From contig JAKSYS010000287.1 in the NCBI GenBank assembly GCA_022925895.1, forward strand, positions 1 to 64,000: a stretch of 64,000 nt of DNA, in the 5' to 3' direction. This document shows positions 1 to 64,000 of this stretch, piece by piece. Under the pieces are notes generated by a model, which had not been told where the DNA came from, did no database searches, and was given only the letters and a program-made list of their open reading frames with translations. This DNA comes from Fragilaria crotonensis (lineage: Eukaryota; Bacillariophyta; Fragilariophyceae; Fragilariales; Fragilariaceae). Both the position numbers and the translations under genes were made by a program. How positions within the stretch are numbered: position 1 is the first letter of the stretch; each line of letters starts with the position of its first letter.

Positions 1-14
1 TTGCTTCGTTTCAG

Positions 15-209
15 ATTTGGACCCCGGCTGGTGGTTGGTGGAATAATCCCAAGGCTTGGAAAGCCAATACAGCAATTGCAGGGCTTGTCATTTTCGCCGC
101 CTCTGCCGTTGTCTTCAACGTGAGTGCTCAATTGGAGAGGCGACCGGTCAAGGGACGTTATCCGGTTCCTTCGGAACGATGGGTCAAACATCCACCAGGA
201 ACAGTTTAA
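15..209 (+). CDS. C-terminal exon of a small single-pass membrane protein (partial)
   Basis: The window opens in an intron that ends TTTCAG at base 14. The following exon reads in frame for 64 residues to TAA. The product begins IWTPAGGWWNNPKAW, continues with one hydrophobic segment (TAIAGLVIFAASAVVFNVSA) and ends in a basic tail with PVPSERWVKHPPGTV. A Trp-rich head, one membrane helix and a short basic tail recall accessory subunits of mitochondrial respiratory complexes, but I cannot name the family. The 5' part lies outside the window. Its 3' end converges on the next gene with about 58 bases between them. Confidence 0.55.
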   Translation: MWTPAGGWWNNPKAWKANTAIAGLVIFAASAVVFNVSAQLERRPVKGRYPVPSERWVKHPPGTV

Positions 210-267
210 ATTGTAAGCTATAACAGCCGTGGTATACTACCCCGTCAGTAGCGACTATGTTAGATTC

Positions 268-816
268 CTACCTCCAGAAAAATACAATGCGATTGACCAA
301 GGATCTCTTCGGTGCTTCTCCAGGCTTCAATACGGACTTGTTGAGATCTTCTTCGCGGGTCGCGATGTCATCGGGAGCCGCCACCGCCAAGGTGATTCCT
401 TGACTCTCGATATCTTTTTCACTCATCCCAATATCCAAACCCGCCAACTCCTCGACGGTACGATCTTGAGCCGCCTGCTTAGCCTTTGCAGCTCGACCGG
501 CCGAGGCTTCTTGTTCGAAAATAGTAAGCGCATCGTCCTCACTCGTCACTTGGCCGACAGTTGACATAGAATACCAAAAGACAAATCCTACAAATCCAAA
601 CAAACCAGTCGCAGTGATTAAATTTGCCATGTGAACCCTTGCGGGCAATGCATTCACAGCCTCGATTCCGCTTAGCTTCCCCATGTTTTCCTCCATTCGT
701 TTCATTGCTTCCTCCTCGGCATTGTAAACTTTCTTATCTGAGAGCGCTCGACGAGACGCTCGAATCAGGGCGACTCGTCGAGAGCTGCAAACGGCACCAA
801 CACGAAATGACAACAT
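268..816 (-). CDS. COA3-like small mitochondrial membrane protein
   Basis: The frame opens further upstream, but the first ATG that gives a sensible presequence is at 816, for 182 residues. The N-terminus is basic and Ser/Arg-rich (MLSFRVGAVCSSRRVALIRASRR), as in mitochondrial presequences. An acidic helical stretch follows, then one transmembrane segment (LITATGLFGFVGFVFWYSM), then a charged Ala/Glu/Lys-rich tail. A segment ending in YSMxxV just after an amphipathic stretch resembles cytochrome c oxidase assembly factor 3 (COA3/CCDC56). That is a similarity of layout and a short motif only. Diatom-specific inner-membrane proteins of unknown role are an alternative. Confidence 0.5.
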   Translation of the reverse strand: MLSFRVGAVCSSRRVALIRASRRALSDKKVYNAEEEAMKRMEENMGKLSGIEAVNALPARVHMANLITATGLFGFVGFVFWYSMSTVGQVTSEDDALTIFEQEASAGRAAKAKQAAQDRTVEELAGLDIGMSEKDIESQGITLAVAAPDDIATREEDLNKSVLKPGEAPKRSLVNRIVFFWR

Positions 817-1504
817 ATTATTGTTCCTGCGTTTTGAGTTGCTTATTTTGAGTGACACTGTGTTGAGGAACAGATCAAACTGAAACTCGAACAGGTCACA
901 CCTCACACACACAGGGAACTGTGTTGAAAAGAATGGTATGACAGGAATCTCTCACCGCAGGAATGTTTACATCTGTCCAGAGGTGCGTGTCAAGAGTCCA
1001 GTTTATCACGAATTATGAACATACGAGCACGCACCGATGCTGCGAGTACTGTCGTACTCGTCTGGCGATATCGTACTACAGTACTATGTATGCAGTCGCC
1101 AATGCACGCCAGCAGATTCGAGATTCGATGGGTGCGGTGCGACCGCTGTTATGTGCGGTACAAGTACCAGGTATAGGTAATAGGTATGCGTACAAATTAC
1201 AGGGTGCCTGGTTGTACCGGTACTACTACTGGTACATTGCTCAAAGGCATAAAAGAATACGGCACTCACTCCACAAACTCATTGGTTTTGCTAACAACGA
1301 GGAAAAGATGCAAGAATTCGTCAAGGATCTCCTTATCTTCAGTGTCACTGCTCTTCTTTCCATCCATACAATCAGACAGGAACGGTATTCTCCGTTGCTT
1401 GCCACCAAGGCCTTGCAGGACGGAACCTCTCTGGACAACAAGGAGCTAGTTTGCACGGTTTCGCCGCGAATGTGCCCACACCAACTGGTCATACGCGGGG
1501 AGAG
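817..1504. other. Intergenic, GTAC-containing, no supported gene
   Basis: This stretch separates the divergently transcribed COA3-like gene and the Nudix-HAD gene. It contains many short GTAC/GTACT words (around 1050-1230) and overlapping small open frames with no protein-like composition. The Nudix frame stays open upstream of 1505 to about 1300 without a good start, so the true N-terminus could lie here. Confidence 0.5.
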
Positions 1505-2765
1505 ATGAGACTGAAGAATCTGTGGCATCGCGCCACCTATGTTGTCGTTCGACATGATGCGAAGGACAAGACGATCCGTCTGCTGGTTCAAAAACGGTCG
1601 ATGCTGAAGGATTATTGTCCTGGTCGGCTGGACCCGACTCCGGGTGGAGTTGTGGGATTTAATGAAACGTATCGACAAAATGCTGTTAGGGAACTTGAAG
1701 AAGAGATGGGCATTGTTGCCACGGAAGATAACCTGAAGCGATTATTTAGTTTTCCGTACGAGGACGAGCAGTTACGTGTATGGGGCGATTTATTCGAAGT
1801 TTACTACGATGGTGATGTCAAGGAGTTAACGCTGCAAGGGGACGAAGTCGAATGTGTCTTTCACATGACTCTGTCAGAGCTTGAAACAAAGATTAAGTCA
1901 GATCCAGGCATGTGGATGCCTGATTCGTTGCATGCAATCCGTCTTTATCTCCAGTATCGTAGGGATCATCGTCTCAACCGGAGACTTCTCCGTGGTTACT
2001 CATCCAATGTTGAAGCCTACAAGGTTCGCCCCAAGCCCCAAGTCGTGTTTTTCGATTGTGACGATTGCCTCTACTTTGATAATTGGAAGGTGGCGCAGAT
2101 GTTGACAGATAGTATTGACCGATGGTGTGTTGCAAAAAGGTCTACCCGAAGGGCAGGCATACGAGCTTTACAAACAGTATGGGACTGCATTGAAGGGATT
2201 GCTTGCTGAAGGCTACATAGATGGATCAGAGGAAGCGATTGATAGTTTTCTGAAAGGTGTCCATGATATCGACGTCATGGCGAATCTGAACCAGGACCAT
2301 CGGCTTAGGCAGTTGTTGCTCGACATGGATCCAACCATTCCCAAGTATATCTTTACTGCGTCGGTTAGAGAACATGCTGAACGATGTCTGAAGGCGTTGG
2401 GTATCGATGATCTATTTGTTGACATAATCGATGTCAAGTCTTGCAATCTCGAAACCAAACACAGTCCATCATCCTTTCAAGCCGCAATGCGGATTGCCGG
2501 AGTGACGAATCCTGAGGCTTGCGTCTTTTTAGACGACTCAGTTCGCAACATCTGTGCGGCAAGGCAAGTTGGTTGGCGTTCGATTTTGGTAGGCCGAGTG
2601 AGCCGTGATACAGGCCAACCAATAACGGCGGATGACGCCGAGGCGGAAATTGATGTTATTCACCATTTTCCCAAAGTGCTGCCGGAGCTTTTTGGGCACC
2701 GCGACCAAGATATCCATGCGAACAGCGATCCTGATCCCGACCCACTGCCGAACTGCGGGAGCTGA
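1505..2765 (+). CDS. Nudix hydrolase fused to a HAD pyrimidine 5'-nucleotidase-like phosphatase (apparent +1 frameshift)
   Basis: The N-terminal half is a Nudix hydrolase similar to the YfcD branch: WHRATYVVV is followed by a full Nudix box (GGVVGFNETYRQ...REELEEEMGI pattern, about bases 1640-1710). The C-terminal half is a HAD phosphatase of the SDT1/pyrimidine 5'-nucleotidase type. It has motif I FFDCDDCLYFD (near 2050), motif II IFTAS (near 2350) and the acidic motif FLDDS (near 2530). Between motif I and the cap the frame changes by one base at AAAAA (2134-2138). Four As would give an uninterrupted WCVAKGLPEGQAY. The fusion would hydrolyse a nucleoside-diphosphate derivative and then a monophosphate; that pathway is inference. 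Start 1505 is the first ATG in the Nudix frame, and homologs often have about 15 more residues (TGHTRGE is in frame upstream). Confidence 0.8.
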
Positions 2766-3345
2766 CGTCAAAATCTAGTGCACCCGTAAGCGATGATCAC
2801 GAATTGATGCATCCGCGTGTTTTAGTCTGCTTCAAAAGTTTTCTGAATGTCATTATGTTGTCGAAGTTTGCGGAGGGTAGGAGTCACCCATGTGCATCTT
2901 GTTGGAACTTAGATGGCGTTGATGCTAGTAGAGGGCTACTCTAGTAGGCTAACCAGCTACAAGCCCCCATTTTCAATTTGGTAATAATGCGTGCGGAATG
3001 TATTTCTGGTAGTACTGTCGTACTGTACGAACCTCGTCCGTTCGTTCCGCAACCTGTCTCATTGCAAATCATCACATCCACTCATCCCAGTTGCTTGTGG
3101 GAAGCAGAGTGGCGAACAACTGATTAGATACTTTTGAGTTTTGAGTGGATCCTTCATCATCAGGGATATCACAATACGGTAGAATACAACCAAGTCTACT
3201 CCTGATACTGTCGTCACATCACGCCAATACATCAACGACTGATGAACGCATAGCACAAATTGCACAGTTGGCACACGACATGATGCACCAATACCAGCAC
3301 GCACCTCCCACCAATCAAACACTAACACACCAAGCAAGGTATACA
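2766..3345. other. Intergenic spacer / 5' leader of the DUF1415 gene
   Basis: No gene is supported here. The DUF1415 frame extends to 3145, but that extension is low-complexity and would bury the signal peptide, so I treat it as 5' untranslated sequence. A GTAC cluster lies near 3010-3030. Confidence 0.45.
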
Positions 3346-4629
3346 ATGTGGCAATGTCGTGACACCAAGGCGCCTCCGACGAGCTCAATACTCCAATTTC
3401 TTTTGTTTCTGATCCTCGCGTTCCCTGCAACATCGTTCCAATCCATGGCATCCAAGTCGTCGAGGATCATACCCATTTTGCATTCGCAAAGCAACGACAA
3501 CAACATACTCAAAGATTGTCCTTTCTCCAGAACGTTTCCAAGGTATCGCATTGATCTGACACGATCATCCCCACCTGGAGAGACGAAAGGGATTAATATC
3601 TTTCGCGGTTTCCAGTTGGCATCGTTTCGAAATAAACTGTCCAAGCAATATGGTTCGGTACTGTTTTTAGAAGAACAATCCGGAGTGCGAGCGTTCACCA
3701 CCCTATGGGAAGCAGCAGCTAGGTTGCTCACAGGAGAAGTGTCCCAAGTCGTTGTAGCATTGCCGGATTGCGATGGGCGTGTCCTGGTTAACTGGAAAGA
3801 AATAATTGATTGGATACACGATAACATGCCTGAGGAAGTTCAAATAGAAACAATGCTATCGGAGGACAATCAAGTCGTTCGCATGGACCGTGTTGGTGGG
3901 AAAATTGGGCCAATGGCTCCCATGAATCCACCAGTGCCAGATGATATGGCGAACGGTCGCACCAAAGCGTGGGTCAAAAGATTGCTCGTGGATCTTGCCA
4001 TTTGCCCCTTCACCAAATCTGTTACCAAGAGTGGTCAAGGTTTGGGCGATATAGGTGTCCCTGTGGGTAACATCGCCTACCACACATCTAATTCAAATAA
4101 CATCTACCAACTCATGGCAGATACTTGGGGAGCCATTTGCGAAATGATTGACGCTGGACCGTCTGGCAAAGATGGTGTATCGAGCATCCTCTTGGCTGCT
4201 CCAGAATTCGACCACAATTTTGATTATTGGAGTGGCCCAATGTTTACCATTTTAGAAAATTGCGTTGTGGCTGCCCAAGCCGAATCCAAGATTGGAGTCG
4301 TCTGTTTCCATCCTCGCTACGCTACTCCTGATGGTACGTCGTGGCCAGGATTTGGACACATGCACTCTGTGCCGCGTTTGGAACGTTGGATACAGGAGGA
4401 AGGGCATGGCGAGTGTCCTTATTCCGCTGATGACGTGGCTGCTGGTGGCGCTTGGCAGCGACGAACTCCGCATGCGACGATCAATGTTCTGCGTGCTGAC
4501 CAATTGGAATTGGCGGAGTCGCGGCGAAATACGCCCCAGCTGTATGCACGCAATATCAAGGTATTGATGGATATTGGGAACGGCAAGCTTGCGGAGGATT
4601 TGGAACGAGAACGACGAATGGGATCATAG
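3346..4629 (+). CDS. DUF1415 protein with plastid-type presequence
   Basis: Start 3346 was chosen because it places a signal peptide at the N-terminus (ILQFLLFLILAFPATS) directly followed by FQS, the diatom plastid cleavage context. The product is 427 residues. Residues about 50-170 hold a thioredoxin-like or unassigned region (GSVLFLEEQSGVRAF). Residues about 200-420 match DUF1415: WVKRLLVDLAICPFTKS, then IGVVCFHPRY, then a Pro/Arg/His stretch (RRTPHATINVLR). DUF1415 proteins occur in bacteria and algal plastids, and their biochemical role is unknown. The 3' end converges on the MDR gene with only 18 bases between stop codons. Confidence 0.8.
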   Translation: MWQCRDTKAPPTSSILQFLLFLILAFPATSFQSMASKSSRIIPILHSQSNDNNILKDCPFSRTFPRYRIDLTRSSPPGETKGINIFRGFQLASFRNKLSKQYGSVLFLEEQSGVRAFTTLWEAAARLLTGEVSQVVVALPDCDGRVLVNWKEIIDWIHDNMPEEVQIETMLSEDNQVVRMDRVGGKIGPMAPMNPPVPDDMANGRTKAWVKRLLVDLAICPFTKSVTKSGQGLGDIGVPVGNIAYHTSNSNNIYQLMADTWGAICEMIDAGPSGKDGVSSILLAAPEFDHNFDYWSGPMFTILENCVVAAQAESKIGVVCFHPRYATPDGTSWPGFGHMHSVPRLERWIQEEGHGECPYSADDVAAGGAWQRRTPHATINVLRADQLELAESRRNTPQLYARNIKVLMDIGNGKLAEDLERERRMGS

Positions 4630-4647
4630 TAAGAATAAGTCGAGAGA

Positions 4648-5668
4648 CTAATCAATCTTCATTACAAGCTTGCCACGTACGTGACCGCTTGCTAAGCGGT
4701 CAAGAACACCACCCTCTTGGAGGCAATCCTTCCAGCTACCAGCGTCCTCTGCCAGGGGTGCCTTGCTGATGGAATGGGACGCCAAGAGCTGCAACATCTC
4801 CTCCATGTGACTCGACGGCGCGCCATGGGCGTAGATTGGTTCGCTGACTGGAAAAAACAGTTTCTGTTGTGACGGTCACAGCCTTGAAGAAACAGAATCC
4901 TAAATCCAGTGAGCCAATAGAGGGACCGGCGACAACTAAACAAATCGTACCGTACGGACGGACCACCTCGGTCAATGCCTTCCACACATTCGGCGTAGGC
5001 TCTGTAAGGCAAAGGATCCGATCCACACTTCCCTTAGGCCTCCTTCAAGTTTTTAGTATTTCATCATGCGCAATGACAGAGGATGCACCATTCTCCAGAC
5101 ACCAAGCCTTCGATTCGTCCGATGAGGCGGTGCAAAGGATTTCTAAACTTGGAAACTTGGCCCTTGCCAACAAGGTGGCCCAACTTCCGACCCCACCCGC
5201 GCCTCCGACAATCAGGAGATTGGCTGCCTGAGCGAGAGATAGCTTTTCGAGAGACTCAAAGGCGGTGCAACCTGACAGGGGTAGGGTCGCTGCCATCGTC
5301 ATGGGATAGTCGGTAGGTATCTTGGTCACGCACTGTGCATCGACAACAACATGAGTGGCGTAGGCTCCACTGCGTCGGGGATCGGCGAGAAAGACAACTT
5401 CGTCGCTCTCTTTGAAACCATCTACTTTACTGTGGACTATAAACCCTGCTCCCCCGTAACCGACTATAAGTGGAGAGTCGCGTTCTTGGATTTCTTGTCC
5501 AGCCTTGCTGGGCAAAAGCTTCTGCAAATCGACTGGATTCAGCTCAACATGTTGTACACGGATTAGCACTTGGTTCTCTCCGCAATGAGGCAACTTGTCG
5601 GTAGATTTCCAATGGAGCACATCTCGATGAATGCCATAATGCGTCGCTCCAAGGTATTGGTATGCCAT
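4648..5668 (-). pseudogene. MDR-family NAD(P)H-dependent quinone/enoyl oxidoreductase, disrupted
   Basis: Starting at 5668 (MAYQYLGATHYG) the protein has the GroES-like N-terminal domain of medium-chain dehydrogenases (VLIRVQHVELNPVDLQKLLPS), then the Rossmann nucleotide-binding loop LLIVGGAGGVGSWATLLARA and the C-terminal catalytic segments up to GHVRGKLVMKID. It lacks an obvious structural zinc-ligand set, so a zeta-crystallin or zinc-type alcohol-dehydrogenase relative are both possible. Two defects are visible: an in-frame TGA at 5045-5047, after IAHDEILKT, and a one-base excess in a run of six A (4852-4857, T on the coding strand) before PVSEPIYAHG. Both flanking parts are well conserved. 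It is therefore either a young pseudogene or an intact gene with consensus errors. Confidence 0.65.
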
Positions 5669-6599
5669 AGTTGATCGTTGAGTTACCAAGATAAATGTAA
5701 AGGCATCGATCACTTTCATCTCGTTATCGTCTCACTTCGATGACTCTTTCGTCGCAAGAGGCGACGTGAACGGCCGTTATCTTACGTTATTTCGTAGCCC
5801 GTACCGGTATCCTCCCACAGACTCAACCGTAACTATACCAGTAGCAAGCATCGCATCGCAATGGTTATAGTATGAAAGGAAATGGGTCAAGAGTAATACA
5901 TGGAGAACCGGCACACCAAAACGATTCTTATGCCGGTAGCATAGTTGAGGCGTTTGTGGAGACCATAACCACCAAATCTGCCACTGCTGTTGTGCTGCTA
6001 GCCATGCATCTGACAGGCCAACTTGTCAATTGTTGTGATCTTAGAATCTTCCCTTTACAAAATCTGCTTGCAACGACATCAGCAATGGCGTTTCTGGCGG
6101 ATGCCCACCGGTCAGAGGGAGAAGTCTTATTGGCATGGGAAAGCAATGGACAGGCATTCACCATGGGCTTGTCTCTAGAAAATGATTGGTGCTGAGCCAT
6201 GTCAGATGATGCAGAGGGCTGATTCTGAACAGCTTTTTGGCATCCACCAAAACCACCTGGCATGTTTTGCCACTTACGCAACATAACTTTTGCTGCCAAG
6301 GTGAAGTGGGCGCTGAGTGGAATTCACTCATACTAATGTTGGAATGCATTATCTGCTGGATGGCATGGCAGGTTGAGTTCTATCAATGAAAAGGTTGGTC
6401 AGCTGGTGGCCCCACAATTGCCTTAATATTTTGTTCTTTGCATTCTGGAGAAGACTGTCGTGTCCAGGGCGCTTTGCTAGTTTCGATGATCAAAGGTGCT
6501 GACTCCGCACCACAAAGTCCTGTTCAGAACCCAACCAAAAGCAAAATTCAAGTCAATCTTATTTGTAAGTTATTATAACAATCACAGGAAATGCACAAT
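5669..6599. other. Intergenic; CpG-poor relic block at about 5870-6560
   Basis: The first 200 bases are ordinary promoter-like spacer. From about 5870 the sequence becomes poor in CpG and rich in TG/CA, with open frames on both strands (5872-6195 plus, 5928-6299 minus) that look like no family I know. The composition resembles the fossil blocks at 17.9-20.5 and 46.6-48.3 kb, so I read it as an old degraded repeat rather than a gene. Confidence 0.4.
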
Positions 6600-7736
6600 T
6601 CAAGGCAGTTCTGCAAGGCATCTCTTCGGGGCCACGCCATCAGCGACGTACTGCTGAGCAGCCATCATCTCTTTTTGCAAAGCCTCGAGTCGCAGCTGGA
6701 TATCAGTCTTCGGTTTCTCCACTTCATCTTCGTCGTCGCTGGGAATATCGTGACCCATTTCATTTCTATGCACCTGTTTTTCAAGCCACTTCGCACGAGT
6801 TTCCACTAAGCTTTTTGGCTTCTTCGATTTCTTCGTTTCCCTGTTAGGCGTTTGCACCTCTAATGCCTTAGGCGGAGACGACTGAGACTTCTTTGGGTCC
6901 TGTGCACGATTGTCGAATCGTGGCGCACCTCTAGTTGTTGCCGAGGAGCTCTGCTGTTGAAACGCTTGCTTGCCATTAAGGTTGGCGGTCCCTGTGCATT
7001 TCAATGATAAGTTCGCTTCTTTCGATGCAGTGGTGCTTGCCAAATTCTTTTGCAACAACGTCGTGCGAGCAGCGACGGTGGAGGCGTTCATAGTAGATTC
7101 GGGCGTCGAACCGCCAACTGATTGTTCGCGACCTGGGAATGCGACACTGCTTGATGGAAGGGCTCTACCTTGCAGCCAAAGGGCTCTCTTTTCTACCAGA
7201 CCTTTCGGCTCGAAGTCATCCGCCTTATCTGCAACAGGCGATTCATTCGCGTCTGAAGTTGGAGCGGCGATGGACGAACAAGATCCCTTAAGAACAACGG
7301 CCGGAACGTCGCTAAATCTCTTAGGTTTGTCGTCGCCTGCATTCTCCTTGTCGTTAGTTGCCAATGCCATCCTTTTCAGGCTGGCGGTTGTGTCGTGGAT
7401 TGGGCGAGGATTAGAATTTGGGTACGAATTTCTGGCCGGAGAAAACAGGATTCTGCGCGCCGCTACAATATTTGCGGGGTACAGTGGCTCTGACTCCGTG
7501 AAGGCAGAGGTCATTGAATTTGCCGGTGAATTCGGCTTTGCTGATGGGGACGCCATTTTCTTGGTGGATGAATTGCCTGTACGGATGGAGCCGAAACACT
7601 TCGCCCGTTCTGCAATACTTGGACTCGGACTGGCAAATTGGCTCTGAAGAGGCCTTATGGGATCGGTGTTTTCGTTGTACTCCATCAAACCCGTAACGCC
7701 CATTTCGCTACCAATGCCGGGGTAAGACGTCCTCAT
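6600..7736 (-). CDS. Disordered protein with two LVExRAxWL repeats and C-terminal coiled coil
   Basis: The frame continues to 7805, but the first ATG is at 7736 (MRTSYPGIGSEMG), giving 378 residues. Most of the protein is Ser/Pro/Ala-rich and charged, so probably disordered. It contains two copies of a short motif: GLVEKRALWLQGRAL in the middle and SLVETRAKWLEKQVH near the C-terminus. An acidic patch (SDDEDEVEKPK) and a helical, probably coiled-coil end (IQLRLEALQKEMMAAQQYV) follow. No enzymatic domain is visible. The repeated motif may be a short binding helix. The function is unknown. Confidence 0.65.
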   Translation of the reverse strand: MRTSYPGIGSEMGVTGLMEYNENTDPIRPLQSQFASPSPSIAERAKCFGSIRTGNSSTKKMASPSAKPNSPANSMTSAFTESEPLYPANIVAARRILFSPARNSYPNSNPRPIHDTTASLKRMALATNDKENAGDDKPKRFSDVPAVVLKGSCSSIAAPTSDANESPVADKADDFEPKGLVEKRALWLQGRALPSSSVAFPGREQSVGGSTPESTMNASTVAARTTLLQKNLASTTASKEANLSLKCTGTANLNGKQAFQQQSSSATTRGAPRFDNRAQDPKKSQSSPPKALEVQTPNRETKKSKKPKSLVETRAKWLEKQVHRNEMGHDIPSDDEDEVEKPKTDIQLRLEALQKEMMAAQQYVADGVAPKRCLAELP

Positions 7737-8526
7737 CGCTGGGTCAGATGATGAGGAAAGTGTCACCAGAAAACTTGACTTGATCGTTGCACTTTTTGTG
7801 AACACAACCTGGTGGCGCGCTTATATCCATGTACCGTATATATATGGAGTATGTATCTTAGCAGTGCATCCATGTGGTAAGTGCACTACTTAATAGTATT
7901 CGTAGTACACGAGAGGATGCAGGACACTGATGGACCCATGAAACCATGTGTACACGACGGTATCCTATAGCCATCTCGTTGTACTTGTCGTATACTACAT
8001 TCGAAATGTTTGCCGACGAGGAAGTGCCTTTTTGCAAAAGCCAGGACTGGGTCGGCAGCCTCGATCGCCGTTACCCATTTTTGAAGTAATTCAATGTCAT
8101 ATGTTTATATGTTGATGGATTTGGCGGGAGTGGATGTGGACGTACTGTTTGTAACGCACCTGTTCATGGAATACGGAAATGCCAGTACCCTGAAAACGGT
8201 ACTCGCCGTACTACAAATACTTCATAGATTCTATGAAAGACTTGCGATAACTATATGGCTTGTTTCGCTTCGTAGCAAAATATAGTGCAACTCGTGTAGG
8301 ATCAGTACAAAATCCGTGACGTCTTCGTTTTATGCCAGGGGATGGCAGCCTCGCACATCGAAACAAGACGATCGAAACCACACCAAAAAAAGTTGTTCGG
8401 ACCATGATATTGTAACGACAACTTCACCAACTTACACTTCGTAACTGCCGAGCCTTTTGTTGCGACTGGATCAATAATATACTTCAAGGCAGAGTTTAAC
8501 TTGCGAGGGTCGGCAGTTGAGACATA
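7737..8526. other. Intergenic, GTAC-containing, upstream of DNA transposon
   Basis: There is no supported gene. GTAC words recur between 7830 and 8230. The left boundary of the IS630-like transposon probably lies in the last 250 bases, but I could not see a convincing terminal inverted repeat. Confidence 0.4.
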
Positions 8527-11500
8527 ATGAAGACGCTCGCAACGTATTATCAGTGTTGGCTTGAAATCACCAAGCAACAACGATACCGAGACAAATGGCT
8601 GTCAGACGAACTCTATTTCCGTGCAATCAATGCCCAGTTTCCAACTCTCAAGGCCCTTGGATTCGATAGAGGCATGTTGAACAAAGCAATTTCATCATGC
8701 GAAGGCGCAACACTTGATGACTTCACAGAATTGAATGATACTGGCCGATTCCGGAGGTCAGCCAAAGGCCTTGATATCTTCGGCAATCCAAAACGAAAGA
8801 TCTGGGGATACTACGTAACAGATCCCGGAGGATTGGTCGAACGTCCGCCAGATGGAAAGAAATGTTTCTTGTCTCTGTTGCAAGACGCAGGAATAAATGA
8901 TCGCTATAGTGTGGCACGTGGTTCATCGGAAATTGTGGATCTGACGACGGAAATTCATATCCAATCGAGAGCAAAGAGGAAAGCTGAAGCAGGTGCAGCT
9001 GTTGCGGCACAATCTCCTGGTAGTCAGAAGAAAGCAAAGGCTTCTCAACTTGCTTCTGGATCTGATTCGGCAATTATCTCGGTAGAGAGCTACTGGGACA
9101 GTCCGGAGGCAAAAAAGCTCTTCCTTGGGAGCTCAACCGACAACCGAAGCGTTGTTGATGTTCTTCAGCAACGTATAGAAAGGCTGCAGCAAGTCAATAG
9201 AAGTCCTGACGGGTGGAGAGACCTCATTGATAAGCATGATGTAGACAATCTCTGTTCTCCGTATGATATCTTCATAATACGACAGCGATGCTCCATTCTT
9301 TGCTTAGCATATATCATGGCCTTGGAGGAGATGAACTCTGCTCGGTGGGTAGAAGATTGCTGCTCCCAGGCTGTCTATGATAGCAATAGGATGGGCATTG
9401 AAGCCGCAACCAGCAAGCTTACAGTTGCAGGCTGGAATATCCTACTGCGAGCGAATCGCGAGCACTTTCCGTTACCAGACCCGAAGATACATAAACAAAA
9501 GAAACCACTCCCTGATCTTCTAGAGTACTTCCGTGAAGAAATCACATTACCATGGATTGACTACTGTATTGGAAGCCTTGCTGACCTAACAGTGGAATCG
9601 GCACGTAACGAGCTGATCACTAAGATAATTCCTAACTATTGTTCGCAGGTGAATGACGATGACACGGAGGAGAATGCAACAAACGAGAACGGTGAATCTA
9701 GTACTACAATTAAAGACTGCTGCCCACTCCTTCAGACGTATCTAGATTCTCCTATCTCATTGACGACAACCTGGCGATGGCTTCGACGTCTCGGCTTTCA
9801 TTACGACAGTCGCAAGAAATCCTTCTTTGTTGATGGGCATGAGAGACCCAATGTCGTATTCCACCGGAACGAGTTCTGCACGAAATACCTATCGAAGCTT
9901 GAACCTCGAACCCATCGATGGATTCAAGTGAGAAGAGAAACTGTGGAAAAGTGGAAGTCAGAGAAAAGAATTTCAGACGACGTCGGAGGTCAAGGATATT
10001 CTTACCAAGAGCAGCCTTCGGGCAAAGAAATGATTGAATTCCACGTGGACGATTTTGATTTTCTTCATTCGGTTGCGGAGGAAATGGGCTTTGGTATGTT
10101 TGAGGGAACCTCAGCGTTCGCAAGCCGCTAGGTCTGAAACCACTGATGATCTTCGGCCAAGATGAAAGCGTGTTCAACCAGTTTCTGCTCAAATCACGCC
10201 AATGGGTTGGGCCACTAGGTCAACGTCCACTTTTGCCAAAGACGGACGGAATGAGCCTCATGCTCTCCGCAATTCAATCGCGTGAAACCGGATTCGGAGT
10301 TCCGATCAGTCGGATTCAGATGGAAGAAATAAATGAGACTCGTCGTGGTCATAACTATGTTGACCTTGATGCAGCGATTGCAGTTCATGGCCAAGTGTCC
10401 AAGAAAGACCTGGAAGAATCGCCATTTGTTGTGAGTTTCGAATTGGGAGCAAACAACGAAGGGTATTGGACTTACAATCACATGAGCATGCAGTTTGAGG
10501 ACTGCGTCGACTGCATCAAAGTTATATACCCCCAATTTGACTTCGTTTTCTGTTTGATCATTCGCAGGGACATTCAAAGAAATTGACGGGCGGTCTAGAT
10601 GCTTACAGTATGAATAGAAGCTATGGAGGAGCACAACCAATAATGCGTGAGTCAAAAATAAAGGAACACGATGGGTACCTCGGGATGCATGCTGCACGAA
10701 CCTTAAACGTTGGCGACACACAATCTTTGTGTTTACCTCGGAGGATGATGGTCCATTCTGGATGTCACCACAAGAACGGGAACTTAACCGTGATGACCGC
10801 ATACTCCCATCTCCGGCAGGCATTCCGCGAATGCGAAACAAAACCATCGCTGAACTCAAATCGGAGCTCGCTCCACTCAATATCTTGAGCAATCGCCGCC
10901 AATATCGCCTGACCGAATTACAACAGATTGCAAGGGATAACAATTTGGATCCAAAAGTGGAAAGGACAAGGGAGAAAAAGGTTGGTTAGGCCAGCCGAAA
11001 GGTCTCATGCAAGTCCTTTGGGAGCGAGGATGGATAGATGAAGGCAATATTGACAAGTATACAATGGATATTGCGAAGGACAAGAATGATGGTGAAGATA
11101 TGGAGGATGCCGAAAATTGGAGCTTAAAATATCTGATGGCATCGTGTCTTGACTTTGCTGAAGAGATGACAGCGTTGCAGCATGTGGGACATGCACTTGG
11201 AGTTTCGGTCCTCATCACTCCAAAGTTCCACGCCGAAATGGCCGGCGAGGGAATTGAATACAGTTGGGGGGGTGTCGAAGAGTGTCTACCGCAAAATGCC
11301 ACTGGATTCTAAAAAAGGGAAAGACATCTTTCAAGGCGTTAGTGAAAGAATGTACAAGCAGAGATGTCCTCAAAACAGTGACAGTGCGAAAGCTTTCACG
11401 ACGGGCACGATCATACATATGTGCATACTTTGTCCTTCATCAACAAAACCTGAACAGTTGCGAGGACAGTATTCCTACAGCACTCACCTTGCCTCGGATT

Positions 11501-11875
11501 GAACGCGTCAGGAAGGAATTCAAAACCCACCGAGCTGTAGTTGACTTTGATGCTGGCTTTGTGCAAAGCTTTGTCTCGCCTGCAATAGAGGACGTTGTTC
11601 TGATGGCAGCAAAGAATGAAACGCCAGCAGCAGGAGTATAACGTCTGAGACGCTATCGGTACTTTCGGAAATGCAAGACCGATAAAGACGAATCTGTTCA
11701 ACGTGCAGCTCACCTTCAATTATTCTCGTTGCTTCTTCATCGTTTCGGCCTCGTAGTGCAAATAGATGCGAATGAAACAGATTGTCGAAGATATAGATTT
11801 ATGGATCATACCGAATTCTTGTTCTATTTTGAGGAGACTGCCGGAGGATTGGAGGCAGTTTCTCAGTTCAACTAA
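8527..11875 (+). mobile_element. Large IS630/Tc1-mariner-like DNA transposon, coding region decayed
   Basis: One long transposase is spread over several frames. The 534-residue first part (8527-10131) has a basic region (RAKRKAEA) and helical DNA-binding-type sequence. The DDE core follows: IFGQDES (first Asp, near 10150), then about 130 residues on FDHSQGH (second Asp, near 10553), then SYGGAQPIMR and the long C-terminal half, which ends VSQFN and TAA at 11875. HDE/QDE and FDHSQGH blocks at this spacing are typical of the large DDE_3-type transposases of fungi and algae. Frame changes of one base are seen near 10118, 10553, 10717, 10986, 11273 and 11310, several at homopolymers, plus one stop near 11640. 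The copy reads as inactive unless these are consensus errors. I did not find terminal repeats. Confidence 0.7.
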
Positions 11876-12775
11876 AATTTTAGAATACTGAGTCTACGTG
11901 CTCCTACCATATATTGCCTCATGGTGAAACAAGCCATACTGTCCTGCTCGAGTAGGAGGAGTACAGTTGCAATCGGAACTTGACCAATTCGTACAGTAAT
12001 ACTCCAGTATCGGTACAGTTCCGTAAAAGTACCAGTAGAAACTCTACCTTGTTGTACAAGGTTCTCGTATGAGGTATTAGTCTACCAGCTATATACAAGA
12101 GGTACAATTGTACTCCAGATGGAGGAACAGACCAAGACCTATATGCTATGTCGTATGAGTAGAATAAAATTTACTATATTAAGAATGCTACACCTTACCG
12201 AATTCAACTCCAGTTCCAGGTCGTTATTGTCATCCAGTGTAAGATTGGCCGACTCACTGAATGCAAGACGCAAGTGGTGCAAGTAGGTCGTACACATTCA
12301 CGAATTTCAAGACGTGCTTGTTGTGAGCTACCTCTACCCGGTCGGTGCCATCCTTTATTTTGCTTTCAGACATGAATGTGGTCGATCCACTATCCCTAAA
12401 CCTAGGACCATGGAGTCCAACCAGTTGTGACTCGTTGCTTCTTTACCAGCATCTTTTGCACAATTCGAACTGCATGTACCTATGAGGCGAGAATAATCGA
12501 CGTGAATGGCAGGATATCCAGGTCCGACGTCTTCATAGGAGAAGGATCCAACAAACATTGCTATCATACGTATCTACCGGTAGGCACCACCTTTCATGCA
12601 CGACACAAAGCCCCAATGTGGGTGCAGGAGTGAAGAATCTTGTACAGCAGATAGCTATCCATCATCAGTGGACGCTACAGTGTTTGTGATGGCAAACGCA
12701 TGCCCAGTGCCAACAGCAACTGAACATTTCCCCATACACACATGTTTACATAGACTTATGTAACGCGATATACGT
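11876..12775. other. Intergenic, GTAC-dense first half, no gene seen
   Basis: Bases 11890-12140 are dense in GTAC/AGTAC words. The rest is ordinary spacer with short meaningless frames. It separates the transposon from the 3' end of the poly-Q gene. Confidence 0.45.
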
Positions 12776-13651
12776 CTACACTGTCGCCACGCACGTAATG
12801 CCTTCAGTGCTTGGTGTGTTACCTTTGGGAGCTCGGTTCTGTTCTACAGACAACCCGTAATGGTGGAGGATCAAGGCCGCATTACTGTTTGGCGCTTTGT
12901 CTGCGTTGGAAGCTCGATTCTGTGCCAAAGACAACCCAAAATGGTGGCGGACAAAGGCATGTTGCTCCTCATCATCGCCACCAACCGATTTGGCCTTGGC
13001 GACCAACGTGTTCCAATTCCCGCGAAAACCATCCATGGATCGAATTTCTGGTATAACATCTTTCCCATCAACCTTAGGTAGCAAGAAGCTACTTGATCCA
13101 GTTATGTTCTTCTTCGTTGTAACTTTGAGCGGAGGTGAATTCAGTACCTTTCGCTTCTTGCTCAGGCGCTCCAGGGCCTTGTTGACCTTGGGAATGATCT
13201 CACGTTCTCTTTTCAATGAACGCTGGTGTTGTTCTTGTAGATTTCGATGTTGCTGCTGCTGCTGCTGCTGCTGCTGGTGAAGTTGTGAGAGTTGTGACAA
13301 TTGAGACAGCTGATGTTGTTGACGCATTGTTGCGGCAGCTTGGGCCATCGCCCTCATCCGTGACTGCTCGTCCAGAGCCAATCGCTGCTGCATGAGTGCC
13401 ACATCGTAGAGCGATGGACCAGCCGGCGGAGCCGCCTGGGCTGCTCCTTGAAAGAGCGACTGGGTTCCGTTACCACCGCCGCCGCCGCGCCCTCGAACTG
13501 AGTTTAGGATTGCGAATGCGACTGGTTGGGCAGCAGCCGCTGCCGCACGAATACGAGAAGCGTGGGTACCGAATGACTCTATCGAGGCATTCTCGTAGAG
13601 ATCTTCTCCAGCAAGTCTTCTCAAGATCTCGGTCTCCATTGAAGAAGTCAT
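12776..13651 (-). CDS. Poly-Q protein with two C-terminal HH(F/Y)GLS repeats
   Basis: The first ATG is at 13651 (MTSSMETEILRRLAGED), giving 291 residues. The protein has an Ala-rich segment, a Gly run, a Gln-rich segment encoded by CTG/CAG repeats near 13250-13276, and a basic stretch with KREREIIPKVNKALERLSKKRK that could be a nuclear localisation signal. The C-terminus holds a duplicated motif of about 25 residues, HHFGLSLAQNRAS then HHYGLSVEQNRAP. This architecture suggests a transcription or RNA-associated regulator. I recognise no named domain. Confidence 0.65.
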   Translation of the reverse strand: MTSSMETEILRRLAGEDLYENASIESFGTHASRIRAAAAAAQPVAFAILNSVRGRGGGGGNGTQSLFQGAAQAAPPAGPSLYDVALMQQRLALDEQSRMRAMAQAAATMRQQHQLSQLSQLSQLHQQQQQQQQQHRNLQEQHQRSLKREREIIPKVNKALERLSKKRKVLNSPPLKVTTKKNITGSSSFLLPKVDGKDVIPEIRSMDGFRGNWNTLVAKAKSVGGDDEEQHAFVRHHFGLSLAQNRASNADKAPNSNAALILHHYGLSVEQNRAPKGNTPSTEGITCVATV

Positions 13652-15718
13652 GGGAGCTGGGAGGAGGCAGCAAGAATTAGAACGAATACAATGACAGAAG
13701 ATGGATAACACTGATGGACGGAGAAACGGAGGATTGGAATAGACCGATGTTCAAGAGAATTAATCCTTGGTTATGTATTCGTTGTGCTCTTTGTTGTCAA
13801 GCGTCGGAACTCGGAGCCTCGAGGAAAGCAAGAGAATGCCCGTAGCTCGAGTACAATATACGGAGTACTATTTGAGGTTCTGCGAGTTCCGGAGATGTAC
13901 GATTACAAAGTACTGGAGTACAGTACCAGGCATACAGGGTAATTGTACCCAGAGAAACTGGTTCTACTATGCATATCTACTACTACTGGTAACAGCACTT
14001 GTACTTGAGTCTTGAGAATTGAGTACTGTAGACTGTAGACTGTAGTACATACGCATACGAATTGCAAGTTCCTGTGTGCGTATGACATACGTCGATGGAA
14101 CCAGGAGTAAAAGGACCGGGGTCTTTTGGTTATCTTTGTGCACTTTCCGTTGTTTCTGAATATTCCGTCCTTGTGGCTCCGTTGACGCTTACTACTCCTG
14201 TAGCGGTGTTGTAGGTTGTAGGCACTATTTGCAGTTCCATAGTCTGTAGTCTGTACTTCGGACTTCGGAGTATTCATTGTAACGCACTACAATACACTAT
14301 ACATATACGTCGTAGAGGATATAGGTGACATGAGACGTGAGCCACCCGCCACTATCCCCACGATATGTCATACTCTGATACTTGATCAACGACGTAAGGA
14401 GAGACTGATGAGAGAATTAGAAAAAAGGTTTGTCATGATGACTGCAGACCTGTTGACCCTCTATGATACAACGAATGTACCGACGGAAGTTTTCATCGTG
14501 CTGTTGTACACGTACTGGTGTATGAATGCACCATACAAACAGTGCCTTGCGCCTGTCTTTTCTCCGCAACTCTCAACTCTCCGCGTCAAGGCCATCCTCT
14601 GAAGACTCTAACCGTCTTCCTACTTCCTATTCTTCAATGATGTGGAATGGGTGGTGATGATTTGGTTGAGATCATCCCTGATGCTTTCCCTATCATCATA
14701 ACCTTGGGCGATATAGGGGATAGTGATACCGCGGCGGAAAACTCACTTTCTGTCACATCGCTCTCAACGAGGAGTACGGCACTGGCAGATTTCATTGCCG
14801 GAGTCAACACCGATCGGTCTGGACGCTGGACAGTTCACCTTCAAGTATTTCGATCGTCTACATCACATTGCCGAAGAGAAGAACCCACCACCTGATTATC
14901 CTACGGACGAGAGCGATGGGATACAATCGCTTTGATGGCAATGTGTTGACGACAATGCCAATCGCATCATCAGTGTAACAACTTACAGAGGGCGAATTCA
15001 ACGAGTTGTTGCCATCGCCAACACTTCAACCGAGGAGCCTTCACATTCCCGGTTATGGAGCTTGATTCGTACTATTAAATCAAGTTTACGTGAGATCCTG
15101 AAATTTATGTATGAACCAAACTTGAAAATGGGCCAACATGCGGACCTAGCAGGAACAGCTGTCTACAGCAACTCGAAGTAGTTTGGGGTGTACTTCAGCA
15201 TTGCCAGTGAGAGCGACACTATGATCTACAGTCCCATGCGAAGCAGACGATGTCTTCTCGATCTCCTATCTAGAGTATTGAAGGTTGGTAATAACGTAGA
15301 GCGAAAGAATTTTAAAGACATCTCTAGCTTGGGTAGCTGCAGACTTCAGAGCATGCGTTTTTGTAGAGGCATGAGTTCAACAAACCGGCTTGCACGATGA
15401 GATCATTAGATCGGAACCGCGGCAACGTTGAAGAAGCACACTTGCTCAGCATTATCTACCAGCTGTCCTAATTCATAAACAACTTCGACAGCGATGCAAA
15501 GCCTTCTCCGTCGAAAGACCGTACTTCCACTTGGTGAATCTGCGAAGCACCTGGAAAAGAAAGGTTTCAGCAAAGCAATCAGGACGTGTCTGTTTCACTG
15601 CTATCTGGGTAGGGTCGAGCCGTATGGGTCAACTGGACTTGTTCAGGGCACATTCGCAGCATGCATAACGTTCATGTCAGTTTGCTGACACGTCGGAAAG
15701 TCCAGAATGCCAACCGAT
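13652..15718. other. Intergenic with possible degraded gene remnants at 14640-15690
   Basis: Bases 13830-14060 are GTAC-rich. Between 14330 and 15690 several short frames have protein-like composition, for example DAGQFTFKYFDRLHHIAEEK near 14830 and a Tyr/Phe-rich stretch (ERPYFHLVNLRSTWK) near 15520. They do not connect in one frame and I cannot assign them to a family. They may be remains of an old gene or repeat. Confidence 0.35.
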
Positions 15719-17029
15719 TCATTTCAACACCTCCCCGTCGGCAACGAGTTGCGCAGCGTTCCCAGACAACGGCAAACCATAGCTCAACCAAAGATATTCA
15801 TGAAACTTCCGAAGCTTCTCTAGCTCTGATGGAGGGGGAACCCCGCCGCTCCTTGCGGGTGGTCTGCCTGATTCTCCCATGTGAAACACGAAGAAGTCTC
15901 TTAAAACTGAAAACTTGTAGCCCATTAAGTGAGCTTCAAGAAAGTATGAGAATTTATTGAAAAAATAGGATCGAAAGTCATTCCAGTAACGAGGCAAGCC
16001 ATGTCGATACGCGAGGAAGTACGGTTCAAAGTCCGACTCATACTCAATATCATAGAGAACGTCCGTCTCGTTCTGGTAGTACTTCGAGAAGTTGGTCGGC
16101 TTGTGCCCAGGCGGCCACTTGTTGATCTCGAAAGGAGCCACCAAGCCACCCTCAACCATTTTGACCACGTCAGCTTTCGATTGAGGAATAGCGACTGCGC
16201 CAGCGCCCGCTTCTGTGTTCTCAAAAGCTGGTAGAACCAGCAGGCGATTGGAGTGCAACGCTTCCCTGACCTCATTGTTCTCGCGAACTAACTTGACGAG
16301 TCGCGGGTACCCTTCCGTTACAAAGTCGACGTCAAGTGCCAAAATGTAATCCGACTCGGCCTCACGCATGGCCATGTTTCGAAGGACGTTGTAGGGATAT
16401 GAATTGGGGTCGGAGTTCGCTTCAACTAGGACGTGAAAGGAGGTCATGCCCAATATGTCTTGATTTGCCTTGACGAAGTCGAGCAAAGTATTCACTTCTT
16501 TCTCGTTTGTCACGACTATTGCGGCAGATATCGGACCATTCCACCACTCGGCTTGAAGCTTCAGTTTTGACAGATACGACGTGGACAAATGAGTGAGCAG
16601 AGTGATGTCATCGCGACGAATGTCGCGCGTCCTCGGAATAACATGTGTGAGAACTTGACGAAGCTTGCCCCTTGTCGTCCGAATACCCATGTTAATCGTT
16701 CCTGTACCACTAACTTTGACAATGTCTCCTCCCTTACTCACTTGCACATCGTTTCCTGGCGTTCCGACGACAATCTTGAGAGCACCTCGGATTAAGGACG
16801 AAGGCGATTCGGTAGTGTTCCTCGCAGGACGAATACTGTTGACCGCGATACCATTACTGTCCCTCGGAACCTGCGGTTGGGATGCGGACTTGACTTCTTG
16901 TGTAGCGGGGGTCAATGTATCAATCACTCTTTGTCGAACCGAATCGAACATCATTGAATGGAGAATAGTCACTAACAAGATGCCATGAAGAACACGCGAC
17001 CCACTGAAGGTACGCGTTCGTCTCGCCAT
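15719..17029 (-). CDS. Family-49-type glycosyltransferase (LARGE/B4GAT1-like), copy 1
   Basis: The 436-residue product starts at an ATG preceded by ordinary spacer. It is a type II membrane protein: a basic start, a signal anchor at residues about 15-30 (LHGILLVTILHSMMF) and a stem of about 100 residues. The catalytic domain resembles Pfam Glyco_transf_49: DDITLLTHLS, WWNGPISAAIVV, YPYNVLRNMA and the metal-binding DVD at residues 233-235. In animals this family transfers glucuronic acid or xylose in the Golgi, and the algal substrate is unknown. The catalytic domain is nearly identical to that of 21296-22603, while the stem has diverged, so this is a tandem duplicate in the same orientation. 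Confidence 0.85.
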   Translation of the reverse strand: MARRTRTFSGSRVLHGILLVTILHSMMFDSVRQRVIDTLTPATQEVKSASQPQVPRDSNGIAVNSIRPARNTTESPSSLIRGALKIVVGTPGNDVQVSKGGDIVKVSGTGTINMGIRTTRGKLRQVLTHVIPRTRDIRRDDITLLTHLSTSYLSKLKLQAEWWNGPISAAIVVTNEKEVNTLLDFVKANQDILGMTSFHVLVEANSDPNSYPYNVLRNMAMREAESDYILALDVDFVTEGYPRLVKLVRENNEVREALHSNRLLVLPAFENTEAGAGAVAIPQSKADVVKMVEGGLVAPFEINKWPPGHKPTNFSKYYQNETDVLYDIEYESDFEPYFLAYRHGLPRYWNDFRSYFFNKFSYFLEAHLMGYKFSVLRDFFVFHMGESGRPPARSGGVPPPSELEKLRKFHEYLWLSYGLPLSGNAAQLVADGEVLK

Positions 17030-20000
17030 GCTTGAAGCGATGCGATATAATAATATTGATCAGTAAGACCGTCGAGAGTCCATAAGAAGCGAGCATTTAC
17101 TTCCTCTGCATGCTGGTTGCTGTTTCGTATTCATCTTTTCCGCCAACGAGGAAACTCCCTCCACTCAGAAAGCACACGGCGTGCATGTAAACCACAGCAC
17201 GGTTTTGGGATCACATACATCGGCATTTCACTGAAACGTGACTAAACTTATAAATGAAGATCAATACACTTTGTGTTTGCATACACTCATGCTCATAAAT
17301 AAGTACAGTACTGGAGTACTGTAGTATGAAATAGATAACGCCTATAATTATATCCGGTTATCATTGCCCCTGATCTTTTGTCAAGGTCATGGATGCACCA
17401 AGCGTAAGCGTAGTAGGACCAACAGCCTACAACCCACATCTATAATATGCATACGTGAGACCTGAGCAATACGCGAAGTCTCGTAAATATGAACATTTCA
17501 TGGGCTTTCTACCTTTTTAAACCATTTATCAGGTACTAGTACCCAGGGATTGGAAAAATTATACTGCAGCCTTCCGAAATCGGTTTTCAGGTGTATCGGT
17601 CAGTTATCAGTATTCCAGAACAATACTGGTTAGTTACTTTAATGCCCCCTGAATCATTGGTCAGTATTCTATAATACCGTTGTTATCTTGAGACATTCAG
17701 TAGTATACTGTTGTTCTAATTTTAGTTTGGTATATACCAGTATTCGTGATGAGCTCATTGATTCAGCAGTATGATGTTGATGCACCACACTTTGACCACA
17801 CCGAGGAGCTTCCCAAAGTCATGGACAAAGAAGCACTTTGTGGCCGTGGCCACCAAAGAAAGATATGCAAGCAGACGACCAAGGAAGACCACCACAGGCT
17901 TACTACAGCACCAAGATCTGCTGAATCCAAAGCCAGTCCGAAGTTCTTGTTGTTAGAATGCTGGTCAAGAACATCATAATTGGAGGTGACAAATCTTCTG
18001 AAAGCCAGAGGCTACAAAGAGGACACAAAATCACACAGAAGGAGCAAGTCTTCAGGTCATCTCTCTATCCATCAAATTCCACAATGAGCTTCTTGCTTCT
18101 TGTGTGCTCAGCCAGAACCATCATGGACTCATTTGATAGGAGTGCAATTATATGCTTTCATAATGCCTTGAAAACAGAATTACACTTAAGAAGAAATCCT
18201 TCTGGTGAGTTCTTCATTACTATACTATATTATGTTTCAATTCATAACTACTGAGGCCACCATTGTTGTTATTGTTATACTCCTTCTGAGGGACATCCTC
18301 AGCACAATGACAAAGTCCTCACCATTGCATTTTCAAAGGTGGTTGAGAAAATTCATCCCTCCTGCCATTTTTTTACAGGTAATTGGGTATACCTCCTCTG
18401 GTGTGCTGGAGAAGAAAAACTTGCAGAGCAGCAGGATCTTCTGGCACAGTTGATGATGATTGTGCCTTTTGAAGGGGACCACCCTGAGGGATGCCTTTCT
18501 GAATCCTTCAAATGCAAGAAAGTGCACCTTCTTTCAGTTGCATCCTCATGTTACAATCACTAATTGACTGCAATCACATGGTTAATGTTCAATGTACTAG
18601 CTCGTACACTACAGTATTCCAACAATACCGATTTCAAAATAACTACTGCCACTGTCCGGTGGTTGTTAACCATACCTTACGGTATACGGTTAGTATACCA
18701 GGACGTTGCAGTTGGTGGTTATTGATACTCAGACGCAAAAAGTTACAGTTAACCTGATATCCAAAATTCTGGTTACTGGTCATGCAAAATAACCGCAGTT
18801 TTTGGTTACCGGTTTCAGTAGTAGTTATTTCCCTATCCCTGCTAGTACCTACTCCAGCTAGAAGCATATGGTCTGTCAGGTTTCCCACTTGCATCGGAGG
18901 ACCACGGGACCTCCTGAGCCTGACTCCAAGCAACAACGACGCACCACTTCCCAGGGGGTTGCAAAGAGAAAAGAGTTCAGTATAGATGAGAGGCAAAATG
19001 TTGTCAATTGATGGCACCGTTGGTAGGTGAAAGGTACCAGTGCTAACAGCTTGTGATGACCAGTTTCATGCCTGCAACTCACCACACTATCAGGCTAGTT
19101 TGGAAGCGTGGCCACCAAAACTTCGAAGATCCCATGGTACGTGCATTTTGTGTACCTGCCTCCCTTCAAGAAGAGTAAGCATGGTGGTAGCAAAATGGAA
19201 CGGGGAAGAGGCAGGAATGTGACAATAGTATTACTATGAAAGAGATCCATGTATGCACAATCAGTTCATTTGCATCAGCCTTGGGGATACATGACACAGC
19301 ACTATTTATGATGAAAGTAACCGGAGATGATGCTGAAGTCGTTTGTTGTAATTCAATCCTACAATTGCTTTGCAGGCAGCATCATCCTGCTCCGACGCCA
19401 CACCGCCACAACCCAAGGGGAATATGGATGACTTTAGTACGTAGTTCAATGTTTTGCACCAGCCTGTTCATGCTGATGAAATGTGGTTTGCTATCTTTGA
19501 GCTCAGCTTCACATATGAACTGTCCGCCCTAGAAAAGAGCTTCTGCATTCATATCATGCTTATCACGGTACTGTCCTTTTCTTGTGCCCCTGATTTCCCT
19601 GCATGATTTGCCCCCATGATTGGAGAGCATCTATTTGGTGGTAGAGAGGATTTTCTCATTCACTGAAACTTGTTTCCCTGCTGAGAACAAGAGTCCATCT
19701 CAGAGGAGTATATTGATAACAAATCAGCCAGTGAAGAATTGTGACACACCAAACAACCCATATGGATATCTCAGAAGCAAGAATCAACAAAACAAAGTGG
19801 CCATGCCACGCTGCCAGAACAATTAAAATTCCACGAGATGGTCCAGATAGTCATACTCAAATGTTGAAGTTTTGTCACTGCACCAAGAGATGGACTTTAG
19901 ATAATCAGCCAGGCTAGAAACGCAGCCAATTTGCTAGATGTCTGCAGCATTGACCTTTTCTTTTATGAGCTCTTCAATCATACCAGTCACACAGCAAACT

Positions 20001-21295
20001 TGTTATCACCATGTACTAGTAGAAGGATGTGATTGTGCAAGTGCAGCAGGCATATGAAGCATTTTCAAAAGGGTCATGGATTTTGCCCTTCTCATTCTTC
20101 TTGGTGCTGATTTCAATTTGGGTGTTCTTGATGGAGATTCCAACTACAGCTTTTGTCACACCATGGGAAAGAAGGAATCCCCCACACCGGTACTTTGTCC
20201 ACAAAACCAGTTGCATGTTCTGCAGCTCTTGCAACCTTAGTAATATGCTAGACAGATCTACAGGTGTTTGCCTATTGCGGCATCAAGAACAATGGAGAAA
20301 TGGAGATGCAGAGGAGAACAAGAGCAACGACCACCAGGAGACCAAAAGTTGTACAGTCGTATGACTCTGAAAGTGAATTGCAATCCAAAAGATCTGTGTC
20401 ATGCAATTCTTAATCTATCTCATGCTTGTTGTTTTGTCCAGAGGCTGATGCGATGGCTGCTGATCATCCTACTGTTGATCACTTCCAACAAACCAAGAAG
20501 TACTTGAGTGTGTTTGTAGATTGAATGTTTTTCAATTCAAAATCTAATGGTGTCTTCGTCATCACTCTGAATTCATAAAAATATATGATTTCAAATGAAC
20601 TGCTTTCACACATCTATGCCAATTCTTTAACTATTAATGTCACACAAAATGTCATCTGGTTATCACTCTTTTGAGATTTTTTGCAGGTATAAAATGGCGC
20701 CTTTGGATCTCTTATACAAGCCTACAACACTAAAGTATACAGCAGAGGTTGGGATACTTACATATCTCAAATTCTTGCATGTGTAACAAAGCAAGTCAAA
20801 AGTTGTCACCGTTGGAGTGCTCTCTAGGAGCAAATTCCGTTTCACGTTTCCGTGCCTGTGCCTCGCTCACTTTATGTACTTGGTTGTAAACATAGGGTAG
20901 AGGTTACCTGTTGCATACTTGTGGCACAGTGTTGCCATTTACAGTGATTCGAAAACTGTTATACCTCTGGTAACACCAATCGAAACTTATGGAGTAGTAG
21001 TACAAAAAAAGCATATCTGTGGATATGAATCTTAGAGGGGAATTCAACTTCGGAACCTAAACGACCTTGCATAGGCGAGCCAAGGAATGCACTACAGCGG
21101 AGACAAGTATGAGAAAAACATCTGCTCAAGCTGTATACTTCAGCGTGTGTCATCTATGCACTTATGAACCAACTCCTGCCGCATGCTTGTCACCCGATGT
21201 CATGAGCGTGCTCTTTCCGGTGTGCTCAATGAAAGGTCGATTCTTAATCTGCATTGAGGCGGCCTTCATTGCATACACGGCAGGATGCTAGTACA
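17030..21295. repeat. CpG-depleted fossil repeat block between two glycosyltransferase copies
   Basis: About 4.3 kb hold no intact gene. From 17941 to 18602 I count no CpG dinucleotide, and about 19620-20660 has only scattered ones, while flanking genes are rich in CpG. The sequence is full of TG and CA, as expected where methylated cytosines have decayed. Short frames such as the one at 17746-17979 (SLIQQYDVDAPHFDHTEEL) look like transposase fragments, but I cannot name a family. Bases 17290-17330 and 18590-18720 carry GTAC/TACAGTA-type spacer. It is probably one or more ancient transposons inserted after or during the duplication of the glycosyltransferase. Confidence 0.5.
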
Positions 21296-22603
21296 TCATT
21301 TCAGCACCTCCCCGTCAGAAACGAGTTGCAAACCTTTCCCAGAGAAAGGCACACCATAGCTCAAGGAAAGATACTCTTGAAATTTCCGATTCTTTTCTTG
21401 CTCTTCTGGAGGAGGACGCCCGCCACTCCCCGCGGGTGGTCTGCCTGACTTTCCCATGTGAAAGACGAAAAAGTCTCTCAGAACTGAAAACTTGTAGCCC
21501 ATTAAGTGAGCTTCAACAAAGTAGCTGCATTTGTTGTAAAAAAATGATCGAAAGTCATTCCAGTAACGAGGCAAGCCATGTCGATACGCGAGGAAGTACG
21601 GTTCAAAGTTCAATTGATACTCAATATCATAGAGAACGTCCGTCTGGTTCTGGTAGTACTTCGAGAAGTTGGTCGGCTTGTGCCCAGGTGGAAAAACATG
21701 CATCTCGAATGGAGTCACCAAGCCAGCTTCTACCATTTTGACGACATCAGCTTTCGATTGAGGAATAGCGACTGCCTCAGCGCCCGCTTTAGTATTTTCA
21801 AAAGCTGGAAGAACCAGAAGGCGATTGGAGTGTAACGCTTCTCTGACCTTCTTGTTCTCGCGAACTAACTCGACGAGTCGCGGGTATCCTTCCGTTACAA
21901 AGTCGACGTCAAGTGCCAAAACGTAATCCGACTCGGCCTCACGCATGGCCATGTTGCGAAGAACGTTGTAGGGATATGAATTGGGGTCGGAATTCGCTTC
22001 GACCAGGACGTGAAAGGAGGTCATGCCCAATATGTCTTGATTTGCCTTGACGAAGTCGAGCAAAGTATTCGCTTCTTTCTCGTTTGTCACAACTATTGCG
22101 GCAGATATCGGGCCATGCCACCACTCGGCTTGTAGCTTTAGTTTCGACAGGAACGGCGTGGACAGATGAGTGAGCAGAGTGATGTCATCGCGACGAAGGG
22201 CTAGCGTTCTTGGGATCGCATGTGTAAGAACTCGTCGCGTAGTTCCTCGAATGATCTGATTAACAGTTTGTACGGAAACCCGTGACGATCCACTAACTTG
22301 CACACCGTTCCCTCTTATGCCACTTCTAGAGTTGACTACTCGGATGGCTTCCTGGATCAATGACAATGGTTCCTCGGTTGCATTCTTCGGAGGAATCATA
22401 ACACCGATGCCGTCACTATCGCTCATAAATTGAAGATGGGATGAATTCTTGAAGGCATGATCAACAGGGGACAGGGTGTCGTACAGTACCCGCCGAACAG
22501 ATTTGAACAGTATTGGCTGCATTAGTGTTACCAACATGATGCCTTGAAAACACCGTGACAAGGTGAAGCAACGATCTCTTGGAGTGCTAGTTGAGAGAAC
22601 CAT
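21296..22603 (-). CDS. Family-49-type glycosyltransferase (LARGE/B4GAT1-like), copy 2
   Basis: The frame is open to 22759, but the first ATG that aligns with the paralog is at 22603 (MVLSTSTPRDRCF), giving 435 residues. It has the same plan as copy 1: a signal anchor (FQGIMLVTLMQPILF), a variable stem with Asn-X-Thr sites, then the Glyco_transf_49 domain with WWHGPISAAIVV, YPYNVLRNMA and LALDVDFVTEG. The catalytic half differs from copy 1 at few positions and the DVD metal site is kept, so both copies look functional. It is expected in the Golgi, where it would elongate a glycan. Acceptor and donor sugars cannot be read from sequence. Confidence 0.85.
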   Translation of the reverse strand: MVLSTSTPRDRCFTLSRCFQGIMLVTLMQPILFKSVRRVLYDTLSPVDHAFKNSSHLQFMSDSDGIGVMIPPKNATEEPLSLIQEAIRVVNSRSGIRGNGVQVSGSSRVSVQTVNQIIRGTTRRVLTHAIPRTLALRRDDITLLTHLSTPFLSKLKLQAEWWHGPISAAIVVTNEKEANTLLDFVKANQDILGMTSFHVLVEANSDPNSYPYNVLRNMAMREAESDYVLALDVDFVTEGYPRLVELVRENKKVREALHSNRLLVLPAFENTKAGAEAVAIPQSKADVVKMVEAGLVTPFEMHVFPPGHKPTNFSKYYQNQTDVLYDIEYQLNFEPYFLAYRHGLPRYWNDFRSFFYNKCSYFVEAHLMGYKFSVLRDFFVFHMGKSGRPPAGSGGRPPPEEQEKNRKFQEYLSLSYGVPFSGKGLQLVSDGEVLK

Positions 22604-23265
22604 TTCTTCAAAGGTCGTTGCGTAAGTTTGGCCGTCGATTCTGCAGGCGGATTGCGAGCTTGTCGCTGAAAATGATGCGTTGTCTGGTGCAAGGCGACAG
22701 GGGTCTTCCCAATTTTTTGCTTTCCTTGCCGAAATATAGTTGGAGTGGTCGCGGCTCAAGGTCCTTAAATGTATTCAAGAATCGAGAGTCATAGAGTCAT
22801 AGAGTCACGATCGGGACTTCGGAGCGTGACTCACTTTTAAAGGTGCCATTTTGAGAATAGCAGCGAGCCGGGAGCCGCGAGCCGCGAGTATTTGGTCGTG
22901 ATTTCAGACCAAGCAGAATCGAAATATGACTCTAAGCAAAAGCGTTAAAAGTGGAACACTGCATAACTACGATACTGATGACCGATGACGTAGCAGGTAT
23001 TCGGAGTGCTACCAGTACTGTAAGTACGGGAGCATAACAGGATTTGCTGCGTACGTGGTATGGTCGAGTAAGGGAAGATATGCCCATCACACCATCCATC
23101 AATAGTGACTGGACGCCTGTTGTCAGAGCATACAGTATTTACTGTACTCAGGAATCGACCACACCTCCAAAGCCTCTGCATCGATAACTACGTAAGCACT
23201 GACAGAGGATCATCACCTACCACAAGTTGTGAATGTACTCCGCGCATACTTTAGCCTCCACCAGC
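22604..23265. other. Intergenic between divergent glycosyltransferase and PsbP-like genes
   Basis: A short direct repetition of GAGTCATAGAGTCA-type sequence lies near 22790-22810 and of GAGCCGCGAGCCGCGAG near 22866-22890. No gene is supported. Bidirectional promoter elements may lie here. Confidence 0.4.
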
Positions 23266-23973
23266 ATGTTCCGCCTGAGCACATTAGTCGCCATGCTGAT
23301 CATCAGCAGCTCTGGGGTCTCTGCCTTTGGAATTGGTGTCAATCGCAGACATGCACTCGAGTCTGCGGCTGCTTCTGCAAGTATGTTCATCGTTGCTGCT
23401 CCCGCATTGGCCGTCGTTACGGATGAGACTCCACGTGCTACAACTCGCATGGGAGGCTTGTTGGAAAAATATCAAGATTCGAACAGAGGATGGGTCATTC
23501 TTGCTCCTTCAGGATGGAATAAGTTTGAGGGGGAAGTCGGCGCCTACGATGTCAAGTGGCAGGATCTCGTCGACCCCAGAGACAACATTAAAGTTTCCAG
23601 CACTCCTGTCAAGAGCACAACAACCAGCATGTACGTGCAGAAATTTGATTCCTTATTCAGTGTATTTTGGTGAACACCTTTGACTCACACTTTCATCGCC
23701 AGCGATATCTTGGGCGATGTTCAAGAGCTTGGAAAGTCCTTGGCATCCAAGCGCAATGCCCAGCTCATAAGCGCAAGCGAGAGACAGACAGATGGTATAC
23801 TCTTTTACGAATTTGACTTTGCCATCAATGATGCAACCCATCAATTGCTTCAACTTTCTGTCAATAAAGGCCGGATCTGGTCTCTCGACGCCAACACGAT
23901 CGAAAAGCGATGGCCAAAGCGAGAGGAATTGTACAGAAATGTTTTGGGATCTTTCTTGCCGAAGCTCGCCTAG
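23266..23973 (+). CDS. PsbP-domain protein with thylakoid-lumen (Tat-type) targeting, two exons
   Basis: Exon 1 is 23266-23630 and exon 2 is 23703-23973. The 72-nt intron starts GTACGTGCAG and ends CATCGCCAG, and the join gives TTTSIDILGDVQELG in frame, for 211 residues. The presequence has three parts: a signal peptide (LVAMLIISSSGVSA) with Phe after the cleavage site, then a twin-arginine sequence NRRHALESAAASASMF, then a lumenal cleavage site (APALA). The mature part has the PsbP fold signature: GWVILAPSGWNKFEGEVGAYDVKWQDLVDP, here split over two windows, and YEFDFAINDATHQLL near the C-terminus. PsbP-like proteins assist photosystem assembly or the oxygen-evolving complex. The start at 23233 is also possible. 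Confidence 0.85.
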
Positions 23974-24019
23974 TCATCGCATACGCTAATAATCTAACGA
24001 GGATAAAGTCCTTCTTAAC

Positions 24020-27000
24020 CTAGTGAAACATAGTCATCTCCTCCACCATGGCCAAGACATCTTCCACCTGTAAAACACGCTGAGCCTCGCCACTCATTTC
24101 GGTCTCCTCCTCGTCATTCTTCTTCTTGATATGATGCTCAATCTCCCATCCACCATCGACGTTCATCGCATTAACAACGGCTTGCATTGTGAGACGATCC
24201 AGATCCAAGAATGACGCAATCAAATCACCGTCGACGAAGCCGTGGGCGGGATGAACGCGATTCTCGGCGTCAAAAGCGCGAAACTCTTGATGCAAAAAGT
24301 CACCCACAGGTTGGATTTTCTTGGCCATGGCGCGTTCTAAAGTTGTGAAGAACGCAGCGGTCCGGGCATCAAGGCCCAAGATTGAACCCAATGTACCATC
24401 AACTGTGCCAAAGAGGGTCTGACTACCGACTGTTACAACGGGTCGTCGGATTCGACTCATCTTTGTCGTCTCCTTGGTCAATCCCTTGAGTGGGGAGGCG
24501 GGAAGCGTTCGCCGAGTGGAGGTCACAACAGACCCAGAGTTGCTATTGGAGGACTGCGTGTGGGGCATCGTCAAGCTGCCGGTAACAAACTTGTTGCACA
24601 TCTCGCCGAAGTGAAATCGTCCGACAGTTTCCAGGCGACAACGAATCTCTTCGCTCGCAGCCTTCACATTTCGTCGCAAGACAAAGAAATTGCTCCAGTT
24701 CTCTGCTCCAAGATAGAAGTCGTCCGTCAACATTTCCATTGCTGTCGTCCAGTTGCCATTGAAATCTCGAGCGACTTCAAGTGCCTTATGTTCAGGGTAG
24801 TATTGAACTAAAGAAATGGATCGCATCAGGTCGCCAACAATGGCTAGCTGCTCCTTCTTGGAGGGTTGAGGGCCTTTCTTGCTGACTGGAGACGCATCAC
24901 CCGTATTTTCATCATCGTTTTTCGATAGCTGTAGTTGCTTTGGTGCCCGGCTCCGAACAAGGAGGCTCAGAATGTGCCCATGGTGGCCGACACCTTGGAA
25001 GACTAATTTAAACCCTCCATCGTACGTCATTTGGCAGACTTGCGTCTTCGAGTTGACCGTCAGCAGGGCTAAACCGTTGTAGAATTGGCACATGGAGTAG
25101 ACACCACCTCGTACTTGCATCTCAGTAACGTTCTTGACACTGCGTACAGCGGTCCCATCGTCATCCTCGCAGGAAAAGACAAGGACACGTCCGCGAGTGG
25201 GTTCGTCTTCGTCAGGAAGAGCGTATACTGTACCAACAAGGAGGAATGGCTTCGTTGGTGCGCTCGCTGATGCATCACTTCCGCCACCAGCATCAGTCGA
25301 TGGTGCAGAGGATGTTGAAAGTTGCAGGTTGGTGATGGATAGAATCACCTCGTGTGGTTCCAGATCAATTCTGGTTCTAAAGTAAGAAATAATCCAGAGC
25401 AAGGGCATCATTAAGCCGGAAAGGAAGCTTACCTTTGGATATCTTCAAAAGTAGTATCGTCCAAGAATCGAATGCAGTTTCCCATGCTCACGTCGTCTGT
25501 TGCGCTTCCAATTTGCTTAATACCACTCTCGATGCACCCAACTGCAAACAGACGACCTTCTGGACAGTGTACAACCCGCCGTGGCGCCATACCCAGACGG
25601 AACGTGGTGACGTGAAGTTTCTGAATGTCATCAATGACGCCCAATCGCAAAACCGAATCATCCGAAACACACAGGGAGTAATGCTTACTCGACAATGATG
25701 CGTCATCGAACAGCTGGGGAAACAAAGGTGTCGCCACGTTCACAGCGATGCTCTCAAAGGAGTCATTGCACCGTCCTCACTACCATCGTTGTTGGACAAA
25801 TTGACGTTGGAGTAGCATAGCTTGGGTGTCAAATTGCGAGTGCCTCCTCCCGCCAAGTAAATTACAGTCGGACGATCTCCGTAGCTAAGACACAGGTCCC
25901 TCCGCGCTCCGTTTGAAGAGGAATCAAATTGATGCGTTGGGTACCAAGAGTAACTTCTTTCTTGGAACGGACTGCGACGGTGCCATTTTGTTGGTTCACA
26001 GCAAAGGAAATGAGGGTTCCGTCGCCAAGTCCGACAAACAACATGTCGACTCCACTATCGCCAGCATTGCTTGATGAAGAATCCAACGTGACAAGACACA
26101 AACTGCGTGCCATCATATTATTTCGATTGCGACGAACAGGACCTGAAAGTCTACCGTCGCCTTCTACAGATTCGTTCTCATCCTCGGTACTCAGGTGAAT
26201 CTGCAACACTTCTGGCAACTTCTCGTCTAGTGTCAAAATTCGAACAGTGAAGTCATCCCACAAACCCACCGCCACGATTGCACTTGGTTCCGCGTCAGCT
26301 CGACCGTCCGTCTCCATGGATGCAGAACCTGAAAAGGGATTGAGATTGAGGCAACTCACTTCCGACGTCATATGCGTTTTCCCGATCACCTTCAGCGCAC
26401 CAGAATCAGCAACCTGGAGATGAACGATGTGACCTCCTCGCAGAGCAACAACAATCTGGCCAGCTTCGTTGGCTGCTGCAACGGCAATGGTGGTACCATC
26501 CTCGGAGCCCAAGTGTGGATGCAAGCAAAGTTCATCGCCGTCTGGAGTACTCTAACTTCCATTTCAGTAACTTGCAAAACTAGGTCGCCTGCCTGAACGT
26601 TACAGACATGGAGCGAAGTTGTGCTTGAATCTAAGCCGTCCAAGACAACTTCGTCTAGAGTCGCATCACCTTCAAGCTCTTCCTCGTCTTGCATCCCGCT
26701 CGGAGCAACTCCCAAAATTCTCGTTTCTGCCACAAAGGATTGCACAAGATATGAATCATGCTTGTCCCACCATTTTGCCCTCACGGCCCACATATTTTGA
26801 ATGCCAGGAAGCTCCACGGCAGCGAATTCTTTCATTCCTATTCCATTCCTCACCAACCGGAGAGATCCTGAAATGGACGTTCCACTGGCAGTAACCACAC
26901 CAGGCGATGAGTGTCGACACATATCAACATCCACAATAGGACCCAAATTGGTGTATTCCTCCAATAAGGAGAGGTAGCTGTCATTCATCGGTTCTGGATG

Positions 27001-28131
27001 GATCTCCAACAGTTGAGAATCGCCCAACTTGCTGCCGCAAAAGATCCAGCCGGGCTCCATGTAGACCATGTCCGACGCGAGGACGGTCGTAGAACCCAAG
27101 GTGTCCAACGAGAGCACGTCGGGTTGTCCGACAGTCAGCATGTGCAGATTTCCAAATTCATCCGCCAATAGAAAACGCGAATGCCCGGAGGGAGATGGCG
27201 GGAGGGGACAGTGAGCAAGGATGAGGCATGCGGGTAGTGGTACCGCCCGGGTAACTTGGCCCAAGAGCGTAATCTGACGCTGTCCCAGGACTACGAGGTA
27301 TCCCATGTCAGAAGTGCTCTCCGTGCCTGTGGATGTGGAGAATGCGGCAGCTTTCGTTGTTGGCGGTATGGCGATCAAGGTCGAAGAACCTCCATCGACA
27401 CGTTGCTTCTTCCAAAGCAATGACAGTTGGCGGGTTTTATTGTCGAGCTTGTACACAACAACATGTTGCAAACCATGGGAGTCCTGATGCAAAACAGCCA
27501 ATTGTTGGGTTCCGTAAAGGAAAACAAGATCAAGAATGTTGTGCTCTTCCACACGTAAATGGAAGGGTTCTCCGAGCAACGGCGTTACGATGCTGCTGTG
27601 GCTCGTTGGTGCGCTCGAGGGGTCGCTTTTCCCGGACAGCGCAGAGCTCGGCATTCGAAAGGTCTCGTTGATTGGCAGGATTGTCAGAAAGCCATCGTAC
27701 AAGTGCATCGCGAGACAGCTCTGTCCGGATAACGCCAGAATAGGTGCGGCATCCACCGGTTTCCCCAACAAGGTAGGACGAACCTTGCCCGAGCATATCG
27801 TTTGCACCGTAGCTCCCTGAGCAGTGGATGGCTGTGAAGTCCCTGCACCCAAAACAGCGTATTGAAAACAGTCTGTCATGACAAAAAGGAGCGATTTTCC
27901 CATGATGACAAGGGGTACCATGTTTGTAATACGGCCATTGATCGTGAGGGACAAAAGGAGCGGAAAGGGAGTTTCTCCATCAGTGCACGATCGAAATTCC
28001 AAGCGACGTGATTTAGAAATGGCGACCTGTTCATCCCCGCTTGCAGACGGTAGAAAGCGCCCTCTCGCTACACATTGCACGGCTCCCGGAGGATAAGCCG
28101 TCACTACGTAGTGAGCTACTTCTGTTGACAT
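24020..28131 (-). CDS. DDB1: DNA damage-binding protein 1 (DDB1), with apparent one-base frameshifts
   Basis: DDB1 is the adaptor of CUL4 ubiquitin ligases. The N-terminus (VAHYVVTAYPPGAVQCVARG) starts its first beta-propeller. The C-terminal part matches closely: LAIVGDLMRSISLVQYYPEH, ARDFNGNWTTAMEMLTDD, LFGTVDGTLGSI, HGFVDGDLIASFLDLDR and the last helix EDVLAMVEEMTMFH. There is one clear intron, 25377-25432 (56 nt, GTAAGC...TTTAG), joining FEDIQR to TRIDLEPHE. Three further frame changes are single missing bases at about 26544, 25880 and 25758, and continuity of homologous sequence across each one rules out introns. The total fits a full-length DDB1 of about 1,350 residues. DDB1 is normally essential and single-copy, so consensus errors are the likeliest cause. 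Confidence 0.88.
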
Positions 28132-28916
28132 GGACGTTTATAGAACTGAACGGGGTGGTGCGCGGTGCCTATCAGGTGTGAAGGAGTACCTGTTACAGTG
28201 AAGCGATGGTATGGTGGATCTGAAATCGGTATATGTACAATGATGAGCAATGATCACCGATCGCTGACAGGCAAAGACCAAGGCTGCGGCGCAAATCTGT
28301 TCAATTGAATCTTACTATTAATTAGCAAACACCTCTGTGCTTCGTGATTGATCACGTCTGCTCCACCGGTATCCGGCAGCATTCGACCTTCGAACACAAC
28401 GCGCCGGAACAAAGTGTACGCCAGGAATGTTGGGTAAGCAGGATTCTTCCCGCCAAATCCAAGGATCGTGCGCCTTGCAACTCCCGTTTCAGATGAGAGA
28501 CATTTATGGGCGGGATTCCAGATTCTTCTTTGATCCTGATATCACGGTGCCATGGTTTGTACTCTAGCACTACGTACTGATCTACGAGGTCCCTGCTATT
28601 TGTACTGTACCATCTACCAAATACGTACTGTGAGCTTTGAGAACAGTACCTATGAACTCCGAGTGTTCCCAGTTCCCATTCCCTTTCGTTTTACCGGACC
28701 CCTGACACATTTTTTGTCGTGTCAGTGACCCGTGATCTATGACAGGGTTCTCATCTTATGCTACTGCATTACTACCACTGCAACATAATTGTGCACGGTA
28801 TTGATGTAACAGTGCACTGCCTGACGTTGACATCGTCTCAGAGATGACCGCATCGAAACTGTTCTGAAACGAATTTGCCCAGCGCAGAATTCCTGTTTCG
28901 AATATAAAACCGGACA
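28132..28916. other. Divergent promoter region between DDB1 and LON-domain gene
   Basis: A 72-codon frame on the minus strand (28352-28570) starts LEYKPWHRDIRIKEE, but it has no homology I recognise and is not continued. GTAC words occur near 28590-28650. No gene is supported. Confidence 0.4.
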
Positions 28917-29774
28917 ATGACGAGCATGCATACTTGGTGGATACTCTCCAGCTTCCTTCTAATGATGGTACGAGTACTGCAGTGCCATGCTTGGATTCCC
29001 CCGATCTCGAGTTCATCGCGTAGCGATTCAAGATGTGCTCGAACTCGTCGTTACGACGCTCTGGAATCGGATTTCTATTTCTCGTCGGAGCGCCCACTGG
29101 TCTTATCTCCCAATGATTTGGACCGGCTGTCGAAGTTGAGAAACCGCCAAAAGACTCTTCCGCTCCTTATTTGTCAAGACTCCTTACTTCCAGGCCAAAC
29201 TATGGAGCTGGGTAGTGCCGATGCCAAATTTCAGCACATGTGTCGCTCGGTTCAAGTCAACGATGAACTGGCACTTGTGGGGATGCATCCCCACAAGGTT
29301 GGGGAGCCCTTAACAGTGGGGGTTACTGTTGTCGTCGAGCAGAAAAGTACGAACGTCCTCAAGGTCAAGGCCATGGAAGTTGTAGATGTTCAAGGTCAAC
29401 CGTGGTGGGACTCTACTAAGTCATGTTTTATTACCCATTTGGAGGTCGCTCAAGATGACATGGTATTAAAGGGTCGTCATTACCAGCAGGCAAAAGAATG
29501 GTTCGACGAGTTGCCTACCCTTGTCAAGAAATGGTGGGATGCCATGGGCAGCGATGGTGGAAACCTTCATACGTCCACCACCACTGGCTTCACCGAACGA
29601 GCGCTTGCCATCGCTGCACTCCTGAATCCATCCCGGCCTCGTGAGCATCCAGTCTGTGTGGAGATTCGACCAGCTCTCTTGGCCTGCCGTAACGACCACG
29701 ATCGTCTTCATCTCGTGCATGCTGCATTGCAAGCGTCCTTGCAGCATTTGACCGGCTCAGACCCACTCTTTTAA
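28917..29774 (+). CDS. LON substrate-binding-domain protein with secretory/plastid presequence
   Basis: The 285-residue product starts with a signal peptide (LSSFLLMMVRVLQCHA) followed by an Arg/Ser-rich stretch, as in plastid preproteins, although the usual Phe is Trp here. Residues about 80-185 resemble the N-terminal substrate-binding domain of Lon: LPLLICQDSLLPGQTMEL, then MCRSVQVNDELALVGMHP, then VGVTVVVEQKS and LKVKAMEVVDVQGQPW. There is no AAA+ or protease domain, so it is a stand-alone LON-domain protein. The C-terminal 80 residues are helical (RALAIAALLNPSRP). Such proteins are common in algae and bacteria, but their substrate is unknown. Confidence 0.75.
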   Translation: MTSMHTWWILSSFLLMMVRVLQCHAWIPPISSSSRSDSRCARTRRYDALESDFYFSSERPLVLSPNDLDRLSKLRNRQKTLPLLICQDSLLPGQTMELGSADAKFQHMCRSVQVNDELALVGMHPHKVGEPLTVGVTVVVEQKSTNVLKVKAMEVVDVQGQPWWDSTKSCFITHLEVAQDDMVLKGRHYQQAKEWFDELPTLVKKWWDAMGSDGGNLHTSTTTGFTERALAIAALLNPSRPREHPVCVEIRPALLACRNDHDRLHLVHAALQASLQHLTGSDPLF

Positions 29775-30326
29775 CGAGAGCCCGAACCCCATCTAAGGCG
29801 CCAATACATGTGATACGATACGTGGCGACTACAATGATTACTTCCAGATCGCTCAAATCACAAGAAACACAGACGGCATATGCACACGCATACATACACG
29901 CCAAATGCACACAGTAACTGTATCATCCATGATACTTCGATGTACATTTTTCTCGCTCGCAGCCTCCCCATTCCAGCTCACCCTGAGCCGACATATGAAC
30001 TGTACTACTGACTGTACTGATAAACTTTCCAATACGCTAATGCCAAAAGTTATCGAATGAATAATGTTTGTACAGCAATGCATTGCCTTGTAGTTGGGAA
30101 TAAGTCGGAGCGGAATATTACTTGGGATGCGGTTATTTTCACAAAGCGTTGATGGCAGATTTCGTCACAATAGGTCCAGATTTTCGAAAACAGTGTAATT
30201 TAAATACTTATTATAATATGGCTATCGTCTACTCGCAGTGCTTTATTCGAGTACTTCATCTATTTACATCTACCTGTACCTATGTTCATTGTAACAGACT
30301 TTCCAGCTCACTGTACATGGACTCAT
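29775..30326. other. Intergenic, no gene seen
   Basis: This is the spacer between the convergent LON-domain and poly-Q genes. It holds A/T-rich stretches and a few GTAC words but no coding signal. Confidence 0.45.
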
Positions 30327-30761
30327 TCACAATTCGTACTCTCCACTGGCATTGCTCTGTTGTTGTGCACGTTGCAGCTTTAGTTCTTGTTGGCGCATGC
30401 TGGAACGCAATCGAATTCTATAATCAAGTTGAATTGCCTTATCGACCAAATCAACGGACGGACCACCGAGTTTTCCCTCGGCCACATCACGATACGTGGT
30501 AAAGTCGAGGACTGCCTGTCGAAAGCGTGTGTTGGTATCTAACAACTCTTGTGCTTCTCGACGCGACAGGGGAGTTGCGACCGCAAAGGTGCTATTTTGA
30601 CGGTGCCAACTTGAGCTGGACCGCTGTTGTTGTTGCTGCTGCTGTTGCAATTGCAATGGCATGCGTGTGGAACCCTGCATCACGGACACTGCAGGGAACG
30701 AGCAACGCTCAACCTGATTGGCGACGACTGCTCGAGATGAAGAAGGAAAAGAAAGGCGCAT
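30327..30761 (-). CDS. Small poly-Q protein, probably mitochondrial
   Basis: The ATG at 30761 gives 144 residues. The N-terminus is basic and Ser-rich without acidic residues (MRLSFPSSSRAVVANQVERC), as in a mitochondrial presequence. A Gln run encoded by CAG/CAA near 30630-30655 follows. The C-terminal 80 residues are helical and charged (LSRREAQELLDTNTRFRQAV, then LDYRIRLRSSMRQQELKLQR), possibly a coiled coil. I recognise no family. The length and open frame support a real gene, and the poly-Q run makes the exact product length variable. Confidence 0.5.
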   Translation of the reverse strand: MRLSFPSSSRAVVANQVERCSFPAVSVMQGSTRMPLQLQQQQQQQQRSSSSWHRQNSTFAVATPLSRREAQELLDTNTRFRQAVLDFTTYRDVAEGKLGGPSVDLVDKAIQLDYRIRLRSSMRQQELKLQRAQQQSNASGEYEL

Positions 30762-32503
30762 GCTTGATTGATGCGTTGATTGAGTTGGACGAAGCCGGAG
30801 CCCTTGCAGTATTATAAGTAGAAAATGTTGTGATTATGGAGTTTTGGACCTAATGGGCTTGTCATCGATTGAAAATGTGGCGTTCAGAATTTGCGAAAAC
30901 GACGTGTCGCTTGAGTCATTCGTGTAATTGCCCATCGGTGCATGAAAATGCAGAGTTGGTGGCCACAAAAAGTGCGCGTCGTAAACATGGGTGCGGCATT
31001 TACTTAGAAAACGCCATTTTAGTCACGAAAAACTGAGATGCCAGCACACCTCCCGTGTGCTCACTTTTTGAACAATTTCGCGCTCCTCCTCTCAACCGAC
31101 GTGTTCGCTCCCGCTTGCAGCTTCGATCTAGCTGGTTCCCGCCTCCCATAGTCAGACAGAAAGCCACGAACGAAGAATCACAAAGCGACACGTAACATTT
31201 CCAACTCGTTGCACTTACGTCCCCATATGCTGCTCAGTCATGCACATCGGTGAAATCGATAAAAACCGCGGTGGTGCAACCTAAGATTCCATTACGTACT
31301 CCATTCCATGTGACGAGCAGACATCGAACACTAAACGTCAAGAAAAGAAACATTGCGCGATCTGGAGCAGACGCTCTACTAAGATGGTCTCTACTAAGTT
31401 GGTGTCGAAACTTGCGGCATGATAGTTAACAATTCAGTCCATACAACCAACGGGAGCAGCTTCTATCCATGCCGCAAGATTGAATCCTCAAATCACAGAA
31501 ACTGATGCAACAATATCGAATATAACAGGACTCACGACGACAATCATTGCTTGTGTCAAGCAAAGTCATATTGCCTTTATTGGAGTTTCGGGTGTGGAGG
31601 AACCGATGGAATGCTATTAGAAGGAATGACTTGGCATCCTCCCCGGTGTTCTAACCCGTCGATTTAGGTGGAGGTCTATGATGTACTCCTGTAAGAAATA
31701 TCTGTAGAAATCCTGGTTCGCAAAAGGACTGTAATGACATCAAAGCGCTTTCTGCTCGGAGTCGGCCGCGTGGTCCATCAGACCGTCAGTGTAGTTCTTC
31801 ATGCAGACTGTGAGGCACCAGGTAGAAATGAAAAAACCATGGAGCGTACCAGCAGGGTGACGACCCTAGTCGAGAGATTGCGTCGTTTGCATTTTGTTGG
31901 AGTATTCAAAGTAGACTCTTGCCTACTGATAAGAGGAAAGCAAGATATAGTGTACTCCAAAACACTTCGACATCAATTCATCGGATCGCCCAAACTCTGA
32001 AGGCTGGATACATGCATCATTGCTACTGAACCGGTAATAGTAGAAATGGAGTACTACAGTACAATGTATTGCACTGTTCTAAACACATACTCGAGTGTAT
32101 ACATTTATCTTGGACTCTGTATCACAGTGCATGTACTAACTCACGTATGTACTAGCAGTGGTCAAGAGTCAGGACCAGTCCGTAGTACAAGTACCACCAG
32201 CCACCAGGCATACAAATGTACAAGTAACTCGAAATGGATATATTACGCATGCCGCATGCCTGACGCCAGGCACACAACGCTTGCCGACTTGCCTTCCACC
32301 ATCTTTTTACCCACACCAGGACGGCCTTGATGCACCCACTCGAGAACAAACAGGAGGGTGTTTCAATATCCTTTCCATAGAGGTGGCGAGTCAGTATTCA
32401 GTTCTTCTTCTTTTAGGAGAGCCTTGGGGGCAACTATTACAAATTCCGTCGTCACTAGGCCGGTAGCAGTAGGGAGCAACACAACGTTGCCAACAGTGAG
32501 TTG
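30762..32503. other. 1.7-kb intergenic region, no supported gene
   Basis: I see no convincing ORF, tRNA or repeat pair. Only isolated short frames occur. GTAC words cluster at 32040-32215 just upstream of the DUF6824 gene. Confidence 0.4.
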
Positions 32504-34277
32504 ATGAAAGCAAGGGAAGAAAGACAAGCCATTTTGGGAGTCGTGACTCCGAAGCGAGAAGATGTTCTTTCAGGTCGAGGTCCTTCTTGTGCTCGTCACA
32601 ATGCCACGACATTGTGGTGGAGTCTGGTGCAAAGTCATTCAGCGCAGTATCGCTGCTGTATAAATCGACATTCGAAGGGACTGATCGTGACAACGATTTG
32701 TGACAAAGTTCACAAAGCCGGAGGCCGCTTTCTTGAGAAACGAGATGACGGCTTGAGTCAGGCATCCTTTTGGGACGAGATAAAGGTGCGCGCGGCTCAT
32801 CTCAAAACGTCCCAAGCCTTGCGTGACATTAGATCAGATTTGGAGCCGCAGTCACAAAAGCAGGGGAAGCTTGAGAAAACACCGAAATCAGATGCCTACG
32901 TAATAGCCGACTCGTCGCCGCAAGACCTTGGCAACAATGATACGACAATCGCAGATGGCGGATTGAAGAAGGACTCAAGAGTTGAGAGCGGCCTCTCAAT
33001 TCAAGGAAACGAAAACGAAGATCGGCTCCAGACTGATACAAGTTGGGATGGTAAGTCGTGCACGAATATCATGAGAAGAAGAGTGATCCTTAAAATGGGC
33101 CGCACTGACTGACTTATTGTTCGTAGAGTCCCTCGTCAGAGATGCAGTCCTTCAGAACGCCTTAATCTACAAAGATAATCATCACCAACATGATGATGAC
33201 CTAGATCTTCATGGTGCGATGCTGTCATTAGCAACACAGCAGCCTCCGCGCCATCCATGTATTGCGACGATTTTATCGGAAATTGGGACGGATGAGCCGC
33301 CGATCGCATTGCCGCTGCACTTCCCAAACTACCAGCACAAACTTTTTGAGAAGACACAATATGTATGTCCTCCTTCAAGTCGCATGCATGCGAACCGACA
33401 AATTGAACCCACAGACCCTCCACCTGCGTTACCGCTTCGAGAGCAACTAAGTGGTGACTCACGTGACTGGATGCCTGAGTTTTGGACCTCCAGAAGTTGC
33501 ATCGCTCGTGGCCAGGGACATCTAGCAGGTGATTCCGGCGCCAGGGCGCACGAAAGAATGCAAAGATTCAGTGTGGAGAATCCGGCAAGTGCCCTTGCCA
33601 GTATGTCGACACAAAAGCGTGAACGAGAGACACTGATGCAGCATGCATCTGTTGCCTCAAAAAAGGCAAGGCAGAAATTGCCAATCGAGAAGCCATGTGC
33701 CTTAGCTCTTCAAGAACAACTTAGCGGTGACTCTCAACAATGGGTGACGTTTGATCTCCCTTCCCAGATTCAGGAGGACGTGCCCCACTGTTTGCCTCCT
33801 GAACCCCGAGGACGTTTCTTGCCTTCTGATTCAGTGGCTGATCAGGTGGTTGTTAACTCTTCGGATCCGTGGTCCTTGTCGGTCTCTTTTCATGAAGCGG
33901 ATGTGGTGAGGGACCCGCCAGCGGCTCCTGCTCTTTTGCCAGGAATCTACACGACACCTTTCCCTGGGAACAATATGCCAAATCCAGATTCTATTAAGGG
34001 CACCAAAACTGGCGGCGGATCATCAATGCGTACGTTTTACGGCGAGCCATCACTTGGGGATCTCGGCGATGTTTTGTCGTCGATTCAAAAACTGGATCAA
34101 ACCATTCGAACGTTTCGATGGATGATGCCAGAGGCAAGGAATGCGGAGACGGAGTATCAAGGATTAATGTCAAAAACCTATGGGGTTTGCAATCTGTCTT
34201 CAGCGACGCAGTTGGAAAGCGGTATCGATATGACTGGCAGCAGTCAAGAGACATTGCTCACACACGTGGCGGTTTGA
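32504..34277 (+). CDS. DUF6824-domain protein, two exons
   Basis: Exon 1 is 32504-33050 and exon 2 is 33127-34277. The 76-nt intron begins GTAAGTCGTG and ends TTCGTAG, and the join reads SWDESLVRD, for 565 residues. Residues about 16-105 carry the DUF6824 pattern: EDVLSGRGPSCARHNAT, then the conserved IVTTICDKVHKAGGRFLEKR block, a Trp and a KTSQALRD-type ending. This domain is strongly expanded in diatoms and is thought to act in the nucleus, but its activity is not established. The rest is low-complexity. A motif of the form LxEQLSGDSxxW occurs twice (near 33440 and 33715), each after a Pro/Ala-rich lead, and a His/Asp-rich patch lies near 33180. The repeats could be short binding motifs. 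Confidence 0.8.
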
Positions 34278-36511
34278 TGGCTTTTAATCCTTCCCCTCCA
34301 GATTACGACGTCGGATGTATCGTATCAGATTGCACACCCACTCGCTTTAAAAGTTCAGGTTCTCTTCCATTTCTGACAGCTAACGCTTGCCGAGTACATG
34401 TCCTAATTGGAACTGTACTGGTAGGAACAACTTTCATGACTTATACTGCGACAGATCACTTTAACCGTTAACGTGGCCGCAACCGCTTCAATGTACCTTC
34501 ACCGATACTGAGCAGAAAGCAAGTATGCACCAAAATCCGAGAGCAGAGTTCCGAATCCTGACTAAAGGCAGTGTCCGGACAAGAAAAACTTGGCACCAAG
34601 TTTCGAAGTTTCGAAGTGCTCGAACTAATCGACTCGTGAATCAACTTCGATTTCTGAGTTAGTGGGACTCGCCTTTCGCGACTTCTCGATTCGAACCTAA
34701 CGAAAGCCTTTTATCCAAGTTTGGGATGCCAAGTTTCATATCCTATTAAGCTTGTAATTTTAGACCACTCATTTCAATTGAGATTTTGTTTCAACATTAA
34801 CAGATACGCCCGTCATGCGAATGATGCCACACTGGTTTGTGCAAGATTCTTCTCCATTTGTTTGTTCATATCATTGACGACTACGATAAACCAAGCTGCA
34901 TGATCGAATTCGAGAGGCTTGCTCCATTGTTTTCGAGACAATTGAAGAGTGTGAGGAGAGCAAGGCCAAAGTGACGCACATCGGAAGTGCTCACTTGCTT
35001 CGCAACCTTTTCTTGGCGGTTCGAATGGGGTACCCGCCCTGTCAAAAGCAGGAATGGCGATTTCCAGTATCCATTCCAGTCACTTCAGTATCAGTGTTCA
35101 TCCAACAAAGCGTTCATTATTATGATGCCGCCAGAACCATTCCCAATCTTGAGAAGTGTGCACGCGTGTTCACTTTCGGAATGATTTTGCGACCACGTGA
35201 ATAGCTTCAAAGTTCACGTGGTGATTTGAGAGCACTTCTGTAAACCAGCCCCATGTTGGAAGGATGCTGGAGTGGTTAATCATTCCAGGTTTTCTACATG
35301 TCCAAGGCGATCACTATCTTCCAGAAGATTGATGGCCCAAACATGTTTGCATGTTTAGTGTGCATGCCGTGTACTAAGAGTAAAAATGCGACGACGGCGA
35401 CGACGAGGGAGAAATTGAGGGCGAAGCAAGCATGACATCCATCAGATTTTGTGATCTATCTAATTGGAGAGCATTTTCTGAGCAAATATGGATGAGCAAA
35501 GTAAAGTGGAACCTCATGTTTGAACAACTTGTGGACAAGTGACGAATCATCGATACTCTGTCGAGAAATCCAAGAACAGCACATACGCGTTACACATTAC
35601 ACTAATAAAGTACTTCAAACACTCCTTTCAAAACCCTGAGCAAAGTAGGTAATGTTACAACTCTAGTAGTATTATCCCTTCAAAGGTCGCGTTATCAAGC
35701 AGTGTTTCGTTTGTTCATGTCCGCACCAAACTTTAACGCAATACACTGGGAGAGTGACGAAGTGAAAGAAGAGGAGCATAGATGTTTGGTACTGGTACTC
35801 TACAAAGTGCTTTGTACTGTCGAGACGTATGCATACTGTACATGCATGCTACACGTCCAGTGACGACGTGACGAGTACTGTAACGACCACGAAGTACTCA
35901 CCTGCGACCTACTAACGAAAACTTGGGAGTTCAAAACTTGGAAACTTCGAACGGACGTTTTCTTGTCCGGACGACACTCATGGAAAAGAAAATGGAAGTT
36001 GAAATTATCTGGTTATGCGCCCTTGGAACTTCGTACGAAGTTTTGTTGTCCGGACACTGCCTAAAAAAGTACAGTACGACATACGGATGACCAGACTACC
36101 CTCATGCTCTCTACGTAGATACTCCGGGCGGAGTGACTGCGAGTGTATCGTTAATTGTCTGTAAATGGTAATGACTCGCGACCACCGCGCCACCTCATGG
36201 TTTTCAATATATAAGTGGTAACTGGTACCAACAACCGAAACAGTCAGATATACGTTGTCGACATAGTGTAACGTGCTCAGCAACATACAGCAACATGCGC
36301 AGGAGCCCATCGTGAATTGTGCCACGGTTACACCTGCTACGTACAGTACCAGGTACAACACGTGACTGACCAGCGCATAACATCAATGCTTAGTGCTTTT
36401 ACTAGTGACCGAACCAAATTCAGATTTACATGAGATCCAACGTCTCACAACTTCACGAACCAAACTTGCAAACATCAACGCCTCATCTCCACAACGACAC
36501 TCCTAAGCACC
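34278..36511. other. Intergenic region containing a 1.5-kb TIR element
   Basis: Outside the element at 34567-36061 the flanks are ordinary spacer. Bases 35780-35900 and 36060-36370 are GTAC-rich. No gene is supported before the first plastid-type repeat gene at 36512. Confidence 0.5.
34567..36061. mobile_element. Non-coding DNA transposon with terminal inverted repeats GGCAGTGTCCGGACAA
   Basis: The left end at 34567-34582 reads GGCAGTGTCCGGACAA, and the right end at 36046-36061 is its exact reverse complement. Similarity continues inward (AAAAACTT against AAAACTT). The direct repeat TAAA flanks both ends (34563-34566 and 36062-36065), as a target-site duplication would. A second, diverged copy of the right end lies inside the element at 35961-35980 (CTTGTCCGGACGACACT), so the right part may have been rebuilt or hold a nested end. 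There is no transposase, so this is a non-autonomous element of about 1.5 kb. The TSD length does not fix the superfamily; if the ends start at CAGTG, an hAT origin with an imperfect 8-base TSD is possible. Confidence 0.7.
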
Positions 36512-37041
36512 ATGAAGTCCACACTCGCACTCATTACCGTCTGTCTTGCAACAACGCAAGCCTTTGTCACCACAACGCTATCCACACAACGACTAGAACC
36601 TCTCAATGCGTATGTCCCGGCAGGTCTCTCGGCTGCCGAATACAAACGCATCAAGGAGGCAGATCAGAAGAAAATGGGAAGAACCTCGGCGGCCTCGGCC
36701 CTCGCGGTTTTAAGAGTCGTTCCATGCAGTCATGGCAAGAGGCCTACGAACGAGGTGAGACAGGACACTCCATTGCTCCCTTTGGGTACCGCGAAGCCCT
36801 GAAGAAAGGCGAGATCAAGAAGCAAGATGTGCCGTACATGGTGCGCGGCGGCTCGTGGGACAACAGCGACGTTGCTGGAGCCAAGCGAAAGCGGTGGTTG
36901 CCATCTGACAGAGAATATGCCCGTGGCGGCTTCAAGAAGGAACAAAGCGTGAGCATCCTGGGAGGTGGTCCCGGCTTTGACTGGACTGGTACGAGACCAC
37001 GTGAGGAAAATTTGAAGAAGTTGGTTCCTGGCTTGAGCTAG
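36512..37041 (+). CDS. Plastid-type small preprotein, copy A (apparent one-base deletion)
   Basis: This copy is nearly identical to 38107-38637, including 90 bases of upstream sequence. The start gives a signal peptide (MKSTLALITVCLATTQAF) with the diatom plastid Phe. At 36676-36678 it has GGG where copy B has GGGG, which shifts the frame, while the downstream sequence is conserved to the stop at 37041. The encoded family is about 176 residues, basic, Gly-rich (GGGPGFDWTG near the end) and ends LVPGLS. I do not recognise the family. A length change in a G run is the kind of error assemblies make, so this copy may be intact. Confidence 0.65.
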
Positions 37042-38106
37042 GCATCCATGGCATGATCTCGCCCTTTTGGGTCTTGAACATAGAATATATTAGACTAGAC
37101 AGACGTGTAAAGTAAACATTTTGCATGATACGAGACCTGTCCTTGCATTGGCTGCTATTCGTTTAATAACGCGACTTGTCGTGTTCTCCGAAATCCCGTA
37201 GAAGACTTTTACTTCGATGTACAGTACAACCAGGTATAAGGTACTGGTATCTCAATTTCATGCAATTGTTCGACTACCCGGGAGCACCTGAAACGTTTGT
37301 GTGAACTTGGTCTTTCATGTCGATGCAGACTTCATGGCAGACGCTTTGATCCATTCACGTTACTGGTAGATGTTACTACAACGGTAGCGCTTTGTTTCTA
37401 CCTCTCACGCTCTCATTCATCCATGATCATGCATCAGCAGCACACATATAATTAATACGTGATTTGCGAGATAATTCTACTAGGTACTGGTACTGTAGAC
37501 TATAAACATGCAACTGAACATGCCATGCCGCATACAGTACGTTCCGCGTTCTCCTCCTACGGTAGCTACTAGATACCGGTAGATTCCGAGTCCCGAATCC
37601 AGGTACGAAAACGACATACTGCGCACGATACGGATGACGGATGACAAACGACAAACTCCAGGTGCTGCAAAACGCTCATCTGCTCATCTGATTCGATGAC
37701 CAACGAATGACTACTCTGAATAAGTTCGATTGTGCGAATAAATTATAATGACTCACCACCTGCGCCACCTAATGTAAAAAATCTGATACGGGAAGAACCG
37801 TCAACGTGCCAGGTAGCACCTTTAAACACCTCAGAAATAAGTTATCGACATACAGGAAAGTGCTCAGCAACATGCCCAACACGACCACATTGCGGCATCG
37901 TGACTCATCGCTCATCGCACGTACATGTACTTGTACCAGAAATGCATACAACACTTGACACGTGAGAGTCCAACGCATAACATCGATGCTTAGTACTTAG
38001 TGACCGAACCAAATTCAGATTTACATGAGATCCAACGTCTCACAACTTCACAAACCAAACTTGCAAACATCAACGCCTCATCTCCACAACGACACTACCA
38101 AGCACC
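37042..38106. other. Intergenic; part of a segmental duplication
   Basis: From about 37740 the sequence parallels the region upstream of copy A (36150 onwards), ending in a near-identical stretch of about 90 bases before the ATG. The rest is GTAC-containing spacer. Confidence 0.5.
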
Positions 38107-38637
38107 ATGAAGTCCACACTTGCGCTCATCACCGTCTGTCTTGCAGCAACGCAAGCCTTTGTCGCCACAGCGCCATCCACACAACGACTAGAACCTCTCA
38201 ATGCGTATGTCCCGGCAGGTCTCTCGGCTGCCGAATACAAACGCATCAAGGAGGCAGATCAGAAGAAAATGGGGAAGAACCTCGGCGGCCTCGGCCCTCG
38301 CGGTTTTAAGAGTCGTTCCATGCAGTCATGGCAAGAGGCCTACGAACGAGGCGAGACAGGACACTCCATTGCTCCCTTTGGGTACCGCGAAGCCCTGAAG
38401 AAAGGCGAGATCAAGAAGCAAGATGTGCCGTACATGGTGCGCGGCGGCTCGTGGGACAACAGCGACGTTGCTGGAGCCAAGCGAAAGCGGTGGTTGCCAT
38501 CTGACAGAGAATATGCCCGTGGCGGCTTCAAGAAGGAACAAAGCGTGAGCATCCTGGGAGGTGGTCCCGGCTTTGACTGGACTGGTACGAGACCACGTGA
38601 GGAAAATTTGAAGAAGTTGGTTCCTGGCTTGAGCTAG
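38107..38637 (+). CDS. Plastid-type small preprotein, copy B (intact)
   Basis: The 176-residue product has signal peptide MKSTLALITVCLAATQAF with the plastid cleavage Phe, then a transit-like stretch and a mature part with conserved blocks: LNAYVPAGLSAAEYKRIKEA, LGPRGFKSRSMQSWQEAY, DVPYMVRGGSWDNSDVAG and SILGGGPGFDWTGTRPREEN. It is basic and Gly/Trp-rich and has no membrane helix after the presequence. The family occurs here in three tandem copies in one orientation, which suggests a gene under dosage selection. The function is unknown; a thylakoid or pyrenoid accessory protein would fit but is a guess. Confidence 0.8.
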   Translation: MKSTLALITVCLAATQAFVATAPSTQRLEPLNAYVPAGLSAAEYKRIKEADQKKMGKNLGGLGPRGFKSRSMQSWQEAYERGETGHSIAPFGYREALKKGEIKKQDVPYMVRGGSWDNSDVAGAKRKRWLPSDREYARGGFKKEQSVSILGGGPGFDWTGTRPREENLKKLVPGLS

Positions 38638-39209
38638 GCATCCATGGCATGATCTCGCCCTTTTGGGACTTGGTCATAGACTGTATTAGACTAGAGCCAC
38701 GTGTAAAGTAGCATTTTGCATGATACGAGACCTGTCCTTGCATTGGCTGCTGTTCGCAGCATGGCGCTGGATAATAGTTGTTTTCCATTAACTCGAGAAC
38801 GCAAGATACAAGAATGAGATATCAGAGATACGGGTGCTTCTGTCACATGTAAGCCTGTGGATTCGGTAAAGCGCTTGGAGAGAGATGATGTTGAACAACC
38901 CGAGAGCCTCTCACAGAGTCGATGATTACTGCTGTGGGTTTTGTAAAGCGTAGGTATTGTCCATTTGATCTCCGTCACAACGAGAGGCAGTTCTCTTTTT
39001 TGTGTGGGATTGATTGCTCGTGGCGACCACGGACGAAAAAAATGGCGGTTCGCATTTGGCGCAGATTCGCTTTCCAAGCATTTTTAAAGTTATGGAATCT
39101 AGGGAGGTCACAAAAATCAAATTTAGCAATCAATAAAAGCTAACTGAAACAAACTACGCCTATATCCTCCATCGTTAGACCTTAGACCCAATAAGCACTA
39201 TCCGAAACA
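38638..39209. other. Intergenic between copies B and C
   Basis: The first 120 bases continue the sequence that follows copy A, which marks the 3' limit of the duplication near 38760. The rest is spacer with no gene. Confidence 0.5.
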
Positions 39210-39740
39210 ATGAAGACAACGTTCGCGTTTGTAACCTTATTCCTTGCCAGAACGCAGGGGTTCACCACACCGTCACCCTGCCTACAGCATGTAGCCCCCC
39301 TCAATGCCTATGTCCCGTCCGGCCTCTCTGAAGCCGAGTACAAAAGAATCAAAGAAGCTGATAAGAAGAAGGCGGGAAAAAACCTCGGTCGCCTTGGTGC
39401 CCGTGGATTCAAAAGTCGTTCCCTTCAATCATGGCAAGAGGCCCACGAGCTAGAACAAGCTCAACACATGATGTCTCCCGTTGGGTACAAAAAGGCCTTG
39501 AAGGAAGGAAAGATGAAGAAGCAGGATGTACCCTACATGGTTCGCGGCGGCTCCTGGGATAATAGTGACGTCCCAGGTGCAAAGCGATCGCAGTGGTTGA
39601 AGTCGGACAAGAAATATGCCAGTGGAGGGTACAAGAAGGAACAAAGCGCGAGCATCCTGGGCGGTGGTCCCGGATTTGACTGGACTGGTTCGAGACCTCG
39701 CAAAGAGAATTTGAAGAAACAGATTCCCGGTATAAGCTAG
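39210..39740 (+). CDS. Plastid-type small preprotein, copy C (diverged paralog)
   Basis: Also 176 residues, with signal peptide MKTTFAFVTLFLARTQGF and the same blocks: LNAYVPSGLSEAEYKRIKEA, LGARGFKSRSLQSWQEA, DVPYMVRGGSWDNSDVPG and SILGGGPGFDWTGSRPRKEN. It has clearly diverged from copies A and B, mainly in the presequence and in the YERGETGHSIAPFGYREALK region, so its duplication is older than the A/B one. Its 3' end converges on the P4H-GlcNAc transferase gene. Confidence 0.8.
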   Translation: MKTTFAFVTLFLARTQGFTTPSPCLQHVAPLNAYVPSGLSEAEYKRIKEADKKKAGKNLGRLGARGFKSRSLQSWQEAHELEQAQHMMSPVGYKKALKEGKMKKQDVPYMVRGGSWDNSDVPGAKRSQWLKSDKKYASGGYKKEQSASILGGGPGFDWTGSRPRKENLKKQIPGIS

Positions 39741-39858
39741 GTGCCGAGGCAATGCGTTCGCTCCATTTGCATACTTCGTGGAAGAACTCGTAGGTAGGGA
39801 GAGGTATGGACGATAGTAGATCGTACGATACCTAGTCTGACCGACAACACCAATTTCT

Positions 39859-41721
39859 TCAGATCTTAGCTTTCGTACTAATCAGAACGTTTGCTTCGTT
39901 TGGCAAGGTGCTCCCATTCAACTGGCTCAGATATGTCCGAATGATTTCTTGCGCACTCGGGTTCAGACTTGCAACCTTGCGTTCCAGGCTTTCGTCAGCC
40001 CAGCCAGCGAAGCATGCTTCTGACGGCATTCCTCCAAGCGAAGCTCCTTCATGAAGTTCCTTGTTCTTCCAACAGACGCCCATGGCAGTCCATACATCTT
40101 TAGGCACGTGGTGGTCAAGATGCTCTCGCAAAGCATTACTATCGCTTCCTTCGTTTGGAACTGAAAAAGTGGGCCGATGATCGCGACTCCATAGATGATA
40201 GACTACAGTTTGCGGAGGAGCCCAGAGCTGATAATTTTGTTGATGAAATTGCACGGCGCGATATACCTCCTCTCCGAAGAACACTTCATGTGTGAGATAC
40301 GGACAATCGTGAATGGATTCTCGTCGTGCAAAGTTGAAACCGGCAGCGTACAACTGGGTTCGGATTGGTCCTGTGCTTGAGATATCCGACAAGAGTCGCC
40401 CTCGTTGTCGCAGCATGCCCGATGAGTCAAACTTCCAAGGCACCAAGAGCGTGGGACGAATTTCGTTGGGTATCTTGTTTGGTAAGTCGTAACCAATTGG
40501 ATACGTCGTGAGCATAGACTTTCCAGCAGGCAATTGTTCGATAAGGTACACATCCCAATTCTGACGAAAGCGCATGTGTGAATCTATCTGTAGTACATAA
40601 TCTTCATCCCGGTACAGGAGCTGAGCCAATCGACGGGCATAGCACGGACCCCGCGCATCCTTGGCCTGCAAGGCCAGGCAACGAATTTGGGGGTGAGAAT
40701 CAACTGGAGTCGGAGGATCCGTTTCAGGGTCGTACTGCCAAACGAGTCCAATCGTGATACGCGCTGGGGATTGTGCGGTCTCCAATAATGATCGGATTGT
40801 GGGAACGGTTTCGGAATCGCGAAATGATGCGATCGAGACAAAAATGGTTGAGATGGAATCAGATTCCCCTTGGACGCTAAGCGGAGAAGGTCCGGAGGTC
40901 ACCTTGGCTTCTACAGACGGAGGTGAAAGCGGTGAAGCTTGGATTGACGGAGAGTGATTCAGTTTATAATGTAATCGAGTTCCGTAAAACCACATTGTGA
41001 CAGCGACTCGATTCCTCCTCTTGGAAGGCAAAACCTGATGTAAGACCTTGTCTGATCGAAGCACAATGCATCGATTGAACAAGGGAGCAGCATCATAAGT
41101 CGTCTCTCCAACGAAAAGCCGCAGATGCCCTCCATCTTCCTCTGGCGACCAGTCGTGGGGTGTCAGATAGTAAATGCACGTCAAAATGCGTTGCGGATCC
41201 TGAGCTTCGCCTATTTCTGCGGCATACTCTCCATCAGCTGAGCACGCACCACTGACATCACAATGTTGAGGATAACCGCTCTTTCCGTCACCTGGGTAGA
41301 CAGCAAGCTGTACCGAGACCTTGGGTGTAAGATTGAGTGACGATGATCGTGACATGTGCGTCCGCACGGTACCTTCGATCGTACCAAGCAATGTCGAGAA
41401 ATGCGGATGTCGTTCTTGGAAACGTTTGCTTGCTCGAACTTCGGGAGTCAAGAAGGTGCTAGAATCGCCTCTACTGGAAGTAGTTTTGGAGTGTTCTTCA
41501 TCGGAACTGAGAAGCTTCAAGATGGCTTGCAGTTGCGCATCACCAGCGGTTCGCGCAGGTTGGAGACTGGACAACAGTGTCGACCCTAACAATTCTGAAC
41601 GAGCCTCATCGTGCCCTGCATCAAGGAAATGATCCAGAATATCGTAGTGCAAGGGCCCATGAGATAGTTGATTCGTTGTGTTGGGTGTCCAAGATGCAGA
41701 AACAGAAGATGGTGGCGACAT
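39859..41721 (-). CDS. Fusion of prolyl 4-hydroxylase and Skp1-type GlcNAc transferase
   Basis: The first ATG is at 41721, giving 620 residues. Residues about 90-250 form a 2-oxoglutarate/Fe(II) prolyl 4-hydroxylase: HCD at 153-155 (H153 and D155 bind iron), H228 in DKVLHQVLPS, and R238 for 2-oxoglutarate. Residues about 290-560 resemble the GlcNAc family (Pfam PF11397) of Gnt1: IFVSIASFRDSETVPTI, GLVWQYDPETDPP, and DYVLQIDSHMRFRQNWD with Asp380-Ser-His382 as metal site. In Dictyostelium and Toxoplasma, PhyA hydroxylates a Skp1 proline and Gnt1 then adds GlcNAc. One polypeptide holding both activities would couple the steps in the cytosol. Skp1 as substrate is inference from family knowledge. 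There is no signal peptide, consistent with a cytosolic protein. Confidence 0.85.
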   Translation of the reverse strand: MSPPSSVSASWTPNTTNQLSHGPLHYDILDHFLDAGHDEARSELLGSTLLSSLQPARTAGDAQLQAILKLLSSDEEHSKTTSSRGDSSTFLTPEVRASKRFQERHPHFSTLLGTIEGTVRTHMSRSSSLNLTPKVSVQLAVYPGDGKSGYPQHCDVSGACSADGEYAAEIGEAQDPQRILTCIYYLTPHDWSPEEDGGHLRLFVGETTYDAAPLFNRCIVLRSDKVLHQVLPSKRRNRVAVTMWFYGTRLHYKLNHSPSIQASPLSPPSVEAKVTSGPSPLSVQGESDSISTIFVSIASFRDSETVPTIRSLLETAQSPARITIGLVWQYDPETDPPTPVDSHPQIRCLALQAKDARGPCYARRLAQLLYRDEDYVLQIDSHMRFRQNWDVYLIEQLPAGKSMLTTYPIGYDLPNKIPNEIRPTLLVPWKFDSSGMLRQRGRLLSDISSTGPIRTQLYAAGFNFARRESIHDCPYLTHEVFFGEEVYRAVQFHQQNYQLWAPPQTVVYHLWSRDHRPTFSVPNEGSDSNALREHLDHHVPKDVWTAMGVCWKNKELHEGASLGGMPSEACFAGWADESLERKVASLNPSAQEIIRTYLSQLNGSTLPNEANVLISTKAKI

Positions 41722-42193
41722 CCTTGTAGCAAGCGCACTCTTTGAGTCCGTGATCGTTGTTTCCAATCCAAAATCAACCAGTACTCACGGAGTTCTACGG
41801 TTGTACTGGAGTACTACGGGTATGGTGATCATCGTTCGACCTACGTTCCTGTTGGAGTGTACTACCTACTCGTAGTTCTAGTACTACAGGTAATAGGAAT
41901 TGCACCAGCAGTACAGTACTTCAAACTTCAAACCACACATATATTGTTATGCATACTGCATACGGGGATAAAGTCTAGACTACCGGTAGACAGATAGAGA
42001 AAATGTACTGTACTACGTAGTACTCGTACTCCAGTACTCGTAGTACAATTTTACTCGCACTGCGTGTAGTGTATTCAGTGTATAGCGTGCATAGCCGGAT
42101 AGCCAGTAGCCAGTACATTGATGATTGGCGATGTCCGAAGTCAGATTCTTGACATTGGGCAGATGCGAGAAGCCCTCTGCGCTCTACGCCTAG
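41722..42193. other. Intergenic, very dense in GTAC
   Basis: Bases 42005-42050 hold six GTAC in about 45 bases, mostly as AGTACT/GTACTC. The block ends at the CTAG that flanks the piggyBac-like element. No gene is seen. Confidence 0.5.
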
Positions 42194-42401
42194 TGTCTAA
42201 ACGCCCGGGGGGGTTTCTTTAATTAATGACAAATCTGTCTTTTTTTAAAGATGGCCATTTTCGTACGTTTTGCAAGACGGTCGATGTACGTATTGTACCA
42301 TCAACAACGCAAAATTTGACATTGACAATGGCCGATTGCCGTCGTCAATATCATCACATATCTAGCATAAGACTCATAAACTAACTATTGCAACCTATTC
42401 A

Positions 42402-44620
42402 TTATTCACCATGGCTCATTTCTAAGTGGGTGGGAAAGCATAACTTTCCTTTCTTTGTGTGGCAAATCCATGTTGTTGTCGTACACTCCAAGCTATCTTC
42501 ACAGAGCGAGCACATGAACGTTGTCAAACACTTACAGACTCGGCATCGGCCTTGAAGACTATATGGAAGTATATCCCCATTCACTGTTCGCTTCTTCCTC
42601 TTTGTTGGGGTTAGGTGAGCTGATACTCCAGCTCTAGGATCACCCATTCGATCAAAAATCATTTGATTCAGCTCGGCCCGTGGCGTCGACAATCGAAGTC
42701 GAACATTAGGCACATCCAATCTGTTGTCGATGAGTTCTTCAGCAAGCAATGTATAGAATGTCTTCTGCTTCTCCAACATTGCACTCTCGCCCTTGCATTG
42801 ACTGTATGCAAGCCATGTATCGACAACAATCATGGAAAATACAGTCAAGTTTACTCTCATCGACCAATTCTGGGTAACAAGCTTGTTTTCGATTCCAAGC
42901 GTGTCCTGTCGATGACGATTGTGGCGATCGATCATAGCGCACGTTTCATAGTAAACCTCAGCCGCTTTTCGGTTGAGGCACCACCAAATCAACAAGTTGC
43001 GGGTCGGCGTGATCATCACCAGATGCATCCTCAAGTTGCCTCCATCGCTGTCGTTTGTATGGACTCCCTTCCGCAAGCGAAGAACACGTTGCAATGAAGT
43101 ATCGTCTCTGCCGATCCATCCAGACAAAGGCCATCATTTTTGGTTCACTATTCGTCTCGCCGCCTCTTGTTACCATTCCTCTGCGGTCGCCTCGATTGTT
43201 CAGCTCCACTTGTGACAAGTATGGCATGGGATATTGTCGAGTGGCGGACTTCACAACTCCGATGAATCGCATGCCGTATCTCATCATCATGCGTGCTGCT
43301 GGCACCGAAGCAAAGTAGGAGTCGCCACATACAATTCTATCGGTATGCATCCATGGCATGACTAAGTCTCGCATCACCTTTGCTCCGTGCAGAAGTCCTT
43401 CTTCAGACATGATTTGTCCACTCTCGGCTTCGTCCATCAATGAAACATGTCGCGCCTCTTCCTCTGCCGTCTTCACAAGCTTCAAACGAAGCATGATGCC
43501 GCTCGCTCCACAAGATGCACACTGAATCTCGCATCCGTTCTCTGGTTTCCTGTCGATTGCAACATACATAGGGAGGCCATGGTTGATCCAGTGGCCTCCC
43601 TTTCCATACCAACGCGAGATGGATTCATCGACACAAATTCTCTCAGACGGAGAAACGGTTGATGCGCGATGCTCATTGAACTCATGAACAAAACCGTCGA
43701 CCAGTTTCCAACGATACTGCTCTGCAGTCATGTCAGCTGGACGGACCGGTGGCTGATCGCTGAATCGAATGCATCGCCAAAGGTCGTCGAAGCGGTTTCG
43801 AGAAAGGTTGGTCTTACCAAACAATGGAGCTGGAATGTACTTAGAGGTCGCAGTTGTAGCCCAAAGACTTCGACGATCGTCAAATTCAAATTTGCTGCAG
43901 AATTACGACACCAAAGAACCTGAGAACCTCGCCTTTAGTTGTCGTGGGTTTTGAAAGCATCTCAAGCTGTCGTGATGTCAACCGAACAATGGACAAAAGG
44001 GATTGCGGAGGGAACATACATAGAAAATAGTCAAGTCGTGACATTGTCTCGTCACCTCGGTCGCAGTCTTGCTCCAATAGGGTCCCACACAAACTATTTC
44101 GAATGGACCACAGCCGACGGACGACCGGTCCATTTATCTCCTGTTCCAACAGAGACGGATCTGCTTCAAACCACTGGGTGTCGGAAAGTCAACGCTGCTG
44201 GGCTTTCATCGCTGTTTGTTATTTGTTGTGTGACACCAGCGGCTGCTGACGTGGGTGTTGCTGTCGTTCCAACTGCCATAGCAGTTCTGACACTGCTGGG
44301 GTTGTTGCACTACTGCTGTGGTCATCTCGTCTCGCGGGCACTGCTTGTGGTGATCGCTGTTCTTGCACTCCTACATTAGCTTCTTGAGCGACAGCAGGAG
44401 CTGGCGATGCAACAGCAATCGGATTCTCACGTTGTTGGAGAATTACCTTCAACTCTTCGTGAAGTGCCGAGCATCTGACAGCCTTGACACTACGAATGTT
44501 CAGCTTTCCTCGTTTGACTTCATTGTCACCGAAGAAGAAATCGGCAACAATAAATGTAGTGGCGCGGGATCGGCCAGGACGAGCACTGTCTTGGCCAAAT
44601 GCCACAACGACTCCTGGCAC
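42402..44620 (-). CDS. piggyBac-like (DDE_Tnp_1_7) transposase, possibly intact apart from two one-base shifts
   Basis: The order on the minus strand is: an N-terminal region (44222-44620) with VVVAFGQDSARPGRSRATTF and KRGKLNIRSVKA; then, after a possible 60-base intron or break with two in-frame stops (44150-44221), the domain from EQEINGPVVRRLWSIRNSLC. The DDE_Tnp_1_7 core follows: LRFFGVVIL, MFGKTNLSRNRFDDLWRCIRF split here, RICVDESISRWYGKGGHW (first Asp), DRIVCGDSYFASVPAARMM (second Asp) and MIVVDTWLAYSQC (third). A Cys-rich zinc-binding end, CRVCKCLTTFMCSLC...CFPTHLEMS, is typical of piggyBac. Frame changes of one base lie near 43891 (a base missing in CAAATTTG) and at 42966-42969 (four T where three fit). 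Confidence 0.75.
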
Positions 44621-45241
44621 AACTTTTGTTTTTGCATTTGTCCCATAGCGACGACTGCATTCGGCGAGGACGTGACAAACATTGCCTTTGCTTCAACTGA
44701 GGCACCAATGTAGAGTCTTGGGTCGTCCGTGTGACTGGCATGATCAACACAGCTTTGAAAAGCAAGGGAAGTGAAACGAAGCGATCATGAAATAGTGGCG
44801 CACCAACAAAAAAACTCGCAAATTTTTTCAAAGCTCCTTCAGTTTCATTGTCACAACACATGAAGCATCAAAAGTTAGAGATGACCACCAGTTACATACC
44901 TTTTGTTTAAAGCACACTTCAGACAACTGTACTGGAGTGTATTGGCTCAATCAAAGTGAAAGGTAATGAAATCAATGCATTGATTGACGCCTCGAATGCG
45001 TTGACGTTGTGTAGCATGTTTAGACTGCATACTATATATCCGGGTACATTGTGTTATTTTCCGACCCGAAAAACTCGAAAAAATTGGCAACCTTTTTTTG
45101 CCCATTAACAGAAGTCAGGAACTGTCGCTTACTAAGATTTCCCCATTTGGCCCACGAGGTTTGACTCAATGGAGAACACATTCGCCTTGTTGATTTTGGT
45201 GCAAATGACAAAATGACGAAGTTGAGTAGAGGCCAAAAATT

Positions 45242-45287
45242 ATCTTTAATTAAAGATTTCACCACTGAGCGATCTTTAATTAAAGAT
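45242..45287. repeat. Two copies of a 16-base palindrome at the right end of the piggyBac-like element
   Basis: ATCTTTAATTAAAGAT occurs at 45242-45257 and 45272-45287, 14 bases apart. A related CTTTAATTAA sits at 42217-42226 near the left end. Subterminal repeats of this kind are often transposase-binding sites. Confidence 0.7.
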
Positions 45288-45595
45288 TTCGGGCGTTTAG
45301 ACACTAGCATATATACATAGTGAGTCGTGAATGGGCAACTGTACAGTTTCCACTTGACCAGATTAGGAACAGCTGCAGTCGGACCTAAAGCCAATCACAG
45401 GGCTCTATTTTGAGCGCATCATTTCTTTGATTTTCCGACCGAACAATTCCCCAAAACATCGACATGTACAGTACAATCCGGTCAACGAAACCTTGGAGCG
45501 TTGAGCACGCGGAGCAACAGGCTCGCAAGACGGAGATCAGACGTGCGAATAAGGCAATGATCACACTATCGTCTGTGTTAGCTGGAAGTGCAACC

Positions 45596-46219
45596 ATGAA
45601 GGTTATGATTTTCTTTGTCATCGTCTCTTGTTGGATCGAGACAGTCGCTTTTGTTCCAAGGCCAATCCGACGCACCTTGTCATCATCGTCCATCTTGGCT
45701 TCCAATGCCGACTATGCGCTCCTGCAAGAGCGAGTCCGAGAGATGCGTTTAACGTGTATCGAAAAGGATATTCAGCGGCCACCAAATCCCCAACTCTCTG
45801 CCCAAGAGTTTTGCGTGTCGCTCCTTGACAGTCTCCAATCCCCCGACGACCCCTGGCCAGACGCTGGCTTTCGGATGCTCCTCCGATGCTCTACAATCAA
45901 TTGGAAGGCTGCTTTGTACAAGTCAGTCGGTGCGCGCTTTCCAGAAGCCAGCGCAGAATCTGTGGCGTCAGCACTATCGACACACATGACCAAGGAGAAC
46001 AACCAGTTTCAGCTCTTGGTCCAGCCGACTGTTAAGGCCGAGTTTCCGACCGACGTTTGTGATTTTATGGATGGAACGTGTTGGGTGGAATGCCAACTGC
46101 GATCGTCCCACGGATTTCTTCTCGCTATTGCGGGGTTTTCCTTAGTCAAAGAAAGAGGAGCCTGGATGCTTGATGATATGGATTGGTTGGACTTACGAAA
46201 ACAGCCCATGTTCCGATAA
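45596..46219 (+). CDS. Plastid-type preprotein of unknown function
   Basis: An upstream ATG exists, but start 45596 begins a signal peptide (MKVMIFFVIVSCWIETVA) followed by FVPRPIRR, the diatom plastid cleavage context, giving 207 residues. The mature part has an acidic, helical middle (SAQEFCVSLLDSLQSPDDP) and a C-terminal half that could be an NTF2-like or cystatin-like fold: TCWVECQLRSSHGFLLAIAG, then WMLDDMDWLD. I do not recognise a named family. The gene follows the piggyBac element closely; its promoter region ends about 290 bases after the right TIR. Confidence 0.7.
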   Translation: MKVMIFFVIVSCWIETVAFVPRPIRRTLSSSSILASNADYALLQERVREMRLTCIEKDIQRPPNPQLSAQEFCVSLLDSLQSPDDPWPDAGFRMLLRCSTINWKAALYKSVGARFPEASAESVASALSTHMTKENNQFQLLVQPTVKAEFPTDVCDFMDGTCWVECQLRSSHGFLLAIAGFSLVKERGAWMLDDMDWLDLRKQPMFR

Positions 46220-48450
46220 GCCGTACGCGACGATACGGGGTGCTTGCTCGTTGATAAAAAATCATCATCGTGAACAGCAGTTTATCGATATGGTGTGTGT
46301 CCATCAGTACAGTCGATCAGTAGTAGTTTTGGTCTACTGGGGATAGTAGGATTGCTTTGTCGTTTCACCAAGATTTTTTTATTCTTTTTCTGCTGTAGCA
46401 CTTGCAACCGTCCCTACTAGGCGTGTCATTTCGCGTCCTTGATTCAATGTGGTACATAACTTGTCCGGGCAAAAACCTGTGATAGGAGCCATCAAACTTT
46501 TTTTGTCAGAGTTCAGCCTGCAAACTGATATAAGATTCTGGCGTGGTACTCGTTCGTGCTCTCTGCTGATGTCAACCGTGCCTTGTCCATATAGTGATTC
46601 CACACTCAATACAATTGGATTATTGTGATCAGATTTTATCTCATGCTGCGAAGAGGCCAGAGCTATTGCAACGACAGCAGTGACAAGATCACAAAGAATG
46701 TGCTTTCAATCAATGAGTTGCATATTTCTCTCACTACATTATCATGAATTCAATGGTGATAATTCTGCCATTAATCAGATTGGTAGTAACTGCAATCATG
46801 CAGAACCAATGCAGCACTTGAAATTAGGCGGTGATCAGACACTGCAGAACAGCCAGCACCAGATAGTACATCAGCACACCAAACAATGATGATGATGATG
46901 ATGATGATGACAATGACGATGATCACTAAACAGGCATCAACCATGCCTTCTTGGTGGGTCTCATGTATTCAAAAGGTGGTGGTTTTTGTGGAGGGAAAGA
47001 ATTCACACCTGTCCAATCTACCTTGCCCCCCAGTGAAAAGCCCCAGCAATCTGCATGAGACTAGCACCCATGCCTCCTTTCTCACCATTGAATGAGTAGT
47101 AGTAACCAGCATACATCCTCTTGAACATGGCTTGATATTGGATGATAGTATCCAACAAGGCATACTTGAAGGTATTGCACTGAAAAGACCTGCTCTAGCT
47201 ACCTTTCATATACAAGCAGAACAAAGAGAACAAGGAAGGACGTATTTGAGATGCTCTGAGCAAACTATAGTGTGGCTGACCAATGAACAGGGTGACAAGC
47301 AATGCACTGTTGGCACTTTTTGGCAAACCAAGAATTGTGGTAGCAGATTGCAACCAGATCCACCAGCAGGATATCGTGCGGATGTTCTTCTGGCGCGACA
47401 TGGAAAACTCATTCCGTTGCTTTGTTGCGGACTACGGCACTCATAAATCTGGTATTTACGCAACTCACACAACAGGTTCTTATACAAGAGGAATTCTGGA
47501 CAAAAGAGAAGGCATCTACATACCAAGGAGTCCATGGTATTAGCAAGAAGTCTAGCTACATGCAAGCAAAGTGTAAGGCATGACTTCAACCAGCCAAAAA
47601 AAGCTGGTACATCATTGGCTCTGACAATGCTCTCTCCAGAACCTCAACAACACTTATCCATGTAAAAATGGAAACCACCTGCGTTTTGGAATCATATTGT
47701 GCCCAGAATGGAAAGGTTCATTGATTCTCCTATGTAACTTCTATTCCTCGGACAACCCAGACTCTTGTCATAATGATCCATCAAGGGTGGTTGAGCCCAG
47801 CATGTGGTTCAAATGTCATGTTCTTGTTTAGTATGCAAGGAAGGCATTGCCGATATGTCCATACAAAGTTGGTGTAAATTTGTGTTGTAACAAGACAAGA
47901 GCATGCGGTGGAGGTGAATTAGTAGGCTATGATGTTGTGGAGAACTATCTGGTGATTGTTTAGAGACAGATGGTTGCATTCTGTGCTTGTGTGGCCATCC
48001 ACCATGCCGGTAAGGCTCCAAGCATCTATGTGTGCGCCATCCCACAGAAGACAGGGACAAAGCAACATGGACCATTCCTCAACTGCAGATGTGGTTGTTT
48101 TATCAAAGGTTGCCCAAGCATACTAGCCAGCAGCACTGACAGATATTGATGCGTTGAAATGACAAAGGATTAGCTAACATCACTCATCATTATTCTACCA
48201 AAAGCAAAGGATTGTTACAAAACAACCAATAAGGAGTGTTTTCCAATTCGGGCTCCAAAGAATCTGGACACCCTGCTAACTTCTCCCCCCACCAGCCCCA
48301 AGTTGGTGGATTTGTTTCTTTTCGACTCGTGTTTTAAAGTACTTTATGTACAGTAGTGTAGTATGCACACTCCAGTAATCGGTTGTTCTGCTTAAATTTC
48401 TCCTCCAAGTTATATTTTCTCAGTCCCAGCAGATACCTTGCATTACAACC
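46220..48450. repeat. CpG-depleted fossil repeat block
   Basis: About 2.2 kb without an intact gene. Bases 46921-47240 hold no CpG and 47521-48300 only scattered ones. Open frames such as 47132-47446 (EQTIVWLTNEQGDKQ) look like transposase remnants, but I cannot assign a family. The composition matches the block at 17.9-20.5 kb, although I could not align the two. Confidence 0.45.
46886..46909. repeat. (ATG)8 microsatellite
   Basis: Eight perfect ATG/TGA-type triplets in a row inside the CpG-poor block, followed by a decayed continuation (ACAATGACGATGATC). It likely varies in length between strains. Confidence 0.9.
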
Positions 48451-48451
48451 A

Positions 48452-48893
48452 GGAGTGAGAGGTCCCATGTGTACAACAAGGCAACAATTGGGCAATGATG
48501 ACAACATAACTGTTGATGCAGCACCACAACTCCTAGCAACAGCTGAAGTCTGTGCAGCTCCAGCAAATCTGGTGAGCCCCAGCAATTTGGAAAATTTATT
48601 TGAGCTGTGGCATGAATATCAAGTGGGATTTTGAGGCAGAAAAGCTGCAAAACTTTTAACCAACAGCCAAGTAGCGAGGCGGGAAGGTGAAGCACAAGCA
48701 CCACTGTCGCAGCGTGATTTGGACGATGGTTTCTCGCTTGCTGTTTTGCAGTGGCATGACTGCTGATACGGCAATTGATGCCATTTATGCTGTCTATGGA
48801 CAGCAGACAAGTGTGACTACGGTAGTAGCATTATTAATGCAATCAAGACGGACAAAAAGGCTGGGATGCTTTATCCCAATCTCAAAGTTTACT
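48452..48893 (+). mobile_element. Crypton fragment: GCR1_C-like C-terminal domain only
   Basis: Several frames encode a piece that parallels the end of the Crypton at 55.3 kb: SNLENLFELWHEYQVGF followed by GRKAAKL and then VIWTMVSRLL, TADTAIDAIYAVYGQQTSV. The WxEY...G and the (R)xVIWxM blocks match the Pfam GCR1_C pattern. Only the C-terminal domain remains and it is broken in several places. It is the relic of a Crypton in plus orientation, next to the CpG-poor block. Confidence 0.6.
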
Positions 48894-49452
48894 TCACTCG
48901 TCTTGTCTTGAAGCAATGCACGTACTGTACATCACTACAGTATGGATTATGAGTACTATTTCCCTACGTACTCGAGTAGTGCATTCTTGCATCCAGTTGT
49001 GGCTGGTACGGTACTGTACTCTAGTACCTGGTACGCATAGTGGAATCCGAGACGGCGACAACAGTAAGAGCTGCGTGATCAATGTTCGTCGTTGACGACG
49101 TCACACTTGACTGCATTCATGACCATCAATTGCCCAATCCCCATAATGTGAAATTCGGAGTTGACACTTCTCACAATTTCAAGTTGCACAGGTCACTCAC
49201 CTCTAACGTTCGCTCACATCCAGCATACGGCACACTGTGCAAACGTGCAAACCCGAGCAATGTTTTGAATGGTCGTATGTGTGTCATCTGACGTCTGACA
49301 TTAACATTCCACCACCAGTACAGTACAAAGCAAGTCTCAATTTGATTTGACTCTGGTTGGCCTACCAATGGCGAGTGCACGAAGCATATACATCCTCACT
49401 CATTGTTTTTGCTTTCCTAGCACAGCAACCGCTATATTACTGTTTAACTTCG
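48894..49452. other. Intergenic upstream of serine carboxypeptidase gene
   Basis: GTAC words recur near 48920-49050. The carboxypeptidase frame is open to 49357, but the extra residues give no better signal peptide. No gene is seen. Confidence 0.45.
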
Positions 49453-51057
49453 ATGAAGCTACTCCTTCGTTGCTGCATCCTATTCTCTCTCTGCCAAAGC
49501 CTCACGGCTGAGGCGCTCCCTCATCGATCGCAGTACCTTGTTGAGGGATTGGACCTCGTTCAACCAGCATTCGCAGAGTTTGATGGCGTCATGTATGCAG
49601 GCTTGGTTCCGTTTCACTCCAAGAATGATCGTCGCGGAAACCTCATGTTTTGGTTGTTTCTTCCCCACAAGCCTTCCATCACAGACACTTTGGTCTTATG
49701 GCTCAACGGCGGTCCCGGGTGTTCCTCCTTCGACGCAGGGGTTGCCTTCGAGCATGGTCCTGTCAAGGTTCCATCACATCCAGCTGGGTACTGTTGCTCC
49801 TCATCCGATGATCCACTGGAAACCAACAAGTACGCATGGACGCGTGCCACTCCCATGCTGTACGTCGAACAGCCTGGAGGCACAGGATTTTCGGACGGAT
49901 CAGAACCCCAAGACGAAGACGATGTGGCTGGGGATATGCACTCGTTCCTGGAAAATTTCTTTACTATATTCGATGACTTGCATTCTAAGCGATTTTTTCT
50001 CATGGGAGAATCGTACGCCGGTATGTTCGTGCCATCGATCGCCCACACCATCTACTTGAAGAATCAAGAGGCATCCACCAAAAAGATCAATCTGGAGGGT
50101 ATTGGTATCGGCAATGCTTGGATGGATGCTCGCACACAGGGGTCGACCGTTATCGACTACGCTTTCTGGCATGGCATGATTGACGTCGCCACACGTACGT
50201 TCCTCTACAAGGAATGGGACAAGTGCCTCACTCGAGGAAGTGTTATGACGGCACCGCTGCACTCCTTCACGACTCCAGATGAATGTGGAATTATGGATGC
50301 AGTCTTGCGTGCATCTGGGAAAGGGCTCTTGCCTCATCGAAACCCGAACACGTACGATGTTACAACTTGGGACAAGTATCCAGTGCTGACCGGAGACGGC
50401 ACTCCAACGACGTTTGAAATCTTCTTCAATGACGAAAGGGTGAAAGAAGCCCTTCACGCTCCACTGGATGTTGAATGGCAAGGATGTATTCCTGGAGCTG
50501 GACGACGTCGTCACCTTTTGCTCCTCGATGACGACAGACCCGTGTCAGTCGCCCCCTATTTGGCGCAGCTCATGGATGATGCACAGATCCGTGTCTTTGT
50601 CTACGATGGCGATCGCGACATGAGCACCAACTCTGCGGGGGTGGAAATGGTCTTGAACGGCATGACTGAATGGAGTGGTCACAACGACTGGCAAACGCAA
50701 ACCAGGGGACTTTGGCTGGACGATAAACATGAGATGGCTGGTTGGTCCAAGGAACTCCAGAGGCTCAGCTTCCTTGTCGTGTACAACAGCGGCCATTTGG
50801 TACCCTACAACCTTCCAGCCCGATCACTTCAACTCTTGGAACGATTTTTGACCAACACTAGCTTTGTGGACATCGAAATTCCGCGACTGGAAGGTATGAA
50901 TATCTCGTCGGATGAATGGCATAACACTTTGGTTGCTGGGCCAGCAAGAGTCTTCGTCTTGGGCTTCTTGGCTGCACTTGTGTCAGGGGTCTGCGTCTAT
51001 GCTATTGCGACTCGCGCGTGCCGTAGACAGCACTATATCAAAGTTCCTTCAACGTAG
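49453..51057 (+). CDS. Serine carboxypeptidase (family S10), membrane-anchored, Kex1-like
   Basis: Start 49453 begins a signal peptide (MKLLLRCCILFSLCQSLTAEA), giving 534 residues. Family hallmarks are all present: LWLNGGPGCSS at about 83-92, GESYAG with nucleophile Ser187, VYDGDRD with Asp387, and NSGHLVPYN with His448. The C-terminus has a transmembrane helix (about 499-520, VFVLGFLAALVSGVCVYAIA) and a short basic tail, as in yeast Kex1, which trims basic residues in the late Golgi. A vacuolar or endosomal location would also fit. All catalytic residues are intact, so it is probably active. Its 3' end converges on the DIS3-family gene with about 150 bases between them. Confidence 0.92.
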   Translation: MKLLLRCCILFSLCQSLTAEALPHRSQYLVEGLDLVQPAFAEFDGVMYAGLVPFHSKNDRRGNLMFWLFLPHKPSITDTLVLWLNGGPGCSSFDAGVAFEHGPVKVPSHPAGYCCSSSDDPLETNKYAWTRATPMLYVEQPGGTGFSDGSEPQDEDDVAGDMHSFLENFFTIFDDLHSKRFFLMGESYAGMFVPSIAHTIYLKNQEASTKKINLEGIGIGNAWMDARTQGSTVIDYAFWHGMIDVATRTFLYKEWDKCLTRGSVMTAPLHSFTTPDECGIMDAVLRASGKGLLPHRNPNTYDVTTWDKYPVLTGDGTPTTFEIFFNDERVKEALHAPLDVEWQGCIPGAGRRRHLLLLDDDRPVSVAPYLAQLMDDAQIRVFVYDGDRDMSTNSAGVEMVLNGMTEWSGHNDWQTQTRGLWLDDKHEMAGWSKELQRLSFLVVYNSGHLVPYNLPARSLQLLERFLTNTSFVDIEIPRLEGMNISSDEWHNTLVAGPARVFVLGFLAALVSGVCVYAIATRACRRQHYIKVPST

Positions 51058-51205
51058 GCCATGCCGTTGCTCACCGCCTTGCTGTTCAAGAGTTGGGTGG
51101 CCCTGAATGTGCCGATGGCTAGGGCTTTGGAATCTTTACATAGAAAATAGAAGATAGAACTTTTATTAGACATATACGATAGTATACAGCTCTGCAGTCC
51201 CTGAC

Positions 51206-54200
51206 CTATTTTTTGCCTTTTGCTTTTCGGGTGTTTCGCTTTCCAGCGGCCAGTTTTTGTGTTCGAGCGGTGACAGTCCTTTCAATCGTTCGAACACTAT
51301 CAAATTCGTTGCTTCGTGCGTACGATTGATTTGCGGAAAGGCGAAGTTGAGCTACGGCGTCCGAGGCCGCCGAAATCGCGGCCTCTTGCTGAGCATTTCG
51401 AGTGTCTGGGTTGACAAAGTGACCAAAGACCTTTCGCCCCCCAATCAAAGAATGAAAATCTGCCTTTGTCGCTCGAGGTCGACTTGGAGCATTAGGTAGA
51501 TGTGGGGTTATGGGGAGTGATGCAAGCTGCTTATAGATGGAATTTGCTGACGGAAACGGCTCTGTCGGGTCAGCCGTCGGCATAAATTCAGGAGATGGCG
51601 ACTGAATTGCAGTCGAAACGATTCTTTGATTCGACTCAACTTTGGCAGCTCTGGTAGCAGACGAGGGAATAAGATGAAGTCTTGGTAAAGGTACGCGAGC
51701 CTTCACGTCTGATAGGTCGCACGATATCTGAACTGTGACAACGTCTAGGATGCAGAATCGCAATTTCTTTTCAGCGCCCGGAATTACGATCTCCAACCGT
51801 GACTTAGACGCGTCACAGGAGTCTTCAGCGAAGACGGTCTCACCAGCGGGGAATCGACGATTCGTCTGTACAGCTGAAAATCCGAGCGTAGGCTCCAAAC
51901 CAGAGTCCGACGGCAATCCCACAAGAGAAGGATCAAGTTGCACGTTGCCGCTCTCATCACAAAGATACACCGGTCCTTTCATGTCAAATTGAGGTACGAA
52001 GACAACAAGCCCGTTGGCTCGCACATCTGTTACCACAGCTTGTGCGTTGGCAACCCGATTTTTGAAGTACAAGGAGAGAAAGAGCTTTTGACACTCCATA
52101 GACGACAGCTTTGCACGTCTGTTTTGAACATTGAGGTTTTCGCAAATACGCGCAACCTCGATCCCTTCGTATGGAACGGCAATCACTGGAGCAACCGGGG
52201 CTCTCGAAATGTTAGCAATGATGTCCGTTTCTGCTGGGTGTCTTGCATTATCAGCTGAGTTGAAGGAATCGGAATTGGTTTCAAATTCGCTGCTATCCCG
52301 CCCTTCCAGGCCCTCTCCGCCCATGACGGAGATTACCTTTGAGTCCGGAATAGACGCCAATGCGTGTCTTCCTATGAAACCTGGGGGCGGGCCGGCTGCA
52401 AGCTTGACGCGCTCATGCGCTAGTGCAGCGAAGAGCTGTTTGTGCACAACAACATCGGCGTATCGCCGGATCGGAGACGTGAAGTGGGTGTACTTCTCGA
52501 TGCCTAGGCCGTAATGCGACAGACTAGCACCCGACTCGGTTTGCCCGGTCGAAACGTACAGCGCTTCCGACATCGCCCGCATCGTCAAGGACTGCCACAG
52601 AGCATTGACAACGGTTCTGTCCTTGTCAGTAACGTGCGCATTCTTTAACGATTTGGCCAAGGCCATGTTACTGCTCCCGTCGAAAGCAATCCCGCCTGCC
52701 TTCAGAAAGCTTTCAAGATCCTCGAATTTGTTGTGTTCGACACTTTGATGAATTCGTAAAAGGGACGAGTCCGGAAAGCAGCTGTATATCTTCTCGGCAA
52801 CCGACTGATTTGCTAGGATCATTAACTCGGCGATTGTGTGATGGATCTCCAAATCCTTCTTGGCGGAAACCTTTATTGGATTACCATTCGCATCTAACGC
52901 GAATTTGAGCTCGTTGCCAAGATCGCCGCTCGAAAGGTCGACCGCGCCGCCAATTTCTTCTCTCTTTCGCCGTAGCTTTCTGGTAAGGTTGGTGAGCATT
53001 GACAAGTCCTTCTTGAGACCTGCAATTGAGCCCTTGTTGACTCGATAACCAGCTGTCAGGGGTGGAGGCTGTGGTTGCCTTGGATCATCAGGTGGCATAT
53101 TATGCAGTATATTGTGTGCTTGCTCATACGTCATCGCTTGGCAATTGTGGATAACAGTCCTTCCGAACCAAGTAGATTTGATTTGATCAAAGTCGGGGGA
53201 CATCGTCCAGATGACACTTACTGCCAGTCGGTCCATATTTCCATGCAAGGAACACAGATCCGAACTTAGTAGGGTTGGCAACATGTCAAATCGGCGATCT
53301 ACAAGGTAAAATGTCGTTGCTCTTGTTTGAGCTTCCTTGTCCAGGGCTGAATTGTGCGGCACGAAATAAGCAACGTCTGCGATATGCACACCCACTTCGA
53401 CATCACCATTCGGTAGCAGCCTGACGTGCATCGTGTCGTCAATGTCTTGACATCCGACAGGATCGACGCTAAAAATGCGACACGTTGTGCGAAGATCGCG
53501 CCTCGCAGCGATTTCTGCTTTGGGAATGCGCCAATCATGTCCTTCGGGAGGCAGCAAGGCGATGGCACTTTGCTGAATGGAGGAATAGGATTTCATGCTC
53601 TAACAGAAGACAAGCAATTTCAGTTTCGAGGTCCCCATATGGGCCGAGAATATCAATGCAATGACCTTGTGGATAGTGTGAGCCGACATCCCACCTGTCG
53701 ATTTCTACTAACAATCGCTGATTCTGTAATTTTTGCCAACTCTTTGTTTGAATGCGTATTCTGGGAATTCTTGTGTCCACAGGAACAACAATGACAGCAC
53801 GATCGTCTGCACTTGGAGTGTCAACAAGAGTTGCAACGTAGCGTCTTCGAGAAGGCTGGGCGATGGCAACTACAATGGCCGAAGGAACCGTTGGTCCAGA
53901 AGTAGCGTCCGATGAGTCATTTTCTTCCGAGTCAGCGTTAAATACGAGGCGTCGTCTTCCCACAGGCCGTCCCCATTGACTTTCTGGCAAGAGTTTGATA
54001 ATCACAACATCTTGATGTATCGCGCGATTGAAGTGCCCCTCCGCTTGATTGATGAAGAACCTTCCCTTGGACGTTTTCACATAGGCTTCCTTGAAATTTT
54101 GCCTTGTTACATCAAGGCGACCGCGCGCCAAGGATCCATCTCGGATACCTTTTTGAACGTCTTCCTCAGACAGGTAATCTTCCACTCCAGTCTGAACTTC

Positions 54201-54920
54201 GCTTGTGACAGCGTTTCGTCGCTTGTATATCTCCTCACACCAAAGTTTTGTGGTCGCAATTTGTTGGGCCACGTCACTGGAAACCGACTCGCAAAGGTGT
54301 TCAAAGAAGAAATCTGCAACCTTGATATCTAACAAGTCATCGTTCATGTCGCCAAGATCAGACCGGTCTACCACCACTACAACATTTGACCCTTGTTGTC
54401 CCAATAGCATCCTCCCGGCGCGAAGCAGTGCTGAGCGACAGCGATCTTCCACGGACATGTGAGGGTAGTCCAGCAGATCAAACTCATCACACTCCACATC
54501 TCTCACACTCATGTCACAAAAGGGAGATATTTTTTTCGATTCCACCATTTTTCCAAGTCGACTCTTCTCCTGAATCGCGGTCGACTCTGGTATCAGCTCT
54601 CCGGTTTCAGTGGTGATAAAGGCCGACGCATTTCTCCAATCCATGCACTCAACCGCACTTTCAAGCAGCACAAGGTGATGTTGCGGAAATGTGTCAGCGA
54701 TCATGATCCAAAGAGGAAGGTACTTGCGCCACACAGCTCCACTGGGAATGACGAGAGTGTGTTGTTCTTGTTGTTTGAACGGTGCATTACTCAGGGTTGT
54801 CGGAGGAAAAAAGGTTTGAAAATTGCGCCAATATCGTTCGCGGGCGTACAACTTTTCCTTTATAAAACTTCGATAGAGCCATGGCTCACGATTCTCAACC
54901 ACCAACGCCGTAGGCGCCAT
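51206..54920 (-). CDS. DIS3/RNR-family 3'-5' exoribonuclease with degenerate PIN-like domain (one apparent frameshift)
   Basis: The start at 54920 (MAPTALVVENREPWLY) precedes a PIN-like domain, two cold-shock domains and the RNB catalytic domain. The RNB signature FSVDPVGCQDIDDTMH is complete, so the exonuclease should be active, and the rest ([51 protein letters not shown]) matches Rrp44. In the PIN-like part the first acidic motif reads TLVIPSGAV instead of VIPDTNV, so endonuclease activity is probably lost, as in human DIS3L. At about 53590-53596 the frame changes by one base just before SYSSIQQSAIALLPPEGHDWRIP. Homology continues across it, so this is probably a consensus error. The C-terminus is basic (RNTRKAKGKK). 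It is the expected catalytic subunit of the exosome. Confidence 0.88.
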
Positions 54921-55290
54921 GGCAGTCTGGGTGAAAGGTCGACAGCGGCACTTCCTCACGAGCAAATAAAAATGGTCGACAAGCGAATGTCTCATGAAGT
55001 GATTGCATTCACTTCGTGCATGGTACCTGGTACTCCAGTACTGTGCAAATGGTAATGTACCTATACCGTGGACATATTTACTTGGAGTGTACTACGAACG
55101 TATATGATTTTAATACAATTTTGAGTACAACTAGGTACGACGTCGTATAGCTTGAATGTATGTAGGAGCGTCGTACAAGTATCGTATCTCAGTACATGTG
55201 TACTTGAGTACATAAACGCAGAAGTATTCATACTTCATACTTGTACTCAACAAGTACGAAACGAAAAAGTGGAGACAACAAAAAGAACAA
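54921..55290. other. Intergenic, GTAC-dense
   Basis: Bases 55040-55260 are dense in GTAC/AGTACT. The spacer lies between the DIS3 promoter side and the 3' end of the Crypton. No gene is seen. Confidence 0.45.
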
Positions 55291-57406
55291 TTACATAACT
55301 AGGTTTGGATTAAGCCTCCCCCTCTTCCTATCATCAATGATAGCATTGATTATCTTTGTCACAGACGTTCCGGCACCATACACAGAATAAATATGGTCTA
55401 TGGCGGTATCAGAGGTCAAACCTCTGTTCACCATCCTTAGCACCATTCTCCAAATCACATTCCGACGAAAATACTTGTGCTTGGATTTTCCACGTTCCAA
55501 GTGTGTAAACTGCGATGCTGGCTTCCTCCCCTCCAATACCAAACATGTACTCTGCCCACAGATCATACAAGTTGCGGGGGCATGGGCTCAGACTGGCTGC
55601 TGCTGTTCTCGCGAGGTTTTGCAACCCCGCCGCAGCTAGCATGTTGTCATCATTGTTGCCGCCGCCCCCGACACCAGCGCCAGCAATGGCGCCAGCACCC
55701 TGCACAACCCGAACGGCTGCTGTAATTCCCAGCCTCCTCATGTTCGTATTCACAATTCCAAAGTTCCTCTGCATCCAAGTTCGATCTGCCACCTGAGACA
55801 ACTTGATCTCGTGGACCTCGCGACGCACCTGCGTTGCTAATGAATGAACAGCCATCAATTGTGCATTCATCCCCGCTCCCGCCTCCTCCTGCTATGCCAC
55901 CAACAACTGCACCGCCGCCACCGCCGCCTTCGTCATCTTCAACGTTATCAATCGCATCAATGAAAACACTTCCTTGATCTCCACTTACTATCACAGGCAC
56001 TCGGTGAATTGATTGTAGTTCTCGCCCTCAACGTCAACTCCTGAAGCCGTAAGGATTTCTTGTAATTCCGTCTTGATTCGATGCTTGAATTCCTCTGGGA
56101 TGAAGTTATCAGACACGGCATCATTGCAATAAATGAACCAAAGAAAAGCTTTACCAAGAACCAGTGCACACGAGTCCGGTAATCGTCGACGGATGTTCGG
56201 AACAACTTGAGTAAGAACAAACGTCTTCATCATTTCAATGTTGGCTCCAGCAGCATCATCGACAACACCGCCATTGACACTCGAGTCTTCATTCGAAACA
56301 AATAGAAACAAGCCCCTCCGATGCATAGCTTCTCTGCAACTTTAGCATCCGGGTAAGGCAGCTCTACATCGTCATACACATCAGAAACTCGCCCTTGATT
56401 CCACCTGCCCCGGATATCTTTCTCGTCTTTGTTGCATCCACATTTCCGAGCGTGCGTAGCTGCATACTTACGAATGCTGTGACTACCAAGCAAGCACCCA
56501 CTGTCATCAGCATTACGAGTAAACTCCTCCATCTTGAATACTTTCTGCCCGAAAATAGTCTGCGCAATATTTTTGCCTTCTGTCCACCGCTAGGAACATC
56601 AACATCGTCGCTAAACGAGAACACATACGGCGAAGCCCCAGCACTGCATTAGCACGCATATTCATCTCCATCCAAATCGCCAAACTTACCAGGACACAGT
56701 ACATTGTGTCCATTGATCCCAAGATAATTTGCCAGGGAGCATCGCGCTCGTCTCCAACGTTCTTTGACCAATTCAACTTCGTCTTCAAGCAATTCGAAAA
56801 CGAATCATGAACGCGAAGGTGATCTATCAAAACCTGCGTGGTGTCATCGATCCTTCCAATTACATGAAACTGGAAATTGATCAAGGCACTCATACCGTAT
56901 CGCCACAACATACTGTTACTCACGTCACGTAATACTGTGTGCAACGATCGAAACTCCACTTCCGTAATAGCCCTACGAGTCTGAGACATCACACCCTGTT
57001 TTCTTACCTCCTTTTTCTTTACGCGTTTTATAAGATTGTTGATCTCGATACTTCTTGTTGGGTTCCCTTCACTTCGACCAGCACTCCACACCATAAGTCT
57101 GTCGGGATGAAAGAATGAGATAGCTTTTTTCCAGTACTGCAGCGAACTGGATCTGGCGCCAATTGGGTTAGCATCAACAGGAGGAATAATTGTGCCGAAA
57201 GTCCTGAAATTCATCCAACGAAGCACGTGTTTAGGCTGAATCGCACAAAGCTCAGCATCAGTGTAAATGTAGTCACGAGCAAATGGTTGACCCGCAATAA
57301 ATGACATCAGGCTGTCTAGTGAGGGTTTGTACTGTTTGCCAGTGCCACCAAGAAAACGCTGGGCACGTTGTGCTTCATTTTGAGCTTCGTTTTGAGCAAT
57401 ATCCAT
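55291..57406 (-). mobile_element. Crypton (tyrosine-recombinase DNA transposon) with C-terminal GCR1_C-like domain, coding region broken
   Basis: From 57406 (MDIAQNEAQNEA) the protein runs through a tyrosine recombinase. It has R in HVIGRIDDTTQVLIDHL, a Lys in LKTKLNWSKNV, the HxxR box HSIRKYAATHARKCG, GRWNQGRVSDVY and the catalytic region DDVELPYPDAKVAEKLC. A linker with Gly runs follows, then a motif HEIKLSQVADRTWMQRNFG, and the GCR1_C-like DNA-binding end LYDLWAEYMFGIGG...NVIWRMVLRMVNRGLTSDTA. This is the layout of stramenopile Cryptons. The product is spread over several frames, with several apparent breaks. No terminal repeats are expected for this class. The upstream 80 codons (57419-57661) may be leader. 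Confidence 0.75.
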
Positions 57407-58299
57407 GTTGACACCTGCTCAACTGTGTGTCAAATTAAATGGATGGTGGAGAAAATGCATCACGGCAACAAGGCCAGAAATTTGTAGCGATCGAATCTGA
57501 TCTGTATCCTGAAATATTGCCTCCGAACAGTTGAATTTCGTTGTATTCGTGTCTGTAAAAAATCGACTCCACATGCGATAAGGGTTGAATTTACATACCA
57601 TGCCCCGCTTGAGAACAATTCTGTATGTTAATACATATAATCTACAATGGCCATACCCCATTTTGAGAGCTGGGTATAGATACTAGGTCTACAGATTTGT
57701 ACAATAGCAATACAACATTGGTTGTATTTCCCAGACTCTACGACAGTATACAGGAAAGCCGAATCAATACTTTTCGTGATTCGTGATGTGTGTTTCAGCT
57801 TTCAACAACAGGACAAGTACCAGGTAGTGTCGCATTGTAGGGTGACTACAACCTGGGACAATATGCTGCGGTACTTTACCCGACAACACAACATGCTTAT
57901 CGCTTTCTTGGAACTTTCTTCACTCGCCTTCAGTCTATTTTGTCAACTCTAAAGGTCATACACAGACTAGAAACTAAAGAGGGAAGCTAAGTATGGGAAC
58001 AAACATACTCTCGCGACTGGAGACTGAAAACGAATGCCTTCAAGATGTCGTCCAAATGCAAAATAACAGCATAGCTCATCCGCCTTGCTCTGATCTGGAT
58101 TCTGCAAGCCCCATAAGACCTCAATCATACGCTTTCTTCAGCCTTGGTGTGGCAACGTCATCATTCCCAGGAAAACTCTCGCTTCGCACTCGATCCTTCC
58201 CGACGCCATTTTCAGCCAACAGGGCGCACACTGCAACCCACTTAGAATCTTCAAACACCAACACAACACATCTAGAAGTAAACAACCGAACGAATGTAC
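57407..58299. other. Intergenic, possible Crypton 5' leader
   Basis: No supported gene. A plus-strand frame at 57993-58340 overlaps the end of the next gene antisense and lacks protein-like features. The Crypton's 5' untranslated part probably fills 57407-57660. Confidence 0.4.
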
Positions 58300-58865
58300 C
58301 TATCTCTTGGCTTGCTCCCACGCGTCCACCTTGGATATGAGTTCGTCCACCGACGTTCGCACAACTGAGTTGACGGTCGCTTCCGACAGACGATCGGGCG
58401 CCAGAACGTCCTTGATCAAGAATCGCTCGAGTGCGCCATCCTTGTAGACTGACAGCCAGTGCTGTTTCTTGCCGCCATCGTAACTCGTCCTAAAAATTGA
58501 AACGGAAGATTTGTGATTAGACGGCATAATAAAAAAAATTACAAACGGCATATTCTCGCCATCAAGACTTTGGAGCGACGAATGAATACTCACCAAATTC
58601 TGTTATTCCCCGTGGGCCCTGGAAATTGCAACACGAACGTACCATCTGCATTTAATTTGAGGCCAGTGTCCAAGTTCTTGTCAACAATCCATTGCGAATG
58701 ATTGTTTTGGAAATGTTCCAATGCGACCTTGGACAAGTGATGCACGTAGACAGGATAGAACTTGGTGTCGTCTCTAACCTGCAAGCCAACAGATAAACTT
58801 CTGGATTGTTCCAATAACGCCAGAGCTCCTAGTGAACGGGGGCGGATGGTCAAACGCAGAGCCAT
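58300..58865 (-). CDS. Small mitochondrial protein of unknown function, two exons
   Basis: Exon 1 is 58865-58594 and exon 2 is 58489-58300. The 104-nt intron starts GTGAGTATTC and ends TTTTTAG, and the join gives NNRIWTSYDGG in frame, for 153 residues. The N-terminus MALRLTIRPRSLGALALLEQ is a typical mitochondrial presequence. The mature part has YPVYVHHLSKVALEHFQNNH, LDTGLKLNADGTFVLQFPG and a helical end with SVDELISKVDAWEQAK. No named family is recognised. It may be a stramenopile-specific organelle protein. Confidence 0.7.
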
Positions 58866-59359
58866 AGCAAAAAGAAAATGAGGCTGCTTGTTCAGGCGTA
58901 GGAATTTGAAAAGAACATTGAAGGAATGGATGTGGTACGTTTCGCCTACGACGTGGCCAATACTCACCTGTAGTAGCCATTAGCCAGAACATCTTCTGAA
59001 CTCTACATACCCACACACATATGATACGCAAGAGTCACGTCTCATTACTCACGGGGTCTCACCAGGCGTCATGCCAAGCGCCAAGTGTCCACAGGACTCG
59101 GGACTCGCTACCGGGACTCACAACAGCGTATTTGATGTACGTACAAGTGCAAGTACTTCTCATAGTACCAGCGTACCAGGTATTCCGCACTCTAGGAGTA
59201 CGGTAGCAGAACTACCGTCGCTCAGTTCATTACAACTCCAGAGCAACCCGCAAAAGAAGAGTTGCGACCTTTTTCAGAGATACTATGTCGTATGCTGAGT
59301 GCTGCTACCTGGTGCCTATCAATCACAAATGTTATCAGTCGAGGGGTGCCACTGGATAA
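58866..59359. other. Intergenic, no gene seen
   Basis: Spacer between the small mitochondrial gene and the 3' end of the PP2C gene. GTAC words occur near 59135-59205. Confidence 0.45.
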
Positions 59360-60693
59360 TCAAAGCAACTTCATGGCAATCATACTCATGTCGTCTCTGT
59401 AGAATTTTCTGTTCAGTGGCGAGACCTTTTCAATAACTTCATAGCACGCCAACAGTGGGTGCTTTAGTTGTCTCGAAACACTGTTTGCTAATTGATTAGC
59501 GAAGAAAAGGGGATTCCGCGTATCCCAAATCCCATCACTTGCCGCCAAGACAAACGCATCATTCAAACTATCAACGGCAACCACAGAGATCAGCGGCTCA
59601 GCAATGACGCCGACTGCTCCAAACTCCCAATCTCCAATACTCCGACTCATGGCCAATCCAATCGTTTCGCGAGCTGAAGAGCTGTATTCATAGACGCGAG
59701 ATTGAGCTGGCTTATTCTCTGGATACTTCACTTTCCCTCCCATCTTTTCTATACGAGACAATTCGTCTGGCAAATGTGCTTTATCCAACCGAGTCATGAA
59801 AGGGATCTCAACTCTATTTTCCGACAAGACGGATACGACAATGGTGCGACTGTCCCCAGCATTGGCAATAAACAACTTTCCACCTCGGCGGAGAGTGACA
59901 GAAGCCGTCGTGCCACCGTCCATGGCTCCAATTGGGGGCGCTTGGATATCTGCTTCGACAAAGGTTGCATTCAATGCGTCCCGAATGTCAGATTCATCCA
60001 TTACCCGTCCTCCTTCTCCGCGGTTACCAAAATCGTTGAATTTACCCGCCAAAATCTCGGGAATCGCCTTGGCTGCGTACCACGCGACATGATGTCCTTG
60101 TCTGCCATGCCCATCAAAGATGCCCATCAAAAAGTCATGTTCGCCTGTGGTTTGTGCCGTGCGAAAGGGATGGAGAAGAACAGCTGCATCCTGATTGTTT
60201 GGAGGCTGCTTGAGATGTCCTTTGCGAGTCATCATGGCCTTGTTAAACTCGTTCTGAGGTATTTCATGGATATCAGTATTTCGAATCGCTTGGATATCTT
60301 CTCGTAGCTCATCGTATTCTGATGGATACTTAGGACAGCCGTATTCCTCACACAAGCCGGTTTTTCGTTCATATTGTCAAGTAGTTTGGAATCATTTGAC
60401 TGATCAGGCACCTGCAGTAAGGCACTAACACTAGGTTTGTGAGGTTGCGTCTCCGGTTTCTTTCGAAATGCACGAATGTCCTTCTCAACGGCTTCCTGAA
60501 ACACTGAGAAAATATCCCTCTCTAGATAACACACCACCAACAGAAAGACAACGAGTGCGAAGGAAATGATTGCCCTTGGAACAAATCGACCAATGGATTG
60601 CCTCGTTCGCCTCTTTGCTCTCCGAGGCTGAGTCGGATCAAGCGGAAGGAACTCGAACTGCTTGGAGGCGTGTCTGGCCTTCGGTCGAAGCAT
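59360..60693 (-). CDS. Membrane-anchored PP2C-type protein phosphatase (one apparent frameshift)
   Basis: The ATG at 60693 starts a basic cytosolic stretch followed by a signal-anchor helix (AIISFALVVFLLVVCYLE). The phosphatase domain holds all PP2C motifs: MGIFDGHGRQGH, MDGGTTASVTLRRG, IANAGDSRT, AMSRSIGDWEFG, AASDGIWDTRNP and the final RDDMSMIAM, with the metal-binding aspartates of DGHG, DG and DD in place. Near 60376 the frame changes by one base: GAC AAT where GAC CAA TAT would give SKLLDQYERKTGLCEEYGCPK-type continuity. A CC/C length difference explains it. PP2C enzymes remove phosphate from Ser/Thr. Anchoring to an endomembrane or plasma membrane is inferred from the helix. Confidence 0.88.
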
Positions 60694-61150
60694 GGCTTAA
60701 ACGCCCATCATCGGCACTATGCCACGGGGTGCAGATGCAGGTATTGTGAAGCGTATCAGTAGGCTCAAAGGGCGCTCGACGACTGAGGTGAAATGCATCG
60801 CAAGGATACTCCTCATCACGGTTTATGTGGACCAATTTTTTCAAGCATTCGATTCTTGCACAGTTTCCCATGACGTACAGTACAAGTTGTCGGCCATACG
60901 TAGTAGTACTGTACCTAGTTTTCGGACTGCAACCATACCGCTACTGGTAGATCGTCGATCCTGTCGTACAGGAATCATTTCTGAGCCAGAATCCGTTACG
61001 CCCCTACAGTCAACCTCAGAACATGCTGTTCTAATCATCGGCACACTCCGAGTAGCCTATAGGTCGTAGTGTCTGCTCATGCTGCACCTCCAACACGTAA
61101 CTAACACTACCTCATAGTGAATCGCCGACAGGGACTCTTATGATCCTTTC
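60694..61150. other. Intergenic between PP2C promoter and NO66-like 3' end
   Basis: GTAC words are seen at about 60870-60920. No gene is supported. Confidence 0.45.
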
Positions 61151-63159
61151 TTATTTGGTTTGCACTGACCTATCCGGCTTCTCAGCTTGCAGAATGGCCA
61201 AAATGCCTTCATCATAGAGGGATTGCGCAATTTCCATCTTGTCCTCAATATCGTCATGAATGAGATCCTTCACCATGATCCAGTGTGGCTCCACTGTTGT
61301 TAGGATTGCTTCGATTGCAGGCGCATCATCCATTTCAAACTCAAGAGGGCTCAATGGATTACCGTGGTACACTCTGGAGTTATCCATACATTGATAAAGA
61401 ACCGCCTTATCATCTTCTAAAACCAATCGCGCGATTCCAGGACGGACAAGTCGAACCATGGTATTGGGCCAGATTTTGCCCCCGTTCTCCTTGCGATGCT
61501 CGCTAGTAAGGGCAGCTTCAGCTGGCGTCAGACGGTGGCAAACGATCCGATAAAAATCGTTTGCCAATTTGATCGCAGGCGGCATCGATAAGCGACATGG
61601 CTTCCTTGGTCACGCGCATCACACGCTTCTTGGCTTCCTCCAAACAATGAGCGAAGGCGTTCCTTTCGTTGTTTTCGATTTGTCGCAGCATCGTCATCGC
61701 CATTGCCTTCTTCCCTATTTAGCAGCGCTTTAATTCTTCTGGGTCTTCCGGCTGGTCATGGACAGCACCCATGTAGTCTAGAAAATGCCTCGGCAGTCCA
61801 GGTCGCAAGCTCGTGGACAAGTCACTTTCCGCGGCAGCTTCCAGCGCTTGCGGATCAAGATTTCCAGAAAGTCCACCCACGCCCACTGTTGCATGGCACT
61901 GACAGTCAAATGAAGGGAATGGTGACTATTGCCAGGCAACGTACATGCCTGATGAATCCAACCCCGTGGCATGTACAACACATCGCCTGGCTCCAACACA
62001 ACATCCATGACTGGTTCCATACCTTTCAAGTCGTCCTCCGTGAAGTCTCGCGAACTAACGCGCGGCAAGGTTTCTTTTGTTAAGTGGAGCATATACTTTC
62101 CAATGCTTCTTCCTTCCAATTGCAAAATGTATGCACAAATATCATCGTAGTGCGGTGAGAACCCTGTGCCCCCGGCGGGTGTCAAATACGCATTGGACCC
62201 AACCATACATCCCCACTCCAATTCCAAAGTAGACAATAGCGACCACGTTTCATCCGAATGTTGATGAGGACAACAGTCGAATAGTGCAACCACTGTCAAA
62301 ATTAGACCACATCCTTGGCATCGGCAAGAACAAATTCCTCTTCATCAACATCACCATCATCTGGACGTCCCTTTGATTTTGTTGCCACTTGATCCAAAGT
62401 GATGCCGTGCGACCCCATCGACAGGGCTGCGTACATATTGGGTCACGTTCAGATCGCGTCCGTATGCCAACGGCACAGTTTCTGTCATGGTTCGAATGCT
62501 CGAGAGCGATAGAAATCCATCCAGACGATGTGGATTGCCATGGTTCTGACTAAAAGTGGTTCTTGTTCCCAATGATTGGCATAAAATTGGCTAATTGGCG
62601 TGTCTCCCAAAATAGATTGCAAAAGACATTTGGCACGTTGCTGAGACGTAATTTCTTGAACAATGTCGCGAAGATCGACCTGTTCTGTACCCACAGTCGT
62701 AATGGCTACGGATTCCTCAATTACTGCTTGTTGTAAAATCTGAGCAGGAGTCAGCTTGGAAAGGAGACTTTGAACAAGGTCATCAACATCATCAACATCA
62801 TCATTGGATTCGTCTGGAACACTTTTGTTGTCATCGACGTCATCATCAACGTCGTCGTCTTCACCGCCACTACTATTTGGTTCCTTTTGTTTTGGAATTG
62901 CAGCCGTCGTCTTTGCCTTTTGTTTTGACGGTACCTGGTCGTTTACCTTGTGTTTCTTGTTGCGAGGTGGTGGGAGTTGCTCATCGTCTTCATCGTCATC
63001 TGTTACGTCAAAATCAGGTTCGTCGCGGACGTGGTGGTTGTCGTCTTCCGATTCTACTTGGGTTGGTTTCTTTTGCCTCTTTTTCGCTCGTTTCTTGGCA
63101 GCTCTTGACATACCACCCTTGTCCTTGCTGACAGCATCCCGAGAAGGAGCGTTCTTCAT
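61151..63159 (-). CDS. NO66/RIOX1-like JmjC ribosomal oxygenase, frame broken in several places
   Basis: The ATG at 63159 starts a basic, acidic low-complexity N-terminus (RAAKKRAKKRQKK, then Asp runs), likely for nucleolar targeting. The JmjC core reads in pieces: ISQFYANHWEQEPLLVR, then WSLLSTLELEWGCMVGSNAYL, TGFSPHYDDICAYILQLEG (His and Asp iron ligands in PHYDD), LPRVSSRDFTEDDL, VLEPGDVLYMPRGWIHQA (second His). The C-terminal winged-helix part includes CDQIGKRFLSDRLPP, IWPNTMVRLVRPGIARLVL and HWIMVKDLIHDD. Homology moves between frames at about 62547, 62410, 62290, 61850, 61715 and 61530, each a small shift. NO66 hydroxylates ribosomal protein L8 and can demethylate histone H3. Either this is a pseudogene or the assembly is poor here. 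Confidence 0.75.
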
Positions 63160-63814
63160 CGTGTTATGCAGGAATTCAGGCAACGGGCGGTGTACTCACT
63201 ATACTTCGGCAAGCTCCTGACAATACCAGGTAACGTCGTTTCCCCGAACGCCAGAAGATCGAATAATGTTCAGATGGATGTCGTACAATGAGTGAGTTGT
63301 TGATTGATGGAGAGGATATCACGAATGGAGTAGAGGCGTACGGACGCGCGTAGACGAACAGACCAACAGCAACACAACAGTACTCCGAGTACATGCGAAT
63401 CTTGAGTCACGAGTTGTTTTGATCAGAAGATCCATTTCGAATTCATATAGACTACTAGTACGACGGTATGCATAGTTCCGCTCACACGTCACACGTCACA
63501 CATTGAATCATGGGACACAACACAAAACACTCAGTACTCAGTACGCAGCCGAAACAAAAATCAGAAATCCAATTTCCAATGCTCTATACACGTACCTTTG
63601 AAGCCACTATACTCACGGTTCACGGACACTCTCAGGGTCCTATAGTAAATGTTACACCACTCCGATAACTCCTTCATACTGTAGCAAGAACGTTGATCAG
63701 ACGCCACACCGAATACTCCTCTATTACCGTTAATTCATTGTCACATTCAATCCATTCGAAGTGAAGAAGAACGCATTGACACCATCGATTATCAATCATC
63801 ATTCATCATCCATC
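63160..63814. other. Divergent intergenic region upstream of NO66-like and AIP1-like genes
   Basis: No gene is seen. AT-rich spacer with some repeated short words (ATCATCATTCATCATCCATC near 63796-63815). Confidence 0.45.
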
Positions 63815-64000
63815 ATGCCACCGACCGTCGACGCTAGCAACTCCTGCATCCCCCTCACGTCTCCACTCGCCCATCTCTCCCCACCGCTCCCCACCACCAC
63901 TCGTGGTGAACCTACTGTCTTGGACGGCAACCCAGGAAGATTGAATTCTGATCGACCCATTATCGTTTACGGTTCGGGTCGGTTGGTAGTGGTACGGGAA
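63815..64000 (+). CDS. N-terminus of a WD-repeat protein, probably AIP1/WDR1 (partial)
   Basis: The frame opens at ATG 63815 and stays open to the window end, 62 residues. The start is Pro/Ser-rich and leads into LPTTTRGEPTVLDGNPG, then PIIVYGSGRLVVVRE. The pattern PxTTRG...(V/L)LxGxPxG...GRLVxxR is that of the start of AIP1 (WDR1), which with cofilin disassembles actin filaments. The identification rests on one block and needs the rest of the gene. Confidence 0.5.
   Translation, partial: MPPTVDASNSCIPLTSPLAHLSPPLPTTTRGEPTVLDGNPGRLNSDRPIIVYGSGRLVVVRE

Follow-up and report, generated by a model that had tools for sequence, protein, structure and literature searches.

piggyBac-like transposons of the diatom Fragilaria crotonensis flanked by duplicated CTAG instead of TTAA

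The genome of Fragilaria crotonensis contains a well-supported clade of piggyBac-like transposons that duplicates CTAG at the site of insertion. piggyBac and nearly all of its described relatives insert at TTAA. A piggyBac-like lineage duplicating CTAG, not TTAA, had been proposed in an earlier note from a single element in a 64,000-nucleotide stretch of this genome (the window, meaning the whole stretch of DNA that was analyzed), and other copies, sister families and element-free sites agree with that proposal.

The window element occupies positions 42194-45303 (3,110 bp; 42190-45307 counting the CTAG flanks), and its parts are listed in Table 1. The ends TGTCTAAACGCCCG are 14-bp inverted repeats, perfectly identical and with CTAG directly outside each, at the positions where the earlier note had read them. 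The transposase gene is split across several frames, although a fragment of it still matched DDE_Tnp_1_7 (1.2e-18), the domain to which the protein had already been assigned. To judge by its transposase, the window copy is a decayed member of the piggyBac superfamily of cut-and-paste DNA transposons. A search of the assembly with its joined flanks returned only its own two flanks and no element-free counterpart.

Table 1. Features of the transposon in the window (positions are those of the 64,000-nucleotide stretch)
Feature	Position	Strand	Remark
Target-site duplication, left CTAG	42190..42193	.	read from the sequence
Terminal inverted repeat TGTCTAAACGCCCG beyond the 3' side of the gene	42194..42207	+	next come a run of G and CTTTAATTAA
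Transposase gene remnant	42402..44741	-	broken by frameshifts; limits of the whole gene deduced from L025, an uninterrupted relative
Cys/His-rich C-terminus of the transposase remnant	near 42402-42560	-	
DDE_Tnp_1_7 domain within the transposase remnant	42958-43824	-	
Second internal palindrome ATCTTTAATTAAAGAT	45242..45257	.	bp 47-62 counted inward from the end; may be a site of the Cys-rich domain
First internal palindrome ATCTTTAATTAAAGAT	45272..45287	.	bp 17-32 counted inward from the end; may be a site of the Cys-rich domain
Terminal inverted repeat TGTCTAAACGCCCG beyond the 5' side of the gene	45290..45303	-	
Target-site duplication, right CTAG	45304..45307	.	read from the sequence

The exact 14-mer TGTCTAAACGCCCG occurred 67 times, on 36 contigs of the 62.1-Mb assembly, and its reversed control did not occur there; about 36 copies with exact 14-bp ends were present genome-wide. 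CTAG lay directly outside 52 of the 67 ends. The remaining 15 were read singly and comprised eight ends in four copies with matching variant duplications and seven in non-matching copies. Copies of the window family were of approximately 3.1 kb (eight copies, that of the window included) or 1.3-1.75 kb, and those of a sibling family with TGTCTAAAGGCCCG were of approximately 2.7-2.8 kb or 750 bp. Matches with one mismatch were left uncounted: those at C131, C153 (twice) and C650 read AGTCTAAACGCCCG with a common CCCGG or CCCGT flank, apparently all copies of a single different repeat, and those at C108, C160 and C524 had a flank not resembling CTAG and no visible element.

The flanks of 41 two-ended copies were tabulated first, giving 31 CTAG/CTAG, two CTTG/CTTG, one TTAG/TTAG, one CTAA/CTAA and six mismatched pairs, and an enlarged tabulation of 55 copies that included further families gave 43 CTAG/CTAG, four matched variants and eight mismatched pairs. 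When allelic or duplicated copies were dropped (L010, L041, L036, L025, L048, L051 and L027), there remained 48 independent copies with two ends, belonging to about a dozen families; of these copies 37 were CTAG/CTAG, four were matched variants and seven were mismatched; one-ended copies (C58, C63, C148, C181, C614, C656 and C692) were not included. The 4 bp on the two sides thus matched in 41 of the 48 copies, as is usual in the piggyBac superfamily, and none of the 48 had the TTAA flanks of that superfamily. Since CTAG (2.5 per kb) is no commoner than TTAA (2.56 per kb) in the flanking DNA, its presence on both sides of 37 copies is not due to chance. The matched variants (CTTG twice, TTAG and CTAA) each differ from CTAG by one base and are non-palindromic, showing that the duplication is of exactly 4 bp directly beside TGTCTA. 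These pairs settle what the earlier note had called a clear 4-base duplication with limits blurred by the palindromic CTAG; the varied or TTAA duplications that it had named as evidence against its reading were not seen among the 48 copies, beyond the four one-base variants and the seven mismatched pairs. Preference around the site was weak, with T at -2 in 56% of 36 sites versus 34% of 102 background CTAG sites, strands pooled. The matched pairs also rule out a TA duplication by a Tc1/mariner-like element with fixed outer C and G, a reading that deserves practically no credence: TA is the centre of CTAG, but the CTTG/CTTG copies have no TA, duplication of TA would break the ends of the TTAG/TTAG and CTAA/CTAA copies, and the transposase is of the DDE_Tnp_1_7 type.

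Element-free sites were sought with the joined flanks of 30 insertions, nine of which had a counterpart in the assembly, and at seven of these nine loci at least one counterpart carried a single CTAG. The insertion at C111 and its element-free counterpart at C209 were identical over 133 of 133 aligned bases, with a single CTAG in the latter. One CTAG was also found in all seven relatives of the C232 insertion, in the element-free counterparts of the C316 insertion (C449) and of the family B insertion at C627 (C301), and in two of three relatives of the C592 insertion, also of family B. For the C647 insertion, where the occupied site has an extra CT between element and CTAG, two of three relatives had one CTAG and the third had none. 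The C133 insertion lies within a diverged repeat, and among eight relatives read of the 28 listed, one had CTAG, one (C50) had CTAGCTAG and six had CGAG. At the two other loci, the element-free counterpart of the C73 insertion (C869) read CTAGAG, and the region of the insertion point of C489 (family B) was rearranged in its four relatives. A family-A copy at C489, whose left flank was found alone at C217 and whose right flank was found alone at C541, was not counted as having an empty site. An empty site without CTAG, which the earlier note had stated as grounds for giving up its claim, was encountered for some counterparts only, in six of the eight read for C133 and one of the three of C647. 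It is scarcely conceivable that CTAG is part of the element ends or a pre-existing, unduplicated flank; the palindromic CTAG hides the boundary of element and flank at a single copy, but the one CTAG retained by element-free relatives and the other tetranucleotides on both sides of four copies rule this out. The single-CTAG counterparts may be sites that were never hit.

The assignment to piggyBac-like elements was examined on two uninterrupted transposase genes, encoding 775 aa in the C363 copy and 764 aa in the C442 copy of a sibling family. Pfam DDE_Tnp_1_7 matched both proteins (9e-37 and 1.6e-45), and no Pfam match covered their Cys/His-rich C-terminal part. The nearest PDB chains were piggyBat 9c0f and piggyBac 6x67, at 3e-9 and 3.3e-6 with P0001 as query, at 8.4e-12 and 4e-7 with a 3-row profile and at 1.5e-11 and 7.5e-8 with an 11-row profile. 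Similarity to piggyBac was weak beyond the first part of the DDE domain. The catalytic residues D368, D470 and D602 were invariant in the 11 clade proteins of the 11-row alignment; D368 and D470 align to D268 and D346 of 6x67 and D602 to an Asp of piggyBat, only the first stretch of this alignment being strong. The C-terminal tail (C729, C732, C740, C743, C756, C764, H768 and H773, in the pattern C..C/C..C/C/C/H/H), a candidate for the zinc domain of the piggyBac superfamily, was kept in all 10 full-length proteins. An AlphaFold model of L095 and three window fragments was unusable (mean pLDDT 37.8). CTAG was seen four times inside clade genes versus 35.8 expected (10 ORFs), compared with 23 versus 35.6 in host ORFs and 3 versus 9.8 in ORFs of a sister lineage; TTAA, TTAG and CTAA were also low in clade genes. 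Avoidance of CTAG inside these genes is suggestive only, the families being of shared ancestry.

DDE_Tnp_1_7 matched 84 stretches of the genome, and the clade assignments cover the part of these that was read. TGTCTA ends with CTAG on both sides were present at C764, C166, C93, C108, C3, C827, C421, C81 and C386, and the two flanks at C691 were CTAG and CTA-CTAG. Transposases of the clade were down to approximately 46% identical to the first protein. The ends began with TGTCTA in all 12 families read, and the CCCTT, CCCTC, CCCAT or CACTA ends of animal piggyBac types were not found in these families. A further member was carried by an environmental contig (L095/L114, one locus, viral contigs) with CTAG at its single readable end. 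Searches revealed no relatives in other genome contigs and no match in phage sequences. A pattern scan retrieved only the L095/L114 contig, and a looser 16-letter pattern retrieved six stretches including this contig, the other five being taken for chance by estimate.

The anatomy of the ends was compared in 15 elements. A palindrome centred at bp 24-25 (usually bp 17-32), for example ATCTTTAATTAAAGAT or GGGGTTAATTAACCCC, was present at the gene-start end of 10 elements and missing in five, and a second palindrome further inward was frequent on this side. At the opposite end a palindrome near bp 22-37 was found in some elements and none in nine. Random 120-bp stretches of the window contained 0.13 palindromes of at least 10 bp per stretch; palindromic repeats, known from piggyBac, are a feature of these ends as well. 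In piggyBac, a palindrome at bp 17-33 of one end is the binding site of the Cys-rich domains, according to the accessible part of PMC7351741. The position of the palindrome agrees with piggyBac independently of the protein sequence.

These elements, a clade of about a dozen families, probably move by cut-and-paste of the piggyBac type, with CTAG as the recognized target. As described in the same part of PMC7351741, the 3'-OH of the cut piggyBac end makes a hairpin four bases out, which on opening yields a flap of TTAA; in the melted TTAA target the outer T and A are bonded, and R275, Y283 and K290 of an omega loop lie near the strand. The hairpin chemistry of the CTAG clade is proposed by analogy with this transpososome. 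The transposase would nick each transposon end, the freed 3'-OH would attack the opposite strand four bases out to form a hairpin with a CTAG loop, the hairpin, once opened, would yield a CTAG flap of 4 nt, and joining of the ends to a melted CTAG target would be staggered by 4 bp. The outer target bases would have been altered jointly, from T..A to C..G, which would keep the possible pairing seen in the piggyBac structure. The likeliest determinant of the target would be a longer omega loop past the first catalytic Asp, containing the conserved GGHWIN.GLP. The stretch after this Asp is longer than in the sister lineage, from which GGHWIN.GLP is absent, and the D368-Y389 spacing is 21 residues versus 15 in piggyBac if Y389, as sequence reasoning suggests, is the counterpart of Y283. 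The subterminal TTAATTAA palindromes would be putative binding sites of the Cys-rich domain and not targets.

Excision could also differ from that of piggyBac, with blunt or filled-in breaks, end joining and footprints, so that fold and 4-bp stagger would be common to both and seamless repair would not. Two element-free sites were not seamless, CTAGCTAG in one C133 relative and CTAGAG at the C73 locus, and extra bases were found beside elements. Reading outward, these extra bases between element and CTAG were CT or CTA at six ends (both ends of L018, and L037, L059, L063 and L103), hinting at the remains of a second CTAG on the side nearest the element, such as would persist if a CTAG flap were trimmed incompletely. 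Other odd ends read outward CTAC... (L019, L049, L052, L055 and L061), CTTC... (the other end of L019) and CTTA-CTAG (L011). CTA repeats, frequent in this genome, are a rival source of the extra bases, and the other odd ends do not fit the flap pattern. Together, the extra bases, CTAGCTAG and CTAGAG hint at 4-nt ends processed by end joining. On the other hand, single-CTAG counterparts at seven of nine loci speak against footprints, even if these sites were possibly never hit, and we regard excision of this kind as rather unlikely.

The history of the clade is a separate question. A change in target recognition within the family, as the earlier note had put it, implies a TTAA ancestor. The clade could instead be an old lineage parallel to animal piggyBac, nearer the IS4-like/DDE_Tnp_1_7 root, that never used TTAA, the TTAA target being derived elsewhere; this concerns history and is compatible with a piggyBac-type mechanism. 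A second DDE_Tnp_1_7 lineage in this genome (C162, C24, C2, C230 and C706), sister to the CTAG clade (profile-profile E 1.6e-28) and with CGG ends, points in that direction since its duplications are ATAC, ATAG, AAAA, ATTT and AAAT, with a 4-bp match in all five copies in which both ends were located. No TTAA was found among the sister-lineage copies read, and a PDB search with a protein of this lineage gave no match. The scan for its ends required matching 4-bp flanks and located ends for three of eight loci and none for five, and the copies at C230 and C706 were read at ends set beforehand by sequence. For one more left end, the sixth (C230, near 153300), no partner was found. As 4 bp is common to both lineages and the sequence is not, the method itself is not the source of the CTAG result. 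The IS701 family, which is prokaryotic, has the duplication consensus YTAR and resembles the clade, by description only, in having a DDE transposase of the broader IS4-like group and a 4-bp duplication. This duplication is of exactly 4 bp in almost all bacterial IS701 elements, as stated in the available text of PMC2266710, and the TGTCTA ends are unlike the CCCTT-type motifs given for animal piggyBac in the accessible part of PMC10813416; both favour a parallel origin. The palindrome at bp 17-32 and the nearest PDB relatives favour the piggyBac side, none of these being decisive, and a parallel lineage is, in our opinion, quite possible though somewhat short of probable.

Under piggyBac-type transposition at CTAG, the closest known systems are piggyBac of Trichoplusia ni and piggyBat, which share with these elements a DDE_Tnp_1_7-type transposase, three catalytic Asp residues, a Cys-rich C-terminal sequence, a 4-bp duplication, a palindrome at approximately bp 17-33 of an end and unlike left and right subterminal repeats. 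They differ in that the ends here are TGTCTA, the duplication is CTAG and not TTAA, and the segment from the first catalytic Asp to the omega-loop Tyr is apparently longer. Pokey of Daphnia, another member of the superfamily, has natural genomic copies at TTAA in 88.13% of cases, with TTAT, ATAA and CTAA rare, in the accessible text of PMC3849761. It is comparable in that some off-consensus duplications keep 4 bp, whereas in the present clade CTAG is itself the consensus. Animal piggyBac types use TTAA with very few exceptions, CTAG not being among those given in the available sections of PMC10813416; these exceptions are few types, in contrast to a clade of many families with CTAG in common. 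In the diatom Phaeodactylum tricornutum, the excerpted text of PMC2806351 mentions an uncharacterised element weakly related to piggyBac, with a homologue in Thalassiosira pseudonana, which may be a relative in a stramenopile alga, likened by description and reported there without ends or duplication. No earlier report of a CTAG-duplicating piggyBac-like lineage was found in the open-licence literature, as far as its texts were accessible. Where passages with CTAG were read, the tetranucleotide belonged to a restriction site, a primer site, the context of stop-codon readthrough, a label in a figure legend or a table entry for a Helitron.

Tentatively, target choice in the piggyBac superfamily may be recodable, the stagger and the hairpin being fixed and the tetranucleotide being set by the hold of the omega loop on the melted strand, with CTAG in an old clade, AT-rich tetramers in its sister and TTAA in animals. 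piggyBac inserts into its own TTAA sites (PMC3952818, in the part available), and TTAATTAA end palindromes, scarcity of CTAG in genes and a non-TTAA target might guard against such self-insertion. The structural explanation given for the strict choice of TTAA is that the outer T and A stay bonded in the melted target, and the CTAG clade is a natural experiment on this explanation. It offers a candidate protein segment, uninterrupted transposase genes, possibly of natural CTAG-specific transposases, and matching short non-autonomous elements. The piggyBac transposon is in wide use for genome engineering, and from the CTAG clade it would seem that TTAA characterises one part of the superfamily, not the reaction as such.

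At L018, L037, L059, L063, L103 and L011 (sequence stretches with piggyBac-like elements), 2-4 additional bases separated the element end from CTAG, and at six ends these bases were the element-proximal portion of CTAG. The element-free counterpart of the C73 insertion (L065, contig C869) carried CTAGAG and one element-free relative of the C133 insertion (L067, contig C50) carried CTAGCTAG; both are possible excision footprints.

A family-A copy, from the family of the window element, was nested in another element of the CTAG-duplicating clade, whose TGTCTAGCCTCCCG ends were flanked by CTAG on both sides. Another member of this eukaryotic transposon clade was carried by an environmental contig filed as viral (L095, IMGVR_UViG_3300049043_000356), which is either a mis-filed algal contig or a virus with a transposon insertion. 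In the second DDE_Tnp_1_7 lineage of the genome (C162, C2, C24, C230, C706; L096, L098, L107, L121-L124), the elements had CGG ends, and their 4-bp duplications (ATAC, ATAG, AAAA, ATTT, AAAT) varied, were rich in A and T and had A as the first base.

Coordinates of the nested arrangement and of a window ORF
Sequence	Positions	Strand	Feature
L027 (C408)	392-2996		Family-A copy nested in another CTAG-clade element
Window	39862-41721	-	Single ORF fusing 2OG-Fe(II) oxygenase and GlcNAc glycosyltransferase domains

The domain pairing of the window ORF resembles the Skp1 hydroxylase/glycosyltransferase pair. Outside the element, the window showed an excess of GTAC (303 observed, 141 expected) and a depletion of TTAA (95 and 201).

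CTAG was strongly depleted in the clade transposase ORFs (L025, L044, L099-L105, L113), with 4 occurrences against 35.8 expected from synonymous shuffling, a greater depletion than in host ORFs (23 against 35.6) or sister-lineage ORFs (3 against 9.8). This scarcity may reflect avoidance of self-insertion.
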